From Streptomyces griseus (GTDB lineage: Bacteria; Bdellovibrionota; Bdellovibrionia; Bdellovibrionales; Bdellovibrionaceae): a stretch of 64,000 nucleotides of DNA. The position numbers and the translations under genes are program-made. Below are positions 1-64,000 of the stretch, one piece after another. The notes under the pieces were generated by a model. That model worked only from the letters and a program-made list of their open reading frames with translations. It searched no databases and was not told the DNA's origin. The DNA is taken from NCBI GenBank assembly GCA_943330705.2, contig CALQIT020000005.1:1-64000 (forward strand), written 5' to 3'. Position 1 is the stretch's first letter. Each line of letters begins with the position of its first letter.

Positions 1-205
1 CTTTGGTGGCAACGCCTGCGTGAAGACTGAATCCAGAGTTTTTCACTACTAGGCCCCAGTTTGTTGTATGATCATTTTCCGGCACGGTCTTTAGAACCAT
101 GGCCTTTTTGCCCTTGTTTGGACCGGTGGCAAATCTGTAAGTCACAGAGCTTGCCTGTAGCTGCACAATTCCTTTTTGGTAGATAAAAGTAAAAATCTGA
201 CACAT
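1..205 (-). pseudogene. IS91-type (Y2) transposase, C-terminal fragment
   Basis: On the minus strand an open frame runs from about 165 to the window edge. It contains ASSVTYRFATGPNKGKK and, further on, NSGFSLHAGVATK. The LHA block and the stretch before it match what I know of the C-terminal half of IS91-like Y2 transposases (Y2_Tnp family), just before their conserved C-RY-RPP region. A stop at 215-217 closes the frame upstream and the first ATG is at 203-205, so the zinc-binding and catalytic N-terminal parts are not encoded here. I read it as the broken 5' end of a decayed element that continues left of the window. Family call is from memory of the pattern only. Confidence 0.5.
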
Positions 206-418
206 GAATTGGACTTAGCCCAGGCCCTTTGCAATGAAGTTCGTTTAGAGCTCAGTAAGGCAAAAGACAAGTTTCAATCCGAAGCCCAAATCTGGCAGAA
301 GGAAAAAACCGACCTTTTAGCCACTATTCAAGAACATGTGCTTGCAGTGGACGAAAGAGACTCTGACATTCGTCAGTTTGATCACCGGCTTGAAGCCTTG
401 ATAGCGGTGGTGATTTAA
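176..418 (+). pseudogene. Coiled-coil ORF remnant of unknown origin
   Basis: An 80-residue frame opening only after a stop at 158-160 and using TTG as its first start. It is rich in Glu, Gln, Lys and Leu with heptad-like spacing, then ends in a short hydrophobic tail. The ERDSDIRQFDHRLEALI stretch is loosely like the leading coiled coil of IS66-type TnpC proteins. No Shine-Dalgarno sequence precedes it and it abuts the transposase fragment on the other strand. It may be a scrap of a larger gene or not a gene at all. Confidence 0.2.
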
Positions 419-480
419 GTCGAATGCCAGGATCTGAAAACTTCATCGTAAGATTATTTAAATCTATTATACGCAACGTT

Positions 481-785
481 TTACGGCTGCTGAAAATACC
501 TCAGCAATTGCTGGGCGGTCTTTCCAAGCAGCTCTTCTTTCTGGTGATATAGCCTTGGTAAGAGCTCATGGCGATTTTCAATTTCGGTTTCTAAAATTCG
601 AATTTTCTTAGATTCAAGCTCTGACTTGATCAAATATTCGGGAAGCCAACCGTATCCCAAACCTTTTAGAATGGCCTGTCTCTTCGTCGCAAAATCATTT
701 ACCAAAAACGACGAACTAAATTCTAACTGTTCTGTACTTAGACCCAGCTGTGGCGACGTGGCAAAGCCTTATCTTGGATGCCAGC
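481..785 (-). pseudogene. LysR-family regulator, C-terminal fragment
   Basis: The minus-strand frame from about 785 to the stop at 481 reads as the last 100 residues of a LysR-type effector-binding domain. SSSFLVNDFATKRQAILKGL and GYGWLPEYLI are the typical segments in which LysR proteins switch domains, followed by the RLYH-KEELLGKTAQ terminal helix. The frame is closed by a TAA near 775 and no helix-turn-helix region is found further upstream, so only the ligand-binding tail survives. The apparent TTG start at 705 lies inside the conserved domain and is not a real start. Together with the adjacent transposase end this marks a decayed region. Confidence 0.65.
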
Positions 786-996
786 GAATCAGAATAGAGG
801 TTATGGATTTCGATATGAAAACTGGTAAATTCAGCGAAGCAGAGGTCTATTTGGCGGTCCTCGGAGCCGGTCCAGCTAGAAACTCATTGGAAGGGAAGAT
901 CTCCTCCTATGAGGTTTGGAAATCCATTCAGAGAAATCCATCGGCTATTCCTGTTGAACGTGTTAAGTAGTCCCTGCGTTCTGCCTGACAGAGTTC

Positions 997-3465
997 CTAA
1001 GGGACACTGGCGTCTGCGGCAGGATAACTGCCAGATGCCGATTTGCCTAAGGTCGCCGACCAGCTACCCACGTAGTCAGTGATTGTAGTTCCCGTATCCG
1101 TGTCACCGGTATTGCTATCACTTAACTTGTACCAATGGATTAACTTGCTGGCAAAAGAAAGGCTGCTTAAATTTATCGTTTTGCCGCTGGCATAAATCTC
1201 GGTGATTTCAGTGCTAGTTAGAACCTGATTAAAAAAGGCGACATCGTCAAGGCGGCCGTTCAGATAGCTATTTACCAAGCCAGAGTTGCGGCCAAGATCT
1301 AAAGTTTCATTCCAAGTTCCGGTAAATCCCTGCCCTGAAAGTTCAAAACCATAAGTCGTATATGCATCCGTACCTTGCTTGACTCCATCTATCCACAAAT
1401 ACATATTTTTGCCAAAGCCATCCGTCGTCGTCGGATCAAAAGTCACCACGACCTGATGCCAAGCTCCGTTGTTAAACGTACCTGCCGCACCAGTGCTAGT
1501 GATCGACGGACTATTCTGCGCCCCAGAAGTACAGGTCCCATCCGCATTGACTGATGCCGTTGTGCAGGAATCAATTTGAAAAACAACTTTCCCAGAAACC
1601 AAGCTAACCCGGCCTTCACCCTGGTACTTACCAGATTTAACCTTCGAGATAAAATAGTCGGTATTGGTATTTCCGGATGATGTCTTAAACCAAAATGAGA
1701 TACTGCCCGTTCTTATCGTGCGATCTCCCAAATTTATATAACCGCCTTCTGTCGCCGTTGTCCCAGTGCTTGTTAGCAGCAAAGAACTGTTGCTATAGGC
1801 TGAATTTGTAACGGTCGCACTAGCTGTGGAGGAAACAAAATCTGTAATTCTTACTGTTGTTGACCCCAAGCTATTCGCTGCCGTGTAGACACCTGTTGAT
1901 GAGTTAATCGATCCAGAACCAGAAGTGATACTAAAAGTGTAGGGCGGAACCCCACCACTGCCAGCGAAGGTTTGAGCTTTAGTCACCCGCACAGTGGGAC
2001 TGGTAGGACTTATCGCCAAGGCTGGAGGCGCCGCAAAAACGACACTTGTTGAGGCAACGGAAGCTAATCCTGCCGGAGCCGACAAGGTAATAGTTTTGGA
2101 CTGCGCCACATAGGATTTTAATGTCCCTGTGGTTTGCCCAGAGCTATTTGTGACGCCCGCAGGTTGAACAAATGTGTTACCTGTTCCATTTGCAGCAATT
2201 GTTAGCAGCGATGCATTGTAGCCAACAATAGCATTCCCACTGGCGTCCCTGACCGTAACTGTAATTGTTGAAGTCGAACTGTTGTCAGCGTCTACAGGCG
2301 ATGTTGCAGAGATTGTTGAAGTGACCGCAGATGCCACACCTGCACCAACAGTGATACTAGAACTAGTCACCGTCGGCACTCCACCACCGCCAGATTGATT
2401 GACTGTAATTGTTTTCGTACCCACAGTGGCCAAGGTTGTCGAAAACTGTTTCGTTCCCAAGTCGCCGCTAACAAAAGTATAGTCTGATGGTAAAGTCACC
2501 GCACCAGAATCGCTGGTCGCAAAATGAATCTGCCCAGTATAATCTGTTTTTGTATTGTTATTGGCATCACGGGCGGTGACGGTAAAGTTAAAGGATGTGC
2601 CTGCGGTGGCCGAAGCGGGCACACCAGTTAGCAAAAAATTATCAATTGCGCCTGAGGTGACAGTGACGGAACCGATACTGCTTGTAGCGACACCCGCAAT
2701 TGTCGCACATAAACTATATGCATTGCTAGTGGTTACCCCAAATGTCGCCCTATAAGTACCGTCGGTATTATCAACCACCGTTCCGACTAAAGTTCCAAGA
2801 ATATCGCAACTAACCCCAGCAAGAACATAGTAAAAGGCAACGGCCGCACCTGAAGTTGTTGCTAGATTATTTCCATTCAAGTCCTTGGCTTGCAAAGTCA
2901 CAGTTGTTGAACTTCCTGCCGCAAGGTTTGCTGTGCCAACACTAACCGTTGATTTGCTCGCAACAATGGCACCAGGAACAACTTGCAAACTAGGCAAGGT
3001 CCCTATTGCCAGTGAGTTACCATCAATAATCGCATTCACCTTGACCGCACTTCCTGCGACCAAACCTGTGACTGTCCAGGCAAAGCTGCCATCAGAGCTT
3101 TGCGATCTTTCTGAAATCGTACCCGTACTAGATCCTTGATCTAAGTTGATATTCACGTCCAAATCCTGAATCACAATGATTTGGCCATTTGAGTCCTTAG
3201 GTGCAAATCTTACTGTTACCTGAGATCCAGAAGTCACCACTGCGGAAGAAACTGTCAATTCAGAAGACCCAGGCGAAATTATTTTTTTTAAATCAATGCC
3301 AGGACGAAATGCACTTGATGAACTTGGACTTCCTAGCGGATTTGAACAGCCCGTCGCAAGCACAGAACTCAGCGCAAAAGCACAAAGAACAGTGGACCGA
3401 AATAACTCTGTCCAGAATTTTTTCCTGACCTGCAAAGAATTGCTATCTATCTTAGGTTTGTCCAT
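997..3465 (-). CDS. Lipoprotein with Ig-like repeats and C-terminal LamG domain
   Basis: An 822-residue exported protein. Residues 1-40 form a long signal sequence with a basic N-terminus and the lipobox LATGC, so Cys40 should be lipidated. Residues about 70-520 are Thr/Ser/Val-rich beta repeats resembling bacterial Ig-like (Big) modules, for example ITVTVRDASGNAIVGYNA. Residues about 590-800 look like a LamG/concanavalin-type jelly roll (SISFWFKTSS, WHQVVVTFDP, GRLDDVAFFNQVLT). The usual role of such proteins is carbohydrate or surface binding; no enzyme signature is seen. It lies 66 bp downstream of another envelope gene on the same strand, so the two may be co-transcribed. The substrate cannot be told from sequence. 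Confidence 0.8.
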   Translation of the reverse strand: MDKPKIDSNSLQVRKKFWTELFRSTVLCAFALSSVLATGCSNPLGSPSSSSAFRPGIDLKKIISPGSSELTVSSAVVTSGSQVTVRFAPKDSNGQIIVIQDLDVNINLDQGSSTGTISERSQSSDGSFAWTVTGLVAGSAVKVNAIIDGNSLAIGTLPSLQVVPGAIVASKSTVSVGTANLAAGSSTTVTLQAKDLNGNNLATTSGAAVAFYYVLAGVSCDILGTLVGTVVDNTDGTYRATFGVTTSNAYSLCATIAGVATSSIGSVTVTSGAIDNFLLTGVPASATAGTSFNFTVTARDANNNTKTDYTGQIHFATSDSGAVTLPSDYTFVSGDLGTKQFSTTLATVGTKTITVNQSGGGGVPTVTSSSITVGAGVASAVTSTISATSPVDADNSSTSTITVTVRDASGNAIVGYNASLLTIAANGTGNTFVQPAGVTNSSGQTTGTLKSYVAQSKTITLSAPAGLASVASTSVVFAAPPALAISPTSPTVRVTKAQTFAGSGGVPPYTFSITSGSGSINSSTGVYTAANSLGSTTVRITDFVSSTASATVTNSAYSNSSLLLTSTGTTATEGGYINLGDRTIRTGSISFWFKTSSGNTNTDYFISKVKSGKYQGEGRVSLVSGKVVFQIDSCTTASVNADGTCTSGAQNSPSITSTGAAGTFNNGAWHQVVVTFDPTTTDGFGKNMYLWIDGVKQGTDAYTTYGFELSGQGFTGTWNETLDLGRNSGLVNSYLNGRLDDVAFFNQVLTSTEITEIYASGKTINLSSLSFASKLIHWYKLSDSNTGDTDTGTTITDYVGSWSATLGKSASGSYPAADASVP

Positions 3466-3531
3466 CTCTGTAGACTATTCGACAAGTCCAGAGGGCTTCT
3501 TTAAGCGAGCGCATCACTATCTCAAAATAGT

Positions 3532-4671
3532 TCAGTTTTTAATGCCGCCAAAGTAATATTTGACAAAACCTGTAACCATTATGCGAGAGTGATCAGAAAT
3601 GTCTGTACTTTGGCTCAATTTCTCATAGCCAAATCCCACAGAGATCGGTTGACGACTGTCTTCGGAAATAAGCTCTGTACCCAATCGATACAGTGTACCA
3701 TTTTTAATAGAAAACTCAGCTGAACTTGTTGCCATCGCCAGGCCCCATCCCGCCGTTAGTTGCAGTTTCAAATGCTTCACTTTTACGGCGTTATAAGCGA
3801 GTCCACCAATAGCTCGGGTTATGGGAACAGATCGCGGCGAAAGGGCGCTAAAGCCTGTTGCTTTCCAAAAAATTTCTTGCCCAGAAGAAAGGGACGTATC
3901 CAAAGCCCATTTTTCATTCACCTGCCATTGCGCCCCACCACCAAAACCCGTTAGAGGTAGTGAACTTGGATCAAGAGTTTTACCGGTAATCGGTGTGATT
4001 CTTACAGTTTGATAATCAATCGACAAATGGGATTCAATCCGGGGGGACCACCGCTGATGCCATCCCAAAGCAAGTCCCGAATTTAAATCCGACAAAAAGA
4101 CGCTTGATGCGCCCGTGACAGCGTCCGTGCCATCAAAACGCAGAAAACTGAACAATGCCTTTATCGAAAAAAAACTTTCAACTTTTTCATCAACTTCAGA
4201 CCGAATCGGCGGCCCAGAGGCAAAGGGCTCGCTAGCTAAAGGTTTCGTGTGCGGGGACTCATCAACTGGGGCAGAATCCAAAGCGCTATCCGGATTTATT
4301 TTTTTTTCCGACTGTAAAGTCAAAGACTCTTTCGGGACCAAAACGGGCGTATCTACAGGCCGATACTTGACCTGACTATCGGCCGGATCTAGCGCTGAGG
4401 TGACTACTGGATCAGCTATTGGAGCTGCTACTGGATCAGTTGCCTGATCTGCTACAGGGTCAGGTGCCGGAGCTGCTACTGGAGCTAAGTGTGGAGTCGC
4501 GACTGAATCCGAAATCGGATCCGCGAGTTTCGATTTTTTTAGGTGACTCGATTTATGTATTTGATAGTAACCGTAGCTAAATCCAGCAAATAAAAAAATT
4601 AATAGGACGGTTCCTCTTACTGATACTTTACCACTTACGGAATAATTATTGGATTGTAGGCTCTTCTTTAT
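3532..4671 (-). CDS. Membrane-anchored Pro/Ala-linker protein with C-terminal beta-barrel-like domain; ATA start proposed
   Basis: The first ordinary start in this frame is TTG at 4341, but the frame is open for 110 codons further upstream. That extension encodes a basic N-terminus, one hydrophobic segment (VLLIFLFAGFSYGYY) and a Pro/Ala/Asp linker of repeated DPVA and APVA units. No ATG, GTG or TTG occurs there. An ATA codon at 4671-4669 follows GGGAGG by five bases and gives MKKSLQSNNYSV, a normal-looking N-terminus; I propose it as the start or as a mutated ATG. The C-terminal 250 residues show alternating amphipathic strands ending in FVKYYFGGIKN, consistent with a small outer-membrane barrel. 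Its function is unknown. Confidence 0.55.
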   Translation of the reverse strand: MKKSLQSNNYSVSGKVSVRGTVLLIFLFAGFSYGYYQIHKSSHLKKSKLADPISDSVATPHLAPVAAPAPDPVADQATDPVAAPIADPVVTSALDPADSQVKYRPVDTPVLVPKESLTLQSEKKINPDSALDSAPVDESPHTKPLASEPFASGPPIRSEVDEKVESFFSIKALFSFLRFDGTDAVTGASSVFLSDLNSGLALGWHQRWSPRIESHLSIDYQTVRITPITGKTLDPSSLPLTGFGGGAQWQVNEKWALDTSLSSGQEIFWKATGFSALSPRSVPITRAIGGLAYNAVKVKHLKLQLTAGWGLAMATSSAEFSIKNGTLYRLGTELISEDSRQPISVGFGYEKLSQSTDISDHSRIMVTGFVKYYFGGIKN

Positions 4672-4888
4672 GAAGACCTCCCGGCAAGATTATGTGTCAT
4701 TCATATCACAAAGGTGCAGAAGAAGAAACTCCTGAGCCCAATGGTCTAGCCATAAACAGGAATTTTGAATTGCACCCCGGAAAAGCGAAGACCACTGCTG
4801 CCCAACTAGCAAAGCGTATAGGGCATTTAAAACCCATTTCAGTCCTTTAGCCTAACATTTTTTGAAATTTTCATTTTGGCAGGTAAAC

Positions 4889-4906
4889 GTGACGTATCGA
4901 CGTCAC
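4889..4906. repeat. Palindrome copy 1 (GTGACGT-ATCG-ACGTCAC)
   Basis: A perfect 7-bp inverted repeat around the four-base centre ATCG. A sister copy 141 bp downstream has a different fourth base in both arms, so pairing is preserved. It could be a DNA-binding site or a small hairpin; no function is assigned. Confidence 0.6.
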
Positions 4907-5029
4907 AACTTCTCTCATTTTATCAAAAACAACAAGATTTTGTTATCATGGAACTGCCAAAGCAAAAACCCGCTCTGTTTTTTCCATTGCGATCAGGAAT
5001 TCGTATTGTTTTGCTTCGAGCAAGTCGAC

Positions 5030-5047
5030 GTGCCGTATCGACGGCAC
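5030..5047. repeat. Palindrome copy 2 (GTGCCGT-ATCG-ACGGCAC)
   Basis: Same architecture and same ATCG centre as the copy at 4889. The A-T pair at arm position 4 is replaced by C-G, a compensatory change that keeps the arms complementary. Confidence 0.6.
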
Positions 5048-5417
5048 CCCATTTCTGGCCGCCCGAGGGCGAGGATGTCCGTCCCGCCGACGAAGAACTT
5101 AACCGCAAAACTTCCACGGTTTAAGAATTGACCGCAACTACTCGGTAGGCGCTCTTAAATTGGCCTTTTACACCTAATTTGAAGCCGCTTTAGCCTGCAG
5201 ATCGGCCAAAATTTTTGCGAAAAACCAACGACGCCCAGATGCCGCCAGTCCTGAATTGTTTACCGATGATGCTTATTTTTAAGACAAATAACGCTATGCA
5301 TATACGAAAAACAGGGGTAATTACCGGGGGATCCAGACTTTCAGCTTGATTGTCGGAGCGAATTTCCCTTTTTCTATAGTGTGCTAATAATTAACCGACA
5401 TCAAAGAGGATGTGTGC

Positions 5418-7253
5418 GTGAGTAAGATTACGAAAAGCTCAACCGCGGAATATTTTGCGAAGAACCTGCAGCAAGTTGGATTTTCTTCGCCTTTGAAGGC
5501 CGTTCTTACCACCTTAAAAGAAGGTGTAGATAACTCATTGGATGCCTGCGAACAGGCTGGTATTTTACCAGAAATTTCAGTTGAAGTTAAAAAAGTTGGG
5601 ACCGGTTCCACCAAGAATACGGATTTGATTCAAATTATTGTCGAAGACAATGGGCCGGGCATCGACCCTGAGGATTTGGCAAAAGTTTTTGGCGAGTACC
5701 TGGCAAGTTCCAAATTTGGCAAAGGCCAATGTTCACGGGGGCAGCAGGGGATCGGTATTTCAGCCGCCACTACCTGGGCACAACTTACCAATGCAAGGGG
5801 CGCCTTTGTAACCACAAAGACGGCCAGCATGCGCAAAGCCATTCAAGGGCAAGTTGATGTCGATATCAAATCCAATACCGGTATTTTACGCAATAAAGAG
5901 ACCATCGATTGGGATAAAAAAAGTGGTGTCAAAGTCGAGTTTACCATTGACGGCCGGGTCCAGCTGAATGGCGACGGAGGCTTGCTGACCTATTTAGAGG
6001 GCAATGTCTTAGTGAATCCACATTTGACACTGAATTATAAATTGATGGAGCACGATTGGGTCCATGTCGAACGAGTTACCGACGAGGCTCCGGAAATTCC
6101 TTCAGCAACGCTGCCCCACCCGCATACTTTCAAATTGGGCGAGTTTATTACCCATGGGTCTTTGTATGGTAAAATCAATCTTGATAAGTTTTTGAAGACA
6201 GCTTTTTCGCGGATTTCCGACCAGTCAATTAAGGATTTTATCGCTAAAGGATTGCCAAAATCTTTGCTGCAGAAATCAATCCCACAACTTAAAGAAGATG
6301 AATTCAAAAAGGTTTTTACCGCCATTCAAAATTCCGAGTTGATGCCGCCCTCGACCAAGTCTGTTTTGACGGTGGGTGAAGATGCGCTTTCCAAGTCTAT
6401 TCAGCGTTTGGGCGAGATCGATTTTTTTGCAGTAGTAACACGAAAACCAACGATTTGCGATTTTAAGCCCGTGGTGGTTGAAGTCGCATTGGCGCGTTTC
6501 GTAAATAGGAACTTAGAAGCTGACGACTCGGTACAACTTTTGCGATTCGCCAATCGGGTGCCACTGCAATTCGACAAGTCGGGCTGTGCAATTACCTGGG
6601 CCATCGAGTCCGTAAACTGGAAAAGTTATGGTTTGGCACAACCCAAAGGCTCGTTACCCAATGGCCCCTATATTTTTGCAGTGTCTTTGGTTTCTCCATT
6701 TATTAAATTTAAAAATGCCTCAAAAGAAACCATTGATGCCTCGGAAGAGCTAGTGGAAGAAATTCGTCGCGCGCTGATGCAGGCCGGGCAGAAGCTATCT
6801 CGACATATCCGCCGCGAAGATAAAGAAGCAGATTTAGAACGGAAATTGGCCCATATCGAGCAATTCGGACCCATTTTGGTCGAATCTTTGGTGCGTTTAA
6901 CAAACTCGTCAGATAGCCGCAAAAAAAGAGCCGAAGAGGGCTTGAGAAAACTTCTCGGACGAGACTCTGAGGACGCGATGGAAGATCTAAAAGAGGCCGA
7001 GGTTCGGCTTGCAAAACAGAAGTCGCGAGAAGCCAAACGCCAAGGTCAAAGCGATGACGATGCCGAAAATTCTCCTGCCGCTGATATTGAGATTGAAGTT
7101 GCTGAAGAAAATAGGGCCGCGGCAGCCGCCAAGAAGCATTCAACAAAAAAATTAGGAAGTAAAAAGCTGGCGGCGACCGCAGCGGACAAAGCATTGAAGA
7201 AACCAGTAAATATGGCGACGAAAAAGATCGCGGGCACAAAAAAGAAATCCTAA
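5418..7253 (+). CDS. top6B: DNA topoisomerase VI subunit B (ATPase)
   Basis: ATPase subunit of a type IIB topoisomerase, which binds ATP, dimerises and opens and closes the gate for DNA strand passage. The GHKL fold is clear: N-box KEGVDNSLDACE near residue 35, G1 box EDNGPGI near 80, and the lid GQQGIGIS near 112. The transducer switch-lysine region QPKGSLPNGP lies near residue 415. I choose GTG at 5418, seven bases after AGAGGA, over GTG at 5412. The last 60 residues are an Ala/Lys-rich tail (KKHSTKKLGSKK) resembling histone H1-like tails, probably non-specific DNA binding. Subunit A follows 78 bp downstream. Topoisomerase VI is mainly archaeal and plant, with scattered bacterial examples. 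Confidence 0.9.
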   Translation: MSKITKSSTAEYFAKNLQQVGFSSPLKAVLTTLKEGVDNSLDACEQAGILPEISVEVKKVGTGSTKNTDLIQIIVEDNGPGIDPEDLAKVFGEYLASSKFGKGQCSRGQQGIGISAATTWAQLTNARGAFVTTKTASMRKAIQGQVDVDIKSNTGILRNKETIDWDKKSGVKVEFTIDGRVQLNGDGGLLTYLEGNVLVNPHLTLNYKLMEHDWVHVERVTDEAPEIPSATLPHPHTFKLGEFITHGSLYGKINLDKFLKTAFSRISDQSIKDFIAKGLPKSLLQKSIPQLKEDEFKKVFTAIQNSELMPPSTKSVLTVGEDALSKSIQRLGEIDFFAVVTRKPTICDFKPVVVEVALARFVNRNLEADDSVQLLRFANRVPLQFDKSGCAITWAIESVNWKSYGLAQPKGSLPNGPYIFAVSLVSPFIKFKNASKETIDASEELVEEIRRALMQAGQKLSRHIRREDKEADLERKLAHIEQFGPILVESLVRLTNSSDSRKKRAEEGLRKLLGRDSEDAMEDLKEAEVRLAKQKSREAKRQGQSDDDAENSPAADIEIEVAEENRAAAAAKKHSTKKLGSKKLAATAADKALKKPVNMATKKIAGTKKKS

Positions 7254-7331
7254 GTTTGATGCCGTCCTTTGACGGTCGCAAAAGATTTGGTTTTTTGAGT
7301 TGCAGTAAAAGAAAGTTCAAGGTGTTGGATT

Positions 7332-8495
7332 ATGGCAAAGTTGATTAGCATTCGTGAGTTACAAATTGATATTCCCAAAGAGGCAAGAATCCTTGCCGAA
7401 AAAATGCTTTCAGATTTGGAAAAGTCCAAACGCCCAGTCTTGGAAGCGGTCAAAACTTCACTTGATAATTGTTTTTATAATCCCAAGGTTGGTTTTTTGA
7501 CCCCTGGCGATAAGGTCGTGCGCACCGAACTGAATGTGTCATCTGTGCAAAAGCTAGCAAGAGTTGTCTTTATGCTAGAGATTTTGCTGAGAAACCTGGA
7601 TGTCGGGACCGTGAATACCAAGCGTGAGTTGTATTACATGTGTAAAGGTTTGATCAAAGGCAGCAATAAATACAAAGCCTTGGATTTTGAAGATCAGGAT
7701 GAAAGTGATACGATCATCGATTTCATCGGTGATATGCTTAGGGTCTATCGTGAAGAACTGAATTGTTTTGCCAATGACCGCGGGGGACAGACCTACTCAC
7801 AACAATTGGTTGTGACTGAAACCATGGCGGACGGAACCAAAGCGACAATTGATCTATCAACGTTGGGAACGTCACCCTTTCAGCCAAAAAATAAGCCACA
7901 GGCCCTAAAACTTAAAGCAAAAAAGAAAATTGATTTTTGCCTCGTCATCGAATCCGAAGGTACGGCCAATACTTTGCAAGCCATGGGCTTTACCAAGCGC
8001 AACAACTGTATTTTGATGGGTGCCCAAGGGGTGCCCTCCAATGCGGTTCGTGGTTGGTGCAAGTTGATTGAAGATCAATTGGCAGTGCCCATGTATTTTT
8101 TCGGAGATCTAGACGCCTATACAATGCAAAATATCTTCAGAACTTTAAAGGCAGGCTCTGCCGCTAGTTTGATTCGCAACTCACACTTTTCGGCTCCTGA
8201 CGTTCGATTTTTGGGTGTCTTGCCAGAAGACGTGAAAAAGTATGATCTGCCCCATTACAAGGTAAAGGAATCTGACCCGGTAGAGGCTCGAGCCTTGAAA
8301 AAAGCCAAAGATGCTCTGGAAAATGATCCCTTCTTTGCTGACAAAAAGAACAAAGGTCTATCAGATATTTTGCGCTGGTTGATAAAAGAAAAAATTCGTT
8401 GCGAGCAGCAGTCGTTTTTCTCGGTCGATCCAAGAGATCCGATTAAAACTGAAAAGATCATTCTTGAAAAAATTAAACGCGGGGCTTTTGTCTAA
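7332..8495 (+). CDS. top6A: DNA topoisomerase VI subunit A (Spo11-like)
   Basis: DNA-cleaving subunit of topoisomerase VI, homologous to eukaryotic Spo11. The winged-helix (CAP-like) domain holds the catalytic tyrosine in NTKRELYYMCKGL, near residue 103. The Toprim domain begins at VIESEGTANTLQAMGF, near residue 206, with the metal-binding acidic motif in YFFGDLDAYT, near 256. Length (387 residues) matches the family. An SD-like AAGGTG lies upstream of the ATG. With subunit B immediately upstream it should form the A2B2 enzyme that relaxes supercoils and decatenates DNA. Confidence 0.92.
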   Translation: MAKLISIRELQIDIPKEARILAEKMLSDLEKSKRPVLEAVKTSLDNCFYNPKVGFLTPGDKVVRTELNVSSVQKLARVVFMLEILLRNLDVGTVNTKRELYYMCKGLIKGSNKYKALDFEDQDESDTIIDFIGDMLRVYREELNCFANDRGGQTYSQQLVVTETMADGTKATIDLSTLGTSPFQPKNKPQALKLKAKKKIDFCLVIESEGTANTLQAMGFTKRNNCILMGAQGVPSNAVRGWCKLIEDQLAVPMYFFGDLDAYTMQNIFRTLKAGSAASLIRNSHFSAPDVRFLGVLPEDVKKYDLPHYKVKESDPVEARALKKAKDALENDPFFADKKNKGLSDILRWLIKEKIRCEQQSFFSVDPRDPIKTEKIILEKIKRGAFV

Positions 8496-8501
8496 TAGAT
8501 T

Positions 8502-9068
8502 ATGATAACACTTAAATTTGGTGGAACTTCTGTACAAGATTTGTCGGCGGTTCAACGATTAATCCAGATCGTGGCAACTAGAGGTGGCAAGCTCTTGGTG
8601 GTGACCTCTGCTTTGGCCAAGGTAACGGATCAACTGCTACAGGCCGTGGACTACGTTAGGGTTGGGCAATTCCAAAGTGCCGAGCATCTTTTGCTTAAAA
8701 TTCGAGATCGCCATCTAGAGTTAATACAAGAGCTAGGTCTTGAAAGGAAATCTCGGGATCATATTGTACAGCAGTTTTTTGAAGTGGACCAGATACTCAG
8801 ATCTTTAGACACCATCGGGGAGGTCAGCCTAAGATCAGTGGACCGCATTGTCTGTCTTGGGGAACTTTCTTCGTCATATATTTTGGCTCAAGCACTGCGC
8901 AGTTCAGGTTTAAGGACTCAGTCGGTGACGACCACATTGGGCCGTGGGGGCTCGGACTATTCGGCCGCAGTTTTAGGTTCGGCTTTGGACTCTGAACGAA
9001 TTGAAATCTGGACTGATGTGAATGGGATCAAGCCCAATTACCAAAGGTCTTTTACAAGCGCTATTTGA
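8502..9068 (+). pseudogene. lysC: Aspartokinase, C-terminally truncated
   Basis: The product begins like a normal aspartate kinase: KFGGTSV nucleotide-binding motif at residue 5, then LGRGGSDYSAA and WTDVNGI. These belong to the amino-acid kinase fold that phosphorylates aspartate for Lys/Thr/Met synthesis. It stops after 188 residues. The rest of the catalytic domain and the two ACT regulatory domains, normally another 200 or more residues, are missing. The gene ends inside the last codons of the convergent AsmA-like gene (8-bp overlap), which suggests a deletion joined the two. It starts 6 bp after top6A. I expect it to be inactive unless the missing half is supplied elsewhere. Confidence 0.8.
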
Positions 9069-12000
9069 AAAAATCCGGAATATTTTTTTTAATTTCTGCC
9101 TCTAGTTTATTTTTTGCCGAGGCCTCGGCTTTGCGTTTCTCTGCCTCTGCTTTTAATTGAAGATTTCGTTTTTCCAATTCAAGTTTCTGTGCGGCTTCCT
9201 TGTTCAGACCTTCCAATTTCTTTTCCAACTCAATGGCGGCTTGGCGTTTGGCCTCTTCAATTTGGGCGTTGACTGCGTTATTTAGCAGTCCCATTAAAGA
9301 TTCACCAATTCCGATATCTGGTTTAAGTACGGAACCTGTGATGTGAATTGGAATTTTAAATCGCTTTTCCGAGTCCAAATTGGCCTTGATCAAAAGGTCA
9401 TTGGGATTCACTTGCGCTAAATAAAACTCGCCCAAAAGATCAAGGGTTTTATTGGTTTTAACCCAACCCTTGGTTTTAAGTTCGTTTTTGTCAAAGGACC
9501 TGATTTGAAAGGGATCCAAAAAAACCGTGTCCCCAGAGAACCGAAATTTTGTCGAAATCTGCCCCGAAAGATTTTCAGTTTGAAGTTTGTATTTGTCACC
9601 AAGACCCTTAATTGCAGCCAGCTTTTCATTGATCATTTGTTGCAACGGTAAAGTTACAATCCAACCATTTTTTACTTCCACTTGTCCTTCGGCCTTAAGT
9701 TTATTTACAAAGTCATTTCGACGGAAGTCGACGGCTTTAAAAGCTATTTGTCCCTGGGTCGTGCCGCGAATTAAACCTTTCCACGCGGGCAATAGGCTAT
9801 CCAAGGCATTGCCTGCCTGAAGGTCATTCCACTTCGCCCAGCCCTCGACGTTCAGTTCGTTAGCAAGTAGGGGAGTATTTTTAATGGCAACGGAGGTGCT
9901 GCCGGAAAAGGCCTTGGCGATTGAAAAATTCGCATCAAGCTGGCCTTTGCGGATCAATGTATTGGCCACTAATTTTGAAAGGGGAATACCGTTAAAGAAA
10001 AAGGTTTCGATCAGAACTTGCGCTTTCAAGTTGGAATTCTTAATAATTGGCCAATCTGGAACCAGGGGGATCAGCGGCTGTTGAACAACCGGGGCTGGAG
10101 CAGCAGGGGGCGTGGTCGTTGGTGGCGATTGATACGAGTATGACTTCAAATCCACAGAGATCTCTGAATCTGACGTCAGGGAACTTTGTTGGATGCCCTT
10201 TTTAAAGTCGTAGGTTCCAACAATTCTGGATTTGGCATTGATGAAACCCAAAAGCCCCAGGCTTTGCATCATTGGTATTTGTGCGGATATTTTCTGAATA
10301 TCAAATTGCTTAAGTTCAACAGCGACGTTTACTTGCGGCTGCAAAGGGTTACTAATCTGTCCCGTGAAGTTTAGGATTCCGATCCAGGACAGCAATTGTC
10401 CCGTAGTGATCTCTAATTGAGTTCCCTTTTGCTTAGCTTTTACCTCCAGCCTAAGTAATTGCTGTGAAGCTTTGCGAATACGATCTTTCATTTCGATAGC
10501 AAGTCCGGTCAGGTCCGCCGAAAGGTCAACTTGTGATCCTTGAACCTCGGCCCCTTGAAAATTTAGAACTGCCTTTAGATCAGCATTTATAGGCCCGGCA
10601 ACTCGCAGAGTTTTGTCGGCAGACTGCCACTCTAGATTTGCTTTGAATCCGGAAAGTTGCAGTGGCTTAATCTGAATTGCTAGATTTTGTGGCTTGCTCA
10701 AATTTCCAGAGACCTGGGCATTGATTTCAAGCTGTCCCGCAACTGGCATTTTTTGCAAAGGCAGAAAAATTTGTTCGAGACCTTGCAAATTTGCTTTTTG
10801 TATTTTTAAACTCAGATTGCTTTTTTGCTCTGGTTGCGTTGCCAGTTCGCCGCTAGCACTAGCGATGATTGATGCCAGTTGAAAGCTCAGTTGCTCAACC
10901 TTGACCAGGGAATTTTCTAGGCGCATTGAAAATTCAGATTTAAGCGGAATTCCAGCCGCTTTCTGCATTAGGTTTCCCTTGCGAATTAGCAATTGAGTAA
11001 GATCAACTTGGCCACTGGCCTGGGGCTTAAGGATTTCGTTTTCATAATCGAGATGGGCTTTGGTATCCATCACGACTAGGCCCTTGGCATAGAGGTCACC
11101 CATGGTTTCTTCAACCTCGCCCCTTACTTGAGTTGCTTCAAGGTCTGCGGATACTGAAAGTTGGTCGCTGAATTTAACTAGAGCTTGGCCTTTTAGCTTT
11201 CCGCTCCATTTGCCGGGAATTGGTAGCTGGGGCAGCTGTCCTAGTTCAGGGAGCTCGATCGCAATAGTCCACTGGTGGTGGCGTTTGTTCAGGTCGGATT
11301 TACCCTTAAATTGAATATCGATCGAGCCCAACGAGAAAGAGCCTGCCGGCACATCGATGCCTAAACTTTCAAGATTCACATTGCTTTGCGCTTGAAAGGT
11401 GAAGGGAAGCTCTTTCACTGGAAGCATTTTGGAATGGATTTTCATCGCGGCTTTCAAATTCCAGTCTTTAAAAAGCGATGGAAAATCCAGACTGAATTGA
11501 AAACCATCAAGCTGAACCTGCTTAGCTTCTTCATGCTGAGCTTCCTGAGGCTGAGCCGGTGGATGTTGCACGTCATTATTTTGTCCGGAGTTTCCGTCTG
11601 CGGTGAGCTGCAGGTAATTGATCTGGCCATCAATTACTTTAATCGAGGCGGCAGCGTCAAATCCCTTAGGTAAGGCAATGCCCGTCGGTAGTGCCTTCGG
11701 AATTGTCGCAGGCGTTTGTTTTGTCGGTGGACCTGCAAGTACTGTCTTTTGTACCTGCACGACGGGTCGATAAATTGTAAGATCGACGGCGGGGAATAAT
11801 TTCGGATAGGCTTTTACGGCCTCTAGAATCCTGAGGTGAAACTCAATTTTCTCAATTTGCGCGCTGAGTAGACTTCCCTTTTTTAGACTCACGTTGCGTA
11901 AGACCATTGCAACCGGAGGAAAAAAATCGATAGCAAAGCTTTCGATTTGAATCTGCATCTTCATCTGAGTGGCAAGATCTTGCTCTAGGTAAAGTTTGAT

Positions 12001-12099
12001 TCGCGGTCCTGCATAAAGGCGAAGATAGGTATAGGCTCCGGCTAGAATAGTCGCTGAAAGGATCATGCCGGTAAGCAAAAGTCGCTTGAGTATTTTCAA
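9061..12099 (-). CDS. AsmA-family inner-membrane/periplasmic protein
   Basis: A 1012-residue protein with one N-terminal membrane helix (residues 8-26, LLLTGMILSATILAGAYTYL). A long series of repeating beta-strand segments follows, typical of AsmA/YhdP/TamB-like repeating-beta-groove proteins thought to bridge inner and outer membranes and move phospholipids. The start IKLYLEQDLATQMKMQIQIE and the later FKVDF/LSGQI-type strands fit the AsmA pattern. Residues 620-650 contain a Pro/Ala linker. The last 80 residues are a charged coiled coil (KRQAAIELEKKLEGLNKEAA), unusual for the family. The gene is divergent from aconitase. Its specific cargo is unknown. Confidence 0.8.
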   Translation of the reverse strand: MKILKRLLLTGMILSATILAGAYTYLRLYAGPRIKLYLEQDLATQMKMQIQIESFAIDFFPPVAMVLRNVSLKKGSLLSAQIEKIEFHLRILEAVKAYPKLFPAVDLTIYRPVVQVQKTVLAGPPTKQTPATIPKALPTGIALPKGFDAAASIKVIDGQINYLQLTADGNSGQNNDVQHPPAQPQEAQHEEAKQVQLDGFQFSLDFPSLFKDWNLKAAMKIHSKMLPVKELPFTFQAQSNVNLESLGIDVPAGSFSLGSIDIQFKGKSDLNKRHHQWTIAIELPELGQLPQLPIPGKWSGKLKGQALVKFSDQLSVSADLEATQVRGEVEETMGDLYAKGLVVMDTKAHLDYENEILKPQASGQVDLTQLLIRKGNLMQKAAGIPLKSEFSMRLENSLVKVEQLSFQLASIIASASGELATQPEQKSNLSLKIQKANLQGLEQIFLPLQKMPVAGQLEINAQVSGNLSKPQNLAIQIKPLQLSGFKANLEWQSADKTLRVAGPINADLKAVLNFQGAEVQGSQVDLSADLTGLAIEMKDRIRKASQQLLRLEVKAKQKGTQLEITTGQLLSWIGILNFTGQISNPLQPQVNVAVELKQFDIQKISAQIPMMQSLGLLGFINAKSRIVGTYDFKKGIQQSSLTSDSEISVDLKSYSYQSPPTTTPPAAPAPVVQQPLIPLVPDWPIIKNSNLKAQVLIETFFFNGIPLSKLVANTLIRKGQLDANFSIAKAFSGSTSVAIKNTPLLANELNVEGWAKWNDLQAGNALDSLLPAWKGLIRGTTQGQIAFKAVDFRRNDFVNKLKAEGQVEVKNGWIVTLPLQQMINEKLAAIKGLGDKYKLQTENLSGQISTKFRFSGDTVFLDPFQIRSFDKNELKTKGWVKTNKTLDLLGEFYLAQVNPNDLLIKANLDSEKRFKIPIHITGSVLKPDIGIGESLMGLLNNAVNAQIEEAKRQAAIELEKKLEGLNKEAAQKLELEKRNLQLKAEAEKRKAEASAKNKLEAEIKKNIPDFFK

Positions 12100-12237
12100 T
12101 GGGCCTCGCTTCTTGAATGGTACCTCAAGACGCTAGTTTTTGCGGACGAAAAATCTGATTTATTTGGCCATAGGACGAGTTTAGTCTGGTCTAGGAAAGT
12201 GAATTTTTAGAGACCAAAATGGGTCTCATGCGTAGTG

Positions 12238-12265
12238 TTGATAATTGTGATCTTCTGCTCATAAT
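12238..12265 (+). promoter_or_regulatory. Putative acn promoter
   Basis: TTGATA at 12238 and CATAAT at 12260, separated by 16 bp, lie 65 bp before the aconitase start codon. This fits a housekeeping sigma factor promoter. It is judged by eye only. Confidence 0.35.
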
Positions 12266-12330
12266 TTTAGAATAAAGTAGCTAAATAGCTTACAGAAAAA
12301 CTAAATTAATTCCAGAACCGAGGAAATTAA

Positions 12331-14592
12331 ATGGCAGCAAAAATCGAGACAACTCCTGAGATGGCCCAAGAAGTCTACAAGAGAACAGAAAAGCGACTGG
12401 AAGTGATTCGTCGGCGCTTGAATCGGCCCATGACTTTGGCTGAAAAAGTTCTATATGGCCACCTAGACGATCCAGAGCATCAAGAAATCAAACGTGGCGA
12501 AAGTTTTCTATTGCTGCGACCTGATCGAGTGGCAATGCAAGACGCGACAGCGCAAATGGCGATTTTGCAGTTTATGTTGGCTAACAAAAATGAGGCCGCC
12601 GTGCCCTCAACGGTTCACTGCGACCACTTAATTCAGGCTTATAAGGGCAAAGAGTCCGACATGAGTTCGGCAAATAAGGCGAACGAAGAGGTCTATAATT
12701 TTCTGGCCACGGCTTCTTCGCGCTACAATATTGGTTTTTGGAAACCAGGTGCAGGAATTATTCATCAAGTCCTTTTAGAAAATTATGCGTTTCCTGGTGG
12801 TCTTATGATTGGTACGGATTCGCACACTCCGAATGCAGGTGGTTTGGGAATGTGTGCGGTCGGAGTCGGGGGCTCGGATGCTTCGGACGTCATGGTTGGG
12901 CTACCTTGGGAAGTTAAAAATCCAAAATTAATTGGTGTGCATTTAAAAGGTAAGATGAACGGTTGGACTTCAGCCAAAGATGTCATCCTAAAGCTTTGCG
13001 GAATGCTGACGGTCAAAGGCGGCACCGACAAGATCGTGGAGTACTTTGGCGAAGGAACAAAGGCCATTTCTTGCACAGGTAAGGCAACAATCACGAATAT
13101 GGGGGCCGAGTTGGGTGCGACCTGCTCTATTTTTCCATACGATGAAAAAATGGCCGATTATTTGAAGGCCACCGGCCGCTCGTCCTTGGCCGATGTTTGC
13201 AATGCCAACCGTGAGTTGTTGTGTGCGGACCCGGAAGTCGCAAAAGATCCAAAAAAATATTTTGATGAAGTTTATGAGATTGATCTGTCTGCCTTGGAGC
13301 CCCATTTGGTGGGACCGCATTCGCCAGATATTGCCAGGCCCATTTCCGCAATGGCGAAAGAGGCCAAAGAAAAAGGCTGGCCAACCAAATTATCCAGTGC
13401 CTTGATCGGTTCTTGCACCAATTCGTCGTACGAGGACGTGGGCCGGGCTGCTTTCTTGGCAGAGCAGGCTTTGCAAAAGGGTGTGGTTATGGCGCAACCT
13501 TTTTTGGTTAGTCCTGGTTCAACGCAGATTCAAAAAACTATCGAGCGCGATGGGCAAATGAAAACCTTCAACGCGGTTGGTGCCACCGTATTGGCGAATG
13601 CCTGCGGACCTTGTATCGGGCAATGGAAACGTGACGATATAAAAACCGGCGACAAAAATACCATTGTCACCTCATTCAATCGAAACTTTCGTGGTCGCAA
13701 TGATTCGAATGCAGAAACTTTAGCATTCATCGGATCGCCAGAACTGGTTATGGTTTTGGGGCTTGCCGGCCGACTAGATTTCAACCCGCTGACGGACGAG
13801 TTAGATACACCAAAAGGCAAGTTGAAGTTTTTGCCTCCGCAAGCGCCGGAATTACCAGCCAAAGGTTTCGTTCCCGATTTGGAAGGATACCAAAAGCCAG
13901 CCGGCCAAAGCGCTCAGGTTATGGTTGCGCCAACCTCGCAGCGACTGCAGTTGCTCGAGCCTTTTAGGATCTGGGACGGTAAGGATTTCGTCAGTCAGCT
14001 TATTTTGGCAAAAGCCAAAGGCAAGTGCACCACTGATCATATCAGTCCAGGCGGCCCGTGGCTTAAGTTCCGCGGACATCTGGATAATATTTCCGACAAT
14101 ATGCTTTTGGGTGCGGACAATGCATTTTCGGGTGAAATCGGTAAAGGTAAAAATCAACTGACTGGCGAAAAGGGCATTGAGTTTGCAAAAATTGCCCGCG
14201 ATTACAAGAAGTCTGCAAAGGGCTGGGTCATCGTTGGCGATGAAAACTATGGCGAGGGCTCTTCCCGCGAGCACGCAGCGATGTGTCCACGATTTTTGGG
14301 TGCCACCGCAGTGATCGTGAAGTCCTTTGCCCGAATTCATGAGACAAACTTGAAAAAGCAGGGCGTATTGGCCTTACATTTCATTAATCCAAAGGACTAC
14401 GATAAAATTCTTGAGGACGATCGGGTTTCCCTTCAGGAGCTTTCAGGTTTAGCCCCAGGAAAAAATGTAAAAGCCGTTCTAGAGCATAAAGATGGAAGCA
14501 AAGAATCCATCGAGCTTCGCCATACATACAATGCAGAGCAATTGAAATGGTTTCGCGCAGGTTCGGCATTGAATCTGATTCGCGGCAGATAG
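12331..14592 (+). CDS. acn: Aconitate hydratase
   Basis: Interconverts citrate and isocitrate in the TCA cycle using a [4Fe-4S] cluster. The 753-residue product is close in length to the mitochondrial-type family. Cluster cysteines are visible in LIGSCTNSSYEDVG (near residue 361) and ANACGPCIGQW (near 425 and 428). The swivel domain is clear from GDENYGEGSSREHAA onward. The start ATG is preceded by GAGGAAATTAA. The gene is monocistronic, divergent from the AsmA-like gene and convergent with the next one. It belongs functionally with the 2-oxoglutarate dehydrogenase cluster at 39975-45616. Confidence 0.95.
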   Translation: MAAKIETTPEMAQEVYKRTEKRLEVIRRRLNRPMTLAEKVLYGHLDDPEHQEIKRGESFLLLRPDRVAMQDATAQMAILQFMLANKNEAAVPSTVHCDHLIQAYKGKESDMSSANKANEEVYNFLATASSRYNIGFWKPGAGIIHQVLLENYAFPGGLMIGTDSHTPNAGGLGMCAVGVGGSDASDVMVGLPWEVKNPKLIGVHLKGKMNGWTSAKDVILKLCGMLTVKGGTDKIVEYFGEGTKAISCTGKATITNMGAELGATCSIFPYDEKMADYLKATGRSSLADVCNANRELLCADPEVAKDPKKYFDEVYEIDLSALEPHLVGPHSPDIARPISAMAKEAKEKGWPTKLSSALIGSCTNSSYEDVGRAAFLAEQALQKGVVMAQPFLVSPGSTQIQKTIERDGQMKTFNAVGATVLANACGPCIGQWKRDDIKTGDKNTIVTSFNRNFRGRNDSNAETLAFIGSPELVMVLGLAGRLDFNPLTDELDTPKGKLKFLPPQAPELPAKGFVPDLEGYQKPAGQSAQVMVAPTSQRLQLLEPFRIWDGKDFVSQLILAKAKGKCTTDHISPGGPWLKFRGHLDNISDNMLLGADNAFSGEIGKGKNQLTGEKGIEFAKIARDYKKSAKGWVIVGDENYGEGSSREHAAMCPRFLGATAVIVKSFARIHETNLKKQGVLALHFINPKDYDKILEDDRVSLQELSGLAPGKNVKAVLEHKDGSKESIELRHTYNAEQLKWFRAGSALNLIRGR

Positions 14593-14614
14593 ACTTGAGA
14601 CGGCAGCCTATTTT

Positions 14615-15145
14615 TTACTCTATTGGGAAAAAATAAGTTGTCGTCATTTTTTCGGCTGAATGAATGACATAAACTTCTAAGGTCGCACCCTTGATTTTTT
14701 TTCTCGAGTCCTCTGCGAAATCTTCGACTTTTCCATAGACTTTCCAAGGTCCGATGCTTGGGGATCCCTCAAAAACAGCCTTGATATAATTGCGAACGGG
14801 GTATTCTTGAGTTTTAAAGTCAGGTGGAATATTTTTTGGAAACTCATCCACCCAGCAACCACCGCGACTGCGCAAACGGGCTTCGTCAAGTTCCCCGGGC
14901 TTGTCGATGTATTCGCCAAAAGATCGGCTGCAATCAATGTTTGATTTTTTCGCCCAGTCTTCGACCTCTTTAATGACCTCAATAATTTTATGATAGGCGC
15001 CAGTATGTTCCTTGTAGATTAGCTTCATCGCAGGGCCATTTTCTTCACTAATTAGAACGGGCTTGAAGACTCCAAGATGAATCAGTAGGTATGCAAAAAA
15101 AGAAAATAAGCCAAGAAAAATTGCTGCAATCAGGTGTTTAAACAT
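14615..15145 (-). CDS. Membrane-anchored GyrI-like domain protein
   Basis: A 176-residue protein with an N-terminal membrane segment (LIAAIFLGLFSFFAYLLIHL). A soluble domain follows whose opening MKLIYKEHTGAYHKI and closing LEVYVIHSAEKMTTTYFFP match the strand pattern of GyrI/SOUL-like small-molecule-binding domains. Those domains usually act as effector-binding or enzymatic modules; an anchored version is less common. It is the last gene of a minus-strand operon and starts directly after the previous stop codon, which suggests translational coupling. Ligand unknown. Confidence 0.6.
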   Translation of the reverse strand: MFKHLIAAIFLGLFSFFAYLLIHLGVFKPVLISEENGPAMKLIYKEHTGAYHKIIEVIKEVEDWAKKSNIDCSRSFGEYIDKPGELDEARLRSRGGCWVDEFPKNIPPDFKTQEYPVRNYIKAVFEGSPSIGPWKVYGKVEDFAEDSRKKIKGATLEVYVIHSAEKMTTTYFFPIE

Positions 15146-15697
15146 TTAGGCAATCCACTTAATATTGCAACCCATGCTGGGTGTCTGTGGTGGTAGGGTT
15201 TTTTCCCCTTTTGCTAACAGCTGAATTGCAGAAAAGAGTTCACGCTGAGTGACTTTGCTTTCGTCTTTCCAGCAGTCGTCCAAACGCCCGCGATAGGACA
15301 GTTTCAAGTTTTGATCGTAAACAAAAAAATCAGGAGTGCAAACAGCTCCAAAATTCATAGCCACTTGTTGATCTGCATCATGCAAATAGACGAATGGATA
15401 ATTCTTTTTTTGCGCGCGCAGCTGCAGGTTTTCAAAACTATCATCAGGGCATTCGATGGGATCGTTTGAGCAAATTGCGACGACGTGAACGCCGATTTTT
15501 TTTGCATCGATCGCAAGTTGAATCAGACGATCTTCGATCGCTTTGACGTAAGGACAGTGGTTGCAAATAAACATGATCACCAAAGGCTTATTGTTTTTAA
15601 AGTCTGCCGTTGAATAGGTCTTCCCATCAAGCGCCGGCAATCTAAAATCAGGACAAGCAAGGGGTTCGGTTACCAGTGGTGTAAATGTAAGCGCCAA
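15146..15697 (-). CDS. Thioredoxin-fold peroxiredoxin-like protein
   Basis: A 183-residue thioredoxin-fold protein of the AhpC/TSA superfamily. It opens FRLPALDGKTYSTADF and continues to LVIMFICNHCPYVKAIEDRL; the CNHC pair replaces the WCxxC of thioredoxins. This signature is typical of the PRX_like1 group, soluble proteins thought to reduce thiols or peroxides. The cis-proline region VCTPDFFVYD is intact. No signal peptide is present. It sits between birA and the GyrI-like gene in the minus-strand operon. Confidence 0.8.
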   Translation of the reverse strand: MALTFTPLVTEPLACPDFRLPALDGKTYSTADFKNNKPLVIMFICNHCPYVKAIEDRLIQLAIDAKKIGVHVVAICSNDPIECPDDSFENLQLRAQKKNYPFVYLHDADQQVAMNFGAVCTPDFFVYDQNLKLSYRGRLDDCWKDESKVTQRELFSAIQLLAKGEKTLPPQTPSMGCNIKWIA

Positions 15698-15736
15698 AAT
15701 AAACCTCCAGAAAGAAAAATAGAGTTAAAGCAAAAG

Positions 15737-16483
15737 TTAAAGCTCTGACCAATGAATACTTCTTTTGCTGGTCAAAAGGTTGCCCTTTGCATCTAGCGCA
15801 AGATACTTTTCATCCAATCCTGGCCGTTGATTTAGAGCTGTCAGGATAGAAAAACTTTGATGGTTGCTTAAAGACTGACTGCCGTTGGACACCGCAAGGC
15901 TAAGTTCCAGCAAAAGCCGATCTAAAAGATCCTGCCACTCCTGTGAACCAACGCTCAGGTTCGTCGCCGATGCATTCGCTGCCGAATAGGAAGCCAGCCC
16001 AGTAGTTAAATCAGTGGCCGTGGCCAAGGGTGGGTGGGCAAATATATTTACCCCCAAGCCAATAATAAATCGATTGTGCGCTCCTTGATTTAGATTTTCG
16101 ATAAGTAGCCCGCCAACTTTGTGTTGACCAAGAAAAAGGTCATTGGGCGCTTTAAGACTCCAGTTCAGATACGGCCACGTCAGAGAAAAAGCATTGTAGA
16201 CGGCCAATCCCACCATACAGGACAGAATGGGTTGGGGATCTTTATACATCTGAAAGACCCACGATGACAGCAAGGCATCACCACTTAGATCCTGCCATTG
16301 ATTATCGTTGCGGCCTCGTCCTTGAGTTTGATGTTCAGTCACAAATAAGGCGATGGGCGAGTTCTCGTCCAGGTCAGCTTCTTTGGCCAAGGCATTGGTG
16401 CTCGTGGACTGCTGAGAAAAATAGATTGGAATTTTACTTTTTTCTGCCCATGAGCGGGTGGCCTCGCCGACATTAAATTTCAT
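15737..16483 (-). CDS. birA: Biotin--[acetyl-CoA-carboxylase] ligase
   Basis: Activates biotin to biotinyl-AMP and attaches it to the carboxyl carrier protein of acetyl-CoA carboxylase. Diagnostic motifs are STSTNALAKE, the biotin loop QGRGRNDNQWQ and KAPNDLFLGQHKVGGLLIE. No N-terminal helix-turn-helix is present, so this is the ligase-only form without repressor activity. I start at ATG 16483 because GGAGG lies just upstream of it; a longer TTG reading would place that site inside the gene. It overlaps the end of nadC by 11 bp. Confidence 0.88.
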   Translation of the reverse strand: MKFNVGEATRSWAEKSKIPIYFSQQSTSTNALAKEADLDENSPIALFVTEHQTQGRGRNDNQWQDLSGDALLSSWVFQMYKDPQPILSCMVGLAVYNAFSLTWPYLNWSLKAPNDLFLGQHKVGGLLIENLNQGAHNRFIIGLGVNIFAHPPLATATDLTTGLASYSAANASATNLSVGSQEWQDLLDRLLLELSLAVSNGSQSLSNHQSFSILTALNQRPGLDEKYLALDAKGNLLTSKRSIHWSEL

Positions 16484-17309
16484 TGATGGTCCTCCAGTCA
16501 AAATCCAAACTGATATCGGCCGATGGGGCAGAGTGAGTCAGCGCCCCAACGCTAATATAGTGAACACCCACTTGGGCCACCGATTGAACGCGTTCTAAGG
16601 TCATATTGCCACTGGCTTCGGTGGCAATTCCCGGCGGAATAATTTTTACAGATTTTTCAAGCAAGTCGTTATTCATGTTGTCTAGAAGAATACGATCGAC
16701 CTGCAGATCGACGCATTCTTTGACTTCGGCTAAGGTGCGGGCTTCGACTTCGATGGGCAAATGGGTGTGCGCGCGAATTCTTTTCACCGCAGCTTCTATG
16801 CCGCCTAGAACCGCGATGTGATTGTCTTTCACTAAAATGGCAGTGCTTAGGTTCATTCGGTGGTTCAGGGCCCCGCCATGGACGACTGCTCGCTTTTCCA
16901 GGTCGCGATAGCCAGGCAAAGTTTTTCGAGTGTCTAAAATTTTCGTGCCAAAGGGATGCACAATAGTCACAAACTTATTGGTAAAAGTAGAAATACCAGA
17001 CAGGTGCATCAGAAAGTTTAAGCCAACCCGTTCTGCTTTTAAAAGCTGAATCAAGTCGCCTTGGATGGTGCACAAGATTTGCATTTTTAAAACTTTATCG
17101 CCTTCTTCAAAGTGCCATTTCAGTTTGGCGCCAGGATCCAATGAATGCACGGTTTGCTCGAAAGCAACATTACCGGAAAGAATTAGATCTTGTTTTGCCA
17201 AAAGTTTTGCTCGACCATGCCGAGGACCTAAAGCAAGGCTCTCGGTTGTAATATCACCATTGGGCATGTCTTCTTTAATTGCTGCGCGGATTAAATCTAA
17301 AAGCACCAT
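16473..17309 (-). CDS. nadC: Nicotinate-nucleotide pyrophosphorylase (quinolinate phosphoribosyltransferase)
   Basis: Converts quinolinate and PRPP to nicotinate mononucleotide in de novo NAD synthesis. The 278-residue product carries the family hallmarks KEDMPNGDITTE at the N-terminus, DTRKTLPGYRDLEKRAVVHG, HRMNLSTAILVKDNHI, the EVEART substrate loop, LLDNMNN and EASGNM. Length is normal. It sits 14 bp after the response-regulator gene and overlaps birA, so the cofactor genes are co-transcribed. nadA and nadB are not in the window. Confidence 0.93.
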   Translation of the reverse strand: MVLLDLIRAAIKEDMPNGDITTESLALGPRHGRAKLLAKQDLILSGNVAFEQTVHSLDPGAKLKWHFEEGDKVLKMQILCTIQGDLIQLLKAERVGLNFLMHLSGISTFTNKFVTIVHPFGTKILDTRKTLPGYRDLEKRAVVHGGALNHRMNLSTAILVKDNHIAVLGGIEAAVKRIRAHTHLPIEVEARTLAEVKECVDLQVDRILLDNMNNDLLEKSVKIIPPGIATEASGNMTLERVQSVAQVGVHYISVGALTHSAPSADISLDFDWRTINEI

Positions 17310-17323
17310 AGGGCACTTAGTTA

Positions 17324-18307
17324 CTACAAACGTTCAGCGTCTTTAAGTAGTTTTTGCAGTTCTTCGCGGACAACGCGCTCGCAAATTTCAGGCAAAAGCT
17401 GCCAGGCAATGTCTTTGACGATGGCACGGACCTCTTCGCGAAGGATCACTTCAGCCCGACCGGTGTCGACGTATAAAGGACTTGCCGCCATTGGCATATC
17501 GGCTTGAGTTGTGGTACCAAAGGTATTTGATTTTTGTGAAATTCGGTCTGTCAGGCTGTTTGGCTTCTGGCGATTTTTGCTGGTCTGTGGAATATCAATA
17601 TCGCCCAATTCGACCTCGTCAAGGCCATCAGAAAGGGCAATGGGCGTTCGCGTGAGCTCGCCCTCATCAATATCCAATGAAAAGTTATCATCTGCAGGCA
17701 ATTCGACTTTAAATTTATTCAAGTCTTGATGGGCCCAGGCCTCATCAAAGTCGGTTTCTTTTACAGGTTTCTTGTTTTTTGGAAGCGGAACTTGCTGGAA
17801 CTCTTCGGGCTCGTCGAAATCAGCAATTACGGCAGGGGCTTGTGCTGGGTTTTTGATCGGTTTACTTTTGCCTTGTCGATCTTCGATTATTTCGGGCAGT
17901 TCCGGAAACGTGAGGTAACTGGCAATCACATTGCCCTGGGTAGGAGGCACCAATTCGCGCACTAGTTTTCGTATGTTTTCAGCGTCGAAAGGCTTCTCTA
18001 AACGCCGATCGGGACGGGCGGCGCGGGCTTTGGGTTCATCGATGTCCATAAACCCACTCCACATCAATACGACGGGAATATTTTTAAGTTCAGCATCGTT
18101 TTTAAGATCCCCGCAGACTTCATAGCCATTGCGTTTCGCAAGAAGGACATCGGCAAAAATAATATCGGGATGAAAGCTTTTCGCGACGGCAATGACATCC
18201 ACTCCAAGTGGAACGGCTTTCACCTCGACTCCAAAATCTTGGAGCGAGAGTTGAATTACCTTTTTAATCGTGGAACTTTCATCAGCCAGCAAGACGCGTA
18301 ACGCCAT
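17324..18307 (-). CDS. Response-regulator receiver protein with C-terminal helical domain
   Basis: Residues 1-118 form a receiver domain: acidic pocket Asp9/Glu10, phospho-acceptor Asp53 in DIIFADVLL, Ser84 and conserved Lys105 in RRLEKPFD. A long low-complexity linker rich in Asp, Pro and Lys covers about 120-270. The final 50 residues (REEVRAIVKDIAWQLLPEIC) form a helical module seen at the end of some deltaproteobacterial single-receiver proteins linked to motility or polarity. There is no DNA-binding output domain. It leads the nadC-birA operon and is divergent from the LptF/G-type gene, 64 bp away. Its partner kinase is unknown. Confidence 0.75.
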   Translation of the reverse strand: MALRVLLADESSTIKKVIQLSLQDFGVEVKAVPLGVDVIAVAKSFHPDIIFADVLLAKRNGYEVCGDLKNDAELKNIPVVLMWSGFMDIDEPKARAARPDRRLEKPFDAENIRKLVRELVPPTQGNVIASYLTFPELPEIIEDRQGKSKPIKNPAQAPAVIADFDEPEEFQQVPLPKNKKPVKETDFDEAWAHQDLNKFKVELPADDNFSLDIDEGELTRTPIALSDGLDEVELGDIDIPQTSKNRQKPNSLTDRISQKSNTFGTTTQADMPMAASPLYVDTGRAEVILREEVRAIVKDIAWQLLPEICERVVREELQKLLKDAERL

Positions 18308-18371
18308 GATTTATGTCAACATTTTTTCGAGACCTGTGTCAAGAGAAGCGATACATTTTAATCAGGAAATT

Positions 18372-19454
18372 ATGCTAAATCGGATCGATCGTTACATTTC
18401 GTCGCTTTTTTTGGGCTATTTCTTTGGTGCGATAGTGGTTTTTGCGATTATCTTCTTAGCGGTTGATGCCCTTGGCACGATTTCCACCTACCAAAATGTC
18501 GCAGCAGGGGCTCTGTTTCGTTTCTATGTCTATTCCCTGCCTGAGATCGTGTATCGCATGATACCTGTGTCATGTTTAGCGGCAACTTTGTTTACTATTT
18601 CAACTTTAAGCAAAAGTAATGAATTGGTTGCCTTATTTAGTGTCGGCATGAGCTTGGCGCGAATCACGACACCGATTTTGCTTTGGATCGTGACTGTTTC
18701 CACCATCAGTTTTTATGTCAGCGATCAGCTGATTCCAGGATTTACCAAGAATAAGAATTTTATTTTTTACAATGAAATCAAAAAAAAACCGGCCCTTTTT
18801 TCGATGGTTAAGAACGAGCGAATCTGGTATCGCTCGAAGGATATTATTTTTAACCTAAAGACCTTAAACGAAAAAACACAAAAAGCCCAGGGTATGACCC
18901 TTTATTCTTTTAATGAGAAGTGGGATCTCGTACAAATGATCACCGCCAAAGACGTCGATCTTGTCGGCTCGAACTGGAATCTAAAAGACGGGTCCGTGAC
19001 TTTATTTACCCAGGAATCGAGCTTTCCATTAACCAGTCAGTTTAAAGAAAAAAGCATCGTTATGGGTGAGGATGCTAAAGACTTAAGCTCCACGGCAAAT
19101 ACTTCTGGTGTTCAAAGTTTGTCGGAGTTGCAGTCTTTTATTCGTAAGAACAAGGAAGCGGGATTAGATACGATTCGCTATGAAGTTGATTACCATTCAA
19201 AATACGGGTTTGCCCTTGCCGCCCTTGTCATGAGCTTGCTGGGAATTCCATTTGCCGTGGGTAAAGCCCGTTCTGGCGGGATCATGGTTAATCTTGGTAT
19301 TTGTCTGGGTTTAGTTTTTCTTTACTGGACGTTTTTTTCTTCGTGTTTAACTTTGGGCAACTACGGTTACATTCCGCCGATAATGGCGGGTTGGGTTGCC
19401 AATGTTACCATGAGCACATTTGCCCTTTTCATGATCTGGCGGCTGAAAAAGTAG
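18372..19454 (+). CDS. LptF/LptG-type lipopolysaccharide transport permease
   Basis: An inner-membrane permease of the YjgP/YjgQ family, which with LptB extracts LPS for transport to the outer membrane. Three hydrophobic helices lie near the N-terminus (from YISSLFLGYFFGAIVVFAII), a periplasmic beta-rich domain in the middle (RIWYRSKDIIFNLKTL, NWNLKDGSVT), and three helices at the C-terminus, starting near LAALVMSLLGIPFAVG. I start at ATG 18372 after CAGGAAAT; the longer frame would overlap the divergent response-regulator gene. Whether it is LptF or LptG cannot be settled by eye. Confidence 0.85.
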   Translation: MLNRIDRYISSLFLGYFFGAIVVFAIIFLAVDALGTISTYQNVAAGALFRFYVYSLPEIVYRMIPVSCLAATLFTISTLSKSNELVALFSVGMSLARITTPILLWIVTVSTISFYVSDQLIPGFTKNKNFIFYNEIKKKPALFSMVKNERIWYRSKDIIFNLKTLNEKTQKAQGMTLYSFNEKWDLVQMITAKDVDLVGSNWNLKDGSVTLFTQESSFPLTSQFKEKSIVMGEDAKDLSSTANTSGVQSLSELQSFIRKNKEAGLDTIRYEVDYHSKYGFALAALVMSLLGIPFAVGKARSGGIMVNLGICLGLVFLYWTFFSSCLTLGNYGYIPPIMAGWVANVTMSTFALFMIWRLKK

Positions 19455-19455
19455 G

Positions 19456-19488
19456 GGCAAAGCACTTGCTGTGGATAAGGGCTTTGCC
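19456..19488 (+). terminator. Hairpin after the LptF/G gene
   Basis: GGCAAAGC (19456-19463) pairs with GCTTTGCC (19481-19488) across a 17-base loop, just beyond the stop codon and between convergent genes. No U-tract follows, so it may only stabilise the 3' end. Confidence 0.4.
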
Positions 19489-19517
19489 GCTGGCTTGTCT
19501 AACGGCCTTGCCGCCGT

Positions 19518-19976
19518 TTAATGGCGTTGCATTTCTTCGATGTCAGCCAGCAAGACTTTTTCATGGCCTTCGGGTTTGACATTTTCATAAACTTTTCTCA
19601 AGACGCCCTTTGCATCGATTAAAAAGGTCGTGCGATTCCAGTACATTGTCCCTTTCCATTCGCTTTGGCCAACTTTGGCGGCATTGAGAAGGCTAGCTTG
19701 TGGGTCGGCAAGCAATTCAATTGTAAACGAGTACTTGGTGCAAAAGTCTTTGTGTGAATTGACGTCATCTTGACTGATGCCAACAATGCTTACATTTAAC
19801 TTATCGAAATGCGCTTTTTCCGCGGTAAAGGATTTTCCCTGGACTGTGCATCCCGGAGTATCGTCTTTGGGATAGACATAAAGAACTAACCAATGACCAG
19901 CGTAATCTTTCAGGCTGCGCGTTTTTCCATCTTGGTTGAGCAGGTTAAAGTCAGGAAAATTTTTACCAATTGACAT
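19518..19976 (-). CDS. bcp: Peroxiredoxin, Bcp/PrxQ type
   Basis: A thiol peroxidase that reduces hydrogen peroxide and organic hydroperoxides. The peroxidatic Cys43 is in YPKDDTPGCTVQ. The resolving cysteine five residues later, present in Escherichia coli Bcp, is absent (GKSF instead); a cysteine at DFCTKY could substitute or the enzyme may be a 1-Cys form. The true start is ATG 19976, directly after AAGGAGATATT; the longer upstream frame has no ribosome site. 152 residues, normal length. Convergent with the LptF/G-type gene. Confidence 0.9.
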   Translation of the reverse strand: MSIGKNFPDFNLLNQDGKTRSLKDYAGHWLVLYVYPKDDTPGCTVQGKSFTAEKAHFDKLNVSIVGISQDDVNSHKDFCTKYSFTIELLADPQASLLNAAKVGQSEWKGTMYWNRTTFLIDAKGVLRKVYENVKPEGHEKVLLADIEEMQRH

Positions 19977-20152
19977 AATATCTCCTTGTTTTGAATGACG
20001 AAGATGACTTCGTAGCACAAAACAAGAGGTGAGTGAAAGCGCCAAGGGAAGTTTCCGCGAACGGCCTTTGTAGAATATCAATTATTGCGCTGCATAAAGC
20101 GCAGAAAATGCGGTAAAATAAGGGTATTAGTCCTGAGACTAAGGAGCATTCC

Positions 20153-20743
20153 ATGGCCATACTTGAAGTTCTTAAATTCCCAGATGCCCGCCTGCGCGAT
20201 GTCTCTAAGGCCGTGAATCAGTTTGATGCCGGGTTGAAAAAGTTAGCTGATGACATGCTAGAGACCATGTATGCAGAAAATGGAATCGGTCTTGCCGCGT
20301 CCCAGGTTGGCGAACTGAAGCGAATGTTGATCGTGGACACTCGCCCCCGCGAGACCAAAGGTCGTTACGAAAAAGCTGAAATGTCGGATCTTGAAGCAAA
20401 AATTACTCAACCTTTGGTGGTGATCAATCCGGTTTTAGTAAAGGGCGAAGGCAAAGAGACCTTCGACGAGGGTTGCTTAAGTGTGCCTTCTTTTTTTGAA
20501 ACGGTTGAGCGGCACCAAACCATCACCTTGAAATATCAGGATTTGCGCGGGAAAGAGCATACCTTGGTAACAGATGGTCTACTGGCCGTTTGTTTACAAC
20601 ATGAAATGGATCATTTAGAAGGAACTTTGTTTATTGATCACCTCAGTTTTATCAAGGCCAACAAAATCAAAAATCAAATTAAAAAACATGGCTATCCCGA
20701 CAAGAAGAAAAAATCTGACGACCAAGACAAGGCCGAGATGTGA
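20153..20743 (+). CDS. def: Peptide deformylase
   Basis: A metallohydrolase that removes the formyl group from nascent polypeptides. The three family motifs are complete: GIGLAASQVG near residue 43, EGCLSVP near 105 (metal-ligand Cys) and QHEMDHLEG near 150 (HExxH). A Lys/Asp-rich tail of about 20 residues follows the catalytic core. The start ATG comes after AAGGAGCATTCC. It overlaps fmt by 4 bp, the classical def-fmt arrangement. Confidence 0.95.
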   Translation: MAILEVLKFPDARLRDVSKAVNQFDAGLKKLADDMLETMYAENGIGLAASQVGELKRMLIVDTRPRETKGRYEKAEMSDLEAKITQPLVVINPVLVKGEGKETFDEGCLSVPSFFETVERHQTITLKYQDLRGKEHTLVTDGLLAVCLQHEMDHLEGTLFIDHLSFIKANKIKNQIKKHGYPDKKKKSDDQDKAEM

Positions 20744-21696
20744 GCCGTATTCGGGTTTGCTTTCTTGGAACTCCAGACTTCGCAGTGACTTCACTTCAAC
20801 GACTTTGCGGCGATCCGCGTTTTGAAATTGTCGGCGTCGTTACCCAGCCCGATCGCGCCTCTGGCCGCAAGCTGCAGTTGACCCCAAGCCCGGTAAAAGT
20901 TTTCTCTGTTCGCCAAGGCCTTCGGGTGATTTCACCGGAAAAAATTAATAATGATTTAATTTTAAATGAAATAGCCAATTGGGGCGCAGAAGTTGCAGTG
21001 GTTGTGGCGTTTGGTCAAATTCTATCAACACGTTTTTTAGGCTTGTTCCAATTTGGCGCCGTCAATGTTCATGGTTCGATTTTACCGCGTTGGCGGGGGG
21101 CTGCGCCGATTCAGCGGGCTCTGGAATTTGGTGACACCGAAGGCGGCGTCACCTTGCAAAAAGTAGTGAAAGAGTTAGATGCCGGCGACATCATAGGAAC
21201 GCGAAAAATTGCCTTGGACCAGGAAATTACGGGCCTCGAGCTTTATGCTCAGCTAGCGGAGCAAGGTGCTGACCTTTTGCAGGCTGAATTTTTGGATTAT
21301 TTGCAAGGCCATTTGGTGCCCGTGGCCCAAGATCCCCAGGGTGTTACCTATGCAAAAAAGATTGAAAAGGCGGAATGCGCTATTGATTGGCGTGAGCCCG
21401 CCATTAAGATTCATAACAAGGTCCGTGGCTTTAACTTTGGCCCGGGTTGTTCTTCAATTTTTCAAGGAAAACGTTTGAAAATTCATCGGACTCGGCTTTC
21501 AAAATTGAATTCGCTGGGCTTACCCCCGGGTTCTTTTGTTTATCTTAATGAAAACGTGCTGACCGTGGAAACCGGAGATGGTTTGTTGCAGCTTCTAGAG
21601 GTTCAAGCAGAATCCCGCAATCGGCAAAATGCCGACGAGTTTATGCGCAGCCAACAATTAAAAAAGGGAGATCGACTTGAGCCATTTACAAGCTAA
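20740..21696 (+). CDS. fmt: Methionyl-tRNA formyltransferase
   Basis: Formylates initiator Met-tRNA using 10-formyltetrahydrofolate, the partner reaction to deformylase. It starts with GTG overlapping the def stop. FLGTPDFAV, the tetrahydrofolate site NVHGSILPRWRGAAPIQRA and the C-terminal fold are all present over 318 residues. The 3' end overlaps the rpe start by 20 bp, so def, fmt and rpe form one translationally coupled operon. Confidence 0.95.
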   Translation: MSRIRVCFLGTPDFAVTSLQRLCGDPRFEIVGVVTQPDRASGRKLQLTPSPVKVFSVRQGLRVISPEKINNDLILNEIANWGAEVAVVVAFGQILSTRFLGLFQFGAVNVHGSILPRWRGAAPIQRALEFGDTEGGVTLQKVVKELDAGDIIGTRKIALDQEITGLELYAQLAEQGADLLQAEFLDYLQGHLVPVAQDPQGVTYAKKIEKAECAIDWREPAIKIHNKVRGFNFGPGCSSIFQGKRLKIHRTRLSKLNSLGLPPGSFVYLNENVLTVETGDGLLQLLEVQAESRNRQNADEFMRSQQLKKGDRLEPFTS

Positions 21697-22342
21697 GGCA
21701 AAAGTTAAATTGGTGGCTCCGTCGATTCTGTCTGCGGATTTCGCCAATCTTGAAAAAGAAATCAAAGCTGTGGCTGCGGCCGGTGCGGACTGGATTCATG
21801 TTGATGTGATGGATGGGCACTTTGTGCCGAACCTAACTATAGGTGCACCGGTTGTGAAGTCGTTAAAACGGGTATCGCCGCTGCCGTTGGATGTGCATTT
21901 GATGATTGAAAACCCTGAAAGATATATTCAGGATTTTGCCACTGCCGGCGCCGACTATCTTACAATTCATATCGAGTCCACTGCCAATCCATCGCAAGTG
22001 ATTCAAGAAATTCGAAGCTTAGGTGTGAAGCCAGGAATTAGCCTTCGGCCGGGCACCGATGTTGAAAAGATAATCCATCTGCTACCATTGGTCGATTTGG
22101 TTTTAGTGATGACCGTTGAACCCGGATTTGGTGGTCAAGAATTTAGATTGGACCAAATGGCTAAAATTCAACGCCTGCGCCAAGAAATCGAAAGCCATTC
22201 TTTGCCCTGTTTGATCGAAGTCGACGGCGGGGTAAATGAAAAAACTTTGCCCTATCTTTCACAGGTCGACGTGCTGGTTGCCGGAAGTTATATTTTCAAA
22301 AATTCCAATTACAAAACAGCCATAGATTTCTTAAAAGCATAA
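21677..22342 (+). CDS. rpe: Ribulose-phosphate 3-epimerase
   Basis: Interconverts ribulose 5-phosphate and xylulose 5-phosphate in the pentose phosphate pathway. A TIM barrel with signature APSILSADFANL, HVDVMDGHFVPNLTIG (metal ligands), DVHLMIENPE and the phosphate loop VAGSYIF. It uses a TTG start inside the end of fmt, preceded by GGGAG. 221 residues, normal size. Confidence 0.95.
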   Translation: MSHLQAKAKVKLVAPSILSADFANLEKEIKAVAAAGADWIHVDVMDGHFVPNLTIGAPVVKSLKRVSPLPLDVHLMIENPERYIQDFATAGADYLTIHIESTANPSQVIQEIRSLGVKPGISLRPGTDVEKIIHLLPLVDLVLVMTVEPGFGGQEFRLDQMAKIQRLRQEIESHSLPCLIEVDGGVNEKTLPYLSQVDVLVAGSYIFKNSNYKTAIDFLKA

Positions 22343-22386
22343 AAAGCGATTTTCTTTTTTCGAATTTATTTTTTGAGGTAAAAAAA

Positions 22387-23928
22387 ATGTCTAAAATTTT
22401 TGAACTCACTGGATCTGGTGTCACGATTGAGTTAGTCCACCAAGTGGCCTACCGCAAGATCGCTTTGAAATTGTCAGACCAGGCCCGCCAAGAGATGTTG
22501 AAATCTCGGGCTTATATCGAAGGCCGTCTTGCCAATGGCGAGGTCATGTATGGCGTCAATACGGGGTTCGGGGCTTTTAGCTCGGTGCGGATTTCAGACT
22601 CCGAAATTGAGGAGCTGCAACGGAACCTCATTCGCTCCCACAGTGCTGGGATTGGCGCGCCTTTTTCAAAGGAAGAAACCAGGGCAATTATGTTTTTACG
22701 GGCCAATGCACTTTCCCGCGGTCACAGCGGGATTCGTCCCGCAGTTGTTGAAAAAATTCTTGAATTTATTGAGAAAGATATTCTTCCCTATATCCCAAGT
22801 CAGGGAAGTGTTGGCGCCAGTGGCGACCTTGCGCCGCTATCGCATTTGGCATTGGCTTTAATCGGTGAAGGCGAAGTCTGGGGTCCTGACGGAAAACCAA
22901 TTTCTGTGCAACAGGTCTTTGCACAGAACAATTGTCAGCCCTTGGTTTTAAAAGCGAAAGAGGGCCTATCCTTAATCAACGGCTGTCAGGTGATGACGGC
23001 GGTTGGTATGCTGACAGCTTGGGATGCACGTCGTTTTTTGTGGATGACCGATCTGGCGGGGGCAATGTCCCTTGAAGCCTTGCGGGGTTCGCGCAGTGCT
23101 TTTGATCCACTGATTGCGCCGACGCGCCCACATCCTGGCGAGGCAAAGACCGCGCGCAATTTGTTACGATTGATGGGGACAACTTCGCAGATAGCAGAAA
23201 GCCATGCGAATTGTAATAAAGTTCAAGATGCCTATTCGTTGCGTTGCATGCCGGCCGTGCACGGTGCCGCAAAGGACTCTTTGGGTTATGTTTGGAAAGT
23301 TTTAGAAATCGAAGCGAATTCGTCCACTGACAATCCGTTGGTTTTTGCTGATCAAAATAAAGTTTTATCATGCGGAAATTTTCACGGAGAGCCCGTTGCC
23401 TTTGCCCTGGATTTCGCAGCGATCTCAGCCAGTGCGGCAGCAAATATGAGCGAGTGCCGAATTGAAAAGTTAATCAATCCCGCAATGAGTGATCTACCCG
23501 CATTCTTAGCACCCAACGGCGGCTTAAACTCTGGACATATGATTGTTCAAGTTGCAGCAGCCAGCTTAGTTAGCGAAAATAAGATCCTATCCCATCCGGC
23601 AAGCGTAGATAGCATCCCGACTTCCGCTGATAAAGAGGACCATGTAAGTATGGGGACCATCGCGGCCAGAAAGTATGCGTCGATTGTGCGCAATTGCGAA
23701 AATGTGGTGGCCATGGAGCTCCTGTCGTCTTGCCAAGCCTTGGATTTATTGGCGCCCTTAAAGGCGGCCTCTGCAGTTGCAGCAGTTCACGCTTTAGTCA
23801 GAAAGACGGTTCCCTTTGCAAAGTCCGATCGGGTCTTTTCCAAGGACATTGCTGAGATCAGTCGTTTGATTTCCACAAATGAAGTTCTGTCAGTCGTCGA
23901 ACAGGTTGTCGGGCGGCTTGAGTTCTAG
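22387..23928 (+). CDS. hutH: Histidine ammonia-lyase
   Basis: First step of histidine degradation: non-oxidative deamination to urocanate. The self-cyclising Ala-Ser-Gly triad that forms the MIO cofactor is in GSVGASGDLAPL, near residues 143-145, and MYGVNTGFG is present near residue 54. 513 residues, complete. It follows rpe by 44 bp with a good GAGG site seven bases before the ATG. Its last 33 bp are repeated 4.9 kb downstream (see the island feature). hutU lies at 30457 and hutI at 54131; hutG and hutF are not in the window. Confidence 0.96.
   Translation: MSKIFELTGSGVTIELVHQVAYRKIALKLSDQARQEMLKSRAYIEGRLANGEVMYGVNTGFGAFSSVRISDSEIEELQRNLIRSHSAGIGAPFSKEETRAIMFLRANALSRGHSGIRPAVVEKILEFIEKDILPYIPSQGSVGASGDLAPLSHLALALIGEGEVWGPDGKPISVQQVFAQNNCQPLVLKAKEGLSLINGCQVMTAVGMLTAWDARRFLWMTDLAGAMSLEALRGSRSAFDPLIAPTRPHPGEAKTARNLLRLMGTTSQIAESHANCNKVQDAYSLRCMPAVHGAAKDSLGYVWKVLEIEANSSTDNPLVFADQNKVLSCGNFHGEPVAFALDFAAISASAAANMSECRIEKLINPAMSDLPAFLAPNGGLNSGHMIVQVAAASLVSENKILSHPASVDSIPTSADKEDHVSMGTIAARKYASIVRNCENVVAMELLSSCQALDLLAPLKAASAVAAVHALVRKTVPFAKSDRVFSKDIAEISRLISTNEVLSVVEQVVGRLEF
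23896..23928 (+). repeat. attL-like direct repeat (hutH 3' end)
   Basis: The last 33 bp of hutH, including the stop codon. An almost identical copy (32 of 33 bases, C to T at one position) lies at 28774-28806. This copy keeps hutH intact. Confidence 0.75.
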
Positions 23929-24075
23929 GGAGTGTCCGCATTTGTTTAGACCCTTCATTGGCTGGTGGGGTCAATTTTTTGCGGGGCTGGCACCAATGGA
24001 TTGGACTTAGGGCTTATAGTTGAGTGGTTTAGTCCCCAATTGGGCTTAAAAGCCATATATTCATTTTTGTATTGC

Positions 24076-24114
24076 AATAATGTATTTACATTTTTGTATT
24101 TACATGACATTATT
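24076..24114 (+). promoter_or_regulatory. Putative operator of the BrnT/BrnA-like pair
   Basis: An outer inverted repeat AATAATGT / ACATTATT (24076-24083 and 24107-24114) encloses two direct copies of TGTATTTACAT (24081-24091 and 24095-24105). It ends seven bases before the toxin-like start codon. BrnA-type antitoxins are ribbon-helix-helix autoregulators, so this is a natural binding site. Confidence 0.5.
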
Positions 24115-24120
24115 GAGTTG

Positions 24121-24321
24121 ATGAAAATTCAGGGCTTCAGCTGGGATAAAGGCAACATTGAGAAAGTCCAAAAGCACGGACTTTCGATTGAGGAAATTGA
24201 AGATAGACTTCTGTTCGTGGTTTTCACATTGAGGGCTGTGGATGGAGTTTTAAAAGCCAGGGTGATTTCGGCTCGCTATGCTCACAAAAAAGAATGGGAG
24301 AAGTTTTATGGCAAAATCTAA
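24121..24321 (+). CDS. brnT: BrnT-like toxin with internal in-frame deletion
   Basis: A 66-residue protein. Its start FSWDKGNIEKVQKHGLSIEE and end LLFVVFTLR...RVISARYAHKKEWEKFY are the two ends of BrnT-family RNase toxins (usually about 90 residues). The middle, where the family has roughly 25 residues including the HS-x-EER segment, is absent, yet the frame is kept. The protein may have lost toxicity. It overlaps the antitoxin gene by 14 bp in the usual toxin-first order. I start at ATG 24121; the longer frame runs back through the operator. Confidence 0.65.
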   Translation: MKIQGFSWDKGNIEKVQKHGLSIEEIEDRLLFVVFTLRAVDGVLKARVISARYAHKKEWEKFYGKI

Positions 24322-24562
24322 AAAGAAAAAAATAGAAGCCGACCCTCTTGATAGGGATATGTCTTTTCTTTTGAAAGAAAAAGGCAAATGGGTTCGTCTC
24401 AATGAACTTTTTCAAATGCAAAAGAAAAACAAAACCATCACTTTGCGTGTGAGTGATGATTTATTGAATGAGGTCAAAAAAATCGCCAAAGATGAAGATA
24501 TGGATTATCAAAAACTGATAAGAAATATTATTATTGAATATGTGGCGAAGAAGGCTTCGTGA
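24308..24562 (+). CDS. brnA: BrnA-like ribbon-helix-helix antitoxin
   Basis: An 84-residue basic protein starting at ATG 24308 inside the toxin-like gene. Its C-terminal half, ITLRVSDDLLNEVKKIAKDE followed by DYQKLIRNIIIEYVAKK, is a CopG/BrnA-type ribbon-helix-helix DNA-binding domain. The Lys-rich N-terminus includes KGKWVRLNELFQM. Such antitoxins neutralise BrnT and repress the operon. It appears intact although its toxin partner is shortened. Confidence 0.75.
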   Translation: MAKSKKKKIEADPLDRDMSFLLKEKGKWVRLNELFQMQKKNKTITLRVSDDLLNEVKKIAKDEDMDYQKLIRNIIIEYVAKKAS

Positions 24563-24809
24563 TATCCTTGAGTTCCGATTTCATTGCAAGCTCCTGTCAT
24601 CAGCTGGATGATACGGCACTGAGAAAGAGTTGAAAACATATACATCGCCAAGGGGTGTGGTCTAGGCAATGCAGCGGGCGGAGGGCATAGGGCTTTTAAA
24701 GTCCGCCGTACTTTTTGACACAGGGAAGTCGGCAATCATAAGATCTCTTTCGTTTGTCAACCTGCCAATTTCAATGTAAATTTTGCTTTCACAAAAAAGG
24801 GGATCTTCC

Positions 24810-26861
24810 ATGGATATGACATTACTTTTGCCAATAATATTGATTGCCACAGCTGGTGGTCTTTGCTTTTTCATCTTCACTCGGTTTTTAGTCAATGTGG
24901 GGTCAGATGAAATCGCCATTACGGAACGACAATTCGTTGGAAGTGAATTGGCTCCTGGCAGGGTTTTCGCTTTAGACAATGAAGTTGGATTGCGAGCAAG
25001 TTATTTAGCACCAGGACTGCACTTTATACCTTGGCCAATTGTAAAACTATCCAATAAGCCCAAATTTTTAAATATCGATTCCGACGAACTCGGAATTATT
25101 GAAGCAACCGATGGCGTGTCGCTTCAATCAGGGCGAATCTTTGCTGATGATCCAGCTGGCGGAAAACATGACAACTTTCAAAATCCTGTTGAGTTTTTAA
25201 GTGGTGGTGGAATTCGAGGAAAGCAGCTTCGTTTTCTAACCAATGGAACTTTTAAAATCCATCCTGATCTGTTTCGAGTTACAAAAATTAAAAAAACAAC
25301 AATTCCCGAAGGAAAAATCGGAGTAGTGACCGCAGCCGATGGAGCCCCTCTCGGCGGACACTTGCTTTCAAAAAGTATCGATGGTCACGACAACTTTCAA
25401 AAGGCTGAAACCTTCCTACAAAACGGTGGAGAAAAAGGGCCGCAAATTGATTTTTTGCGACCAGGTGTTTATAATATCAACAGCGAAGTCTTTAATGTCG
25501 CCATCCATGATGCAATTCAAATTAGTGAAAATGAAATTGGTGTTGTTGATGCTCGAGATGGTTTACCCATGAATCGCGATGAAGTTGTCGTTCATACACC
25601 TGACAACCATCAATATTTTCAAAATGGCCAGCTCTTTTTAGACAGCGGTGGCAAACGAGGTCCTCAGGAAAGTATTTTAACTCCAGGGACCTACTATATT
25701 AATCCTTATTTGTTTTCAGTTTCAAAACGAAAGCAAACTATCGTTTCTCAGGGCGAAGTTGCGGTATTGATATCCAATGTCGGGAAAGCGCCTGAAGAGT
25801 TTATTCCAAACGAAGCCGAAACGGCCGCCGAGCAAGATAAACATAAAGCAAGGCATGTTGTCCCTAAAGGTTATCGAGGGATCCAAAGAGAAGTTTTAGG
25901 ACCAGGGGCTTATAATATTAATCCCTTAGCCTACACGGTTATCATTATGCCGACGATTACTCGCTCAGTTGATTGGAGTGCCGAGGCTGTGAAAAACAAT
26001 CCCGATAGTAGCTTTGATCCATTTCAGGTTGTATCTTATGATGGCTTTCCGATGCAGGTTGAAGTTCGTTGCCAATATCGGGTACTTCCAGAAAATGCTC
26101 CCTATGTGGTGCAAAAAATTGGCTCGATTGATGAGCTAGAAAGCAATGCTATTCATCCACAAATCGATGGTATTTTTAGGGCCCAGGTGTCTCGCTCCCC
26201 TGCCATTTCCTACCAACAAAATCGTGCTGAAGAGCAAAAGTCCGCCGAGGAAGCCGTCCGTAAGGATCTAGCAAAATATCGAGTTGAAGTCGTATCGGTT
26301 ATGATTACCAATATCCACTTGCCAGAAGCCCTAATGAAAACGACTCAGCAAAAGAATTTAGCTGAACAAGAAAAATCCATGTACGACGCAAAAAAAGATG
26401 CCGAACAGCGACGGATTGAGTTTGAAAAAACTCGCGCGGAAGCCGATATGCAGGTCGATATCATCAAAGCTGAATCAGGAATCAAAGTAGCTCAGCATGA
26501 AGCTAGGCAAATGGAAGAACGAGCTAGAGGAGACGCGTCTCGTGTTCGCATGAGCGCGGAAGCTGAAGCCACACGAACAAAGCAAATAGGTGACGCCGAA
26601 GCTGGTGTTGTTCAGTCTAAAGGGGAAGCGCAAGCTAAGGCCTACCGTGACCAAGTTGCTGCTTTAACCGCCCAAGGGGTCACCACTGTTGAGGTTATCA
26701 AGGCAATTTCAGCAGCAGGCTTGAAAATCACCCCTGACATTCAGATTTCTGGATCTGGCTCACAGTCAGGAGATAGTTCAAACGGCCTAGTTCAGGTTCT
26801 GCTTGCACAATTTATACAACAGCAAAAAAGTGGTCCTGATAGAGCTAACAACAAAAGCTAA
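24810..26861 (+). CDS. SPFH/flotillin-like protein with four tandem beta repeats
   Basis: A 683-residue membrane-anchored protein. One N-terminal helix (residues about 4-25) is followed by four imperfect repeats of about 70 residues (near 84, 160, 235 and 308). Their common pattern is GxIGVV-A-DG, then FQ--EFLxxGGxxGPQ and LxPGxYxINPxLF-V. Next comes an SPFH (band 7) domain (about 380-520, VDWSAEAV through YRVEVVSVMITNIHLPEAL), then a long Glu/Ala/Arg coiled coil and a short Gln-rich tail. SPFH proteins form ring scaffolds at membranes; the repeats recall the stacked repeats of vault-like proteins. I start at ATG 24810 after AAGGGG. A zincin gene follows 8 bp downstream. Confidence 0.8.
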   Translation: MDMTLLLPIILIATAGGLCFFIFTRFLVNVGSDEIAITERQFVGSELAPGRVFALDNEVGLRASYLAPGLHFIPWPIVKLSNKPKFLNIDSDELGIIEATDGVSLQSGRIFADDPAGGKHDNFQNPVEFLSGGGIRGKQLRFLTNGTFKIHPDLFRVTKIKKTTIPEGKIGVVTAADGAPLGGHLLSKSIDGHDNFQKAETFLQNGGEKGPQIDFLRPGVYNINSEVFNVAIHDAIQISENEIGVVDARDGLPMNRDEVVVHTPDNHQYFQNGQLFLDSGGKRGPQESILTPGTYYINPYLFSVSKRKQTIVSQGEVAVLISNVGKAPEEFIPNEAETAAEQDKHKARHVVPKGYRGIQREVLGPGAYNINPLAYTVIIMPTITRSVDWSAEAVKNNPDSSFDPFQVVSYDGFPMQVEVRCQYRVLPENAPYVVQKIGSIDELESNAIHPQIDGIFRAQVSRSPAISYQQNRAEEQKSAEEAVRKDLAKYRVEVVSVMITNIHLPEALMKTTQQKNLAEQEKSMYDAKKDAEQRRIEFEKTRAEADMQVDIIKAESGIKVAQHEARQMEERARGDASRVRMSAEAEATRTKQIGDAEAGVVQSKGEAQAKAYRDQVAALTAQGVTTVEVIKAISAAGLKITPDIQISGSGSQSGDSSNGLVQVLLAQFIQQQKSGPDRANNKS

Positions 26862-26869
26862 GGAGCAAT

Positions 26870-27544
26870 ATGAAATTTCTATTCGTGATTGCATTTTTGT
26901 TTTTGACGCAGCTTCAAGCACAAGCGACGACAGCGTCCGCGCCGAAAATTTTCTTTGAGTACAGTGCGCTCTATGATTCAAACTGCGCCAACACTCCTGA
27001 GCGGAAAATTGAGCCAGAGTGGGTACGGGAAGCCATAGACAGATCCCCCGACTTCAGCAAAATATGGGAAGTCTCGGGGCCTGTTTTATTTGGCAAAGTT
27101 TTTGAGCACTTTGCCAAAGGTTTTCAGCGAAAAGAAATCACCGCAACTCTGTCGGTTTGTCCGGCTTCTTCATATAGTAATCCACTCGTGCTTAATGTAA
27201 CGCGATTTTTAAAATCCTATATGGGCTCTAAGCCAGTCCGCTCTGATGATTCATTTGCGGATTTGGTTTTTCATGAACTGCTGCACTCCTGGCTTGTTGA
27301 AAATGTGGATTTCCCAACCCCTTTGTTCGATAAATACAAAAACGAGGAGCGCGTCGTTCGCAATCATCTGCATCTTATGGCGATGCAAAAGTTTATATAT
27401 ACCGAGCTAAATCGAAATGACTTAGTCCTTATGATCGATAGGCAATACAGCACCATGCTAGGTCCTGCTTACCCCCGCGCATGGGAAATTGTGTCTAAGA
27501 TCGAAGGCTACGAAGCCTTTATCGCAGAAATTAAAAAGAAGTAA
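26870..27544 (+). CDS. Exported putative zinc metallopeptidase
   Basis: A 224-residue protein with a cleavable signal peptide (MKFLFVIAFLFLTQLQAQA). A zincin-like motif FHELLHSWLVE lies near residues 138-148, with the HExxH pattern that binds zinc. A likely third ligand is not obvious; conserved HLHLMAMQKF lies downstream. It starts after AAGGAG, 8 bp from the SPFH gene, so the two should be co-expressed. SPFH scaffolds often partner proteases (HflKC-FtsH), which makes this pairing suggestive, but here the protease is periplasmic. Its substrate is unknown. Confidence 0.65.
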   Translation: MKFLFVIAFLFLTQLQAQATTASAPKIFFEYSALYDSNCANTPERKIEPEWVREAIDRSPDFSKIWEVSGPVLFGKVFEHFAKGFQRKEITATLSVCPASSYSNPLVLNVTRFLKSYMGSKPVRSDDSFADLVFHELLHSWLVENVDFPTPLFDKYKNEERVVRNHLHLMAMQKFIYTELNRNDLVLMIDRQYSTMLGPAYPRAWEIVSKIEGYEAFIAEIKKK

Positions 27545-27597
27545 GGCCCAGGCACATCACTTGCACTTTGATTCTTTGCAGTACTGCAGCCGACCCA

Positions 27598-27647
27598 GGC
27601 GGCCGTAGCGCCAGCTACCGCTGCTAGCTGTGGGCTTTTTTGCCGCC
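27598..27647 (+). terminator. Terminator-like structure after the zincin gene
   Basis: An inner hairpin CAGCTA / TAGCTG (27612-27630) is followed closely by a T6 run, and the whole is enclosed by GGCGGC / GCCGCC. It separates the SPFH-zincin operon from the convergent gene at 27658. Confidence 0.5.
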
Positions 27648-27657
27648 TGAAGGAATT

Positions 27658-28212
27658 CTATGACCTTTTTCCTTTGTAACGATCAGCTCCCAACACCAGC
27701 TGCTCGATGATTTCAGTTTCAGAATTACCAGTTGCTTCTTTTAGTTGCCTTAGCTTTTCTACCACCGCTGGAATAAAACGAAAGGTCTTCATCATTTTTT
27801 TGTTTTGTTCAGTCTTAGTTCTCTGATCCTTCAGCTGAAGAAACATCCAGGTCCTGATCTTCCGGTAAGGAATATTGAAGAAGTCCTTCCCAATCTCTTG
27901 CTTGTTGGCTAAGGCCTCGGCAACTTCTCGTAATTCATTATTTTTTTGCCCTTCAAATATAAAAGCACGGGGCAGCCTGGCCACGGCAGCAGGTAAAACT
28001 TCAAGAATTCGGGGCTCAACCATTTGTCCAGCCCAGATGGCATCCTGTACTCGAACTTTTGGCAGATAGTATTTTGTAAAATCTGCGTTTGCTCTTAAGA
28101 ATCCCTTTTTGACAAAAAAAGCCATAGCTCTTAAGTAACGAATATCCGTTCTTCGTTTGTCATCTAGCTCTTTGGCTTTCTTTATTTTAGCAAGTATTTC
28201 GTTTCGATTCAT
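27658..28212 (-). CDS. Hypothetical protein with helix-rich C-terminus
   Basis: A 184-residue basic protein starting at ATG 28212, preceded by GAGGAAAAT. I do not recognise the family. The N-terminal half has a Lys/Arg-rich helix (MNRNEILAKIKKAKELDDKRR). The last 50 residues (TFRFIPAVVEKLRQLKEATG, then SETEIIEQLVLGADRYK) resemble a ribbon-helix-helix-like DNA-binding segment. A broken gene lies directly upstream, ending 7 bp before this start, so the pair was probably a two-gene unit, possibly toxin-antitoxin-like. Located inside the putative island. Confidence 0.55.
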   Translation of the reverse strand: MNRNEILAKIKKAKELDDKRRTDIRYLRAMAFFVKKGFLRANADFTKYYLPKVRVQDAIWAGQMVEPRILEVLPAAVARLPRAFIFEGQKNNELREVAEALANKQEIGKDFFNIPYRKIRTWMFLQLKDQRTKTEQNKKMMKTFRFIPAVVEKLRQLKEATGNSETEIIEQLVLGADRYKGKRS

Positions 28213-28219
28213 ATTTTCC

Positions 28220-28485
28220 TCACGCAAAGTCCTCGAGGCGCCCTCCTGCTGCAATAATTCTTTTCGTCAAATTGGGGTATTGATCGGAGGTGATAGCTTG
28301 CCTGATAAGTTGCAGATTTTTTTTAGGTGCTTTCACAGCCTTACTTACAAGTGCCGACTCTGGATCAATTATTACGACCTCGATGAACGGCGTAGTGGTA
28401 AGACGCCGTCCTTTCGACGGAGTCCATTTTCGCTTTCGACCTCATCATTTAGCTTGTTAAAAATCTCAGTTAGAATTTCTCTCAT
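28220..28485 (-). pseudogene. Frameshifted small gene upstream of the 27658 gene
   Basis: From ATG 28485 the minus strand encodes MREILTEIFNKLNDEVESE and continues briefly before running into a stop. A second frame then gives a protein-like stretch, PFIEVVIIDPESALVSKAVK and on to NLTKRIIAAGGRLEDFA, ending in TGA at 28220. The two pieces together would make about 88 residues. The switch falls at or near a CCGTC-GAAAG-GACGG hairpin. I read it as a frameshift mutation; a programmed shift or a sequencing error is possible. Function unknown. Confidence 0.5.
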
Positions 28486-28532
28486 AGTATCAGAATAGCA
28501 AGATCAGCGGTCATTTGCAATATTAATGTATG

Positions 28533-28560
28533 TACTGTAATAATATGAATAATTACAGTA
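28533..28560. promoter_or_regulatory. Inverted repeat between divergent island genes
   Basis: Perfect 9-bp arms TACTGTAAT (28533-28541) and ATTACAGTA (28552-28560) with a 10-base spacer. It sits between the minus-strand broken gene and the plus-strand ORF at 28545, overlapping the latter's start codon. This is the position expected for an autoregulatory operator. Confidence 0.45.
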
Positions 28561-28799
28561 TCTTACGGATAACTATTTACTTGCTCAAAAACGGAGCTAA
28601 ATCGCTAGCAGGTTTGCCATATGCAACAGCGCACGAGTTGTTACAGAAATTGGAAAAAATGGACCTCGTGCAGAAGATCAAGAAGCGAGAACTCGAATCG
28701 CTTCTTGAGAAAGTTTTAAGCCTTGTTTCGAAAAGTGACCGAGAAAAATACTATCGACAACGTCGTCGTCCACGTCGAACAGGTTGTCGGGTGGCTTGA
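28545..28799 (+). CDS. Short ORF ending in the att-like repeat
   Basis: Up to 84 residues from ATG 28545 (MNNYSILRITIYLLKNGAKS, then LAGLPYATAHELLQKLEKMD). The middle looks like an amphipathic helical protein. The last ten residues (RRPRRTGCRVA) are encoded by the copied hutH end in another frame, so the original gene was probably cut by the integration junction. No clear ribosome site. Function unknown. Confidence 0.35.
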   Translation: MNNYSILRITIYLLKNGAKSLAGLPYATAHELLQKLEKMDLVQKIKKRELESLLEKVLSLVSKSDREKYYRQRRRPRRTGCRVA

Positions 28800-28806
28800 G
28801 TTCTAG
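28774..28806 (+). repeat. attR-like direct repeat
   Basis: Second copy of the 33-bp hutH 3' end, 4,878 bp from the first, with one base difference. The flanking sequence on both sides differs from that around copy 1. Confidence 0.75.
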
Positions 28807-28832
28807 AAGTTTTTACTTCACGCTAGCAAAAA

Positions 28833-30314
28833 TTACTGGCAGTTGAATCCCCAATTATTATTGGGGGCCGAGGGCGTATTCGGAAAGAGGGGTTTGCATG
28901 GGTGTGCCCACTGCTCGACGCAAAAAGGTGTGGTTGCCGTATTGGCGAACCAACGAAATTGTCCGGCGGTTGCGTAGCCTGCTTCCATGGGTCTGAGCCA
29001 GCGGCCGGTCGCAATGTGGGTTAGTCCAACGTTAAAAATCTGTTGTCCAGAAATTTCATTTGGCAATGGTTTGGGAATGATAGTTTTTAATTCAGAGGAA
29101 ACAGCAAGCAAGAGAGACTCTTTTTCAAGATCGTTAAAAATTGTAATCGCAGGATCACCAATCATATGCCAACCAACACCTGACGGGACGCCCTCTTTGG
29201 CTTCCAAAGCCATATTTCGTGGCTCCATACATGAGTAATACTGGCGAAACGGCGCAACCGGGGGTCCTTCAGTGCCAATTATTCGTGTTTTTCCAACTGC
29301 CGTAATCAGAGGCGCAAGATTTGCCGCATTTGGATTTGAAGGGTAAGGAGGATACGGCACAAAGGGTTGTCCAGGCACAGTTGCAGTAGCTGGTATAAAT
29401 TGAATGCGATCAAAAGCTCCAATGGCACCAGGAGCACTTCCGAAGTCTTTGTAGCCTGCGGCTGTCCGGTTGCGAATTACAACTTCGGCAGCGGTTGAAT
29501 TGCTTCCTTGCAGTTGCTGGGCAATGCGCAGCGGGTCGGGTGCGGTTCTGCCATCTTGAAGTTTACGTAGGTCAGGGGTGATTTTTCCCTTGGCTTTTTC
29601 GCTTTCGTCTTGCGAAAGCATATAGTTGTAACGAATTGGTGTTGGACCAGTCGGTGCAAACATTTTTACTTGTTGGGAGCCAAAGTTAAATGCCCACCAA
29701 TCTTGCTTGCCCTTTGGTTGAATGAAAAGCCAATCACCAAGGATTTTTGTTTGGCCGGCCTCTGAAATATTAAATAGTTTATTGAAGCTGATGCGGTATG
29801 AAACAACTCCTTTGTTATCGATCATGCGTCGGCCAATGGCGGGAATCTCTTTTATTTTCCAGGTCGGTCCGAAATCTAAGCTGGCATTGGTTTGCGATTC
29901 ATTTAATGGAATCGAATGAATCTCGCTTTTCACCATGCGCATGGGAATGCTGACGACAATTTCAACAATCTCGGTTGAAGCTGTTATCAAATTTTTATGA
30001 AAGCCATCGCCAATGATGCTTTCTAGTTTCCACTTGTTGGGATCCGTGCCGCCAAAAAGCAGGGTGGTATCGATACTTGCATCATAATTTACTGAATTAA
30101 CTGAAACGATTTCCTCTGTAGCCTGGGGTTGTCGAGGAGTTTGTGAGAATGCAATATCCTGATCGATTATGATGTTTAAGTCATTTGCAGCAATCATCGC
30201 CTGGGGGCCGGCTTCAATTGCTGTCAAACTTTGGCCATCTTGATTGAAGTACCAAGCTGATGCCCCGATAAAGAATAAACCCAGACCAGCAATGGCAAAA
30301 CGAGACTTCTTCAT
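28833..30314 (-). CDS. Exported protein of unknown function
   Basis: A 493-residue protein. ATG 30314 is preceded by AAAGGGGAAAT and gives MKKSRFAIAGLGLFFIGASA, a signal anchor or cleavable signal peptide. The rest is a soluble periplasmic-looking chain rich in Pro, Asn and Trp (KQDWWAFNFGSQQV, PFVPYPPYPSN) with cysteines in YYSCMEP, FCVEQWAHPC and the final NCQ, which may form disulfides. I recognise no family. It is divergent from hutU. The tail with paired Cys suggests extracytoplasmic stability. Confidence 0.6.
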   Translation of the reverse strand: MKKSRFAIAGLGLFFIGASAWYFNQDGQSLTAIEAGPQAMIAANDLNIIIDQDIAFSQTPRQPQATEEIVSVNSVNYDASIDTTLLFGGTDPNKWKLESIIGDGFHKNLITASTEIVEIVVSIPMRMVKSEIHSIPLNESQTNASLDFGPTWKIKEIPAIGRRMIDNKGVVSYRISFNKLFNISEAGQTKILGDWLFIQPKGKQDWWAFNFGSQQVKMFAPTGPTPIRYNYMLSQDESEKAKGKITPDLRKLQDGRTAPDPLRIAQQLQGSNSTAAEVVIRNRTAAGYKDFGSAPGAIGAFDRIQFIPATATVPGQPFVPYPPYPSNPNAANLAPLITAVGKTRIIGTEGPPVAPFRQYYSCMEPRNMALEAKEGVPSGVGWHMIGDPAITIFNDLEKESLLLAVSSELKTIIPKPLPNEISGQQIFNVGLTHIATGRWLRPMEAGYATAGQFRWFANTATTPFCVEQWAHPCKPLFPNTPSAPNNNWGFNCQ

Positions 30315-30456
30315 AGGATTTCCCCTTTGTATTAGTTTTTCATAGGGTTTCAAAGTTCGCAAGACCGGCTCTTAAGCGCCGCTTCATGATTATATAGGGA
30401 CAGGCCCAAAGTCTTGTGGCAACTTCTTTGACTACACATAAGGCCTAGGAGAAAAC

Positions 30457-32109
30457 ATGTCAGGTCCACGCATTGTTCGAGCCCCAATTGGAAATCAGCT
30501 TTCATGCAAAGGCTGGGTGCAAGAAGCGGCTTTTAGAATGATTCAAAATAATTTGGACCCCGCCGTAGCAGAACATCCAGAGCAACTGATCGTCTATGGT
30601 GGGATCGGAAAAGCCGCCAGAAATTGGCAGTGCTTTGACAAGATTCTATCGGCCCTGAAAACCTTGGAGAACAACGAAACTCTTTTAATTCAATCCGGAA
30701 AGCCAATAGGTATCGTTCGCACCCACGAGGACGCGCCGCGGGTCTTGCTGGCAAATTCAAATCTGGTACCAAAATGGGCAACCTGGGAGCACTTTCACGA
30801 GCTTGATAAAAAGGGCTTGATGATGTTTGGTCAAATGACCGCAGGTTCTTGGATCTATATTGGCACGCAGGGTATCGTGCAGGGGACCTACGAAACTTTT
30901 ATTGAGCTAGGTCGCCAGCATTTCGGGGGTTCGTTAAAAGGAAAAATTATTTTGACTGCCGGATTGGGCGGAATGGGTGGGGCCCAACCTTTGGCAGGAG
31001 TCTTTGCCGGTGCGGTTGTTTTGGCGGTCGATGTTGATGCGACAAGAATTCAAAAACGTCTTCAGACTAATTACATTGATGAGGTTGCAGATAATATTGA
31101 TGATGCGATTTCGCGGGCCCGTCACTATGCAGGGAAAGGTGAAGCCAAATCCATTGCCCTTGCCGGAAATATGGCAACTGTAATTCAGCAGATGTTAGAA
31201 AAAGAATTCATACCCGATGTCCTGACTGATCAAACTTCAGCCCACGATCCTTTGATCGGATATATTCCCGAAGGATACACTGTGACCTCAGCCAAAGCGT
31301 TTCGTGAAAAGGACCAAAAATCCTATTTGGCGAAGGTTTCCGAAAGCATAGTTAAGCACGTGCGTGGCATGCTGGAAATGAAAAGACGGGGAGCAATAAC
31401 TTTTGACTATGGCAATAATATTCGGGCCCAGGCTTTTGAGGGCGGGGTTAAAGATGCATTTGATTTTCCCGGATTTGTACCGGCCTATATTCGCCCTCTT
31501 TTTTGCAAGGGCAGTGGACCTTTTCGTTGGGTTGCTTTGTCTGGCGATCCGGCCGATATCCAAGTCACTGACGATGCTCTTCGTGAAATTTTTCCGCATA
31601 AAAAACATCTTTTGCAATGGCTGGATATGGCCGAAAAACGAATTGCTTTTCAAGGTTTGCCGGCACGAATCTGCTGGCTTGAATATGGAGAAAGGGCAAA
31701 GGCCGGATTGCTTTTTAATGATCTTGTACGCAGCGGAAAAGTAAAGGCGCCACTGGTTATTGGTCGAGATCATTTGGATTGTGGCAGTGTCGCTTCACCA
31801 AATCGTGAGACCGAAGCCATGAAGGATGGCTCGGATGCGGTATCTGATTGGCCGCTCTTAAATGGCATGGTAAATGTAGCTTGTGGGGCTTCGTGGGTTA
31901 GCCTTCATCATGGGGGCGGAGTTGGAATGGGATATAGTCAGCATTCAGGACAAGTGATTGTGGCCGATGGCACAGAGGCCGCTGCCCGTCGCTTAGAGCG
32001 AGTCCTGACCGCAGACCCAGCGATGGGGGTGTTTCGCCATGTTGATGCTGGATACGACGAAGCAAAACAAATCGCCATTCAGCGGGGAGTAAAGAGCCTT
32101 TGGCTATAA
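30457..32109 (+). CDS. hutU: Urocanate hydratase
   Basis: Second step of histidine degradation: adds water to urocanate to give imidazolonepropionate, using tightly bound NAD. The 550-residue product is full length, with NAD-binding [12 protein letters not shown] near residue 169 and the catalytic-cysteine region [17 protein letters not shown] near 436. Start ATG after AGGAG. hutH is 6.5 kb upstream beyond the candidate island, so an ancestral hutH-hutU proximity may have been broken by insertion. Its final codons are duplicated in tandem. Confidence 0.96.
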
Positions 32110-32133
32110 GGAGTAAAGAGCCTTTGGCTATAA
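32086..32133 (+). repeat. 24-bp perfect tandem duplication at the hutU/Agl23 junction
   Basis: Two identical adjacent 24-bp units (32086-32109 and 32110-32133), beginning GGAGTAAAGAG and ending GGCTATAA. The first encodes the end of hutU with its stop; the second supplies the leader and start codon of the next gene. Confidence 0.85.
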
Positions 32134-33698
32134 CTAGAAAACAAATTCTGTATATTGCCGGCACGATTTCAATCTTAATTTTGTTTCATGTTTTTAGAAT
32201 CGATCTCAAGAGCATTCATCATGATGAGTCCATAAATGGATGGTTTCTTTTGCAGATGGGTCGAGAACATTTTTATCGCTATGATCCTAGCAATTATCAC
32301 GGACCTTTCTTTTTCTACTTTGCTAAAATAATAGAGACAATTTTTGGTGCAAATTATCTTAGCTTGCGAATTTCCGCAGCCATATTTTCGGTGATGACTT
32401 GGTCTATGGTGCTCAGTTGGGGCGTCTATCGGAAGTCATCGTTGCAGTTCTTTGCGCTGATTGCAGGACTTGGTCCTGCTGTTCTTTTTTTTGGCCGCAG
32501 TGGAATTCACGAATCAACCTTTGTGTTTTTTCAGGTGATGGTGATGATTGGATTTTTAGAGTGGCGAAAATTTGGCAATACCAAGGGTATCGTGATTATT
32601 TGTTATGGCCTAATTGGGGCAAGCCTGAATAAAGAGACCTTCGTCCTTGGTGTCGTTGCTGCGTTGGTCGGTTTTGTTTTTTCCATGGATTGGAAGCTTA
32701 ATGATCACCCAGCGAATCATTTAGAAGATGGGTCCAACATTAGCTTGAAAGGCAGTTTCAAAAGCAGTTTCAAAAATAATTTCAAGTGGATTGAAGATTT
32801 TAAAACACTGTCATGGTCCGTGCACGGACCGATACTGATTTTTCTGTACTTGGGATTTTTTTCGGGCTTTGGATACAATTGGAATGGAATTTTAGACTCC
32901 ATCCGCGCTTTTTTACCATGGCTAAAAACAGGACAGGCTGGGGCAGGCCACGGTAAACCTTGGTTTTTTTGGTTGAGTACGATACAAAAAAATGAATATT
33001 TTATTTTTACAGCAGTTTTAGTCGCAATTTATTCTGTTTTCACCAGGCAAAGATTGCGACGTGGGCTGGCGGTGTTTGCTATTTTCAATCTATTGATTTA
33101 CTCGGTGATTCCGTACAAAACAATTTGGTGCTTACTTACTATTTCCTGGCCCTTCGTTTTTGTTTTTGGTCTTTTTATTGATCAGCTGACGTTGCCGGCC
33201 AGGAAAGTTGCAACTTTGGCAGTGGTTTTTACGCTAGTAGCATTGATAAATCTTTGGACTTTGCGAAGCATTTTGTTCGTCGCACCACTGAACTATGAAC
33301 ATAACTATGTCTATGTTCAAACCTTGCCGCAGATGAAGGAGTTGAATCAATTTATCCATGCCAAAAGTCGACTATTCCCGGGAAAAATTATAACTGCAGC
33401 GAAAGACGCCTGGCCCTTACCTTTCCTTTTTCACGATATCCCTTCTTATGTCTATCTGAATGAGACCCTGCAGGTTTTAGAAATGGATATGAAGGAAATT
33501 TTAGTTTTAGCAATTGATCAATCTTTGGCGACGAAGCCGCTCTACCAGCTTTATGCAGGTTGGCCGCAGAGAAGTTTTCATATTCGTGAGGCCCGCGAGC
33601 CCGTCATTATTTTCTTTAGGCCGGAATTTTTTCAGAATGATGAGACCTTGAATTCTAATATTTTTGAACCGCATCAGGCGCCGGATTTTTCCCAATAG
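32124..33698 (+). CDS. Agl23-like glycosyltransferase/flippase-associated membrane protein
   Basis: A 524-residue polytopic membrane protein of the GT39/GT-C fold. After the first helix comes the acidic catalytic-loop motif HHDESINGWFLLQMG and then YRYDPSNYHGPFFFY. This is the signature of the TIGR03663 (Agl23, flippase-activity-associated) group, which uses polyprenyl-phosphate sugars. About ten further helices follow. I start at TTG 32124, about ten bases after an AAGGAG formed in the second unit of the tandem duplication; TTG 32100 in the hutU end is the alternative. Acceptor unknown. Confidence 0.75.
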   Translation: MAITRKQILYIAGTISILILFHVFRIDLKSIHHDESINGWFLLQMGREHFYRYDPSNYHGPFFFYFAKIIETIFGANYLSLRISAAIFSVMTWSMVLSWGVYRKSSLQFFALIAGLGPAVLFFGRSGIHESTFVFFQVMVMIGFLEWRKFGNTKGIVIICYGLIGASLNKETFVLGVVAALVGFVFSMDWKLNDHPANHLEDGSNISLKGSFKSSFKNNFKWIEDFKTLSWSVHGPILIFLYLGFFSGFGYNWNGILDSIRAFLPWLKTGQAGAGHGKPWFFWLSTIQKNEYFIFTAVLVAIYSVFTRQRLRRGLAVFAIFNLLIYSVIPYKTIWCLLTISWPFVFVFGLFIDQLTLPARKVATLAVVFTLVALINLWTLRSILFVAPLNYEHNYVYVQTLPQMKELNQFIHAKSRLFPGKIITAAKDAWPLPFLFHDIPSYVYLNETLQVLEMDMKEILVLAIDQSLATKPLYQLYAGWPQRSFHIREAREPVIIFFRPEFFQNDETLNSNIFEPHQAPDFSQ

Positions 33699-33718
33699 GA
33701 CGCGGCTTAGATAGCAAA

Positions 33719-34192
33719 TTAAGAGGATTTCTTTTTATTCAGGCAATCATTGACCACGTCAGCAAGCTCTTTGAAGTGATCCCGTTCGCGAAAAGTCAGT
33801 GGTCTGCTTCGATCGCCGGAAGCCCAATCCCTGAGGTACATTTTGAGTCGATATAATGGGCCCGCAATTCGGTTTGATATTATTAGTCCATAAATTAAAG
33901 TGACGATAAACGAACATAAGACTGTCACCCCAAAAATATAGTCCATAACCAAGCGCTGCTCTTGCAAAAAGGCAAAAAAGATATGATCGCTTGGCAGCTG
34001 CAGGCTTACACCTTTTTCTGCAAAGGCCTTGAAGAAGTAACAAACCGAAAGGTAGAAAATTGTGCTTACAACAAATGCAATACCTGCAGTGTAGGTGATA
34101 AACCAGATTTGAAATTTGGGTTCGATCAGAAGCTTTTTACGAGAATAGAGCGGTGTATCTACATTTTCGTCGGCAATTTTCTGTTGTGACAT
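33719..34192 (-). CDS. Two-helix membrane protein with HAMP-like tail
   Basis: A 157-residue protein with two transmembrane segments (IWFITYTAGIAFVVSTIFYL and YIFGVTVLCSFIVTLIYGLI) around a short periplasmic loop. A cytoplasmic piece follows, RIAGPLYRLKMYLRDWASGD then RPLTFRERDHFKELADVVN, which looks like the first part of a HAMP domain. There is no kinase or methyl-accepting domain after it. It may be a stand-alone signal-coupling protein; similar short HAMP proteins occur in deltaproteobacteria. Confidence 0.65.
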   Translation of the reverse strand: MSQQKIADENVDTPLYSRKKLLIEPKFQIWFITYTAGIAFVVSTIFYLSVCYFFKAFAEKGVSLQLPSDHIFFAFLQEQRLVMDYIFGVTVLCSFIVTLIYGLIISNRIAGPLYRLKMYLRDWASGDRSRPLTFRERDHFKELADVVNDCLNKKKSS

Positions 34193-34282
34193 AGACTCAA
34201 GTTAAACAAAAAAAATGATCGAACCCAAGTACTTCTTGGAAGCTGGACTTATGTCGACGTGTGGATTTCTGAATACGAGGGG

Positions 34283-35020
34283 CTATTTCTGCAATTCGGC
34301 ACGCAGCTCCATCCAAATATCAAAATATTTCCAGGCCGCCGGTGCCGTTGGCTCCTGAATATGGTCAGGTCGAAGCTTAAGATCTCCGGTAGCTAGCAGT
34401 ACTTCTTTCACGGCCGGATTTTGTAATACTTTTTGTAGCATTGCTGCCTGAATAACTTGATAGAAGTCTCCGCGACCTAAAAATCGGTACTCCATTTGTT
34501 TATTTTCAAAGGTAACCCAGTCAATACCCAGGACTTTCATATTTTCTTCACCCAATTTTCCGGCACTTTTAGCCTCAAAGGCTGTCATCTGGCCAACTTC
34601 CTGGCGTGAGAATTTCCAAATGACATTTTTTGCAGTGGCGCGCGGATCGGATGGCCCTTCGGGATACTTCATCATTTGCCAAAAACCCTCAAGGCTAGCG
34701 TACTTCGTGCCGGAATAAACAAAAGGTGTTGCTGCAAAATTTGAAAGAAGCCCAAGCTCATTTCTTTTTGAAAGGATGACTTCCCCAGGACCAGCTTCTT
34801 GCGGAAGGACCTCCCACTTAGGGGCGCCCTCTTTAGCTACGGCTGTCCACCAATGGTCTGGGTATCTTTTTGGGTCTGGGTTTCCAGCTGATTGGTAACT
34901 GTTGATTTGCCTGTTCGCAGTTGTCGAAAAAGCCGACGTGGCACAAGCGGAACTGGTACAAGCAAAAGTGGCAAGGCTTGAAACCGCAAGTATTGTCAGG
35001 ACTATGGTTTGTATTTTCAT
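34283..35020 (-). CDS. NADAR-domain (YbiA/DUF1768-like) protein with signal peptide
   Basis: Residues about 75-240 match the NADAR fold: LLSNFAATPFVYSGTKYASL, EGFWQMMKYPEG, GEENMKVLGIDW, LQNPAVKEVLLATGDLKL. NADAR proteins hydrolyse N-glycosidic bonds in ADP-ribosyl compounds, including NAD-derived metabolites and ADP-ribosylated guanine, and are normally cytoplasmic. Here MKIQTIVLTILAVSSLATFA is a clear export signal, with cysteine at residue 21 as a weak lipobox, so the domain should act in the envelope or be secreted. Stand-alone gene. Confidence 0.75.
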   Translation of the reverse strand: MKIQTIVLTILAVSSLATFACTSSACATSAFSTTANRQINSYQSAGNPDPKRYPDHWWTAVAKEGAPKWEVLPQEAGPGEVILSKRNELGLLSNFAATPFVYSGTKYASLEGFWQMMKYPEGPSDPRATAKNVIWKFSRQEVGQMTAFEAKSAGKLGEENMKVLGIDWVTFENKQMEYRFLGRGDFYQVIQAAMLQKVLQNPAVKEVLLATGDLKLRPDHIQEPTAPAAWKYFDIWMELRAELQK

Positions 35021-35094
35021 TTAAATCCCCCCGGCCGTTTTCTAACGATTGTTCAGCTTATTTGCAAGTCTATACTTTCTCAAGGAGGTGTTAA

Positions 35095-35148
35095 ATGGAC
35101 TTACCCTCAATGAAAAGCCGGTATAAAATGGAGTTCGCGGGCCAGTGA
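35095..35148 (+). CDS. Candidate 17-residue leader peptide
   Basis: ATG at 35095 is preceded by AAGGAGGTG with a four-base spacer, about the best anti-16S match in the window. It opens a frame of only 17 codons (MDLPSMKSRYKMEFAGQ) ending at TGA 35146-35148. It lies just upstream of the 35172 gene. It could be a leader ORF controlling that gene, or a relic start site. Confidence 0.4.
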   Translation: MDLPSMKSRYKMEFAGQ

Positions 35149-35171
35149 ATTAGAAACAGCGGGAGTCTGAT

Positions 35172-36629
35172 CTGTTTTCAAAGCCAAATATTTTCGTGAT
35201 TTTGCATTTGGCTATAGCACTTGTCGGTGCTGTTTCGCGCGCGCAGATAGTGGTCGTTCCGAATGCTACGGTATTTGCGGCGGACGAAAAAGGCAAAGTG
35301 AATATCCGATTGGAGCCTGGATCCAAGCAACAGATTTTAAGTCAAGTTCCAGGCTCATATCGCGTTGAAATTATCGGAATCAAAACAATTCAAGGCAATC
35401 TCAATCCTGAGCAGTGGTATGAGGTCAACTACCTTTTGCCTGGCGGAAAAGCTGAGGCCGATGACAATTTAAAAAAGATATCCATGCGGGGATATATCTA
35501 TGCGGGCAACCTTATAAAAGATGGTAATGGGGATGATATCAGCACCCAATACGCAATCAAAGAAACCACACAAGAGGCTGTTTATAAACTACAGATGCTA
35601 CAAAAACCAGGTGCACCTTGTGGTCCTTTACCACTTCCCGCAAAGGGCAATTATCGTGGGCTTTCATCCTCCGTTTTAGATCAAGACAGTCGACCGCAGC
35701 AGCAGACTTTCAAACGACTCATGGAGGCCGTTGAAGCCTCAAAAAACTTTAAGGATTGTATTAATGAAACCGCGCGAATAATCGTTGCTCCGAATTCAAT
35801 CTGGGGCCGCCTTGGAAATTATGAAAAAATGAATCGTATCGCGGCACATGCGGATTATGCCTACGATAAAGTTCGCCAACACCCCAGCACAAAGATTGTC
35901 GCTGGCGCGGAAAATTATTTTAAGCCGGGTGAAATCAGTACAGCCTTAACCCCCCACGCGATGGCCTGCATCGCTTTTCAAGAAGTCAAAGGCGGGTATG
36001 GTCAATATAGTCCGCACGCCATCAACGAAACTTACTGCAGTAGAAAGTTTCGGGGCGGAACCATTTCAACAGCACAAAGCTTAAATATGAGCACGAAAAG
36101 TACATTTGTTGATGCTTATCACTTCTGGCCAGATGATCCGCGGCAGTCGATGCAGTTGACAACCGTGAGCCCTCTGATCAAGCAGATGGAAAAGCAGGCT
36201 TTGCAGAAATACGATTCAGCCTCCACAAAAACCCAAAGGGCAGCAGCTTTTCAGCCACTTTTTGAAATTATGAATGACGACGTGCCGATGCAAATGGAAG
36301 TTCTTTTGCGGACTTTAAACTTGAAAATAAAAAATGCACAGACGATCCGAAACCGTAAAGGTCCAAGTGTCTCAGCCAAGCAGCAAGATCTTTATGCATT
36401 GATTGATGGAATTTGCCTTTATGACCAGGACTCGGCCTCGGCATATATGGCAAATGTTATTAAGTGCATCAGTGAACTGAAAGCCAACTCACCGATGAAG
36501 AAAGTGCAAGAGGCAATGAATTTTGACCGTGGGAATATGGGTAAGGCGCACAAAGACCTGGAACGAGATAAACTTTTTCGTGATCTTGGTTATGATCCAA
36601 AGAAAAGTGTTTGCAGCCACATGAGGTAA
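35172..36629 (+). CDS. Exported protein with N-terminal SH3-like region
   Basis: About 485 residues. The signal peptide is best read from CTG 35172 (MFSKPNIFVILHLAIALVGA), which lies six bases after GGGAG; GTG 35196 gives a signal without positive charge and without a ribosome site. Residues about 40-120 resemble a bacterial SH3-type domain (VNIRLEPGSKQQILSQVPGS). The large C-terminal part has conserved-looking MACIAFQEVKGGYGQYSPHA, Cys pairs and helices and might be a lysozyme-like or cell-wall domain; I cannot name it. The next gene starts 2 bp after its stop, so they are coupled. Confidence 0.6.
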   Translation: MFSKPNIFVILHLAIALVGAVSRAQIVVVPNATVFAADEKGKVNIRLEPGSKQQILSQVPGSYRVEIIGIKTIQGNLNPEQWYEVNYLLPGGKAEADDNLKKISMRGYIYAGNLIKDGNGDDISTQYAIKETTQEAVYKLQMLQKPGAPCGPLPLPAKGNYRGLSSSVLDQDSRPQQQTFKRLMEAVEASKNFKDCINETARIIVAPNSIWGRLGNYEKMNRIAAHADYAYDKVRQHPSTKIVAGAENYFKPGEISTALTPHAMACIAFQEVKGGYGQYSPHAINETYCSRKFRGGTISTAQSLNMSTKSTFVDAYHFWPDDPRQSMQLTTVSPLIKQMEKQALQKYDSASTKTQRAAAFQPLFEIMNDDVPMQMEVLLRTLNLKIKNAQTIRNRKGPSVSAKQQDLYALIDGICLYDQDSASAYMANVIKCISELKANSPMKKVQEAMNFDRGNMGKAHKDLERDKLFRDLGYDPKKSVCSHMR

Positions 36630-36631
36630 AA

Positions 36632-37186
36632 ATGAGTTCTTTTGTTGTCTTTGCCAATTTAATTTTATTTAGCACTTTGCTGCAAGCTCAGACTTTGAAA
36701 GTTTCGAGCGAAGATACTTTGTTACTAGCAAAGACCAAGGGGATTCAGAAGGTCATCCAAGGGCAAGGTCTGGTTTTCTATTCCGAAGTTTCAGATCAGG
36801 CGGAAAATGTTTTGCAAATTCTTGTCTATACAAAAGACGAATTTCAGGTTCTGGCAGTTTTTAACGAAACAAATGCCGAGCTGATGCTGAATGAGCGGAT
36901 TGAAAATGCGAAATTTATTTCAGCCGAACAGATCCTACTTAAAGATATCAAAAAACCTGTTTTGTTAACCAAGTGGACGCATGGGGCACATGCCGAGGCC
37001 ATACGAATTTACAATTTGGCAGAAAAAAAAGACCCTTTGATTCTTAAGCAAACCTCAAATTTGACCCTTCCCTATAAAGTTGAAAAAGGAATTCTTGTTT
37101 TAACTGTTGATGGACTCCAGGATGCAAAAACTGGAATAACAAAGCCCCTTGAGATTAAATTCACCGGGAAAAAAGTAGAAAAATAA
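36632..37186 (+). CDS. Small exported protein
   Basis: A 184-residue protein with signal peptide MSSFVVFANLILFSTLLQAQ. The mature part is beta-rich with no cysteines and no recognised family. The ATG at 36632 is preceded by GAGG overlapping the previous stop codon, so it is translationally coupled to the SH3-like protein and likely its partner. The ORF continues four codons past GKK to a Lys-rich end. Confidence 0.6.
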   Translation: MSSFVVFANLILFSTLLQAQTLKVSSEDTLLLAKTKGIQKVIQGQGLVFYSEVSDQAENVLQILVYTKDEFQVLAVFNETNAELMLNERIENAKFISAEQILLKDIKKPVLLTKWTHGAHAEAIRIYNLAEKKDPLILKQTSNLTLPYKVEKGILVLTVDGLQDAKTGITKPLEIKFTGKKVEK

Positions 37187-37530
37187 GGCCAGCAACTATT
37201 TTCATAGAGCTCGAAGGCTACTTTTTTGAAAGGGCGAATCGCCAGAGTCAGATTCAACTTGGCAGTCCCGCGAAATCTTCCAAGCCACAAGTGAGCTCAC
37301 CAAACTAAATTTGTTTTCGAACTGACAATTTCTGATCTGAATTTCCGATCTGAATCGATCTGACAATCCGTCTCAAATTATGCAACGAATAAGGGGTAAA
37401 AAGTCTCGTTCCTTGCATTAAATCCAATCTGGTAATTTTCGCGGTTGGAACAGCTGTTGCAGAATGAGAATGTAGTACCAGCGACGGTAGAGTCAACCAC
37501 CGGGGGGACCGGTTAGAAAGAGAGAACAAC
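37187..37530. other. 344-bp intergenic region
   Basis: I see no gene here. It holds closely spaced GATCTGAAT-type repeats around 37331-37365 and a short hairpin ACCGG-GGGGA-CCGGT about 30 bp before the next start codon. Promoter elements for the 37531 gene probably lie in the last 100 bp. Confidence 0.4.
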
Positions 37531-37929
37531 ATGAAGAATTTTGGAACACTTGCTTTGCTTTTAGTCTTTGCAATGGGCGGCACCGCGGCGAAAGCTTCAC
37601 AAAGTCCGGGAACAAAAGAAGTGGCAATTGGATTGAGTGACGCTTTCATTCCCGGAGGATTCTCGTCGGCATCTGATGCTTACGTGGTTGCTTCTGGTTT
37701 GTTTCCGAATAGTTGCTACACGTGGAAGCGGGCAGATGTTTCTAATCCGGATACTTTTACGCACGAGGTAAAGTCCTTTGCCACTGTTAGCCAGGGAATG
37801 TGCCTGATGGTTTTGGTTCCTTTCAATAAAGAAATCCGTCTTGGCCAATTGGCCGAAGGTAAGCACACGCTTCGCTTTCTAAATGGGGACGGAACATTTA
37901 TGGAGAAATCACTAACGATTGAAGAATAG
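37531..37929 (+). CDS. Small secreted protein of unknown function
   Basis: 132 residues with signal peptide MKNFGTLALLLVFAMGGTAA ending KAS. Two cysteines (SCYTW and GMCLM) may form a disulfide in a compact beta fold. The ATG is preceded by AGAGAG. Monocistronic, followed by a long-arm inverted repeat. No family recognised. Confidence 0.65.
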   Translation: MKNFGTLALLLVFAMGGTAAKASQSPGTKEVAIGLSDAFIPGGFSSASDAYVVASGLFPNSCYTWKRADVSNPDTFTHEVKSFATVSQGMCLMVLVPFNKEIRLGQLAEGKHTLRFLNGDGTFMEKSLTIEE

Positions 37930-37952
37930 GTCCTGCCTAGAGTAGGATTACC

Positions 37953-38019
37953 GATGCCGCTGATAAGGGCGCCAGAGTCGATTTAAATTCGGCCAGGAGT
38001 CGGTTAAATCAGCGGCATC
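37953..38019 (+). terminator. Inverted repeat after the 37531 gene
   Basis: GATGCCGCTGAT (37953-37964) is perfectly complementary to ATCAGCGGCATC (38008-38019) with a 43-base loop. A CTTGCCTTTTC tail follows. It is a plausible 3'-end stem or processed structure, though the loop is long for a simple terminator. Confidence 0.5.
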
Positions 38020-38066
38020 TTGCCTTTTCTGAATGAGGTCAGGCGGGATAACTTCTAGCGGGGGGT

Positions 38067-39461
38067 ATGGCGATTATGAAGACCATTGGATTCACAATTT
38101 GTGGGCTTATTGTGTTTGCTACGTTGTCCACGTTTATGCTTTCTTCGTGTTCAAGAAAGCCACAGTTTAAAACACTTTATTGGAACGGAACTGGTCCGAT
38201 TCCGAATTACACGACGAAATTTTTGCCAAGCCAAAAAGCTCCACTAAAAGTTGTCAATGAGCAGGTTTCCTTTGAAATGCAACAGTACGATGGCGCGCCG
38301 ATAGAGGGGACTTTTCTTAAAAAGATTAATTTCGAAGGCCAAGACCGGTTTTTAGTGGCCAATCTTATTCAAAAAATTCCGAACAAGCTCAAAATGCAAA
38401 TTGCGGAAATGCGAGAAAAATCCCCTGCGGTTCAAGAGAATTTGCAAAAGAAAGATGCCCGATTTAAAAACTACAAATATGAAGCCGCACCTACCGTTGT
38501 GCTTAGATCCAACGAACAGCTCTTGGTGCCGACCTGGAAGGTCATTTATTACGATGGACATGGGCAAGCTTGGGCGGTCTACATAAACTCAGATTTTTCG
38601 ATACTGAAAGAAGAGTCCGTTGGATCTCAGTTTCAAGATGCAACAGCTTTGGTTTTTCCGGAAAGTCCACGAAAGTCAGAAATAAGTTCGGTTCTTTTGA
38701 AACAATTGACCGGCAACGGAGTTTTGCAAAGTGACTATCTGACGGTTCTAACTGAATCGACCATGCCAGCAAAAGGTGAAAATAACACTTTTAAGTTTGC
38801 CTCGACTGACGAACGATTTGATCAGGTTCAAGCTTTCTATTTTATTTCTAAAGCTTTGAATTGGTTTGAAGAGCATCTTGAGCTAAAAATTCCATTTCCC
38901 ATCAAGGCCATTGTTCATATTGGCTATCCCAAAAAAGAAAATGCAGCATTTTATTACAGTGGTCAAATTCGCCTAGGGGCGGGTGACGGCATTACGTGGG
39001 CAAGGATTCCCCTTGATCCTTCCATTGTAATGCACGAGACCAGTCACGCTATAATCGATGCACTTGCGCATCTTCCATTTCAGGAAGAAGGCGGTTCGAT
39101 CAATGAAGCTTTTGCTGACTTCTTCACCTGCGTCCAGATCAAGTCGCCCTACTTAGGCGAGGTCGCCTATAAAAAAGCTGCCTTCAAGCGATCGGTTGTC
39201 AGCAGCTTAAAGGTCAGTGATAAGAATGGCGGCGTTTATCATGACTCGGCAATTGTTTCGGGGACACTTTGGTCAATGAAAGAAAAGATAGGTGAAGAAA
39301 AATCCATTCGTTTTGCAGCTAAAATATTGTCTCGACTTCACCCCGCGGCAGATTTTACTTATTTGGGAAGAATATTTTATGACGTCGCGGGACAAGAGTT
39401 TAAAAGTGAAGAGCTCGCGATTGTGACCCAAATCCTAGAAGAACGCGGCTGGAGCAAGTAA
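38067..39461 (+). CDS. Lipoprotein gluzincin metallopeptidase (M4/M36-like)
   Basis: 464 residues. The signal peptide ends in the lipobox MLSSC, giving a lipidated cysteine near residue 28. Residues about 50-210 look like an FTP/PepSY-type propeptide (KNYKYEAAPTVVL, WAVYINSDFSIL). The catalytic domain has HETSHAIID near 327 and GGSINEAFADFF near 345, the HExxH...E zinc site of thermolysin-like enzymes. A later YHDSAIVSGTLW matches the catalytic-His region. Expected to be an outer-membrane or periplasmic protease. ATG 38067 or 38076 could start it; both follow GGGGGG. Confidence 0.82.
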   Translation: MAIMKTIGFTICGLIVFATLSTFMLSSCSRKPQFKTLYWNGTGPIPNYTTKFLPSQKAPLKVVNEQVSFEMQQYDGAPIEGTFLKKINFEGQDRFLVANLIQKIPNKLKMQIAEMREKSPAVQENLQKKDARFKNYKYEAAPTVVLRSNEQLLVPTWKVIYYDGHGQAWAVYINSDFSILKEESVGSQFQDATALVFPESPRKSEISSVLLKQLTGNGVLQSDYLTVLTESTMPAKGENNTFKFASTDERFDQVQAFYFISKALNWFEEHLELKIPFPIKAIVHIGYPKKENAAFYYSGQIRLGAGDGITWARIPLDPSIVMHETSHAIIDALAHLPFQEEGGSINEAFADFFTCVQIKSPYLGEVAYKKAAFKRSVVSSLKVSDKNGGVYHDSAIVSGTLWSMKEKIGEEKSIRFAAKILSRLHPAADFTYLGRIFYDVAGQEFKSEELAIVTQILEERGWSK

Positions 39462-39478
39462 GCAATTGGAGGTCTAAA

Positions 39479-39958
39479 ATGATTTTTAGGTCAATCGCTT
39501 GGTTTGTCCTGCTATTTGCGCTGATATTGTTCCCCAAAAATTTGTCGGCGTCGAATAAAAGCCAAATAGTAGGCGAGTGGGAATACATTGGATTTATCTA
39601 CGAGGGGCAGATTCAGCCAAAACCGAATCCGAATTTTTTTCTATCGTTTACTTTTCGTTTGGACGACCGCGTGCGCTTATATTGGAAAAGAGCCGACGAA
39701 GACTTCTTCTGTGAGCGGGTTGCTTTATTTGAATTTTCTCAAGACCGTCTTTGGCAAGAGGTTGTCTGGGTAAACCCAGAAAATCACGGCTCTTGCGGTT
39801 CAGATCCGGACATGCAAATGGGGAGAAAAACAGAAAATCAAATTGTGATTGAAGACGATATTTTAAAGATCTTTATGGAGCTTAACGGAAAGCCATTTAT
39901 CTATCTTTTGCGGCAGCTACCTTTTGCGAAGGCTTCCTTTTACGGAAGCTACCTTTAG
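39479..39958 (+). CDS. Small exported lipocalin-like protein
   Basis: 159 residues with signal peptide (IAWFVLLFALILFPKNLSAS). The mature part begins QIVGEWEYIGFIYEG, a lipocalin-like GxW opening, and continues as beta strands with two cysteines. The ATG follows TTGGAGGT, 17 bp after the protease stop, so they form an operon. Function unknown. Confidence 0.6.
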   Translation: MIFRSIAWFVLLFALILFPKNLSASNKSQIVGEWEYIGFIYEGQIQPKPNPNFFLSFTFRLDDRVRLYWKRADEDFFCERVALFEFSQDRLWQEVVWVNPENHGSCGSDPDMQMGRKTENQIVIEDDILKIFMELNGKPFIYLLRQLPFAKASFYGSYL

Positions 39959-39974
39959 TAAAAGATAGCCACAG

Positions 39975-41396
39975 TTACATTTGGCGTTGACGTTTGCTGA
40001 CGGCCAGTGCGGCTTCGCGTACGACTTCGTTTAAGGTTGGGTGGGCGTGAAAACTTCGGGCAAGGTCTTCAGAACTTCCGCCGAACTCCATGGCAACCAC
40101 AATTTCGCCCAAAAGTTCAGAGGCTCGTGGTCCAACAATGTGGCCTCCTATTATTTTATCTGAACGAGTATCTGTAATAATTTTGACAAAGCCATCCGTG
40201 GTGCCAAGTGCTTTGGCGCGGCCATTGGCGATAAAGGGAAAGGAGCCGATAGCAAAAGGGATTCCCAATTCTTTGACTTGTTCTTCGGTATAACCAACGC
40301 TTGCGACTTCAGGAAATGTATAAATCACGCTGGGGACAGTGTGGTAATTAACGTGACCGGCCTGCCCGGCGATGATTTCAGCAACGGCAACCCCTTCTTC
40401 TTCGGCCTTGTGTGCCAGCATGGGTCCTGGAATCAAATCCCCGATAGCATAGATGCCAGGAATATTTGTGCGCCAATGCTCATCTACCTTTACAAAACCG
40501 CGGGAGTCCGTGGCAATGCCAAGCTCTTTGAGCCCCAAGCCTTCAGAGTAAGGCTTTCGACCCGTCGAAACCAAAACCACATCACCCACGATTTTAGATT
40601 TTGTTCCATCTTTTAGATTTTCAAATTCAAGTTCGACCTTATCTGCCAAGACCTTGCTGGCTGTGACTTTAGTCGACAGCATAAATACCATTCCCTGCTT
40701 AGAAAGAACTTTTTGCAAGACCGCAACCGTCTGCACGTCCATGGTTGGACAAATTCTATCGGCAAATTCAATGACGGTTACTTTCGCCCCCAAGCGTAAC
40801 CATACAGAGCCAAGCTCAAGGCCGATCACGCCACCCCCAACAACGATTAAATTTTGCGGAACTGGCGACAGGTTTAGGGCTCCTGTTGAAGATACAATTC
40901 GTTTTTCATCAAATTTTAAGAAAGGCAATTCCACGGGAACGCTGCCTGTAGCTAAAATAATATTTTTTGCTGCAATCAGGGTTTTTTCCCCTTCTGTTGA
41001 GGTCACTTCAACAATGGCCGGGGCTCCACCTGTTGCGGGACTAAGGACTTTCCCAGTGCCGCGAAAGGCATCGATTTTATTTTTCTTAAATAAAAAAGCA
41101 ATTCCCTGGGTCAGGTCTTTCACTATTTTGTCTTTTCGTGAAAGCATAGTTGGCAGATCAAGTTCGGCTTTAATTTTTATACCGTGGGGGGCGGCATCGT
41201 GAAGTGCAATATTATAAAGCTCGGAACTTTCTAATAAGGCCTTGGATGGGATGCAACCGACATTGAGGCAAGTGCCGCCATAGGTCTTGTCCTTTTCCAC
41301 GACTGCCGTTTTAAGACCAAGCTGAGCGCAGCGGATAGCTCCGACATAACCACCCGGTCCACTACCAATAAACACCACATCAAAGTTGAGCTCCAT
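39975..41396 (-). CDS. lpd: Dihydrolipoyl dehydrogenase (E3)
   Basis: A flavoprotein that reoxidises dihydrolipoamide with NAD in the 2-oxoacid dehydrogenase complexes. FAD motif GSGPGGYVGA at residue 11, redox-active Cys43 and Cys48 in GGTCLNVGCIPSK, NAD motif VVGGGVIGLELGSVW, and catalytic His/Glu in HAHPTLNEVV. 473 residues, full length. It is the last gene of the sucA-sucB-lpd operon, 70 bp after sucB. Confidence 0.95.
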   Translation of the reverse strand: MELNFDVVFIGSGPGGYVGAIRCAQLGLKTAVVEKDKTYGGTCLNVGCIPSKALLESSELYNIALHDAAPHGIKIKAELDLPTMLSRKDKIVKDLTQGIAFLFKKNKIDAFRGTGKVLSPATGGAPAIVEVTSTEGEKTLIAAKNIILATGSVPVELPFLKFDEKRIVSSTGALNLSPVPQNLIVVGGGVIGLELGSVWLRLGAKVTVIEFADRICPTMDVQTVAVLQKVLSKQGMVFMLSTKVTASKVLADKVELEFENLKDGTKSKIVGDVVLVSTGRKPYSEGLGLKELGIATDSRGFVKVDEHWRTNIPGIYAIGDLIPGPMLAHKAEEEGVAVAEIIAGQAGHVNYHTVPSVIYTFPEVASVGYTEEQVKELGIPFAIGSFPFIANGRAKALGTTDGFVKIITDTRSDKIIGGHIVGPRASELLGEIVVAMEFGGSSEDLARSFHAHPTLNEVVREAALAVSKRQRQM

Positions 41397-41466
41397 ATTT
41401 TTGATCTCCGCAGGGAAAAATTTTAAATTCTCAATAATTGGATTGCAATGTTTTAAGTTAGCTTTT

Positions 41467-42765
41467 CTAAATCTCCAACAATAGCCGCTCTGGCTCTTCG
41501 ACCCCTTCTTTGATCTTTACTAGAAAGCTAACGGCCTCTTTGCCGTCAATAATGCGGTGATCATAAGAAACGGCCACATACATCATTGGACGAATCTCGA
41601 CCTTGCCATTGATGGCCACGGGTCGATCTTCAATCTTGTGCATTCCTAAAATCGCACTTTGCGGTGGATTTAATATCGGAGTCGACATCAAAGAGCCATA
41701 GACGCCACCGTTAGAAACCGTAAAGGTGCCGCCACTTAGATCAGCCACCGTGATTTTTCCGTCCCTTGCTTTCAATGCAAAGTTCTTAATCGCGAGCTCG
41801 ACGCCTGCTACTGATAGGTTGTCAGCATCCTTAATCACCGGAACAATCAGGCCCTTTTCGGTACCTACGGCGACTCCGATATTGAAATAGTTGTTGTAAA
41901 CAATGTCAGTGCCTTCAATCAAGGCGTTGACCGCCGGCCACGCTTTTAAGGCCTCGATGGTCGCTTTGACGAAGATCCCCATCAGCCCTAGGTTGACCCC
42001 ATATTTTTCTTTGAATTTGTCTTTATATTTTGTGCGAAGTTCCATTGCTTTGAACATATCAATCTCGTTGAAGGTGGTCAGAGTTGCTGTGGATTGTTGG
42101 GAATGCAGCAATCGTTCAGCGATGCGCCGACGAATATTATTCATTGGCTGACGAGTTTGATCCCCTTGTTTCGAAGGTCCGCGGGGGGTTGGCACAACGA
42201 TAGGCGCTGCTGGCTTTGACTCTTTCGCTATTGTTGCTTGGCTTGGAGTACCAGTGCCGGCCTGAAGTCCTACGACGTCCTCTTTGGTCAATCGACCACC
42301 GCGGCCTGTCCCTGCAATCGTCGCAGGATCAAGGCCCTTTTCGCTGACGATTTTTTGAACTGCCGGTGAAAGATGATTTTTAAGATCAGGATGAGTCCCA
42401 TTCGACGCAGAAACACTTGCTGTTGACGCAGCTGCAGTGGCAGGAGCTGCCGATGCAGCTGCAGTGGAAGGTCCTGCCGCGATTGTCGCGGTGGGATTGG
42501 CGACAGCGGTCGGTGCGACTGAGGCTTTGGCCTCGTTATCAATTTGTGCGATGACGGTTCCGATGGGGATGGTCTTTCCTGCCGGGACTAAGATCGCCAA
42601 AACGCCGTCTTGATCAGCGACAACTTCAACGCTGGCTTTATCTGTTTCTAGAAGCATTAAAACTTCGTTGCGTTTTACGAATTCACCATTTGTTTTAGAC
42701 CAGCTGCCGATCGTTGCTTCGGTGATGGATTCTCCTACGGCAGGTACTTTGACATCAAATTTCAC
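41467..42765 (-). CDS. sucB: Dihydrolipoyllysine succinyltransferase (E2 of 2-oxoglutarate dehydrogenase)
   Basis: Core enzyme of the complex. The lipoyl domain has Lys43 in ETDKASVEV. An Ala/Pro/Thr-rich linker follows (about 85-130), then the peripheral-subunit-binding domain ([20 protein letters not shown], near 130-165) and the acyltransferase domain with [10 protein letters not shown] near the C-terminus. 432 residues with a single lipoyl domain, the usual SucB form. It sits 31 bp downstream of sucA. Confidence 0.94.
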
Positions 42766-42796
42766 GGTGTTTCTCCTGGTTAGTTCAAAATTCGTT

Positions 42797-45616
42797 TTAA
42801 AGTTTTAGTGCGGACTGAACGATCTCGGACTGTTCAACTTTATGCCGATAAAGGGATCCAGTTGCGGGACTAGCGCGTTCCGAACGGCCGATGTATTGCA
42901 GTTCCAGGCCAAATTCTTTAGCCAAGACAAATTGTATTTTGAAACAGATAAATTGCCATGCACCCATATTTTTTGGTTCCTCTTGAACCCAAGCGACACT
43001 TTTTAGATTGGGATAGATTTTCATGGCCGCAATAATTTGATGGGCTGGGGTTGGGTAGATTTGCTCGACTCTGATGATGGCCGTTTTTTCGCTTCCTTGT
43101 TTTTCACGCTCCTCTAAAAGATCGTAGTAGACCTTTCCAGAGCAAAGTAAGGCTGTATTTACTTTCTTGGCATCCTTAAGAACAGTGTCAGGAATAACTT
43201 CGTGAAAAGTCCCTTTTGCCAATTCTTCCATGGACGAAACGGCCTTTGGATGACGTAGTAAAGATTTGGGTGACATGACAATCATTGGCTTGCGGAAGGG
43301 TCTTTTAATTTGTCGCCTTAAAGAGTGGTAGATTTGCGCAGGTGTGGTTAAATTTGCGACCACTATATTATTTTGTGCGCATAGCTGTAAAAACCTTTCA
43401 AGTCTTGCCGAGGAATGTTCAGGACCTTGACCCTCGTATCCATGCGGCAACAGCAGGACCAGGCCACTCATTTGCTGCCATTTGGATTCGCCGCTTGTTA
43501 GAAACTGATCGATAATAATTTGTGCGCCGTTGGCAAAGTCACCAAATTGCGCTTCCCAAATTGTAAGAAAAGTGGGATCGCAGATGGCATTTCCATATTC
43601 AAAACCAAGAACCCCATATTCCGATAAAATCGAGTCGTAAACACAAAATTCAACTTTGTCCCCATTGATTTGGTCAAGTGCGACGTGAGACTCTCCGGTT
43701 TTGCAGTCGTAAAGACCAGCATGCCGGTGCGTAAATGTTCCGCGCACACAATCTTGTCCGGTGAGTCGCACCGACGTCCCGTCATGCAAGAGGCTGCCGT
43801 AAGCCAGAAGCTCGGCCATACCCCAGTCGACCAGGTCTTTTCCCGCGGCCATATTTTTCCGGGTCTCTAAAAGCTTAAGCAATTTTGGATGGGGACTAAA
43901 GGTTGCTGGATATTCACTAAGAGTTTTTCCAATTTTTCGCAAAACATCCAAATCAAAGGTGGTGTCGGTCGGTTTTTCAAAATCTTCTGATTTTGCTTTG
44001 CGTAGGCCTTCCCATTGGCCTTCAAATTTAAATGGAGCAACCTTTGGGGGATTCAGTTTGGTTGCTTCGAATATTTTCTGTAGGTTTTCGATTTTTTCAT
44101 TAAAGTGGGCTTCGTAAAAATTTTGATCAATGACGTTTTCGCGGATCAATTGCTTACCGTAAATTTCTCGAGCGGTCGGGTGCTTTTTTATAATTTCATA
44201 CATCAGTGGTTGAGTGTAAGCTGGTTCATCGCCCTCGTTGTGGCCAAAACGCCGGTAACAAACCATCGTGATGACGATATCGCGGCCCCACTCTTGTCGG
44301 TAACGAAGGGCGATATCCATAGCGCGCACACAGCTTTCAACGTCGTCACCATTGACATGAATCACCGGGGTCGCCAGAACTTTAGAAATATCCGAGCAGT
44401 AATGAGAGCTTCGTGAGTTCTCTGGATTGGTGGTAAAGCCGACCTGGTTATCGACGGCAATATGAATTGTGCCGCCAACTCGGTAACCTTTAACCTGTGA
44501 CATTTGAAAGGTCTCAAGTCCCAGTCCTTGCCCTGCAAAAGCGGCATCACCATGTAAAAGAACTGGAATTACTTTCTTGCGATCTGTTGTATCTTTGCGT
44601 CGGCGCTGGGCAGCCCTAGCCATTCCCAGGACCACGGGATTGACGGCCTCAAGGTGCGAAGGATTAAAGGCTAACGTAATAGCACAGGGTCCCGAGTCCG
44701 TCATTTTCTCGGAATGATAGCCAAGATGGTATTTCACATCGCCATCGTAGTCTTCCATGGGGATGGCTGTTTCGGTAGGGCCGTTAAAGTCCGCAAAAAT
44801 ATTTTCTAAAGCTTTGCCCATGAAATTAGCTAACATATTTACTCGACCCCGATGGGCCATGCCGATAATAATTTCTTCTGAACCCTTGGCTGTGCAACGA
44901 TTGGTTAGCGTTTCCATCATTGGCAAAAGCGAGTCCCCGCCCTCGATTGAAAAGCGTTTGGCGCCGACATATCGAGTATGAATAAATTTTTCCAAACTTT
45001 CAGCCCGAGTCAGTGAAATAAAAATGTTTTTCTTTTCCTCGGCAGTCAGTTTGAATGCTGTTGGGTTTTGTTCAAACTCTTTGATGAACCAATTGCGAAC
45101 TTCTGGCAAAGCTTCTGCACATTGCACAGTCAGGTGGCCGCAGTAGCAGGCACGCAAATGGGCAATTGTTTCCCTTAAAGTCGTGTTGGCTTTGCCAATG
45201 ATATTTGAAATCTGAAATTTCTGATCAAGATCCTTATCTGAAAGATTGAAGCTTGATAGTTTGAGTTGATCACTGGGTGCGGGCGTGTTGGTCAGGGGGT
45301 CTAGATCTGCTTCGAAATGGCCATAGTTGCGATAGGCTGTGATCAAATGATAGACATCCAATTCTTTTTCCGAAAGACCAAGGCTGCCATCTTGGGCAAA
45401 TTCAACGCCCTCAAAAAAAAGTCGCCAGTCCGAAGTAACCAATTCAGGATTGGTTTTGAATTGGGAGTATACACTTTCAATGTATTCAAGATTGCCTCTT
45501 TGGATGTAACTAAGGGCAGTGCCAGATGAATTACCAGATGAATTACCAGATGAATTACCAGATGAATTACCGGAGAAATTACCAGATGAGCTTGATCCAT
45601 TGCTATGATTTGCCAC
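42797..45616 (-). CDS. sucA: 2-oxoglutarate dehydrogenase E1
   Basis: Thiamine-diphosphate-dependent decarboxylase of the complex. Family segments seen: [63 protein letters not shown] and the C-terminal [10 protein letters not shown] start at GTG 45616 (VANHSNG), preceded by CGAGG; the longer TTG frame has no ribosome site. Residues 7-30 are a Ser/Gly/Asn tract made by a 12-bp tandem repeat. The E2-binding N-terminal peptide [16 protein letters not shown] follows it. About 939 residues, normal size. Confidence 0.94.
45524..45583. repeat. 12-bp tandem repeat inside the sucA 5' end
   Basis: Four perfect AGATGAATTACC units and one degenerate unit on the plus strand. On the coding strand they encode repeated GNSS near the SucA N-terminus. 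Being a multiple of three, copy-number change would keep the frame. Confidence 0.85.
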
Positions 45617-45686
45617 GGTGAACCTCGTTTTTGATGATGCTGAAACGAACAACTTATGTTAGCAATTTTACAGGAGAAATAGAACC

Positions 45687-46448
45687 ATGTATAAGCTCGT
45701 TTTAGTACGCCACGGCGAAAGTCTTTGGAATCAAGAGAATCGCTTCACGGGTTGGCAGGACATTGATCTGTCCGAGAAGGGTCGAGGCGAGGCCCAGCGC
45801 GCTGGGCTTGCACTGAAAAACCTAAGAACTGACACTGGACATGACTTTGATCTTGTTTATTGCTCAGTGTTGAAGCGCGCCATTCATACTTTATGGATTT
45901 GCTTGGATCAAATGGACCGAGCGTGGTTGCCAGTTAAAAATGATTGGCGTCTGAATGAACGCCACTATGGCGCCTTGACCGGATTGGATAAAGCAGAAAC
46001 AGCTGCAAAACATGGCGAAGACCAAGTCAAAGTGTGGCGTCGAAGCTACGATGTCCCCCCACCGCCAATGGAAAAAGCAGATCCGCGACATCCAAGTCAT
46101 GATCTACGCTACAAAAGTGTGAAACCAGAAATGATTCCCAGTTGCGAGTCCCTTAAAGATACTGTGAATCGATTTTTGCCTCTTTGGAATGAAGAAATTG
46201 AACCTGCGATAAAATCGGGCAAGCGAGTTCTTATTGCTGCCCATGGAAACAGTTTAAGGGCGCTGATTCAGCATGTTGAGCATTTGACCCCCGCCGAAAT
46301 TATGGAAATCAATCTACCGACAGGAATCCCTTTGATGTACGAATTCGACAAAGAGATGAAAGTTCTACGCAAAGGCTATCTTGGTGATCCAGAGCAAGTC
46401 AAAGCGGCAATTGAGTTGGTTGCAAATCAAGGAAAAGCAAAGAAGTAG
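45687..46448 (+). CDS. gpmA: 2,3-bisphosphoglycerate-dependent phosphoglycerate mutase
   Basis: Glycolytic enzyme interconverting 3- and 2-phosphoglycerate. The catalytic His9 is in [17 protein letters not shown]; a second histidine lies in [22 protein letters not shown] is the substrate loop. 253 residues, typical of the cofactor-dependent family. ATG preceded by CAGGAG. Divergent from sucA. Confidence 0.96.
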
Positions 46449-46460
46449 AACCTATCTCGC

Positions 46461-46949
46461 TTACTTTGCAAGTGCGGAATTTATGGCCGATATGAACGAA
46501 GCGTCGTCGGGCTTGGTCGCTGATGGGAATCGTTTTATAAGCTGACCGTCTTGGTCTAATAGGAATTTCTCAAAATTCCAGGCAATTTCTTTGATGCCCT
46601 CTTTAGATTTTGTCAGCCGCTGGAACAATGGATCTTTTTGCGGTCCTATCACAACCGTTTTGGCTGCTAATGGAAAGCTGACGCCATAATTCAACTTGCA
46701 AAACTTTTTTACTTCTTCGTTGCCCTCAGGCGTTTGTGAGCCAAAGTCATTGCTCGGCACTCCCAACACCACCAGCCCCTTATTTTTGAACTTTTGATAG
46801 AGTTTTTCTAATCCGTCAAGCTGTCCAGTATAGCCGCAGCGGGTGGCTATGTTGACCACGAGAACGACTTTACCCTTATGTTCTTTCACGTCCATAGCCA
46901 ATCCTTTGTTAAACCAAGACATAAATATAAATGCTAAAATAAATTTCAT
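46461..46949 (-). CDS. Exported glutathione-peroxidase-family protein
   Basis: A thiol peroxidase of the GPx family: peroxidatic Cys38 in NIATRCGYTGQL, the Gln motif in PSNDFGSQTPEG and AWNFEKFL. The active residue is encoded by TGC, so it is cysteine. The N-terminus (MKFILAFIFMSWFNKGLA) is a signal peptide, so the enzyme is periplasmic, unlike most bacterial GPx. It overlaps the methyltransferase gene by 4 bp and belongs to the same operon as the OsmC-type gene, which suggests a peroxide-defence unit. Confidence 0.85.
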   Translation of the reverse strand: MKFILAFIFMSWFNKGLAMDVKEHKGKVVLVVNIATRCGYTGQLDGLEKLYQKFKNKGLVVLGVPSNDFGSQTPEGNEEVKKFCKLNYGVSFPLAAKTVVIGPQKDPLFQRLTKSKEGIKEIAWNFEKFLLDQDGQLIKRFPSATKPDDASFISAINSALAK

Positions 46950-47992
46950 AGCTTCCTCGCAAGTACAGCTTTAGATAGAAACCAGGATTTTTCATCTACA
47001 AGTTCTAAATCGTCGCTTAATAAAGTGTTTAAAGGTGTTCGCACGTAACTAGTAAAAAATGGTTCGTGAAAATCTTTGGGGAACTGTTTAAGGGCCCAAT
47101 CAAATTCTTGACGGTCTCCGAGTTGCAATGAATCTATAAGAAGAAGGTGGCCGCCCTTTTTGAGGTTGGCCGCAGCGTTCTTAACAATTTGCTTTCGAAT
47201 ATTCAATGGCACTTCATGCAGACAATATGTGGACACAACAGCGTCAAACTGACCTAACGAACGATAGTCGACACCATCAGCTTGAATGAATTGCACATTG
47301 GAAAATTCATTCAAGTTCTGTCGTGCCTTTGCCAGGTAAGGTTCACTCAAATCAATAGCCTCAATGATTGCATGTGGCCACGAGCGTAGCAAAACCTCTG
47401 TGGTCACACCAGTGCCGGCTCCAATTTCAAGAACTCGAAAATCGCCGGACTTTTTTTTGCCAATGGCTATTAAGTCAACCAAGAGCAGCCGCCGCATTAG
47501 ATTTAAGGTTCCCATAAAAAGTATTTCAGTTTGATGCTCGTAAAGATCCGCTGACCCCTCACTCAGATAGCCATCTGTTTGATAGTGAAAATTGCGAAGG
47601 TAATAATCGGGCAGCCCCATCCCATGTTCTTTGGCTTGCGCAGAAAAATGCTTATATTGCTTCTTTTTTGCGCGCTTCGCAGAGTTAATCGAATCCTGCA
47701 TCAGGCGAAGGTATCGCTTGAAATGAGAGAGCGGCGAAATTGAAGAGAAAAAATCTATAGTATATAGCCCGCCATTTATATTTTTAAAATCTTCTTTAAG
47801 CATATTGAATATCTCAGCACGCAATATTTGCCGATGGTTTTCCGGCGGCCCAGGATCTGGCTTTCGAATAACGCCCATTGCTCGACGGGCTAATAAAAGG
47901 GGTATCGACTCAGCCGAGTAAAGCATGATTTGCGACAAACTGAGGCTCGTAGAAAAAATCGGCTGTTGGGCGATTCGCGAAATAATTTTCAT
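46946..47992 (-). CDS. Class I SAM-dependent methyltransferase
   Basis: 348 residues. The SAM-binding core is clear: VLEIGAGTGVTTEVLLRSW (motif I), EAIDLSEPYLAKARQNL, FDAVVSTYCLHEVP and LKKGGHLLLIDSL. The N-terminal 130 residues are helical and unassigned. It starts 11 bp after the TAG that would end the OsmC-type gene, with GGGAGG in the gap, and overlaps the GPx gene. Substrate unknown; the neighbours hint at redox or lipid-peroxide metabolism. Confidence 0.82.
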   Translation of the reverse strand: MKIISRIAQQPIFSTSLSLSQIMLYSAESIPLLLARRAMGVIRKPDPGPPENHRQILRAEIFNMLKEDFKNINGGLYTIDFFSSISPLSHFKRYLRLMQDSINSAKRAKKKQYKHFSAQAKEHGMGLPDYYLRNFHYQTDGYLSEGSADLYEHQTEILFMGTLNLMRRLLLVDLIAIGKKKSGDFRVLEIGAGTGVTTEVLLRSWPHAIIEAIDLSEPYLAKARQNLNEFSNVQFIQADGVDYRSLGQFDAVVSTYCLHEVPLNIRKQIVKNAAANLKKGGHLLLIDSLQLGDRQEFDWALKQFPKDFHEPFFTSYVRTPLNTLLSDDLELVDEKSWFLSKAVLARKL

Positions 47993-48003
47993 TTAGCCTC
48001 CCT

Positions 48004-48417
48004 CTATGGCACTAGTTCAAACTGAAATGTTTTTAATGTGTTCACCGAATTCAAAATCATTCAACTCTGCGTGGTTTTTTCTAAAATCCGCAGAGCGTTT
48101 TCTTCTTGATTGGCCCCACTCAATGTCACATGTAGTTTTATGTGCGCCATCCATGGGCTGCCTTTTTCATTGCGGTCGACCTCAAGTACAGATTCGACCT
48201 TTATCAATTCATATTGGAGTGCACCGTGAAATCGTCGAAACTGCCAATAACCTATGAAGTCGCATATAGATCGCGAAAGATTTTGCATGCTTTTCTTGGT
48301 TATTTGCAGTTTATCTTTACTATTCATATAGTTCATACTACCATTAACCATCTGTATAAAAAAGCTGAATTTGAAGTGGACTGGCACAAGTATGCCTATG
48401 GCGTCCGAATTCCACAT
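48004..48417 (-). CDS. OsmC-type hydroperoxide reductase with in-frame TGA at the second catalytic cysteine (possible selenoprotein)
   Basis: From ATG 48417 the minus frame reads 118 codons to TGA (48063-48061), then 18 further codons to TAG at 48004. The 118-codon part has the OsmC pattern: first catalytic Cys52 in MQNLSRSICDF, then VESVLEVDRNEKGSPWMAHI and ENALRILEKTTQS. OsmC proteins continue with CLISNS or CFIANS; here the codons give TGA then MILNSVNTLKTF. Cys52 to TGA is 67 residues, against 64-66 in known OsmC/Ohr enzymes as I recall. Total length would be 137, also right. Reading through places the stop 11 bp before the methyltransferase gene. Either TGA codes selenocysteine or the gene is a nonsense mutant. 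The N-terminal 45 residues are poorly conserved and the ribosome site is weak. Confidence 0.5.
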
Positions 48418-48451
48418 TCCCGTGTTGGCGAGTCAACCTGGCCGTCTTGGC

Positions 48452-48526
48452 GGCTCAAATTCGATCCTCGACTTGAACTTTGTGGAGAAACATAAAATTT
48501 CGACGCTTCCGGTAAGTTTTGACTGG
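48452..48526 (+). repeat. Dispersed intergenic repeat, copy A
   Basis: A 75-bp stretch repeated at 50742-50816 in the same orientation with 68 of 75 identical positions. Shared blocks include AAACATAAAATTTCGA and CTTCCGGTAAGTTTTGACTG. It lies just upstream of the OsmC-type gene. Nature unknown. Confidence 0.7.
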
Positions 48527-48571
48527 GCGCTTTTCAATGCCCTAGAACATAAATATAGAAATTATGTAAGG

Positions 48572-49846
48572 CTACCGTCTTATTGCTTCGATCTTAAACT
48601 GAGTATTTTTTGATTCTGTACTGTAACTGAGTGTTGCGCCAACTTTTTCCATTGTCATTTTAGCTAGATTTAAACCCAAACCAATACCGGCCCCTGGTTC
48701 TTTAGTCGTAAAAAAGGGAAAAAATATTTTATTGGCAACATCCTCAGGCAGTCCTTTTCCCGAGTCGGTCACGAAAATTTGCAAATACTGAGGCGAACTC
48801 TCCTTGCATTGGATCTCAATCCACTTATCGTGACCCTTGTCGGCAGCCAATGCTTCGATCGAATTGGAAATCAGACTGATTAAAACCTGCGAATAGTGCA
48901 TCAGAGTCCCATTGATCTGATAATCAAGATCAGATGGCGGCACGATCAGTCGAATATTCGCATCACTGATCTGACCACCGACAAATTTCTGCGCATGCCG
49001 AATCGCTTCAAGAGCGCTGCAGCTAGAGTTTGAATCTAGGGTCGTATTGCTTGATATCTCTAGCAGGCTTTTTACAATTTCACTGAGCCTGGCAACAGCC
49101 TCGCGGATTCGGCTTAGTCCTCCGGAAAACTCCGCGAAGTCCACCTGCTCTTTTTCAATTTTGCGCATTAAAATAGAAGCCCTACCGTCAATAATTGCCA
49201 AGGGATTATTAAACTCATGTGCAACTCCGGCTGCCAAAATACCCACAGAGGCCAGTCGATCAGCCTCAATTAGCCGCTCTTTTTGTTTTTCAACTTGATG
49301 GTAGCCACGCAATTTTTGTATGTTAATTAGCGCCGCAAAGCCACATTCACAAAATGTCCATCCATAAAATAGCAGTGGATGAACCTCGGGCTTAGGGGTT
49401 AGCACGGCAACCAAAATAGATCCCGTCAAAATAAAGGCAGAAAAAAGGACAATGCAAGAAATCTGCACTAAAAGAGCAGATACAATAGTTATTAAAACAA
49501 AATACCCCATACAGTAAACTGTATTTAGATGATTTAGATAAAGCAGCCACATAACATGGCCATTGGCAACCATTGCGGCGATGGCTGCAAAAAGCTGAGA
49601 ATACTTTCGTGATCTGTTATTAAATAAAAGAAGCAACAGTAAAGCCATACTGGGTATGGAGCTGAGCAATCTATCAAAATAATTGTCGTTGAAATTCTTG
49701 TCGACAAGAAGAAATACCAATCCAAAAAGGGGATAGATCACAATATGCGCAAGCATTGCAAGTACCGCAGCCCTCACGGTGCTACTATCTGTCGAGTCCT
49801 CGAACTGTTTTAAATTAAATTTGATCATTACCTGAAAGTATTTCAC
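48572..49846 (-). CDS. Membrane sensor histidine kinase
   Basis: 424 residues. The N-terminal 180 residues carry six likely membrane helices with no periplasmic sensor domain. The dimerisation domain has the phospho-acceptor histidine in GVAHEFNNPLAIIDGRASI, near residue 209. The ATPase domain has the N-box LISNSIEALAA, G1 box DSGKGLPEDV and FFTTKEPGAGIGLGLNLAK. No receiver domain is attached and no response regulator is adjacent, so it is an orphan kinase. Start could also be the internal ATG seven codons on. Confidence 0.88.
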   Translation of the reverse strand: MKYFQVMIKFNLKQFEDSTDSSTVRAAVLAMLAHIVIYPLFGLVFLLVDKNFNDNYFDRLLSSIPSMALLLLLLFNNRSRKYSQLFAAIAAMVANGHVMWLLYLNHLNTVYCMGYFVLITIVSALLVQISCIVLFSAFILTGSILVAVLTPKPEVHPLLFYGWTFCECGFAALINIQKLRGYHQVEKQKERLIEADRLASVGILAAGVAHEFNNPLAIIDGRASILMRKIEKEQVDFAEFSGGLSRIREAVARLSEIVKSLLEISSNTTLDSNSSCSALEAIRHAQKFVGGQISDANIRLIVPPSDLDYQINGTLMHYSQVLISLISNSIEALAADKGHDKWIEIQCKESSPQYLQIFVTDSGKGLPEDVANKIFFPFFTTKEPGAGIGLGLNLAKMTMEKVGATLSYSTESKNTQFKIEAIRR

Positions 49847-49895
49847 TTCTACAGGGCAAAGGCAAGACTATGGGAATACTTCCTGGTATTTCAAT

Positions 49896-50132
49896 TTAAG
49901 AAAGCTTGAGAATCCAGTCCCGCATCAATATTTTGATCTGGGTTTGATATTTAAGTCCTTTTCTATCACAAAGGGTGCGAAAGGGTCTGAGAAGATCTTC
50001 AGATACTTTTAGACTGATTAACTTAGCGGGACCTTGGGCCTTTCTGCTGACCGAATGAAGCTGACGAAAATCCTCAAGAAAGCGAAGAATTTGTTCTGGT
50101 GACGGTTTCTTTGTCTGACTTTTTTTTTTCAC
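49896..50132 (-). CDS. Ribbon-helix-helix protein, antitoxin-like
   Basis: 78 residues. The C-terminal half (KLISLKVSEDLLRPFRTLCD then KYQTQIKILMRDWILK) is a BrnA/CopG-type ribbon-helix-helix motif. It starts with GTG overlapping the nucleotidyltransferase stop by 4 bp. The GTG is followed by a run of ten A, a slippage-prone tract. Likely DNA-binding autoregulator of the pair, with the 50-bp palindrome upstream as candidate operator. Confidence 0.65.
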   Translation of the reverse strand: MKKKSQTKKPSPEQILRFLEDFRQLHSVSRKAQGPAKLISLKVSEDLLRPFRTLCDRKGLKYQTQIKILMRDWILKLS

Positions 50133-50602
50133 TTGTTCTCGCTTTGTAAAAGTTTGAGAGCCTTTATATCCGCAAGATCCTGCGCCCGTTCCGTATGTTC
50201 TTTAGTTTGAATCAGCGAACTGATCGAAAGAATCCATATTTTCTTACCGAAGGCAGAAACCGCTACTTTCTCCAATTCTTTTAAGTCCTGGGTTAGTAAA
50301 ATATCAACGACATGTGAAGGGTCCCGATGATCAACAAAGCTCCAGGCAATCAGATTTTTTTTCTCAATATACTCATGGCGGAAATGAAAAATCTCTTTAG
50401 CTGTGACGGGAATTCGTGATTGCAAACCAAGTTCTTTAAGCAACCTTTCTGTTTCAGTAAGAGTTTTTAATTCCAAACTTATGACTAAATCCACATCCAT
50501 GGTTCCACGAACCACCCCGTGCAAGGCGACAGCCATCCCCCCACAAAGAGCATAAGGAATTTTTCTAGCTTCTAGGGCGGAAACAAGGTCAATGATCCAC
50601 AT
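50129..50602 (-). CDS. Nucleotidyltransferase-fold protein (AbiEii/DUF6036-like)
   Basis: 157 residues. IPYALCGGMAVALHGVVRGT followed by MDVDLVIS is the GG...DxD pattern of minimal nucleotidyltransferases used in toxin-antitoxin and abortive-infection modules. The later VVDILLTQDL supplies a third acidic position. The start codon lies inside a 50-bp palindrome, and no ribosome site is visible, so translation may be from a very short leader. With the overlapping RHH gene it resembles a toxin-antitoxin or MNT-type module; activity is not known. Confidence 0.7.
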   Translation of the reverse strand: MWIIDLVSALEARKIPYALCGGMAVALHGVVRGTMDVDLVISLELKTLTETERLLKELGLQSRIPVTAKEIFHFRHEYIEKKNLIAWSFVDHRDPSHVVDILLTQDLKELEKVAVSAFGKKIWILSISSLIQTKEHTERAQDLADIKALKLLQSENK

Positions 50603-50637
50603 AGTATATACTAGTATATACTATGTGGATCATTGAC
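50588..50637. promoter_or_regulatory. 50-bp perfect palindrome over the nucleotidyltransferase start
   Basis: Each strand reads identically from GTCAATGATCCACATAGT inward to the centre CTAG at 50611-50614. The middle contains two direct copies of TAGTATATAC. The palindrome includes the first 15 coding bases (MWIID) and mirrors them on the plus strand. It is a probable operator/promoter, or a cruciform-forming site. Confidence 0.75.
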
Positions 50638-50659
50638 AATAAAAATAGGATCGAGGGAC

Positions 50660-50743
50660 CCGTTTTTCTGGCCGTTTTTCTGGCCGTCTTTCTGGCCGTC
50701 TTTCTGGCCGTCTTTCTGGCCGTCTTTCTGGCCGTCCTTCTGG
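50660..50743 (+). repeat. 12-bp tandem array, seven units
   Basis: Seven contiguous CCGTYTTTCTGG-type units: two with CCGTTTTTCTGG, four with CCGTCTTTCTGG, one with CCGTCCTTCTGG. It is intergenic, between the palindrome and dispersed-repeat copy B. It would read as repeated FLAV if translated, but I do not think it is coding. Confidence 0.9.
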
Positions 50744-50816
50744 CTCAATGTCGATCCTCGACTAGAACTTCGTCGGGAAACATAAAATTTCGAAGCTTCC
50801 GGTAAGTTTTGACTGG
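50742..50816 (+). repeat. Dispersed intergenic repeat, copy B
   Basis: Second copy of the 75-bp element at 48452-48526. Its left edge coincides with the end of the 12-bp tandem array. It lies about 100 bp before the kinase start. Confidence 0.7.
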
Positions 50817-50914
50817 TGGTGGCGAAGCAAAAAATCCTGTTTTGGGTCGCTCTTTATGGCAATTGTGCTTCACGGAGTTGGGCCTTAATCCGATAGGTAT
50901 TTCGAGGACTTCGG

Positions 50915-53071
50915 ATGAGCGACAAGGTGATGAAACAATTTGGACGGTACTTTCTCTTGGATAAAATTGCCAAGGGGGGAATGGCGGATATTTTCCGTGC
51001 CCGTTTGATTGGTCAAGAGGGTTCCGCCCGTGTCGTTATCTTGAAAAAAACACATTTAGAAAAAGCTCGAGAAAAAGGCTTTGTCGAAATGTTCCGCAAT
51101 GAAATGCGGGTTTCTATGTCCCTCAATCATCCAAACATTGCGCAGATTTTCGATTACGGAACGGACGACGGAGTTCCGTTTATGGTGATGGAATATGTGA
51201 TGGGCTTTAGTTTGCAGCAGCTTCGTCGCCGAGCTTCTGAATTGAATATCCCCATTGCTCCGGAAGTCGTACTTTACATTATTGCTCAAGCAGCGAAGGG
51301 GCTGCAGTATGCTCATGTTGTCACCGATCCAATGACGGGAAAGCAGATGGGTGTCGTTCATCGCGACATCAGTCCGCAAAATGTTTTGATCTCATTGGAT
51401 GCCGTAATCAAAGTGATCGATTTTGGAATTGCCAAGGCCTCAAGTAATACGAATCAAACGATGGTTGGAATTGTCAAAGGCAAGCCACGGTATATGTCAC
51501 CCGAGCAAGTTTTGAATTCGCCATTGGACGGTCGCAGCGATGTCTTTTCTTTAGGAATTGTGTTGTGGGAGCTGTTAACTGGAAAACGGCTTTTTGGTGC
51601 GAATGAAACCAACGAATATTTAATCATGCGCCAAGTTGAAGCCGTCGAAAAACACTTAGAGCCCGCATCCACATTAAATCCTTTGGTAACACCCGAAGTT
51701 GATGCCATTGTGCAAAAGGCGTTAGAAAAAGACAGAAACCTACGTTTTAGTTCGGCACAAGATTTTGCGGATACGATTTCACTGTATCTACGAGGTCACG
51801 GCGGTGCTGAACATTTTGAAAAAGAACTAAGAATTTTAATTCCGAAACTTTTTGGGGATTGGGCTGAAAAATCACGACTGCAAGTTTCTGAACTAATGCA
51901 AGAAGCGGAATACGAACTCTCAAATTTGGGATTGGATCGGACGCTTTCTTTGCAGATTCCCGGCGAGGCCAAAACTGTCGAGGCCGCCGATCCGACAATC
52001 CAGCTACCGTCGATGACGAAAGTGGATTCTGTTGCGCTACCCGGATCGACGGGAATACGGTTAAGTTCTTTGACCACATCGATTCAAGTTAGCCAAAGCT
52101 CTGGCAGTTTGAATGGGGCCAGGACTGGAACTAGCAATGGGACTTTAAATGGAACCTTAAATGGAAGCATGTCCTCGACCCATCAGTATAAAAGAAGTGC
52201 CATCGAGCAATACGCTTTGATTGCCGTCATTAGTTTTGTTTTGTTAGGTGCTATATTGTATCCAAGAATCAAAGAGTGGACCGGAATGGATGCTGGCGAA
52301 AGGGCTCCGGCTATTGCAACAACTCCAACGCAAGTGAAAGAAGATACTCGGTCTTCATCAGGATATCCTGGCGAGCCAGTCGCAGGGGGTACGGCTTCGG
52401 CCAGCGAATTGCCATTCTTTTCGATGGACGGCAAAGCCTTAGCTAAATTTTCTATCAGTAACCAATTAAATCCGGTAAGTCGTCCTGCCTTGTTTGAGAC
52501 AAATGATCAAATAATGGTGCTTAAGTTTGATGGTATCAATGATTGGGTGGACATGGGTTCCATTACGCAAAAAGTAAAAGGGTTAAATGCGCTGCAGTTA
52601 TTTTTTGTGGCAAGAACGACCGAGGACCGGGTTGGTTATATTTTTTCTTGCCAAGATGAAAGCGGACAAAATGATCGGGACTTCATGCGCTTTGGCTTTG
52701 CAGGTAAAAACCGCCTTCGCCTTTTTGGAACGCAAAAAAGCCCAACTGATGCGCCAACCTTGATGTCTAAAACGGCGCAGTTTCAGGTCTATTCGGTTTT
52801 GTATACTAAGTTTTTACGCACGATTCGGGTGAATGGTCTGCCAGTCACCACAATGTCTGAGTCCATTCCCCTAGAGTTCGCAGACATCAACCAGTGCAGC
52901 TTGGGCCAAGAGTTTGACCGCCAAGGACCTAATAAAATTGTTCCATCAGACTTTTTTGCTGGTGAATTAGCAGAAGTCTTAATGTTCGACGGCGAACTGA
53001 AGCCCTCAGATCTCGAAGCCGTTGAGAAAAAATTAATTACTAAATACCGAATCTTTGTGCCGGCACTCTAG
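50915..53071 (+). CDS. Ser/Thr protein kinase with membrane helix and C-terminal LamG-like domain
   Basis: 718 residues. The kinase domain (about 8-300) has IAKGGMADIFRA (Gly loop), KK in VVILKKTH as the likely ATP lysine, VVHRDISPQNVLI, VIDFGIAKA and MSPEQVL. A Ser/Thr/Asn-rich stretch with NGTLNGTLNGS repeats precedes one membrane helix (428-447, ALIAVISFVLLGAILYP). The outside part (about 535-718) is a LamG/concanavalin-like fold: LKFDGINDWVDMGSI and FAGELAEVLMFDGEL. This is a receptor-kinase layout: cytoplasmic kinase, possible glycan or peptide binding outside. ATG after GAGGACTTCGG. Confidence 0.85.
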   Translation: MSDKVMKQFGRYFLLDKIAKGGMADIFRARLIGQEGSARVVILKKTHLEKAREKGFVEMFRNEMRVSMSLNHPNIAQIFDYGTDDGVPFMVMEYVMGFSLQQLRRRASELNIPIAPEVVLYIIAQAAKGLQYAHVVTDPMTGKQMGVVHRDISPQNVLISLDAVIKVIDFGIAKASSNTNQTMVGIVKGKPRYMSPEQVLNSPLDGRSDVFSLGIVLWELLTGKRLFGANETNEYLIMRQVEAVEKHLEPASTLNPLVTPEVDAIVQKALEKDRNLRFSSAQDFADTISLYLRGHGGAEHFEKELRILIPKLFGDWAEKSRLQVSELMQEAEYELSNLGLDRTLSLQIPGEAKTVEAADPTIQLPSMTKVDSVALPGSTGIRLSSLTTSIQVSQSSGSLNGARTGTSNGTLNGTLNGSMSSTHQYKRSAIEQYALIAVISFVLLGAILYPRIKEWTGMDAGERAPAIATTPTQVKEDTRSSSGYPGEPVAGGTASASELPFFSMDGKALAKFSISNQLNPVSRPALFETNDQIMVLKFDGINDWVDMGSITQKVKGLNALQLFFVARTTEDRVGYIFSCQDESGQNDRDFMRFGFAGKNRLRLFGTQKSPTDAPTLMSKTAQFQVYSVLYTKFLRTIRVNGLPVTTMSESIPLEFADINQCSLGQEFDRQGPNKIVPSDFFAGELAEVLMFDGELKPSDLEAVEKKLITKYRIFVPAL

Positions 53072-53082
53072 CCGCTGCGGCT
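53070..53082. terminator. Short GC hairpin between convergent genes
   Basis: AGCCG-CTG-CGGCT overlaps the kinase stop codon and ends one base before the phosphatase stop. A T-run is absent on the plus side. It may act for both genes. Confidence 0.4.
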
Positions 53083-54006
53083 TTAATCCTTGTGCCAACT
53101 CTTTAGCCTATCAAATTCAAAAATTTTAGTAAGTGCCGTGTTGTAAAACTCAATGTGAATTTTTTGCTCCGAGATCTCGAATATCGTAAAACCGGGTTCT
53201 GTGCTGCCAAATTTTCGATTTCCATTTTCTTTCTTCTCAGCGTTTGGAAATGGGCGGGTGTCTGCGCCGGCCCCTTGGACAACAAAATCAGTATCTCCAT
53301 CACTAAAAAACTCTTGGTCGTGATCATGGCCTGAGACATAGGTATCAATGCCGCATTCCTTAATTACAGGAAGAAGCTCTGCCGTTAATTGAGCAGAACC
53401 TCCGTGGCGACCGGTGGAATAAATTGGGAAATGGCCAAAAATCATTTTCCAACCATTTTTTTTGCAAAGGTTCGACTTGATATCTTTTACTTGATTTCCT
53501 GTGAACTGGATTGTGTCGCTAATATAGATAGAAAGATTTTCCGGAAGGTTTGGCACAAAGTAAGTTAGGGCGGGGAAGCGCCATTTTTTACTTTTTGCTG
53601 AATAGTCAATTTGTGCTTGAAGAGAACCGTCGTAGTCGTGATTGCCAACAGTTGCATAGACCAGAAAGTCAAAACTTGCATAGGGATCTTCAAAGTGTGT
53701 TTTCCATTTCGGATCGTCAACCGAGGAAACTCCTGCTGGGTAAAAGTTATCTCCGGTTGTTATCGCAAGGTCGCAAATTTTTGATTGGCAGTACTTTCCC
53801 ATCGCCGCTCCGACCGCATACTGCTCTGGATTGCCTTTGCCAAAGTCGCCAAAGACGACGATGCGGAAAATTTCTAAATTCGGTTTGGCTCGGTTGTTTG
53901 AGTTTGTCGCCAGAACCCAGACCAAGGCAATGAGTATGGCCGGCAGCAAAATAAAGGTCATGACACGATTTTGCAGTTTCCAAAATATTTTGCGTCGCAA
54001 TGCCAT
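53083..54006 (-). CDS. Metallophosphoesterase, tartrate-resistant acid phosphatase type
   Basis: 307 residues with an N-terminal hydrophobic signal/anchor (VMTFILLPAILIALVWVLA). All binuclear-metal motifs are in order: GDFGKG, TTGDNFYPAG, VGNHDYDG, FGHFPIYS and SGHDHDQEF. The DFVVQGAGADTRPF segment is typical of the TRAP/purple acid phosphatase group. It should hydrolyse phosphomonoesters in the envelope. Divergent from hutI. Confidence 0.87.
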   Translation of the reverse strand: MALRRKIFWKLQNRVMTFILLPAILIALVWVLATNSNNRAKPNLEIFRIVVFGDFGKGNPEQYAVGAAMGKYCQSKICDLAITTGDNFYPAGVSSVDDPKWKTHFEDPYASFDFLVYATVGNHDYDGSLQAQIDYSAKSKKWRFPALTYFVPNLPENLSIYISDTIQFTGNQVKDIKSNLCKKNGWKMIFGHFPIYSTGRHGGSAQLTAELLPVIKECGIDTYVSGHDHDQEFFSDGDTDFVVQGAGADTRPFPNAEKKENGNRKFGSTEPGFTIFEISEQKIHIEFYNTALTKIFEFDRLKSWHKD

Positions 54007-54130
54007 TCAAATACTCTATTCTAGTGCTAGCTTTTCCTACAGTTATTTGTAGCGATCACGTATAAATACAGTGAATTTCTGTATCTTGGGCCTGTGTTTT
54101 TTTGTTAACAATTTTAGATGTGGTGGGTGC

Positions 54131-55384
54131 ATGAAAAAGACGTCCTTAATTATATTTGAAAATATTGGCGAAATGCTAACTCTGGCCGGTTCTGCCGCTA
54201 AACACGGCAGGCATATTCAAGAGGCTGATTTGACCATTATAAAAAATGCGGCATTAGTTGTCGAGAATGGGCGAATTTCTTGGGTTGGCCCTCGGAAAAA
54301 ATTGCCGCGGTCTTTTGCAAGAGGCGGCGGCAAGCATGTGGACCTTAAGGGCTTAACTGTGGTTCCAGGGTTTGTCGAGTGTCATACTCACACGGTCTTT
54401 GCGGGGAATCGCGCAGCAGAATTTGAAATGCGTAATAACGGAGTTTCTTATCAAGAGATCGCAGCAAAGGGCGGCGGTATATTATCAACATTGCAAGAAA
54501 CCCGAGCTGCGTCTTCCGGATCATTATTGGCCTCGACAAAAGAAAAAGTTCAACGCTTTGTAAATCAAGGGGTGACAACTTTAGAGGTCAAATCAGGATA
54601 TGCGCTAAACCTAAAGGACGAGTTGAAAATATTGAGAGCCTTGAAGAAGATTCAAAGACCAAGAATTATTTCGACCTTTTTGGGTGCTCACGCCATTCCC
54701 AAAGAGTTCAATTCTGAAAGTGCGTATCTTAAATACTTAAGTGATGTTGTTTTACCCCAGGTTTGCAAACAGGGTCTGGCAAAAAGAGTCGACATTTTTA
54801 TTGAAAAGGGTTTTTTTACGCAGCACTTCGCCAGGGATTATTTGCGCAAGGCCCAAGACTTAGGGCTTGCTGTTTTAATTCATGCCGATCAGCTGTCACT
54901 TTGTGGTGGGGCTGATTTGGCGGTGGAAATGGCAGCGATTTCGGCCGATCATTTGATTCAAATTACGTCATCGGAAATTCAAAAATTGGCAAAATCTGAA
55001 GTCACCTGTGTATTGCTGCCGGCAGCAGACCTATATATGAAATGCAGCTATCCTCCGGCGCGAAAACTTTGTGATGCTGGGGCCAGGGTCTCTTTGGCGA
55101 CGGACTACAACCCCGGAAGCTCACCGACTCAGGATCTAAGCCTGGTGGGCTTGTTGGCGCGCTTGGAAATGAAGATGACCCTGCCTGAAGTGATCTCGGC
55201 CTACACGGTCGCTGCGGCTTACGCACTTGGGGTGCAGTCTGAAGTTGGCAGTTTAGAGCCTGGCAAGTTTGCTGATTTTTTCGTCACAAAGAACGATTGG
55301 CGGACATTGTTTTATGCCGTTGGCGAAAGAATGGCCTCTGAAGTATACCTTGGCGGGCTGTTAATTAGCTCTGGCGCAAATTAA
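54131..55384 (+). CDS. hutI: Imidazolonepropionase
   Basis: Third step of histidine degradation, opening imidazolonepropionate to N-formiminoglutamate. An amidohydrolase with metal-binding VECHTHTVFAGNR near residue 82, HADQLSLCGGADLAVE, and LATDYNPGSSPTQDL. 417 residues from ATG 54131; the longer frame begins in the divergent promoter region. It is about 22 kb from hutU and 30 kb from hutH, so the hut genes are not one operon here. Confidence 0.95.
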   Translation: MKKTSLIIFENIGEMLTLAGSAAKHGRHIQEADLTIIKNAALVVENGRISWVGPRKKLPRSFARGGGKHVDLKGLTVVPGFVECHTHTVFAGNRAAEFEMRNNGVSYQEIAAKGGGILSTLQETRAASSGSLLASTKEKVQRFVNQGVTTLEVKSGYALNLKDELKILRALKKIQRPRIISTFLGAHAIPKEFNSESAYLKYLSDVVLPQVCKQGLAKRVDIFIEKGFFTQHFARDYLRKAQDLGLAVLIHADQLSLCGGADLAVEMAAISADHLIQITSSEIQKLAKSEVTCVLLPAADLYMKCSYPPARKLCDAGARVSLATDYNPGSSPTQDLSLVGLLARLEMKMTLPEVISAYTVAAAYALGVQSEVGSLEPGKFADFFVTKNDWRTLFYAVGERMASEVYLGGLLISSGAN

Positions 55385-55486
55385 TGCGCAGCAGCTAGTT
55401 TGTCTATAATCTGTTATGTTCTTACAAATATACTTTGATTTTATGCGAAATGATTCTCTACGCTAGGGTTTAAGAGCGGGGGACAC

Positions 55487-55909
55487 ATGTCTGCTAGTTA
55501 TTCATCGTTGATGCAGTCGCAATTTTTTCATCCGGCCTTTAATTCGGCAATTTTTGACGGTCCGGTCCGTATCTATTTTGCCCAATTTCATGAATCCTTG
55601 GCGCTTAAGATCTATTTCTGTTTACAGCAGAAATATGCGACGCAGATGGCCCAGGCGAAAGAGGCCCATTTCAGAGATGGCCGCAATATTTTAGTCATGC
55701 TTTATCCGACCAAGGAATCCTACGGCCTCTCTTTCGAGGGTCAGCAAGGCTTCTTAAGCCAGGAAAATTTTTTGAATGACATCGTTATCGGAATAAATGG
55801 ACCTTTTGAGGACGACAAGCTGGATCTTGTTATCTCGGGCGTTGCCGATGTGCTATCATCCTGGAAAGGCGGAGGGGCTTTTTCTTCCCAGACTAAAGCT
55901 CAGATGTAA
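55487..55909 (+). CDS. Conserved-looking hypothetical protein coupled to a pilin-like gene
   Basis: 140 residues, no signal peptide or membrane segment. I do not recognise the family. It has an aromatic N-terminal half (VRIYFAQFHESLALKIYFCL) and an acidic C-terminal half. The stop TAA overlaps the next ATG by one base, so translation is coupled to the pilin-like gene and the product may serve pilus assembly or regulation. Confidence 0.6.
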   Translation: MSASYSSLMQSQFFHPAFNSAIFDGPVRIYFAQFHESLALKIYFCLQQKYATQMAQAKEAHFRDGRNILVMLYPTKESYGLSFEGQQGFLSQENFLNDIVIGINGPFEDDKLDLVISGVADVLSSWKGGGAFSSQTKAQM

Positions 55910-56103
55910 TGGCAAATGATAATAAGCAAAAGGGTCAAATTGTAGTCGAATATGTCCTACTGATGACAGTGGCTTTGTCGTTGGCCCTTCTTATAATTTC
56001 TGCACTGACCAAGCGTGATTACGACCAGCCAGAGAACTCTGGCGCAATCATGCGAAAATGGTTTGATATGCAAAAAGTTATCGGCGCTGATAAGCCGAAC
56101 TAA
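55909..56103 (+). CDS. Flp/Tad-type pilin-like small protein
   Basis: 64 residues. A short basic leader MANDNKQKG is followed by QIVVEYVLLMTVALSLALLI, the pattern of class IV/Flp prepilins: Gly before the cut, Glu at mature position 5, then Tyr and a hydrophobic helix. The remaining 30 residues are a charged tail. No tad secretion genes are adjacent. A TadE-like pseudopilin is the other possibility. Confidence 0.65.
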   Translation: MANDNKQKGQIVVEYVLLMTVALSLALLIISALTKRDYDQPENSGAIMRKWFDMQKVIGADKPN

Positions 56104-56136
56104 ATACGAAGCCCATTCATAGTACAGAATCTATCC

Positions 56137-56760
56137 CTAGCTTCTTGGCTTTCGACTTTCCAAAAACTTTTGGAACGAAGGACGGCTTTTCATTCTCGAG
56201 AACCAAAGATTCAATTCTGGGTAAGGGGTTACGTCCAGCTTAAGACTGGAAGTTATATTAATAACCGAAGCTAAGTTGATATCGGCCAAAGATATTTTCG
56301 AGCCTAAGATAAAGTCTTTGTTTTTTAAGGACTGATCTAGAATTTGCAAAAGTCCGGGAATTTTTTCTTCACTTTTTTTGATCAGGGCTTGATCCCTTTT
56401 TTCTTCGGGAACGAAAAAAAGTTGAATCAGTATGTCGACCATTGGCGCCTGTAAATCCCCTAGGGCCCAGATACTCCATTGCTGAACAAGGGCCTTTTCT
56501 TGAAGATTTGACCCCAATAAGGCAGGATTGTATTTTTCAGTTAGATAGGAGTTGATCGCAAGGGATTCCCAAAGGACAAATCCGTCGTCAACCAAACAGG
56601 GAACTTTGCCATTCGGGTTCAGTTTCAAAAAAGCTTCGCCCTTATGCTCTTCTTTCCCCATCATATCTATTGGTACTTCTTGATAGCTAATACCAAGTTC
56701 TTCTAACAACAAATAGCAACGTCCAGCACTTGTTCGTGGCGATCCATAGATTTGAATCAT
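56137..56760 (-). CDS. Glutathione S-transferase family protein
   Basis: 207 residues from ATG 56760 (after CGAGGAAAAA). The thioredoxin-fold N-domain opens IQIYGSPRTSAGRCYLLLEE and contains LNPNGKVPCLVDDG (cis-Pro) and LWESLAINSYL, the Glu/Ser glutathione-binding motif. The helical C-domain follows (LADINLASV). Serves thiol conjugation or maleylacetoacetate-type reactions; the substrate is not predictable. Confidence 0.85.
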   Translation of the reverse strand: MIQIYGSPRTSAGRCYLLLEELGISYQEVPIDMMGKEEHKGEAFLKLNPNGKVPCLVDDGFVLWESLAINSYLTEKYNPALLGSNLQEKALVQQWSIWALGDLQAPMVDILIQLFFVPEEKRDQALIKKSEEKIPGLLQILDQSLKNKDFILGSKISLADINLASVINITSSLKLDVTPYPELNLWFSRMKSRPSFQKFLESRKPRS

Positions 56761-56947
56761 TTTTTCCTCGCAATGATTAGGGTTTCCAAAGAAGGGCAAG
56801 CATAGCCCAAGACATATTTTTTCTCAATGCCTTGTTTTGAGATGATCCTGTCTTAATTCGGAATGAAGCTCATATTTGATTATTTGCGGAGGCCTTTTCA
56901 TTGGTAGGATTGAAACAGTGGGTTAAAACAGTGGGGAAAATAGATCT

Positions 56948-57727
56948 ATGCGGCATCAACATCGTCTGATTCAAGGGGCTTTAATTTCTCTGAGCTTGGC
57001 GACGGTGTTGGCTTTTCAGGCCTGTGTTCCAATCCCAAATTTTGAAAAAAACGGTGAAGAAAACTCCTCAGCAGAGCTTTCGGCCCCGTACTCCTATGCC
57101 ACCGGATCGCAAAATGAAAAGACGGCCATTGCCATTCTGACTTCACGCTGTGCCAGCTGTCATCGCGCGGGGGCTTTGTATTCGCTGCAGAATGTAACTG
57201 ATATAAATGACATGGTTAAAAATGGATGGGTTTATCCCAGTGACTCGGTCAATTCAAAAATCGTAAGGGCCTTGGACGGATATTCTGGGGTTTCACCAAT
57301 GCCGCCGGGAACAGCCCTTTTATACAACGAAAAAGTGGCCATAAAAAAATGGATTGATGAAGTTAAGATGGGTCCCACCGATACCCGAGTGCCGATTTCT
57401 GTTCCGCCCAGTTTGCCACCGACAACTCAGTATATGGGCCCGGTCGTTTCATTCCGCACGCAAATATCGCCCATGCTGCAGACAAGTTGTGCTCGCTGCC
57501 ACGGCGGGATTATCAATGGCACATATGCTAATCTTGTAAATGCAAACTCCCTGTGGGTTTTGCCAGGGTTCCCGCAGTATAGTACAGTTTACACAACCAG
57601 TCGGCCAGCAGCTCCGGGCCAAGGATTCGGTGGAATGCCACAGATTGGATCCCCAGAACAGCAACTGACCATGACCCAATACCAGACGCTGCAGAACTGG
57701 ATTCTTCAAGGGGCTCCAAATAATTAG
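56948..57727 (+). CDS. Diheme cytochrome c-like lipoprotein
   Basis: 259 residues. The signal peptide ends in AFQAC (lipidated Cys26). Two heme-binding motifs, CASCH near residue 68 and CARCH near residue 181, each sit in a short domain with Met/Pro-rich distal segments (SPMPPGTALL and GGMPQIGSPEQQLT). This resembles the paired cytochrome c modules of PSD1/DUF-type surface proteins. Likely an envelope electron carrier; the partner is not in the window. Confidence 0.8.
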   Translation: MRHQHRLIQGALISLSLATVLAFQACVPIPNFEKNGEENSSAELSAPYSYATGSQNEKTAIAILTSRCASCHRAGALYSLQNVTDINDMVKNGWVYPSDSVNSKIVRALDGYSGVSPMPPGTALLYNEKVAIKKWIDEVKMGPTDTRVPISVPPSLPPTTQYMGPVVSFRTQISPMLQTSCARCHGGIINGTYANLVNANSLWVLPGFPQYSTVYTTSRPAAPGQGFGGMPQIGSPEQQLTMTQYQTLQNWILQGAPNN

Positions 57728-57748
57728 TTTGTCCTCGTACAGCTTGTT

Positions 57749-57793
57749 AGTAAATTGGAGTTGACTCCAATTCAATCATGAGTAAATTGGAGT
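57749..57793 (+). promoter_or_regulatory. Repeated operator-like elements before the ATPase gene
   Basis: AGTAAATTGGAGT occurs at 57749-57761 and again at 57781-57793. Between them ACTCCAATT (57764-57772) is the inverse of the first copy, making a 9-bp-arm palindrome. The second copy ends one base before the ATG, so binding would block translation or transcription directly. Confidence 0.55.
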
Positions 57794-57794
57794 G

Positions 57795-58931
57795 ATGTCT
57801 GATTTACTAACGCGCTATTTAGAGCCCTTTATCATTGCCGATCTGACTGAGAAAATGGTCTTTGTTGGAGGACCACGGCAGGTCGGAAAAACAACTTTGG
57901 CGAAAAGCCTAATCCAAGATTACACCGAAGGGCATGCCGCTTATCTTAACTGGGATAATTTAGAGCATAAGAAGAAAATTAAGAATCAAGAATGGCCGAA
58001 ATCCGAAAGACTTATTGTTCTGGATGAGATCCATAAAATGAAGTCTTGGCGAAATCTTGTAAAAGGATTTTTCGATACTCTGAATAAGACCCATTCGTTT
58101 CTAGTCACTGGATCTGCACGGCTTGACCACTTTAGAAAAGGTGGGGACTCCTTACTGGGTCGATATTACTATTACCGGTTGCATCCCTACAGCCTTTCAG
58201 AACTGAACTATGCGGCAAAAGCTTTGGAAAAATTAATGACTTTTGGAGGCTTCCCCGAACCCTATACAAAGGCAGATCCAAGATTCCTTAGAAGATGGCA
58301 CAATCAAAGGCTGGATCGCCTTGTGCGGACAGACCTAAAAGACTGGGCTGAAGTAAAGGACTTGGAAAAGGTCTATTCTTTGGCCGAAGAACTTCCAAAT
58401 AGAGTAGGAGCACCGCTATCTATCAATTCTTTAGCGCATGACATTGAGGCTGACTTTAAAACAATTAAAAGTTGGCTTGGTATTTTGTCTTCACTTTACT
58501 ATTGTTATCAAATTGCACCATTCGGTTCTACAAAAATTCGCGCTGTAAAAAAAGAGCAAAAACTTTATTTGTGGGACTGGAGCCAAGTTGAAAGCAAGGG
58601 TCTTCGTTTTGAAAACATGGTGGCATCGCATCTTTTGAAGTACTGCCATTACCTGGAAGATGTTGAAGGCTTCAGAACTGAACTTAGATTTATACGTGAT
58701 ACAGACCGGCGTGAAATTGATTTCGTCGTTCTAAAAAATAAAAAACCACTTTTTGCAGTAGAATGTAAAACTGGAGAAGGCTCAGTTTCACCACATCTTT
58801 TTTATTTCCGCGATAGAACATCGATTCCTCATTTTTACCAAGTGCACTTAGGAACCCGGCATCAACAAGTTGACGATCGGATCTCACTCTTGCCATTTTC
58901 TAACTTTTGCAAACAGATCGGATTGGTTTAG
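57795..58931 (+). CDS. AAA-type ATPase with DUF4143-like C-terminal domain
   Basis: 378 residues. Walker A GGPRQVGKTTLA near residue 26, Walker B RLIVLDEIHKM near 75 and sensor VTGSARLD near 106 belong to the AAA_14/DUF4143 family. The C-terminal part ends in a nuclease-like ELRFIRDTDRREIDFVVLK ... FAVECKT pattern (D...E-x-K), recalling PD-(D/E)XK folds. These proteins are common accessory genes of uncertain role. I start at ATG 57795; GTG 57792 is equivalent. Confidence 0.8.
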   Translation: MSDLLTRYLEPFIIADLTEKMVFVGGPRQVGKTTLAKSLIQDYTEGHAAYLNWDNLEHKKKIKNQEWPKSERLIVLDEIHKMKSWRNLVKGFFDTLNKTHSFLVTGSARLDHFRKGGDSLLGRYYYYRLHPYSLSELNYAAKALEKLMTFGGFPEPYTKADPRFLRRWHNQRLDRLVRTDLKDWAEVKDLEKVYSLAEELPNRVGAPLSINSLAHDIEADFKTIKSWLGILSSLYYCYQIAPFGSTKIRAVKKEQKLYLWDWSQVESKGLRFENMVASHLLKYCHYLEDVEGFRTELRFIRDTDRREIDFVVLKNKKPLFAVECKTGEGSVSPHLFYFRDRTSIPHFYQVHLGTRHQQVDDRISLLPFSNFCKQIGLV

Positions 58932-59159
58932 CCTTTATTTCGTGCCCATCCATGGGCTGATTACATTCGATGGGCTGCTGACCTTGTGACAACGACAACT
59001 CCGGCTTCAAAATAAAATTTCTCAAATTTAGACCCGTAGCAAAGGGACAAGGCCCCCTACTTGTCTGTGGAATTCCCGTGGTCTCGAAAAGCGTTTCGTA
59101 GTGGTTCATTCTGCGTATTTCTTTTCAAGTCTAGGGGCCAGGATTCCGATAGATAGCTT
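58932..59159. other. Intergenic region before the giant lipoprotein
   Basis: 228 bp with no gene seen. A palindrome GCCCAT-CC-ATGGGC near 58943 is notable only because a similar CCATCCATGGGC occurs near 48147 inside the OsmC-type gene. A stop at 59154-59156 closes the following frame. Confidence 0.35.
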
Positions 59160-62100
59160 GTGGAATTGCGGCAAATACGAATATCTTTAGTTCAATTGAA
59201 AGCCTTTGCTTGTGTGGCTTTTTCTGCTTTCATTCTAGTGTCTTGCCAGTTTAGTGGCAATATCAATAGCGAGCTTGCTTCGGGGGATTCTGCTGGTGAT
59301 TTCGGGACCTCGATACCGAGTGTTTCTATTGGAACACCTTCGTCAGTAATTGGAAGTTCCACTACGGTATTCAATTTTCCACTAACAATTAAGTTTGCCG
59401 AATCCGTCGATCTTAGTTTGTCGATGATCACAATTTCAGGTGCTGGCAGTACCGGCTGTGTGGCGAGTATTTCAGGATCGGGTCTGAGTTCTCGATCTAT
59501 CAATGTAACCCAATGCTCTGGCAACGGACTGATGTCCATTGCCATTGCCGCGGGGGCTGGAGTAAACAAAAATGGCGTATCGCCCTCGGTCTTTTCTGTT
59601 ATACCTGCAACTATTGATAGCGTTCCTCCTGGTCTAACGATTTCAGCACCTTCTTCTGCCTACGTTAGCTCATCGACATCCACTAGTTTTACTGTTTCTT
59701 TTTCTGATGCCGCCAGCGTGAGTTTATCTTCCAGTGCGATTTTGTTTTCTGGCGCTAGCACCGGATGTGTCGCAACGGTTTCAGGCACAGGAAACTCTTC
59801 GCGGACACTTCTTGTTACAGGCTGCACGTCCAATGGAGCTGCTCAGTTCACGATTGTTGCGGCAGTTGCAATTGATACTGTTGGTAACCTATCTGTGGTA
59901 TCTTCCGCATCGCCAACCTTTACCATCGACAACACAGCACCTAGTTACAGTGCTGTTCCAACTCATGCGGCAACTGATTCTTCGCTGGTGCAATCTCCGG
60001 TGGTTACTTTCACGAGTAACGGAACAGATGTTGGAGGATCAGGAATTCAAAAGTACCAATACGCGATCGGAACAAAATCACGGGCTATTGCTGGTAACGA
60101 CACAGATGTACAACTTACCAATATCAAAACCTGGACCGATGTTTCTGGGGCAACATTTACGTCAAGCGGCCTTACCTTAACGGGGTCGACATCTTACTAT
60201 ATTAATCTGCGGGCCGTGGATAATGTCGGGAACCCAAGTTTGCCGCTGATAAGCTCGGCGGGGTGGACGGCTGGCAATCTAACTTTGACCGTCACTGCTG
60301 CCTATCCAACAAATGGGGCAAACTGGAATGACTACGTGTTAGCCAACGGATTAGATCTTTACAGCGCAAACGATACGGCATGTGTTGGCACTGAATTGGG
60401 ATATTGGAATTGCATCCATGGTGGGGAAAAACGAAAAGTTGCATTAACCGGCGTGGCAAGTTGCGCGGGGCTTACAATGTCGGACAGTCTTGGTGCCTTT
60501 GATTGGATCTGTAAGGTTGTGGGACCCACGGCCACATTTTTCTCTAAGGGATTCAAAGCAGGAAAAGGCCTAACTGATTTGGTGAATGCGACAAGTTGGA
60601 AGAACATTTCGGTAACCTTGGCTGGATCGCAAATAGGAACAAGTGCCAGTACTACTTGGTGGAGTAATACGGTTGCGGCCCTTCCAGACAATAGCTCTAC
60701 CCCCACACTGGTGCTGGACGGTACGGACGATGATGGCGCCGGGCCTGATGCTGTTTTTACGACTGGTACCATACTGACCTATTCGAGCAGTCGCAATACG
60801 GCTGGCTATCGTCTTAGTCTTGATAAACTAAGTTTAGTGAAGATTGGAAATGTAGCACTGACTTACAATGGCTTGGCCGGCGCACAGTGTGTTTACGGAT
60901 CATCAGTGGTTTGTTTTGCAACCAAGTTCAACTGGATTGAAGCCAATCTAATTGGCGCTGTCGAAACTGTTACAATCCACGGTGGCAAAATGGGCCGAGT
61001 TCATAATTCCGTGATCGGACCTGCAGGCACATACAGTGGGATTATGTTTAATTTAGCTTATGCAATCCACGTTAGCGATTCAGTGATGTACGGAAATCCG
61101 GAAGCAGGCTTTTGGATTGGGTATCCCAGCGCTTCTCATTACAACAGCTTTGAAGATATCCGTATTGTTGGGGGTGGCGGAACATATGCGTCAGTCACCG
61201 TATATTCGGGATCAAGTAACAACCGTTTTAAAAATATTTTGATTCAATACCGCAGTGGTTACGGGGTAAGCATCTGTTCCAATTGCAATAACAATAAATT
61301 TGAAAAAATAAGAATTTCAAGTATCGCTGGCGGTGGAATTTCTGTATCGGGCGCAAATAATGTATTCTCACAGGTTGTCACCAATAATAATTCTGTGTAC
61401 GGCGTAGCGGTTGGTGGCAGCGTGGGCTCGACGATCAACAATCAGATTGTCGGCCTGACCATAGCTGCGAATGCGACAGCAGGGACAATCGGTGGATTAT
61501 ATTTCTCAGATAGTCAGGGCACGACGGCGCATAATGTTTTGACTCAAGGGAATTATGAGTCAGGCGTTAGGTTGGTAGGAACTCCGAATAACTCGACCCT
61601 TGGACACTTGGTCGTAGGTGCCACAAGTTCGCCCACAAGTTATCCAAATATCATAGTCGCTGCAACGGCAACATCAGCGAAGTTCAACGGAAACTTTATT
61701 ATTGAAGGCCGTGGACCCACAGATTGCTCGGTGGCCTCTGGCGGGACCGGAATTACAGATAGCACCTGTGCCGCAAGTGGTGTTTCAAGTTTTTCTAAAT
61801 TTACCTCGGGTGTAATTGATCTGAGTACTCAGTTTCAATATTTTATCAATGCCGATGACCCAGCAAATACTTACGATACGGCAGGAGCTGCAACCTTCCC
61901 AGGGTCGTGGGCCACCTTGGACTGGCTAAATTTTTCGAACAGCTGGCGAACTTGGGGAAAAGCCGGGCAGGGGCAGTGGACAACAGGCACCGGGAAAATC
62001 ATGGACTGGCGACTGCTTCAAAGTGCGACTGTTTTGCGAAATAGCACCAAAGATTTTACTTCACCGAATGAAACTTTTGTCGCGGGTAGTGCTTGCCCAT

Positions 62101-64000
62101 CTTCTATTCATGGCAATCAGGTTGCAACAAATCAGACAAGCCAAACTTACCTGCTTAACGCCTTTGAAATTCTTTTTGACAACTCTGGTGATGATGATGC
62201 TTTGTGCGAATCGGGCGAGGCCTGTCTGTATGCCCCTAACTATGGGGCCTATCAAGGGGACGGCGACTACTCAGGTTACACTTGTGTATTTCAAGATGGA
62301 ACCGTTAGTGGAATCACAATGTATGCCCATCCGATTAACGGCTATAGCGCAAATCCAACAGTGATTGCCAATGGCGGGGCTTCGGCTACGAATTCGACCA
62401 GTGTCATTTTATCAATGAATCCCGCAAGTTTTGTAGCCACGCAAATGTGTATTACCAATACAGTTTCTTGCGGCACAGCCAACAATTGTGACGGAGGGGC
62501 TTGGGAGACCTTTAACTACACCAAAGCTTGGACTTTACCAAATACAAGTGCGAGCAACACTATTTATGTAAAATACAGGGACGCAGCCCTTGCTGAGTCT
62601 TCCTGTGCTTCAGTTACGATGACTCATGCTACTGTGGTTCCGACTTTGGCTTCTGCCACAATTTCAAATACCAGTCCAACGGGAAGCACGACTTACAATC
62701 TTACTTTTGGATCCACGTCGGGAAGTCCTGCGCATTACTGTATTTTAGAAAACAATACTTCCAATTCAACTTGCGCTTGGAATAATTTTCCTCTGCCAAC
62801 AAGCTTTATTGTTAGTAGTACCAACAATGCAAAAGTTTTAAGTGTTTGGGTGCGGACAGCTGCTGGTAATATCAGTAGTCGGGTCGACTCCAATAGCGTT
62901 GTTCTTGATAACACTGGTCCGGTGTGGGCCAATAGCGTAACCAAGACTGGAAACACAGCAAGCTTAACAGTGGGTCCTGATTTTACTTATTCGAATAACG
63001 CCACAGATAGCCCGGCGGGGGTTCTTAAATACCAGTATGCAGTTGGTACTGGCACGGCCGGCAGTGCCGCCAGTGACATTAAAGCATGGACGGATGCGCC
63101 GGCGTCACCGGTCAGTGGCTATGCCATAGCTGCCACAAGTAAAGTTGTTTCTTACTACGTGAACATGCGAACGGTAGATAATTTGAATAACATGACCTCA
63201 AATAGTTCAACGCCATGGAAAGTTCTACTTTCTGTTGCCGCCGCGTATCCGACCAACGGTAGCAACTGGAATGACTATGTTAAAAACGACGGCGCAGATA
63301 TTTATTCCGCCACGGATACGGCTTGTGTTGGCACGGAGAACTATTATTCCTCCTGCCTGCATGGCGGTGAAATGCGCAAGGTAGTGATTGATGGACTTGC
63401 AAGCTGCACGGGATTAACAATGACCGATAGTCTCGGTGTCTTTAGTTGGTCGTGCGCCGTCAAAGCGGGTATAGCAACGTTCTTTAGTACTGGAGTTAAA
63501 ACCACCACGGGGTTGGCGAATCTCGTTAGTACAAGCGCTTGGAATAGTTTGAGTGTTTCGTTGGCTGGTACAGCAGCAGGATCTAGTGCTTCTGGAATAT
63601 GGTGGACAAATGTGGTAACTCCATTACCACTTAACGACACGGGATCGTTTATCGTCATAGATGGGATCGATGATGATACAACAGGGCCTGATGCCGTCTA
63701 TACGGCGGGAACAGTGTTTACGATGGCAACCTCGCTAGGTACAAAAGGCTATAATTTTAATCTAGACAAACTGGCAGTGGTGACACTTCCAGGCGTTACA
63801 ATGACATACAATGGAACTGTTGCAGCTACAGTTAGTTACCAAGGCGGGGAGACCGCAAGTGCCAACAGATCGGCAATGCTATCGGTGGGTAGTCAGAAAT
63901 TTCTTTGGTTTGAGGTTAGTTTAGATGGCGCAGGTATTCCCAACATTATGCTGCTGCTTGCGGTAACCACTCATTCAAGAGTTCATCGAACCACGATTGT
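59160..64000 (+). CDS. Giant modular lipoprotein with beta-helix and duplicated domains (partial, runs off the window)
   Basis: An uninterrupted plus-strand frame from GTG 59160 (or TTG 59166) to the edge, at least 1,613 codons. The signal peptide ends ILVSC, so the protein is lipidated. Then come Ser/Thr-rich Ig-like domains with paired Cys (GCVASISGSG, GCVATVSGTG) and a fibronectin-like strand set ending GIQKYQYAIG. A roughly 195-residue module follows (AAYPTNGANWNDY ... GPDAVFTTGT), then a parallel beta-helix (NRFKNILIQYRSGYGVSI, NNKFEKIRISS). The KYQYA and NWNDY modules recur near 63025-63814, so the protein is built of 3-kb units. Expected to be a surface-displayed adhesin or glycan-binding protein; no catalytic motif identified. 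Confidence 0.85.
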   Translation, partial: MELRQIRISLVQLKAFACVAFSAFILVSCQFSGNINSELASGDSAGDFGTSIPSVSIGTPSSVIGSSTTVFNFPLTIKFAESVDLSLSMITISGAGSTGCVASISGSGLSSRSINVTQCSGNGLMSIAIAAGAGVNKNGVSPSVFSVIPATIDSVPPGLTISAPSSAYVSSSTSTSFTVSFSDAASVSLSSSAILFSGASTGCVATVSGTGNSSRTLLVTGCTSNGAAQFTIVAAVAIDTVGNLSVVSSASPTFTIDNTAPSYSAVPTHAATDSSLVQSPVVTFTSNGTDVGGSGIQKYQYAIGTKSRAIAGNDTDVQLTNIKTWTDVSGATFTSSGLTLTGSTSYYINLRAVDNVGNPSLPLISSAGWTAGNLTLTVTAAYPTNGANWNDYVLANGLDLYSANDTACVGTELGYWNCIHGGEKRKVALTGVASCAGLTMSDSLGAFDWICKVVGPTATFFSKGFKAGKGLTDLVNATSWKNISVTLAGSQIGTSASTTWWSNTVAALPDNSSTPTLVLDGTDDDGAGPDAVFTTGTILTYSSSRNTAGYRLSLDKLSLVKIGNVALTYNGLAGAQCVYGSSVVCFATKFNWIEANLIGAVETVTIHGGKMGRVHNSVIGPAGTYSGIMFNLAYAIHVSDSVMYGNPEAGFWIGYPSASHYNSFEDIRIVGGGGTYASVTVYSGSSNNRFKNILIQYRSGYGVSICSNCNNNKFEKIRISSIAGGGISVSGANNVFSQVVTNNNSVYGVAVGGSVGSTINNQIVGLTIAANATAGTIGGLYFSDSQGTTAHNVLTQGNYESGVRLVGTPNNSTLGHLVVGATSSPTSYPNIIVAATATSAKFNGNFIIEGRGPTDCSVASGGTGITDSTCAASGVSSFSKFTSGVIDLSTQFQYFINADDPANTYDTAGAATFPGSWATLDWLNFSNSWRTWGKAGQGQWTTGTGKIMDWRLLQSATVLRNSTKDFTSPNETFVAGSACPSSIHGNQVATNQTSQTYLLNAFEILFDNSGDDDALCESGEACLYAPNYGAYQGDGDYSGYTCVFQDGTVSGITMYAHPINGYSANPTVIANGGASATNSTSVILSMNPASFVATQMCITNTVSCGTANNCDGGAWETFNYTKAWTLPNTSASNTIYVKYRDAALAESSCASVTMTHATVVPTLASATISNTSPTGSTTYNLTFGSTSGSPAHYCILENNTSNSTCAWNNFPLPTSFIVSSTNNAKVLSVWVRTAAGNISSRVDSNSVVLDNTGPVWANSVTKTGNTASLTVGPDFTYSNNATDSPAGVLKYQYAVGTGTAGSAASDIKAWTDAPASPVSGYAIAATSKVVSYYVNMRTVDNLNNMTSNSSTPWKVLLSVAAAYPTNGSNWNDYVKNDGADIYSATDTACVGTENYYSSCLHGGEMRKVVIDGLASCTGLTMTDSLGVFSWSCAVKAGIATFFSTGVKTTTGLANLVSTSAWNSLSVSLAGTAAGSSASGIWWTNVVTPLPLNDTGSFIVIDGIDDDTTGPDAVYTAGTVFTMATSLGTKGYNFNLDKLAVVTLPGVTMTYNGTVAATVSYQGGETASANRSAMLSVGSQKFLWFEVSLDGAGIPNIMLLLAVTTHSRVHRTTI

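Follow-up and report, generated by a model that had tools for sequence, protein, structure and literature searches.

The window analysed here, a stretch of 64,000 nucleotides, contains an intact hutH gene and, directly behind it, a 4.9-kb island of mostly decaying toxin-antitoxin (TA) and accessory genes bounded by two copies of the hutH 3' end (Table 1). The contents given by the sequence-only reading, a BrnT/BrnA-like pair, an SPFH-repeat gene, a zincin and damaged small genes, were borne out by family models and frame reading. Alignment to the intact BrnT of the same genome reveals the ~29-residue central gap in the island toxin, which is probably inactive to judge from its sequence; the pair is thus not an intact BrnT/BrnA type II TA module, the antitoxin being intact by model and the toxin lacking these residues.

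Table 1. Features of the hutH island, the second islet and comparable loci of the same genome (G000). Positions are those of the window, which lies on contig C5, unless another contig (C) is named.
Feature	Position	Strand	Basis or remark
hutH, intact, target gene	22387..23928	+	513-aa ORF; ~59-80% aa homologues in most relatives searched
Left repeat copy (attL-like)	23895..23928	+	3' end of hutH, stop codon included
BrnT-like toxin, 66 aa, ~29 central residues missing	24121..24321	+	PF04365, C-terminal part only, 2.8e-8
CopG/BrnA-type antitoxin	24278..24562	+	PF12441 3e-10
SPFH/Band_7 protein with N-terminal repeats	24783..26861	+	PF01145 1.8e-24
Zincin-like protein, HELLH motif	26870..27544	+	sequence
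RHH-type small regulator/antitoxin-like protein	27658..28254	-	weak RHH_1 match, 0.006
Broken gene, frame shifted after its start	~28237..28486	-	three-frame reading
HTH-like ORF, 3' end running into right repeat copy	28530..28799	+	weak TrmB/IclR-like matches
Right repeat copy (attR-like)	28773..28806	+	displaced hutH 3' end
509-aa gene beyond the right repeat copy, before hutU	28833..30362	-	ORF
hutU	30457..32109	+	homologue adjoins hutH in relatives
Second islet, left copy of 89-bp direct repeat	48438..48526	.	87.6% identity
Second islet, histidine kinase	48572..49846	-	NCBIfam
Second islet, BrnA-like RHH protein	49896..50132	-	PF14384 1.2e-4
Second islet, nucleotidyltransferase-like protein	50129..50602	-	inspection only
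Second islet, right copy of 89-bp repeat	50728..50816	.	repeat comparison
C2 islet	42956-43006/44279		last 51 bp of response-regulator gene; ends at stop+1
C4 islet			57 bp at gene 3' end
C8 islet			one of ten in survey
C10 islets			two, in an array
C12 islet			57-bp repeats, 100% identical
C15 islet			3' half of tRNA-Met, 78 bp; NTase-HEPN cargo
C18 islet			tRNA-Leu 3' end; HigBA-type array
Integrase and TA array (L110)	C6 48067-52328		
Related integrase locus	C11 51206-52740		
tRNA-Gln	C11 6781-6856		

The HELLH zincin had no match in Pfam, PADLOC or PHROG; a fragment of its gene (81% aa) lies on C20 at 32678-32773 (L177), ~1 kb from an AbiEii gene. Among other nearby genomes searched, the SPFH gene has one close relative, in G046 (76% aa), and nine further homologues (69-75% aa) were found in Alphaproteobacteria, a Planctomycete MAG and two other Bdellovibrionota (Bdellovibrionales) MAGs. 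This patchy, cross-phylum distribution points to horizontal transfer of the SPFH gene. The family (L079-L088) spans 69-76% identity across Bdellovibrionota, Alphaproteobacteria (including Micavibrio) and the Planctomycete MAG. Just downstream of the homologue in an alphaproteobacterial MAG (L086), two copies of a terminator hairpin (46 bp, 96%; 12087-12132/13229-13274) bracket a 1.1-kb insert of two genes.

The sequence-only reading had the last 33 bp of hutH recur at 28774-28806 with one mismatch. The repeat and its single mismatch are real, and its length is 34 bp: the two copies agree at 33 of 34 positions, with the TAG of hutH inside the repeat. Read directly from the sequence, the mismatch turns CGG into TGG, arginine to tryptophan in the hutH frame. 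The two copies cease to be alike right after the stop codon, where the left one continues with ggagtg and the right one with aagttt, and the sequences beyond are unrelated. The right copy, first described as outside any intact gene, in fact overlaps the 3' end of the small HTH-like ORF, which is read in a different frame. Within the window the pair has a Blast E of 2.5e-8. A 24-bp core, with up to three mismatches allowed, occurs at two places only and had no match in 100 shuffles, and the 34-bp repeat has just two copies in the whole 3.2-Mb genome. A scan of 1,038 genes found copies of gene 3' ends and none of gene starts or middles, which, together with the shuffles, leaves a chance or convergent repeat a negligible probability. 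Neither the rest of the genome nor viral contigs contain a second use of the hutH 34-mer, and the island with its repeat has no match in the phage collection or the viral contigs.

The order fmt-rpe-hutH-hutU recurs among relatives from the family and the order. The gap between hutH and hutU is 13-104 bp in many family members and 103 bp beside the closest hutH (80% aa); in other relatives it measures 1.3-5.7 kb and holds unrelated ordinary genes. No copy of the hutH tail is present in the filled gaps of the relatives examined, and the idea that this gap is a shared hotspot for TA genes was rejected on both grounds. In the window hutU does not follow shortly after the right copy, as had been read, but starts 1.65 kb beyond it. 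The intervening 509-aa gene, for which no homologue was found near hutU in the relatives examined, also separates the two genes, so the island alone is not responsible for their separation, which the earlier reading had suggested as possible. The proposed comparison of hutH-hutU spacing recovered the short gap, but no clean empty site with one 34-bp copy among the relatives, the nearest of which belong to other genera with HutH at ~80% aa. The stop codon of hutU is spanned by a 24-bp tandem duplication (window ~32086-32133).

These comparisons bear on whether anything was inserted at all. Tandem duplication of a segment followed by deletion could account for a shortened second copy with no recombinase involved, the right copy being what is left of a second hutH and the island genes long-standing residents. 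However, the flanks beyond the two copies are unrelated, many relatives have hutH next to hutU with no island genes, and the SPFH gene has a scattered distribution across phyla, all of which makes this history quite improbable. That an insert arrived and duplicated the hutH 3' end is, on the other hand, well supported.

A second islet in the window (48438-50816) is bounded by the 89-bp repeat listed in Table 1, and short TTTCTGGCCGTC tandem repeats are found at its right border. With the kinase at 50915 and the C53 ABC transporter as queries, only distant homologues were recovered, which were uninformative on neighbouring genes. In the relative G046, two small genes are enclosed between the 3' end of an unrelated gene, extending to stop+1, and a second copy of that end 1.8 kb downstream (L056). 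This gene-end repeat and the second islet prompted a survey of the genome, in which 1.25 Mb of the MAG-like assembly (3.2 Mb, 148 contigs) was searched for local direct repeats, with shared coding genes excluded. Ten islets with locus-specific direct repeats remain in the 1.25 Mb, among them the hutH island and the 48-kb islet, once paralogues, a repetitive gene and a dispersed repeat are set aside. Islet sizes range from 1.3 to 5 kb and repeat identity from 77 to 100%. Among the candidates rejected, the 34-bp repeat of L039 lies inside one coding gene, those of L034 and C6:65364 belong to paralogous genes, and that at C4:93500/98935 has a third copy on C8 and was taken as a dispersed repeat instead of a target duplication.

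For the C2 islet an empty site is available: two relatives (G012 and G003) retain the neighbourhood, with the response-regulator and ferredoxin genes abutting. Comparison thus demonstrates insertion for the C2 islet, whose target is of the same kind as that of the hutH island, a gene 3' end. The displaced ends of hutH, C2 and L056 differ from their gene copies by amino-acid-changing substitutions only, which fits dead duplicates that were identical at birth. The displaced copy at C7 derives from the 3' portion of an Rrf2 gene, has lost 194 bp and belongs to a repeat of ~350 bp; the C53 repeat (~280 bp) covers the 5' end of a gene, and that at 48438 is intergenic. A third islet, just past the window on the same contig (L180, 77490-79205), holds AbiEi/AbiEii flanked by 74-bp repeats that derive from the adjacent gene's 3' end; at this site (C5:77490/79132) the gene has a changed C-terminus and the displaced end retains the stop. 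The genome contains about a dozen equivalent repeat-bounded islets, apparently of different age. A genome in 148 contigs of MAG character could also hold assembly artefacts, with strain variants of one 3' end falsely joined around an insert. That explanation is very improbable given copies that differ by up to 20% and carry internal deletions, about a dozen independent loci, and a similar case in another assembly (G046).

TA genes were recognized by family models in nine of the ten islets and in none of ten size-matched random segments, although several of these assignments are weak or single-gene matches and that of the C12 islet is based solely on a 38% match to the C2 antitoxin. The families include BrnT/CopG, BrnA-like RHH proteins, an MqsA-type antitoxin and AbiEi/AbiEii, as well as a nucleotidyltransferase with a substrate-binding partner, HI1419/HI1420-type pairs, NTase-HEPN and Gp49/HTH. 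Models for AbiEii match the genome 15 times. Nine of these hits are substantial, several of the 15 are broken, and the AbiE family is unusually expanded here. When AbiEii loci were chosen blind to repeats, 4/9 proved to be flanked by a strong repeat (at least 50 bits and at least 75% identity), compared with 0/578 random positions outside the known islets; these figures come from about half of a single metagenome-like assembly, with the AbiEii loci sampled in a targeted manner. C5:77490/79132 and C7 are two new 3'-end cases among the repeat-flanked AbiEii loci.

The 3' ends of tRNA genes are a classic integrase target. As the sequence-only reading had stated, no recombinase is visible inside the hutH island: neither Pfam nor PHROG gave an integration match, and a profile of the genome's own integrases detected no integrase-like frame or remnant. 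The search for an integrase elsewhere, which it had recommended, was productive. The C53 TA islet contains a C-terminal remnant of a tyrosine integrase (E 1.6e-5; PF00589 1.7e-4). On C6 an intact integrase (51234-52328) adjoins BrnT/BrnA, HTH and Fic modules, which are separated by copies of the att core GAAAATTGGATGGG; the complement of this core, CCCATCCAATTTTC, is present at the 3' end of tRNA-Gln on C11. A related integrase on C11 has the same att core downstream. The C6 integrase-TA element is likely to represent a living or recent parent type.

From these observations we favour, with moderate confidence, the view that the hutH island is a decayed integrative element, a CIME-like remnant of integrase-type insertion followed by decay. 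A small integrative element carrying a match to the last ~34 bp of hutH would have inserted at the hutH 3' end, and recombination would have kept hutH intact while moving the spare 3' end to the far side, giving attL/attR-like repeats. The recombination genes may then have been lost, or may never have been carried and have been supplied in trans. What remains would be a TA pair with a disabled toxin, the SPFH and zincin cargo and a second, damaged regulator module. Such a remnant would behave as a CIME, with addiction modules delaying its deletion by recombination between the repeats, and TA addiction may likewise explain the retention of the islets. Integrase-type insertion is favoured by repeats that correspond to tRNA 3' halves and to coding ends at the stop codon, by the C53 remnant and by the C6 integrase-TA array. 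For the hutH locus itself, the action of a tyrosine recombinase is the mechanism that we infer as the best one; of the original interpretation, the footprint of site-specific integration at a gene 3' end, the insertion and the end duplication therefore stand more firmly than the recombinase step.

Several observations oppose an integrase. The hutH island has neither a recombinase nor a remnant of one, some repeats exceed the usual length of an att core (C7, C53) or are intergenic (48438), and neither a terminal motif common to the islets nor terminal inverted repeats were found. Since the repeats differ completely from locus to locus, one trans-acting integrase cannot account for all islets. 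Several of these features also agree with capture of foreign fragments without a recombinase, with a long and variable target duplication, after which addiction keeps only the inserts that bear TA genes. Repair of a staggered break, or a single crossover of a circle carrying a short piece of host sequence, would be the possible routes. The range of repeat length (33 to ~350 bp) with locus-specific sequences, the intergenic or gene 5'-end position of some repeats (C5:48438, C53), the lack of shared ends and displaced copies that look identical at birth (C12, 100%) all suit such capture. In contrast, Ku is absent from the genome, which makes capture by NHEJ unlikely. In several repeats the end coincides with a stop codon or the start falls within a tRNA, an arrangement typical of integrase sites, and one islet (C53) keeps an integrase remnant. 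Weighing the 3'-end and integrase evidence against the missing hutH remnant and the differing, long or non-3' repeats, we regard recombinase-free capture as possible but rather unlikely, and integrase-type insertion with subsequent decay as the probable origin of the hutH island.

The route by which TA modules enter chromosomes has been termed unelucidated (PMC7167474). More speculatively, and in our estimate improbably, TA modules of this lineage might gain entry to chromosomes unaided, by a general route in which 30-350 bp of any target is duplicated with no dedicated site-specific recombinase, and the islets would be kept since addiction forbids their deletion.

A CIME is a cis-mobilizable element, a decayed ICE or IME that keeps attL and attR and may undergo accretion (PMC5704250). 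The hutH island likewise has att-like repeats derived from the target site around a segment that lacks integration and transfer genes; gene or tRNA 3' ends are the targets, and tandem accretion is seen in arrays (C18, C6). The islets are, however, much smaller (1.3-5 kb), their cargo consists almost only of TA/defence genes, they occupy many different targets in one genome, and no parent element is demonstrated for the hutH site: the 34-mer is not reused in the genome or the viral contigs searched, and the analogous integrase-TA element sits at another att. As in IMEs and islands at the 3' ends of protein genes, the element-side copy restores the gene and the displaced 3' end marks the far border, but the search of the hutH island turned up no integrase, relaxase or excisionase; without an integrase gene of its own, the hutH island is not an autonomous IME or ICE. 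TA cassette arrays separated by repeats (C18, C10, C6) recall chromosomal integrons, whereas each repeat here duplicates host sequence of its own locus instead of a common attC, and the islet ends have no shared motif. Judged on repeat sequences and islet ends alone, the arrays are not chromosomal integrons, and no evidence of IntI was seen.

TA modules stabilise genomic islands (PMC8978831), and chromosomal TA insertions are known in Escherichia coli, namely mazEF between relA and mazG and ccdO157 between folA and apaH (PMC7167474). These resemble the hutH island in that a selfish TA module with a decaying toxin lies between conserved neighbours. E. coli mazEF was rejected as an outside example of a repeat-bounded TA insertion, as no flanking repeat was found there and hence no insertion scar is visible. 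What is unusual in the present genome is the number of TA-dominated, repeat-bounded islets of 1.3-5 kb. About a dozen scars within one genome, apparently of different age, reveal where insertion took place, which target was duplicated and how the toxin decayed, and this makes both the mechanism of entry and the idea that TA modules survive the element that carried them directly testable. The scars show how selfish gene pairs enter chromosomes and then linger in them.
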